Source of the DNA: Hyphomicrobiales bacterium
GTDB taxonomy: Bacteria; Pseudomonadota; Alphaproteobacteria; Rhizobiales; Aestuariivirgaceae
Reading direction: 5' to 3'
Assembly: GCA_027051995.1 (NCBI GenBank)
Contig: JALUFY010000237.1
Coordinates: 1 to 11,150, forward strand
Length of the DNA: 11,150 bases
Made by a program: the position numbers and the translations under genes. How positions within the stretch are numbered: position 1 is the first letter of the stretch; each line of letters begins with the position of its first letter. Shown piece by piece: positions 1 through 11,150 of this stretch. The notes beneath the pieces are model-generated. The model had not been told where the DNA came from and ran no database searches. It saw only the letters and a program-made list of their open reading frames with translations.

Positions 1-22
1 GTTCCTGATGGAGGTATCGGAC

Positions 23-574
23 ATGCGCAAGTTTCTTTTCTCCCTGGCCGCCGCGGCGATTGTCTTCACAACGCCCGTTCTGGCGGACATCTTTCCCGGA
101 TCTTCCGGACGCTATCTGAGCAATGGCGAACTCTCGGCGCTGTCGTGCGGGGATCTGTGGGTGGCGCGCAACGAGATCTACGCCCGCAACGGCTATTGCT
201 TCAGGACGCGCCGGGGCCGCAACTATTTCGGCAATGCCGGATGCTGGACATCCAACCCGCCGCTGAACCGCATCGAGCGGGCCAACGTGGCGCGCATCAA
301 AAGATGGGAGCGCCGCTGCCGCGCGGGCGGCCCGGCTCCCGTTCCTGCTCCCGGCGGCGGTGGCGGTGGCGGGCTTTGGGGGCTGAGCTGCCAGCGCCTG
401 TGGGTCATGCGCAACCAGATCTACAAGAACAACGGATATTGCTTCAAGACGCGCCGGGCGCGCAACTTCTTCGGCAACGCCGGATGCTGGACATCCAACC
501 CGCGCCTGTCGCGCGCCGAGCGGGCCCGCGTCAACGCCATCCGGCGCGTAGAGCGCGCAAAGGGCTGCCGCTGA
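23..574 (+). CDS. Exported protein with two YARHG units
   Basis: This is a 183-residue protein. The start at 23 is preferred over the in-frame ATG at 8 because a GGAGG (10-14) sits 8 bases upstream and the protein then opens with a clean Sec signal peptide (hydrophobic residues 4-20, likely cleavage after Ala21). The mature part is two copies of one unit, about residues 37-99 and 118-182, joined by a Pro/Ala then poly-Gly linker (104-117). Each unit carries a W-x-x-R-N-x-I-Y-x-x-N-G-Y-C-F core typical of YARHG domains, which are found in extracytoplasmic bacterial proteins of unknown function. Each unit has four cysteines (42, 59, 74, 99 and 123, 140, 155, 182), so two disulfides per unit are likely after export. 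The linked terminator suggests it is the last or only gene of its transcript. The molecular role is unknown. Confidence 0.85.
   Translation: MRKFLFSLAAAAIVFTTPVLADIFPGSSGRYLSNGELSALSCGDLWVARNEIYARNGYCFRTRRGRNYFGNAGCWTSNPPLNRIERANVARIKRWERRCRAGGPAPVPAPGGGGGGGLWGLSCQRLWVMRNQIYKNNGYCFKTRRARNFFGNAGCWTSNPRLSRAERARVNAIRRVERAKGCR
140..504 (+). repeat. Internal duplication encoding the two YARHG units
   Basis: The segments 140-261 and 383-504 are related copies at a constant offset of 243 bases (81 codons). The stretch around GCCGGATGCTGGACATCCAA is identical in both (starting near 236 and 479). Other positions differ mostly by conservative codon changes. This is a partial gene duplication, not a mobile repeat. 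Confidence 0.8.
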
Positions 575-600
575 TGCAGCGTTCATGCATCCGATGACAC

Positions 601-642
601 GGAGGGAGGAAAGGCTCCGGGGCCTTGTCCTCCCCCCTTTTT
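601..642 (+). terminator. Intrinsic terminator after the YARHG gene
   Basis: A GC-rich hairpin pairs GGGAGGA (604-610) with TCCTCCC (628-634) and continues inward as AAGGC (611-615) with GCCTT (622-626), with one bulged base. A run of five T's follows at 638-642. It lies 27 bases after the stop codon at 574 and points in the direction of that gene. Confidence 0.75.
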
Positions 643-782
643 CCGCCATGGCTTTCGCGCCGCCTCACGCGCCGCTCACGCACAGATGAAACGAAAATGG
701 CGCGCGCGGCGCGTTTTTCATGTATAGAGTGCGCGGGGAGTTATGCGGCCGGCTTTCAAAACAAGAACAATCGGGAGCGATC

Positions 783-1508
783 ATGGAGCCTTTGCAGCCT
801 GACATGGAGCGCATCTTGCGCCAGCTGACGCGGGAGCGGCTCGAAGGCATGCGCGAGGCCGGGGCGGTGATTCTGGACAGCTACCGGGCGCTGGAAAAGG
901 CCGGAGCCAATCTCGTCGGCCAGTGTCTGGCCCATCAGGGCACATTCTTCGAGCTGGAGCATTATCCCAAGGGCGATGTCTTCGACGAGGAGACGGCCTC
1001 GCAATACTATTATCACGCCCACCGCCCGGAATCCGGCGAGCATGGGCATTTTCACTGTTTCCTGCGCGCCGAGGGCATGCCGGCGGGCATGGAGCCGGTG
1101 CCCTATTCGGGCGAAGCGGACAGGCCGGAGGGCGAAGAGGCGGTGTGCCATCTGATCGCCATCTCCATGAACGGACAGGGCTTTCCCACCCATCTTTTCA
1201 CCACCAACCGCTGGGTGACGGACGAGACATTCTATTCCGCCGCCGACACCCTGACGCTGGTGGACCGGTTCAGCGTCGATCATGTCTTTCCCTGCCTGGC
1301 CACCAACAACTGGATCACCGCCATGCTGCGGCTGTTCTGGCCGCAAATCCGCGAGCTGCTGAAGGCGCGCGACGAAACCATCCGCGCATGGGCGCTGGCG
1401 CATCCCGGCGTGGATGTCTTCGAGGACAGGGAGCTTGACCTGACCTCCATCATGGAGATCAACGTGGATGATCAGATCGCCCTTGTGGAGAAAGCATTGA
1501 ACGGATGA
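783..1508 (+). CDS. Conserved protein of unknown function, His-rich motif (DUF6969-like)
   Basis: This is a 241-residue protein with no signal peptide or membrane segment, so it is probably cytoplasmic. ATG 783 is chosen over the upstream in-frame ATG 720 because GGGAG (773-777) stands 5 bases before it. The protein begins with a charged helical region (residues 5-45). A conspicuous tyrosine/histidine cluster follows at 75-91 (YYYHAH, then EHGHFH: H78, H80, H87, H89, H91), which could bind a metal; that is inference. From memory it resembles the DUF6969 family of uncharacterised proteobacterial proteins, and I cannot confirm this without a profile search. Its last four bases overlap the start of the SUMF1-family gene, which implies co-transcription and translational coupling. 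The two products may therefore act together. Confidence 0.8.
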   Translation: MEPLQPDMERILRQLTRERLEGMREAGAVILDSYRALEKAGANLVGQCLAHQGTFFELEHYPKGDVFDEETASQYYYHAHRPESGEHGHFHCFLRAEGMPAGMEPVPYSGEADRPEGEEAVCHLIAISMNGQGFPTHLFTTNRWVTDETFYSAADTLTLVDRFSVDHVFPCLATNNWITAMLRLFWPQIRELLKARDETIRAWALAHPGVDVFEDRELDLTSIMEINVDDQIALVEKALNG

Positions 1509-2365
1509 AAGCCTGGCTGACGGCGCTTGCTCTTGCGGCCTGTCTGCCCTGCTGGGCTCAGGCGGGGCAGCGCCCTGCCCTGTCCATCGCCACCGTCACC
1601 ATTCCCGCCGGGCCCTTCATCGCCGGATCGGACCGGGCCGAGCGCGAGGCGGCCTACCGGCTGGACGAGGCGGCCTATGGGCACCGGGCGACGCGCAAGG
1701 GGCGCTGGTATGAAAACGAACCGGCGCGCCATGACATGACGCTGGCGGCCTTTTCCATCATGAAAACGCCGGTGACCAACGCGCTTTACGCCCGCTTCAT
1801 CCGCGCCACGGGCCATGCCGCGCCCTTTATCTCCGCGAAGGCCTGGGCCGCCCAGGGGCTGGCGCATCCCTATGCGCGGGTGCGCGGCTATCTGTGGACA
1901 TCGGGCAAGCCGCCACGGGGGCGCGAAAGGCACCCTGCCGTGCTGGTGACGCACGCGGACGCCGAAGCCTTCGCCCGCTGGCTTTCCGCAAAGACCGGGC
2001 GGACATGGCTGCTGCCCACGGAGGCGCAATGGGAAAAGGCCATGCGCGGAACGGACGGGCGGATGTTTCCGTGGGGCGGCACATTCGATGCCGCGAAATT
2101 GAACAGCGCGGACGCCGGGCCGTTTTCCACCATGCCTGCGGGCTCTTTTCCCGCCGGGGCCAGCCCCTTCGGCGCGCTGGACGGAGCCGGACAGGTCTAT
2201 GAATGGACGGCCACGCCTTATGGCGCGGGCCGCTTCGTGGTCAAGGGCGGCTCGTGGGACGACAAGGGCTGCGGCGTATGCCGCCCGGCGGCGCGGCACG
2301 GCAGGCCGGAAGGCCAGCGCCACATCCTCATCGGCATCCGGCTGGTGCGCAGCGGTGTCCAATAA
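1505..2365 (+). CDS. Exported SUMF1/FGE-fold protein
   Basis: This 286-residue protein has the order of motifs of the formylglycine-generating-enzyme (SUMF1) fold. These are an N-terminal IPAGPFIAGS strand (33-42), MKTPVTNALYARFI (86-99), HPAVLVTHADAEAFARWL (143-160), LLPTEAQWEKAMRG (169-182), FPWGG (188-192), GQVYEWT (229-235), KGGSWDD (247-253) and IGIRLVR (276-282). The N-terminus is an export signal. Cleavage could be after Ala20 (AQA) or, if LAAC (10-13) acts as a lipobox, at Cys13, although that would be a very short lipoprotein signal. The copper-binding cysteine pair of true FGEs (C-x4-C after GGS) is absent. Instead C256-x-x-C259 follows GGSWDD, so sulfatase activation is not supported. 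No sulfatase lies nearby. The start overlaps the preceding gene by ATGA. The family also includes non-catalytic and ligand-binding members, and the exact role is unknown. Confidence 0.85.
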   Translation: MKAWLTALALAACLPCWAQAGQRPALSIATVTIPAGPFIAGSDRAEREAAYRLDEAAYGHRATRKGRWYENEPARHDMTLAAFSIMKTPVTNALYARFIRATGHAAPFISAKAWAAQGLAHPYARVRGYLWTSGKPPRGRERHPAVLVTHADAEAFARWLSAKTGRTWLLPTEAQWEKAMRGTDGRMFPWGGTFDAAKLNSADAGPFSTMPAGSFPAGASPFGALDGAGQVYEWTATPYGAGRFVVKGGSWDDKGCGVCRPAARHGRPEGQRHILIGIRLVRSGVQ

Positions 2366-2433
2366 AACAGCAAAAGCGGATATGCGCCCATACTTGAAAA
2401 AAGTATTATAACATATTGATATAACTAAATAAT

Positions 2434-2463
2434 CGTCATTGCCGGGCTTGTCCCGGCAATCCA
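2434..2463 (+). repeat. REP-like hairpin, left copy
   Basis: The core GCCGGG-CTTGT-CCCGGC (2441-2457) forms a perfect 6-bp stem with a 5-base loop, flanked by CGTCATT and AATCCA. This type of palindrome is scattered in intergenic regions of many alphaproteobacterial genomes. Confidence 0.7.
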
Positions 2464-2610
2464 GAGCCAAAGACACCCGCGGCGCATGATGCACCAATCG
2501 TGGCAAAAAATGGAGGCCGTGCCGCATGGCGCCCTCCTGTTCGCATCCTTTTTCGCCCCGCCGCAAGGAGCGCCGCAGGCCGTCGCCATGACCGGCGGCA
2601 CAATCCGCCC

Positions 2611-2640
2611 TGGATGCCCGGCACAAGGCCGGGCATGACG
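2611..2640 (-). repeat. REP-like hairpin, right copy (inverted)
   Basis: The core GCCCGGC-ACAAG-GCCGGGC (2615-2633) forms a perfect 7-bp stem. On the minus strand it reads CGTCATGCCCGGCC and so on, matching the left copy. Several differences between the copies occur as paired changes that keep both stems intact. Confidence 0.7.
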
Positions 2641-2988
2641 GAACAATTTGATTTTACTGTATTATTCCCCTTGCAGGATTTTGCTATCCGCTCACTTGAA
2701 AGAAAGAACAGAGACACATCGCAGACTATGCCGGAAATATGCTGTTTCCCGCAGTCAGGCCGGTTGACGTTCCACGGACGCCGCCTGAACCGGTGCGGCA
2801 ATAACGCGGCTTGCGCGGCGTTTGGCGAATCCCGCAAATGGCCTACAAGAATCTCTCACGGCGAAGTGAAGACAAGCGCGCCCGAGTTGAATGCCGGTGT
2901 TCGATTTTGCCTTTATCATGATCTGCGTCATGAAAAACACGGCGCTCCGGCGCTGCCAATACGCAACATCAGTGGAGGATACACCCCT

Positions 2989-3429
2989 ATGCGCAACTTG
3001 AAAAAATACTGGATCTCGACCGCCGCCGCCATGCCCCTGGCGCTTGGAATGGCCGGCGCGGGCACGATGCTGGCGGTCAGCGGCTTCTCCGCGACGCCGG
3101 CGGCGGCCCAGACCGCCAATCCGTGCAACCCCTGCAACCCTTGCGCAGCCAAAAAGATGATGAAGAAGGCTAACCCGTGCAATCCCTGCAATCCCTGCGC
3201 GGCCAGGAAGATGATGAAGAAGGCCAATCCGTGCAACCCCTGCAACCCCTGCGCGGCCAGGAAGATGATGAAGAAGGCCAATCCGTGCAACCCCTGCAAC
3301 CCCTGCGCGGCCAGGAAGATGATGAAGAAGGCCAACCCGTGCAATCCCTGCAACCCCTGCGCGGCCAAAAAGATGATGAAGAAGGCCAACCCGTGCAATC
3401 CCTGCGCCGCTAAAAAAAAAGTAAAGTAG
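2989..3429 (+). CDS. Exported Asn-Pro-Cys repeat protein, 5' half of a split P460 haem protein
   Basis: This frame gives 146 residues. ATG 2989 follows GGAGG (2974-2978) by 10 bases and starts a signal peptide with basic residues 2-6, a hydrophobic stretch 11-33 and likely cleavage near AAAQ (38-41). From residue 44 the protein is a tandem array of the 18-residue unit [18 protein letters not shown] (some copies AAR instead of AAK), five full copies and a shortened sixth. It then ends KKKVK-stop directly after a run of nine A's. The same NPC/AAK repeat continues in the -1 frame immediately downstream, so this frame is almost certainly the 5' part of a longer gene ending at 4064. Dense cysteines in the periplasm suggest metal binding or disulfide chemistry (inference). 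Alone it would be a small Cys-rich secreted peptide. Confidence 0.75.
3118..3411 (+). repeat. 54-base tandem repeat array, five copies plus a partial
   Basis: Full copies start at 3118, 3172, 3226, 3280 and 3334, each exactly 54 bases. A shortened copy at 3388-3411 has only two NPC triplets. The copies are nearly identical and differ mostly at third codon positions and AAA/AGG for one Lys/Arg. The exact unit length and near identity suggest recent expansion or gene conversion. The array is coding, so it is not a CRISPR. Confidence 0.9.
3412..3429 (+). other. A9 slippery tract and frame junction
   Basis: Nine A's (3412-3420) are read as three AAA codons, followed by GTA AAG and a TAG stop at 3427-3429. 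Moving back one base after the third AAA gives AGT AAA GTA GCG and then continues the NPC/AAK repeat to the P460 domain. The last seven A's fit the A-AAA-AAA form of a -1 ribosomal slip site, and A9 is also long enough for RNA polymerase slippage. A 7-bp hairpin (3446-3452 with 3464-3470) lies 25 bases downstream, farther than the usual spacing for a stimulatory structure. A simple indel or sequencing error gives the same picture. Confidence 0.6.
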
Positions 3430-4064
3430 CGCCCTGCAATCCCTGCGCCGCGAAAAACCCTTGCGCGGCGAAGAAAAACCCGTGCAACCCGTGCGCGGCC
3501 AAAAATCCGTGTTCCGCCTCGGCCAACCCTTGCAATCCGTGCGGCGCGGCCAGCAAGAAAAAGACCGTCTCGAACGCCGAAGCCAAGGCGCTTTACGAGG
3601 CCATGAAGGCGGACTGGCCGCGCGCCTACCGGAGCGGCGAGCACTGGGCGGCGGGCAAGGACTGGCCGAAGTGGAAAAGCTTTGTCACCGGCCCCTACAT
3701 CGCCGATACGCACGGGGGGCGTTACGTGGTCAACCTGGCCAACAAGATCGCCGCGAAGGTTTATGGCCAGTTCGGCAAGCTGAAGTCCATGCCCCCCGGC
3801 GGCACCATCGTCAAGCCGTCCTTCACCGTGGGCATGGATGGCAAGGCCAGGCCCGGCCCGCTGTTCATCATGGAGAAGATGACCAGGGGCTGGAACGCGG
3901 AAACCCATGACTGGCGCTACGCCATGATCCTGCCGGGCGGCAAGACCTATGGCGTCACCAAAGGGGTGAACTCCAGGGGCATGGGCTTCTGTCAGGAATG
4001 CCACGCGGGCGCGGCGGAAAACGACATGCTGTTTTTCGCCGATGAAGAGTTCCGCACGAAGTAG
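3420..4064 (+). CDS. Cytochrome P460-type haem domain, 3' half of the split gene
   Basis: The start given is the frame junction, not an initiation codon. The first ATG in this frame is 3603, which would give 153 residues without a signal peptide. Read from the junction, the protein first adds more NPC/AAK repeats (to about 3558) and then the P460 domain. Visible family features are [11 protein letters not shown] (37-47 counted from ATG 3603), [11 protein letters not shown] (64-74), [14 protein letters not shown] (85-98), DWRYAMI (103-109), the CxxCH haem c site CQECH (130-134; bases 3990-4004) and a [10 protein letters not shown] tail. P460/cytochrome c'-beta proteins are periplasmic. Some oxidise hydroxylamine and others bind NO, and the choice cannot be made here because the haem-lysine cross-link cannot be judged. 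Export is required for haem attachment, so the upstream signal peptide must be joined to this part. The fused product is 358 residues. Confidence 0.8.
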
Positions 4065-4088
4065 CGCGGCTTGCCATGCATGAACAGG

Positions 4089-4116
4089 AACCCGGGCTGG
4101 CGCGCCCGGGTTTTTT
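4089..4116 (+). terminator. Strong intrinsic terminator after the P460 gene
   Basis: AACCCGGGC (4089-4097) pairs perfectly with GCCCGGGTT (4104-4112) around a 6-base loop, and T's run from 4111 to 4116. It lies 24 bases after the stop at 4064. Confidence 0.92.
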
Positions 4117-4152
4117 ATCCATTTTTTCTCTCGCTCCGGGACGCAACAATTG

Positions 4153-4158
4153 TATCAT
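4153..4158 (+). promoter_or_regulatory. Candidate -10 box for the SNase-like gene
   Basis: TATCAT matches the TATAAT consensus at five of six positions. It ends 6 bases before the ATG at 4165 and follows the terminator of the previous gene, where a new promoter is expected. No convincing -35 hexamer is seen 16-18 bases upstream. If used, transcription would start at or next to the A of ATG. Confidence 0.35.
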
Positions 4159-4164
4159 CACGCC

Positions 4165-4659
4165 ATGAAAACATTTTCCGCCCTGCTTGTTCTGTTCGCT
4201 CTTTCCGCCCCGCCCGCGCTGGCGCGGGATGTGCTGCGCGGCCCGGCCGAAGCCGTTGATGGTTCGCATCTGCGCATCATGGAGCGCACCGTCCGGCTGG
4301 CCGGCATCGCCGCGCCGGGCCTTCGCACGCCCTGTCTGTGGAAGGGCAAAACCCCGCGTGATTGCGGGCGCATGGCGCGCGCGGCGGTTTCCGACCTGAC
4401 GGCGGGCGCGCGGGTGATCTGCCGCGAGGATTCGTCCCTTGGCGGCTGGCGCTGTCTTTCGGATGGATACGACATTTCCGAAGGATTGATTCACGCCGGA
4501 TGGGCCCGCCCCGTCAAGGGCGCGCCGGAAGAATGGTTCCAGCAGGAACGGCGGGCGCGGCGCAAGGGGCTGATGCTGTGGCGCGCCACGACCCTGGATG
4601 GCGAAAGCTTCATGGAGCATCTGGCCGCGTTGAAAACATCGGGAGCGGCAAGGCCCTGA
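4165..4659 (+). CDS. Exported SNase-like protein lacking catalytic residues
   Basis: This 164-residue protein has a Sec signal peptide (cleavage after ALA, residue 20) and a staphylococcal-nuclease OB-fold domain. The domain shows VDGSHLRIM (31-39), VRLAGIAAP (43-51), the GARVIC strand (81-86), DISEGLIHAGWA (103-114) and E-R-R-A-R-R-K-G-L-M-L-W (128-139). Compared with the canonical DGD, RLxGIDAPE and the later catalytic Arg, the positions equivalent to Asp21, Asp40, Glu43 and Arg87 are Ser34, Ala49, Gly52 and Leu92 by my alignment. Only the first Arg (Arg44) is kept. Nuclease activity is therefore unlikely. Four cysteines (57, 67, 86, 97) could form disulfides. ATG 4165 has no Shine-Dalgarno sequence, and a TTG at 4150 is an in-frame alternative. 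The stop overlaps the next start by one base (TGATG). Confidence 0.82.
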   Translation: MKTFSALLVLFALSAPPALARDVLRGPAEAVDGSHLRIMERTVRLAGIAAPGLRTPCLWKGKTPRDCGRMARAAVSDLTAGARVICREDSSLGGWRCLSDGYDISEGLIHAGWARPVKGAPEEWFQQERRARRKGLMLWRATTLDGESFMEHLAALKTSGAARP

Positions 4660-5744
4660 TGCGGCGGATCGTCTTCGACATATCCGGACACGGGCTGGGC
4701 CACCTTGCGCAGATCGCGCCGCTCATCAGGCTTTTGCGCCAGCGGGTGGATGGCGCGCGCATCATCATCCGCTCGCGCCATGCACGCGGCGTTGTCGCGG
4801 AATTCGCCGGAACGCCCTTCACCAGCGCGCCGCCGCCGCCCGATCCGGAGCTCGTCATGCTGTCGCCGGTGCGGGTGGATGCCGAAAGAACCCTCGCAGC
4901 CTATGTGGCGCTGCATGAAGATTATTCCGCCGCCGTGGCGCGGGAGGCGGAGAAACTGGCGGCCCTGAAAGCCGATGTGCTGATCAGCGACATCGGCTAC
5001 ACGGGACTTGCGGCGGCGGCTGAAGCGGGTATCACGGCCTATGCCCTGTGTTCGCTGCACTGGGAGGAAACGCTGGCCGCCTACCTGCCCGGCAACGGGC
5101 AGACCCGCGCCATCAGGAAGCAGATTCTGGACAGCTACAACAGCGCCCGCGCCTTCTTTCTCGCCGCGCCCAGACGGCATATCGGCGGGCTGGTCAACGT
5201 GCGGCCCATCGCCCCTCTGGTGCGCGGAACGGGGCGGGACAGAAGCGCCGCGATCCGCCGCCTTGCCGGCGCGGGGCCGAAGGTGAAGCTGGGGCTGATC
5301 AGCTTCGGCGGTATTGCCGGCGAGGCGGCGAAAGTGCGCATCCCGGATGATCCGGGCTGGTTGTGGATCGTGCGTGACGGCCTGCCGCTCGCGGGAGCCT
5401 CCGGGAATACGGCGCCATTGAGCGCCCTTGGCGGCATGGACATGCTCGATCTGTATGCCTCCTGCGATCTGGTGCTTACCAAGACCGGCTATGGAACCTT
5501 CACCGAATGCGCGGCCAGCGGCGCGCCGTGCCTGTATCTGCCCCGCCCGGACTGGCCGGAGGCGCGGGATCTGGAAACCTGGATGCGGGCGAAGGGATAC
5601 GGACTGCCCGTCAGCGCCGGTCTGCTGGCATCCGGGACATGGAAAGATCAGGCTTCCCGTCTGAGACGGCGGCCCGCCGGAAAAGGCATCTTTCGCGGGG
5701 CCAAAGAGGCGGCGGAGATGATCCTGGCGGATCTGGACTGGTGA
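4659..5744 (+). CDS. GT-B fold glycosyltransferase (GT28/GT1-like)
   Basis: This 361-residue protein is a predicted cytoplasmic nucleotide-sugar glycosyltransferase. The N-terminal Rossmann domain opens with FDISGHGLGHLAQ (6-18), the Gly/His-rich acceptor-side loop seen in GT28-like enzymes and in the N-terminal domain of sugar kinases such as arabinokinase. ADVLISDIGYTG (105-116) follows. The C-terminal domain has ISFGG (214-218) and the donor-binding segment KTGYGTFTECAASGAPCLYL (285-304), with PDWPEARDLETWM after it. The start ATG overlaps the stop of the SNase-like gene, implying coupling. A GGGAG at 4641-4645 is 13 bases upstream, rather far for a ribosome binding site. Sugar and acceptor are unknown. 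Its position just before the hopanoid genes allows, but does not show, a role in lipid glycosylation. Confidence 0.8.
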   Translation: MRRIVFDISGHGLGHLAQIAPLIRLLRQRVDGARIIIRSRHARGVVAEFAGTPFTSAPPPPDPELVMLSPVRVDAERTLAAYVALHEDYSAAVAREAEKLAALKADVLISDIGYTGLAAAAEAGITAYALCSLHWEETLAAYLPGNGQTRAIRKQILDSYNSARAFFLAAPRRHIGGLVNVRPIAPLVRGTGRDRSAAIRRLAGAGPKVKLGLISFGGIAGEAAKVRIPDDPGWLWIVRDGLPLAGASGNTAPLSALGGMDMLDLYASCDLVLTKTGYGTFTECAASGAPCLYLPRPDWPEARDLETWMRAKGYGLPVSAGLLASGTWKDQASRLRRRPAGKGIFRGAKEAAEMILADLDW

Positions 5745-5893
5745 GCGGGAAGGGAATATCCGCCTTTATTAAAAATTGAACTTTCTCTAGGAGCGATTTA
5801 TCAACAGTTGCACCTTATACTCCCGTGCAGTCAACAATGAGAAGCGGGATCGGGCCTGGGGCCCTTTCCTAACCGGGGCGTGATCTGATCCTC

Positions 5894-6763
5894 ATGAATC
5901 TGGAGCGGGAATACGACAATCGCGGGCGCGTGGCGGACAGCGCGGCCATCATCGATGGCTGGGCGGCCCGCGCGCTGGCCTTCCGCGCCGGTGCGGCGGC
6001 GGCGGGCCGGGCCGAGCTGGACGCCATCTATGGCCATCACCCGCGCCATGTCTATGACCTGTTCCGGCCCGAAAGGGACGCCGGCGGCGCGGTTGCGCTG
6101 TTTCTGCATGGCGGATACTGGAAGGCGCTGGACAAGACCTCCTTCAGCCACATGGCGGCGGGCCTGACGCGCCTTGGCGTGCCGGTGGCAGTGGCCAGCT
6201 ACAGGCTGTGCCCCAAGGCGGAAATCAGCGATATCATAGGCGACGCGCGGCAGGTGGCGGTGCATCTTGTCCGCCGTCTTGGGCGGCCTCTGGTGGCCAT
6301 CGGCCATTCGGCGGGGGCGCATCTGGCGGCCTGCCTGATGGCAACGGACTGGACGGCGCGCGGCTTCGAGACCCGCCCCGTGCGCGCCGGGATGGGCATT
6401 TCCGGCGTCTATGACCTGCGCCCCTTGCTGGCCACGCCGCACAATCAGGCGCTGCGGCTGGACGAGATGAGCGCCTTCGCCGCCAGCCCGCTGCTGTGGC
6501 CCGCGCCAAAAGGGCAAAGGTTCGCGCTGGCCGTGGGCGGAGACGAATCGGAAGAATTCATCCGCCAGAGCCGCTCGCTGGAGGCGGCGTGGAGCGGCTG
6601 CGGCGTGAGCATCTCCAGCGACATCATGGAAGGCGAAAACCATTTCACCATCATCGGCGGGCTGGAGGAGGCCGCCAGCCCCTTGACGCGCACGGCTCAT
6701 GCTCTATGCCTTGGGCATGACCAGCGGGCCGCAAAGCATAGAGACGCCATCTGGCAAGTCTGA
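5894..6763 (+). CDS. Alpha/beta hydrolase, kynurenine formamidase/esterase type
   Basis: This 289-residue protein is a predicted cytoplasmic serine hydrolase. HGGYW (72-76) gives the oxyanion-hole loop of the carboxylesterase/arylformamidase group, and GHSAGAH (137-143) holds the nucleophile Ser139. Asp217 in GGDESEEF and His250 in ENHFTI complete a plausible triad. The layout is that of kynurenine formamidase-like hydrolases, but no tryptophan-degradation gene is nearby, so a general esterase is the safer call. The ATG at 5894 lacks a clear Shine-Dalgarno sequence. The gene's last 47 bases overlap the likely hpnC start, so it is probably translated as part of the squalene/hopanoid unit. The preceding 149-base gap holds a weak TTGAAC (5776-5781)/TATCAA (5799-5804) pair with 17-base spacing, a possible promoter. 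Confidence 0.85.
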   Translation: MNLEREYDNRGRVADSAAIIDGWAARALAFRAGAAAAGRAELDAIYGHHPRHVYDLFRPERDAGGAVALFLHGGYWKALDKTSFSHMAAGLTRLGVPVAVASYRLCPKAEISDIIGDARQVAVHLVRRLGRPLVAIGHSAGAHLAACLMATDWTARGFETRPVRAGMGISGVYDLRPLLATPHNQALRLDEMSAFAASPLLWPAPKGQRFALAVGGDESEEFIRQSRSLEAAWSGCGVSISSDIMEGENHFTIIGGLEEAASPLTRTAHALCLGHDQRAAKHRDAIWQV

Positions 6764-7574
6764 AGCGACGGAGAACTTTCCCGTCGGCTCGTGGCTGATC
6801 GCGCCCGCCCTGCGCCCGCACGTGGCGGCCTATTACGCCTGGGCGCGGGCCATCGACGACATCGCCGACAATCCGGAACTTCCGCCGGTGGAGAAACTGA
6901 AGCGGCTCGACCTCATGGAGCTGGCGCTGGCCGGGGCGATGGGGCGCGGCAGGCCGGAGCTGGCCACGGCGCTGAGGCTGCGCGAGAGCCTGCTCGCCAC
7001 CGGCGTGCCCTTTTCCACCGCGCTTGATCTTGTCTCGGCCTTCAAGCAGGACGCGGAGAAGACCCGCTACGCGGACTGGGCGGAACTCATGGATTATTGC
7101 GAGCGTTCCGCCGCGCCCGTGGGGCGGTTTCTGCTGCATCTGCACGGGGAGAAGGACGAGGCGGCCTTTTCCGCGTCGGACGCCCTGTGCAAGGCGCTTC
7201 AGGTGATCAATCATCTTCAGGACTGCAAGGACGATTATATCGATCTCGGCCGCATCTATCTGCCCCGGGACTGGATGGCCGCCGCCGGGGCCAATGACGC
7301 CATGCTGGGCGCGCCACGGGCCACGAAAGAGCTTGGGCGGGTGCTGGATCAATGCGTCAACGGCTGCCGCGATCTGATGCAAGAGGCGCGCGGACTGCCA
7401 GCCGTTTTGCAATCGCGCAGGCTGGCGATGGAATCGGCGGTGATCGCCGAGGTGGCCGACGCGCTGATCCTTGAACTGGCCGGGCGCGATCCCGTCCGCC
7501 ACAAGGTCAGGCTCTCGAAGGGCCAATACGCGGGCTGCGTGCTGCGCGGCGTGTGGAAGGCGCTCAGATCATGA
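6717..7574 (+). CDS. hpnC: Hydroxysqualene synthase HpnC
   Basis: This 285-residue member of the trans-isoprenyl diphosphate synthase/squalene-phytoene synthase family shows the HpnC signature ENFPVGSWL (19-27). The first Asp motif is DDIAD (47-51), YCERSAAPVGR lies at 127-137, and the second Asp region NHLQDCKDDYIDLGRIYLP is at 165-183. HpnC converts presqualene diphosphate to hydroxysqualene, between HpnD and HpnE in the bacterial three-step squalene route (established biochemistry). The start at 6717 is chosen because the family usually has a short leader before ENFPVGSW. ATG 6699 is also in frame, and neither has a good ribosome binding site. The 47-base overlap with the hydrolase gene suggests translational coupling. 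hpnB follows after 10 bases. Confidence 0.92.
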   Translation: MTSGPQSIETPSGKSEATENFPVGSWLIAPALRPHVAAYYAWARAIDDIADNPELPPVEKLKRLDLMELALAGAMGRGRPELATALRLRESLLATGVPFSTALDLVSAFKQDAEKTRYADWAELMDYCERSAAPVGRFLLHLHGEKDEAAFSASDALCKALQVINHLQDCKDDYIDLGRIYLPRDWMAAAGANDAMLGAPRATKELGRVLDQCVNGCRDLMQEARGLPAVLQSRRLAMESAVIAEVADALILELAGRDPVRHKVRLSKGQYAGCVLRGVWKALRS

Positions 7575-7584
7575 GGGCGGAATC

Positions 7585-8739
7585 ATGATGACCGCCGTTT
7601 TCTGGCTCGGGGCGGCGCTGCTGGCGGCCTGGATCGTTCTGGTGTTCTTCTGGCATGGCTTCTGGCGCATGGATGCGCGGCTCGGCTCCGCCCCCGTCCT
7701 GCCGCCGGGCGGCAAATGGCCGGATGTGGCCATTATCGTGCCGGCGCGCAACGAGCGCAAACACCTGAAGGAGAGCCTCTCTTCCCTGCTGGCGCAGGAT
7801 TACGCCGGGCGGTTCTCCGTCACTGTCGTCAATGACAATTCCACCGACGAAACCGGAGACATCGCGCGCGCCCTGGCGCGGGATTCCGGCGGGCTGCTGC
7901 GTGCCGTGGACGCGCCGGAAAAACCGCGCGGCTGGGCTGGCAAGATGGCGGCGCTGCATCATGGCGTCATGGCCGCGTGCGAAAGAGGAACGCCGGAACT
8001 CTTCTGGTTCACCGACGCCGACATCGCCCATGCGCCGGACACCCTGCGGCGGCTGGTCTTTCTGGCGCAATCGGAGAAGCTCGGCCTGGCCTCCGTCATG
8101 GTGCGCCTGCATTGCGCATCCCTGTGGGAAAAACTGCTTGTTCCCGCCTTCGTCTATTTCTTCTTTCTGCTCTATCCGCCCAGGGCGGTGGCGCGGCCGG
8201 ACAGGTATGCGGCGGGCGCGGCGGGCGGCTGTCTGCTGATCCGCACTGCGGCGCTTGATGACATCGGCGGGATCGCGGCCATTCATGACGCGGTGATCGA
8301 TGATTGCGCCCTGGCGCGCAAGGTCAAGGACAGGGGCTTTCGCCTGTGGCTGGGGCTTTCGGACACATCAGTTTCGCTGCGCCGCTATGACACCCTGAGC
8401 AGCCTGTGGGCGATGGTGGCGCGCTCGGCCTATGCGCAGCTTGGCTATTCGCCCTGGATGCTCGCCGGCGCGCTGGCCGGGGTGCTGTTCACCTTCGTGC
8501 TGCCGGCCTTTTATCCGCCGGGATTCGTGTTCGGCGCGCCGTGGGCGCATTTTCCCGGCCTTGTGGCCTTTGGCCTGATGACGGCGAGCATGCTGCCCAT
8601 CGTGCGCTTTTACGGCCTGGGCAAGGGCTGGGCGCTGCTTTTGCCGCTGGCGGCGCTGCTTTACGCGGCCATGACGGCCTCCTCGGCGCTGGCGCACATG
8701 ACGGGCCGGGGCGTCAGCTGGCGCGGGCGCGATGTGTGA
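7585..8739 (+). CDS. hpnB: Hopanoid-associated glycosyltransferase HpnB
   Basis: This 384-residue membrane GT2 family protein has an N-terminal transmembrane segment (about 4-23). The catalytic domain follows, with VPARNE (52-57), NDNSTDET (83-90), the metal-binding TDAD (143-146), AAGAAGGCLLIR (219-230) and the acid pair D249-D250 in IDDCALARKVK. Hydrophobic helices follow at about 303-320, 333-350 and 360-380. This is the HpnB arrangement, a glycosyltransferase repeatedly found in hopanoid clusters whose donor and acceptor are not firmly assigned. ATG 7585 has GAGGG (7573-7577) 7 bases upstream; ATG 7588 is the adjacent alternative. The open frame extends upstream to 7471, but that part lies inside hpnC and is not credible. 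It is co-oriented and tightly spaced with hpnC. Confidence 0.92.
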   Translation: MMTAVFWLGAALLAAWIVLVFFWHGFWRMDARLGSAPVLPPGGKWPDVAIIVPARNERKHLKESLSSLLAQDYAGRFSVTVVNDNSTDETGDIARALARDSGGLLRAVDAPEKPRGWAGKMAALHHGVMAACERGTPELFWFTDADIAHAPDTLRRLVFLAQSEKLGLASVMVRLHCASLWEKLLVPAFVYFFFLLYPPRAVARPDRYAAGAAGGCLLIRTAALDDIGGIAAIHDAVIDDCALARKVKDRGFRLWLGLSDTSVSLRRYDTLSSLWAMVARSAYAQLGYSPWMLAGALAGVLFTFVLPAFYPPGFVFGAPWAHFPGLVAFGLMTASMLPIVRFYGLGKGWALLLPLAALLYAAMTASSALAHMTGRGVSWRGRDV

Positions 8740-8959
8740 GCGCGGAGAGCGCCCGCCGCGGTTTTGCACATCCCGCGCGGCGATTGCGCGATCTGGTGAC
8801 AAAATGTTTGCATATTTCCCATTGCCGCCATATTGCCGGGCATGGATATTTGCCGCGAGCCGGGCTATGCTGCCGGGCCAATGACAAGGGGGCGCATGCC
8901 GCCGGAAAGCGCGAGCGCGCATGGCCGGGGGCGCACCGTCCCGCGCGAGATGGAACAAG

Positions 8960-10900
8960 ATGGCTGCTGAAAAATCCATATCCACGCCGCTGCTGGACGC
9001 CATAGCAACGCCGCGCGAGCTGCGCGATCTGCCAAGGGACAAGCTGCCGCAACTGGCGGAGGAGCTGCGCCAGGAAGTGATCCACGCGGCCTCCGAAACC
9101 GGCGGGCATTTCGGCGCGGGGCTGGGCGTGGTGGAGCTGACCGTGGCCCTGCACTACGTTTTCGACACGCCGCGCGACAAGCTGATCTGGGATGTTTCGC
9201 ATCAGGCCTATCCGCACAAGATCCTCACCGGGCGGCGCGGACGCATCCGCACCATCCGCAGGAGCGGCGGGCTCTATGGCTTCACCAAGCGCACGGAAAG
9301 CGATTACGACCCCTTCGGAGCGGGCCATTCCTCCACCTCCATTTCCGCCGCGCTGGGCATGGCCACGGCGCGCGACCTGGCCGGGCGGGACGAGAACATC
9401 ATCAGCGTCATCGGCGACGGCTCGATGAGCGCGGGCATGGCCTACGAGGCGATGAACCACGCCGGGGCCACCGACAAGCGCATGATCGTCATCCTCAACG
9501 ACAACGGCATGTCCATTTCGCCCGCCGTGGGGGCGCTGACCAACTATCTGTCCTGGCTCGTCTCCTCGCGGCCCTTCCTGACATTGCGCGACATCGCCAA
9601 GAGTGTTGCCAGCAAGTTCCCCAGGCAGCTGCGCGACGCCGCCGCGCGGGCCGATGAATACGCGCGCGGCATGGTGCTGGGCGGCACGCTGTTCGAGGAG
9701 CTCGGCTTCTATTACGTCGGCCCCATCGACGGCCATGACCTGAACACCCTGGTGCCCATTCTGGAGAACGTGCGCGACGCCAAAGACATGGGGCCGGTGC
9801 TGGTGCATGTGGTGACGGAAAAGGGCAAGGGCCATCCCTTCGCCGCCGATCACCCGGAAAAATATCACGCCGTTGCGCCCTTCGACATCAAGACGGGCGA
9901 GAGCAAGGCGGCCAAGTCCAACACGCCCAGCTATACCTCCGTCTTTGCTCAGGCGCTGATCCGCGAGGCGCGGCGCGACGAGAAAATCGTCGCCATCACG
10001 GCGGCCATGCCGTCGGGCACCGGGCTGGACAAGTTCGAGGAGCATTTCCCGGAGAGGATGTTCGATGTCGGCATCGCCGAGCAGCACGCGGTGACCTTCG
10101 CCGCCGGCATGGCGGCGGAAGGCTACAAGCCCTACGCGGCCATCTACTCCACCTTCCTGCAACGCGGGTTCGATCAGGTGGTGCATGACGTGGCCCTGCA
10201 AAAGCTGCCGGTGCGCTTCGCCATCGACCGCGCCGGGCTGGTGGGCAACGACGGGGCGACGCACGCGGGCACCTTCGATATCACCGCGCTGAGCTGCCTG
10301 CCGGGCATGGTGCTCATGGCGGCGGCCGACGAGGCCGAGCTTGTCCACATGGTGGCCACGGCGGCGGCCTATGACGAGGGGCCCATCGCCTTCCGCTATC
10401 CGCGCGGGGCCGGCGCGGGGGTGGAGATTCCCGAAGACGGCCAGCTGCTGGACATCGGCAGGGGCCGGATCATCCGCGAAGGCTCCAGGGTGGCCATCCT
10501 TTCGCTTGGCGCGCGGCTGGGCGAGGCGCTGAAGGCGGCTTCCGAGCTTGAGAAACATGGCGTTTCCGCGACCGTCGCGGATGCGCGCTTCGCCAAGCCG
10601 CTGGATACGGAGCTGGTGGAGCGGCTGGCGCGCGAACACGAGGTGCTGATCACCATCGAGGAAGGCGCGCAAGGCGGCTTCGGCGCGCATGTGCTGGAGC
10701 ATCTGGCGCGCATCGACGCCCTGCGCGGCGGGGCGCTGGTGCGGCCCATGACGGTGCCCGACAGGTTCATCGCCCACGGCTCGATGCGCGAGCAATACGA
10801 GGACGCGGGGCTGACCGCCCGGCACATCGTGGCCGAGGCCTTCTCCGCCCTCGGCCTTGACGCGCAAAAGGCCGCGCCGCTTGCCGCCGCCAAGCCGTGA
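8960..10900 (+). CDS. dxs: 1-deoxy-D-xylulose-5-phosphate synthase
   Basis: This 646-residue, full-length enzyme condenses pyruvate and glyceraldehyde 3-phosphate, using thiamine diphosphate, in the first step of the MEP isoprenoid pathway. The thiamine domain shows GGHFG with His50, SHQAYPHK (80-87), GAGHSSTS (120-127), the metal site GDGSMSAG (152-159) and NDNGMSI (180-186). The pyrimidine domain has [13 protein letters not shown] (371-383, Glu374), YSTFLQR (396-402) and [15 protein letters not shown] (423-437, His435). A transketolase C-domain follows (residues about 500-625). The start at 8960 is chosen because DXS proteins normally begin a few residues before the TPLLD motif. ATG 8921 would add 13 atypical residues. 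The 220-base gap after hpnB suggests it may have its own promoter, though I found no convincing one. hpnD follows after 8 bases. It may be the housekeeping dxs or a second copy dedicated to hopanoid precursor supply. Confidence 0.96.
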
Positions 10901-10908
10901 GGCCCGGC

Positions 10909-11150
10909 ATGGCCGCCAGCGCAACGCCAGCCCCGGAAGCCGCCGCGCGGCGGGCCGCCGCCCTGACGCGGGCGGCCTCCAGCTCGTTCTACTGGGCCAT
11001 GCGCCTGATGCCGCCGCGCAAGCGCGCCGCCATGTTCGCCATCTACGCCTTCTGCCGGGTGGTGGACGACATCGCCGATGACGAAAGCGCAAGCCGCGCG
11101 GAAAGACTGGCGGCGCTTGATGGCTGGGAAGAACGCATCAATGCGCTTTT
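10909..11150 (+). CDS. hpnD: Presqualene diphosphate synthase HpnD (partial, runs off window)
   Basis: The first 80 residues are present. The family motifs SSSFYWAMRLMPP (24-36) and IYAFCRVVDDIADDE (45-59), with the first Asp-rich substrate-binding motif, identify a squalene/phytoene synthase of the HpnD type. HpnD joins two farnesyl diphosphates into presqualene diphosphate. The Ala-rich N-terminus and start at 10909 are supported by GAGG (10899-10902) overlapping the dxs stop codon, 6 bases before ATG, so it is co-translated with dxs. The rest of the gene lies beyond the window. Phytoene synthase is the main alternative, but the neighbouring hpnC and hpnB favour HpnD. Confidence 0.88.
   Translation, partial: MAASATPAPEAAARRAAALTRAASSSFYWAMRLMPPRKRAAMFAIYAFCRVVDDIADDESASRAERLAALDGWEERINAL

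Follow-up and report, generated by a model that had tools for sequence, protein, structure and literature searches.

Does the gene for a secreted repeat protein with a cytochrome P460 domain, interrupted in this contig at a run of nine As, stand as a broken reading frame, or does it use the run to make two exported products? Productive frameshifting is mostly known from mobile elements and viruses, dnaX being the textbook chromosomal case in which a poly-A tract yields two proteins. An earlier note, made from the letters of this DNA, had offered three explanations: a slippery site maintained to give two products, a phase-variable switch, or a homopolymer sequencing error. Recurrence in a clade of three species, stop codons clustered behind the tract and purifying selection on the haem half make the first of these the best supported, leave some weight to the second and render the third unlikely.

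The window, that is the whole stretch of 11,150 nucleotides analysed, is a complete contig (C237) of a draft genome, here G000, of 2.14 Mb in 457 contigs and 88.6% complete. As first noticed, the half with the signal peptide and Cys repeats (ORF1, with 11 CNPC motifs) and the haem half are in different frames, the haem frame being -1 relative to ORF1. The NPC/AAK repeat does cross the junction: behind the A9 tract it goes on in the -1 frame as S-K-V-A-P-C-N-P-C and leads into the P460 domain (Table 1). The length of 358 residues computed for a restored single chain is arithmetically correct.

Table 1. Features of the interrupted gene, and short genes preceding related loci.
Feature	Positions	Strand	Basis
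GGAGG, ribosome-binding-like site, 10 bases 5' of the ATG	2974..2978	+	by eye
ORF1 (ATG to TAG), default frame, 146 aa with 17 Cys: signal peptide followed by the CNPC repeat array	2989..3429	+	ORF listing; signal peptide by eye
Repeat array, 54-nt spacing, unit ends [KR]KMMKKA	3110..3405	+	repeat analysis
Candidate A9 slip site, 0 frame AAA AAA AAA GTA AAG TAG, includes A_AAA_AAA	3412..3420	+	
TAA closing the third frame immediately 3' of the tract	3422..3424	+	
TAG closing the default frame, two codons 3' of the tract	3427..3429	+	
Haem frame (-1), 216 codons: remainder of the repeat array, then the cytochrome P460 domain	3414..4064	+	
Cytochrome P460 domain, Pfam PF16694	3567..4061	+	profile match
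CxxCH haem-binding motif, CQECH	3990..4004	+	
Terminator-like hairpin, then T6	4091..4116	+	by eye
Short secreted NPC genes directly upstream of NPC-P460 genes: loci L006, L011, L014, L017, L021, L038, L106, L005, L009, L074	L006: 209-757		

The haem frame has no ATG before 3603, a position just inside the P460 domain, as the earlier note stated, and GTG and TTG are likewise absent before that point. Because no start codon precedes 3603, the haem half would, by its sequence, be whole and exported only when joined to ORF1; an internal start or translational coupling serving a free-standing haem gene was rejected on the same observation. The domain scores 32.5 bits against PF16694 (cut-off 27). 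In a weak alignment to 7ead (E 0.2), the Lys at codon 3813 occupies the cross-link position, the Glu at codon 3873 the distal-carboxylate position and a His the position of the capping residue, and CQECH, the Lys and the Glu are invariant in a 4-row alignment. A structure model from that alignment (pLDDT 35.5) was useless for the fold. A Lys cross-link and a distal Glu characterize active cytochromes P460 as compiled in Table 2 of PMC11928373, and we infer hydroxylamine or NO chemistry for the haem half.

The A9 tract, picked out at first reading as the longest homopolymer, is the sole run of at least seven in the window, where about 0.03 A/T-runs of at least nine are expected from first-order composition. 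In each of the three assemblies that carry the shifted junction described below, A/T-runs of at least nine number two, the junction tract being one. The remark that the array spells its lysines mostly AAG also holds (15 AAG vs 4 AAA in the 5' half); eight other genes of the window have 57 AAG vs 25 AAA. Both the rarity of A9 in these genomes and the preference for AAG support a slip site.

Elsewhere in the window, DUF6969 and FGE-sulfatase-domain genes lie upstream (783-2365), positions 26-574 encode a secreted protein in which a Gly/Pro linker connects two YARHG domains, and the repeat tool returned no inverted repeat near 2433-2640, where one had been suspected by eye. DUF6969 is also found near the NPC gene in G003, G005, G007, G008 and G010, and short NPC genes sit beside DUF6969-like genes in other alphaproteobacterial records.

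The gene is present in nine of the 11 genomes of the genus and readable across the junction in eight, G010 being left out of the junction count with an array divided between two contig ends. Comparison of tract length in relatives, which the earlier note had recommended, revealed the same -1 junction and stop at A10 in G001 and at A9 in G006, hence in three of the eight readable genes with G000 included. The junction of G001, whose contig begins within the array so that the signal peptide lies outside the sequence seen, reads C-A10-GTAAATCC (0 frame CAA AAA AAA AAG TAA), and that of G006 reads GCG-A9-GCGAACTGA. G003, G004, G005 and G008 have a single open frame, and the frame of G007 is uninterrupted from the signal peptide up to the end of the contig, which falls within the domain. 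Runs of at least eight As are absent from four of these five open genes as fetched. The exception, G003, has an A8 tract in frame at the corresponding position; the bases behind it are GTGAAGTAACACC vs GTAAAGTAGCGCC in G000, 10 of 13 being identical, and the G003 gene may already yield some short product. The G003 tract is located at 1581-1588 of the reversed locus L013, where both other frames stop immediately.

A dxs tree of nine genus members (G005 and G007 gave no dxs) separates G000, G001 and G006 from the rest by a branch with 97/97 support, and the junction is present in all three readable members of this clade, a total of three genes against the GeneTack criterion of at least five fs-genes. 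On the P460 tree, too short to settle whether the origin was single, the shifted three need two changes, and its four open genes make up one side of a branch at 84/82. The frame junction is a real, clade-wide poly-A feature. Uninterrupted homologs without an A tract, which had been named as one finding that would remove the recoding idea, do exist outside the clade, in the form of the four tractless genus genes. The slip-site idea survives them because the open species fall outside the clade on the dxs tree and G003 keeps an in-frame A8 of the same design.

Stop codons are crowded behind the tracts. Each of the four tract carriers closes both non-haem frames after 0-3 sense codons, (2,0), (0,3), (2,3) and (2,0), with the default frame ending 2, 0 and 2 codons past the tract in the three shifted species. 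By itself a default-frame stop is weak evidence, given that a +1-frame stop occurs within 2 codons at 14% of genus array positions and, in six genus genes classed as intact, within 3 codons after 10 of 24 KK pairs; closure of two frames is the stronger test. Two-frame stops within 5 codons are found at 15 of 1,045 codon positions of the genus arrays, nine of them at tracts and the other six in two tractless pockets, in G000 and G001. Outside the genus, six loci show two-frame stops at 20 of 1,261 codon positions, tractless and near the array end, and the existence of such tractless pockets in both settings counts against a slip site. A null of synonymous recoding with the window's codon usage gave 0.0002, 0.14, 0.23 and 0.024 for the four carriers (about 1e-4 by Fisher's method), values that serve as a guide only, the sites being related, the codon usage being that of G000, and G000 and G003 carrying most of the signal.

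Selection on the haem domain provides a further line of evidence. Between shifted genes omega is 0.26-0.28 at dS 0.65-1.21 (NG86, 164 codons), and between open genes it is 0.25-0.40 by the same method. The haem half of the shifted genes is under the same purifying selection as that of intact genes. Had the haem half been silent, drift would be expected, except where the shifts were very recent.

The locus is probably best read as one gene with a maintained, programmed poly-A slip site like that of dnaX, here in a gene family new to such sites. Decoding of the default frame would yield a short exported Cys-repeat (CNPC) peptide ending two codons past the tract, and a slip on the tract, either by RNA polymerase altering the A count of the transcript or by a -1 ribosomal slip, would yield the same exported array fused to the cytochrome P460 haem domain. 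Slippage, its rate and the two products are predictions from this arrangement. We lean towards RNA polymerase on four grounds: a tract of 9-10 As, stops that close both non-haem frames immediately, the occurrence of both Lys tRNAs in the genus, and a downstream region in which no consistent stimulator was detected; a ribosomal shift at A_AAA_AAA may act instead. A pattern search that can miss some tRNA genes recovered both tRNA-Lys UUU and CUU from G003 and G006, and a single one of them from each of G000, G001 and G010. RNA structure downstream of the three shifted junctions gave no consistent signal, with z of -1.2/-1.7, -0.8/0.0 and -1.5/-2.3 for 100-/61-nt stretches.

What is reported elsewhere on poly-A runs bears on this proposal. 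Selection against A/T runs becomes apparent at a length of nine in many bacterial genomes, according to PMC1088944, and the sections of PMC5009743 on slippage state that runs of nine slip efficiently in vivo and associate the use of transcriptional slippage by Thermus with its two Lys tRNAs. In the E. coli reporter assays described in PMC3711429, an A9 cassette of another gene, magnesium chelatase, shifted at 40%; among the candidate clusters tested there, only 4 of 20 exceeded 10%, a proportion that counts against a slip site here. Against it also stand the missing consistent RNA structure downstream, the small number of shifted genes, three in one genus of which five members manage with an open frame and in which a search revealed no separate short gene, and the state of the gene elsewhere: among the matches listed, all 23 readable NPC-P460 loci outside the genus have a single open frame spanning the array and the haem motif. 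These loci are best matches, at most 30 per retrieval, from 69 family genomes, a sample of 397 order genomes and one named-genome scan; G011, G018, G091 and G105 did not enter the count, their contigs ending in the array or next to it.

Among the rival explanations, phase variation retains some weight and seems unlikely overall. Replication slippage would change the length of the A tract and turn the haem protein on and off, the assemblies having caught the off length. Such a switch would suit a long A tract within the coding region of an exported protein, and, with one assembly per species, tract carriers that divide into three off, all in the same frame, and one on (G003). That all three are off by the same offset speaks weakly against it, the chance being 2/27 if the three frames are equally likely, and the stops in both other frames would have to be incidental.

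Distinctly less probable is a tolerated defect, in which the tract arose by mutation, slippage supplies enough haem protein and the short product has no role. Defects tolerated through slippage are known in Buchnera and Blochmannia, as the pertinent section of PMC5009743 recounts; five relatives have one open frame, and a separate short NPC gene was not found in this genus, both as a defect would have it. The normal purifying selection on the haem half, the -1 offset common to all three clade members despite differing tract lengths, the stop pockets, and a genome that is not AT-rich and writes Lys mostly as AAG all count against this explanation.

A homopolymer error of sequencing or assembly in three draft genomes (457, about 530 and about 240 contigs) whose true genes are continuous is the least probable explanation: three shifts of the same sign are what systematic undercalling would produce, and an A9 in G000:C68 and an A10 in G008:C45 are also at -1 offsets, but the shifted carriers form a clade, the genes around both of these other tracts are broken elsewhere too, no such junction accompanies any of the 32 exact A8 tracts of G000, G001, G006 and G008 (by eye in ORF listings), and A9 is in frame in ftsZ-like (G002), methylase-like (G009) and Mu-like (G008:C212) genes, named by eye. 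Genome-wide undercalling, suggested by both A9 runs of G000 lying at -1, was rejected, the second run marking a Mu-like gene junction with a further break away from any tract. The survey took in 17 of the 20 A/T sites of at least nine in the genus, three of the five in G003 being left out. Two of these A9 runs lie at the overlap of two Mu-like head genes (by eye), at 145-153 of L156 (G000:C68) and at 1501-1509 of L059 (G008:C212); the second Mu-like gene of L156 has no start before A9 and shows a further break. The A10 at 1501-1510 of L044 (G008:C45) marks a -1 junction in a ParB-like gene (by eye) with more stops behind it, which looks decayed.

If a slip site is accepted, the loci outside the genus offer a tentative view of what the short product is for. 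In nine of the 22 non-genus NPC-P460 loci scanned (best matches), a gene upstream encodes a short NPC peptide that, judged by eye, has a signal peptide of its own, and L074, with a short gene at 4486-4761, adds a tenth tandem pair. Some of these tandem peptides end ...AAKKKSAN or ...AAKKKS, and the predicted short products end ...AAKKKVK (G000), ...AAQKKK (G001) and ...AAKKKAN (G006). It is conceivable, if rather less likely than the slip site itself, that one slipping gene replaced a two-gene module and that its default flipped between long (G003, A8) and short (G000, G001 and G006), setting the ratio of two exported products. That five genus members have only the long form argues against one gene doing the work of two. 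In the records L076 (4412-5624), L078 (4806-5969), L077 and L080, NPC arrays also flank other c-type cytochromes, and short NPC peptide genes occur next to DUF6969-like genes.

If a programmed slip site operates here, an exported haem enzyme, probably of nitrogen chemistry, would join the genes known for poly-A slippage; judged by title, none of the papers found in listings of open-licence PMC papers is about such a gene. Routine annotation would label its haem half as a startless broken gene. The genus further offers a natural series, from no tract through in-frame A8 to shifted A9 and shifted A10, in which the gain and the flip of such a switch could be followed.

The gene can be compared with several known systems. 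Its haem half resembles cytochrome P460 of the Nitrosomonas and Methylococcus type in CxxCH, cross-link Lys and distal Glu, by the 7ead alignment (E 0.2) and the residues tabulated in PMC11928373, and differs in the long CNPC array in front and in a capping position held by His, not Phe or Arg. It likewise recalls the tandem pairs of related genera, in which a short secreted NPC peptide accompanies an NPC-P460 protein; those pairs are two genes with two signal peptides, whereas here one gene contains a frame junction. The magnesium chelatase fs-genes, a GeneTack cluster in the collection of PMC3711429, also shift by -1 at A-runs and have fused relatives elsewhere, but theirs is by annotation a cytoplasmic enzyme, while the short product here would be a repeat peptide with a signal peptide.

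The closest likeness is to dnaX. The Chlorobium-type fs-genes (A7-A10, short product in the zero frame) have two ORFs, a -1 shift and a poly-A length that varies between species, and the part of PMC3711429 concerned with them counts 17 genes in 12 genera; the present case comprises three species in a single genus and concerns an exported haem protein. Thermus thermophilus dnaX, in which transcriptional slippage acts on an A9 with the long product in frame, shares a coding poly-A tract, short and long products with a common N-terminus, near stops in the two frames other than that of the long product, and two Lys tRNAs, as set out in the Thermus sections of PMC5009743, and the in-frame A8 of G003 has the Thermus layout. 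Unlike Thermus dnaX, the present gene has another function, its slippage is predicted where that of Thermus was measured, and the template of G000, G001 and G006 encodes the short product. Both dnaX layouts, the long default of Thermus and the short default of Chlorobium, appear to occur within this one genus.
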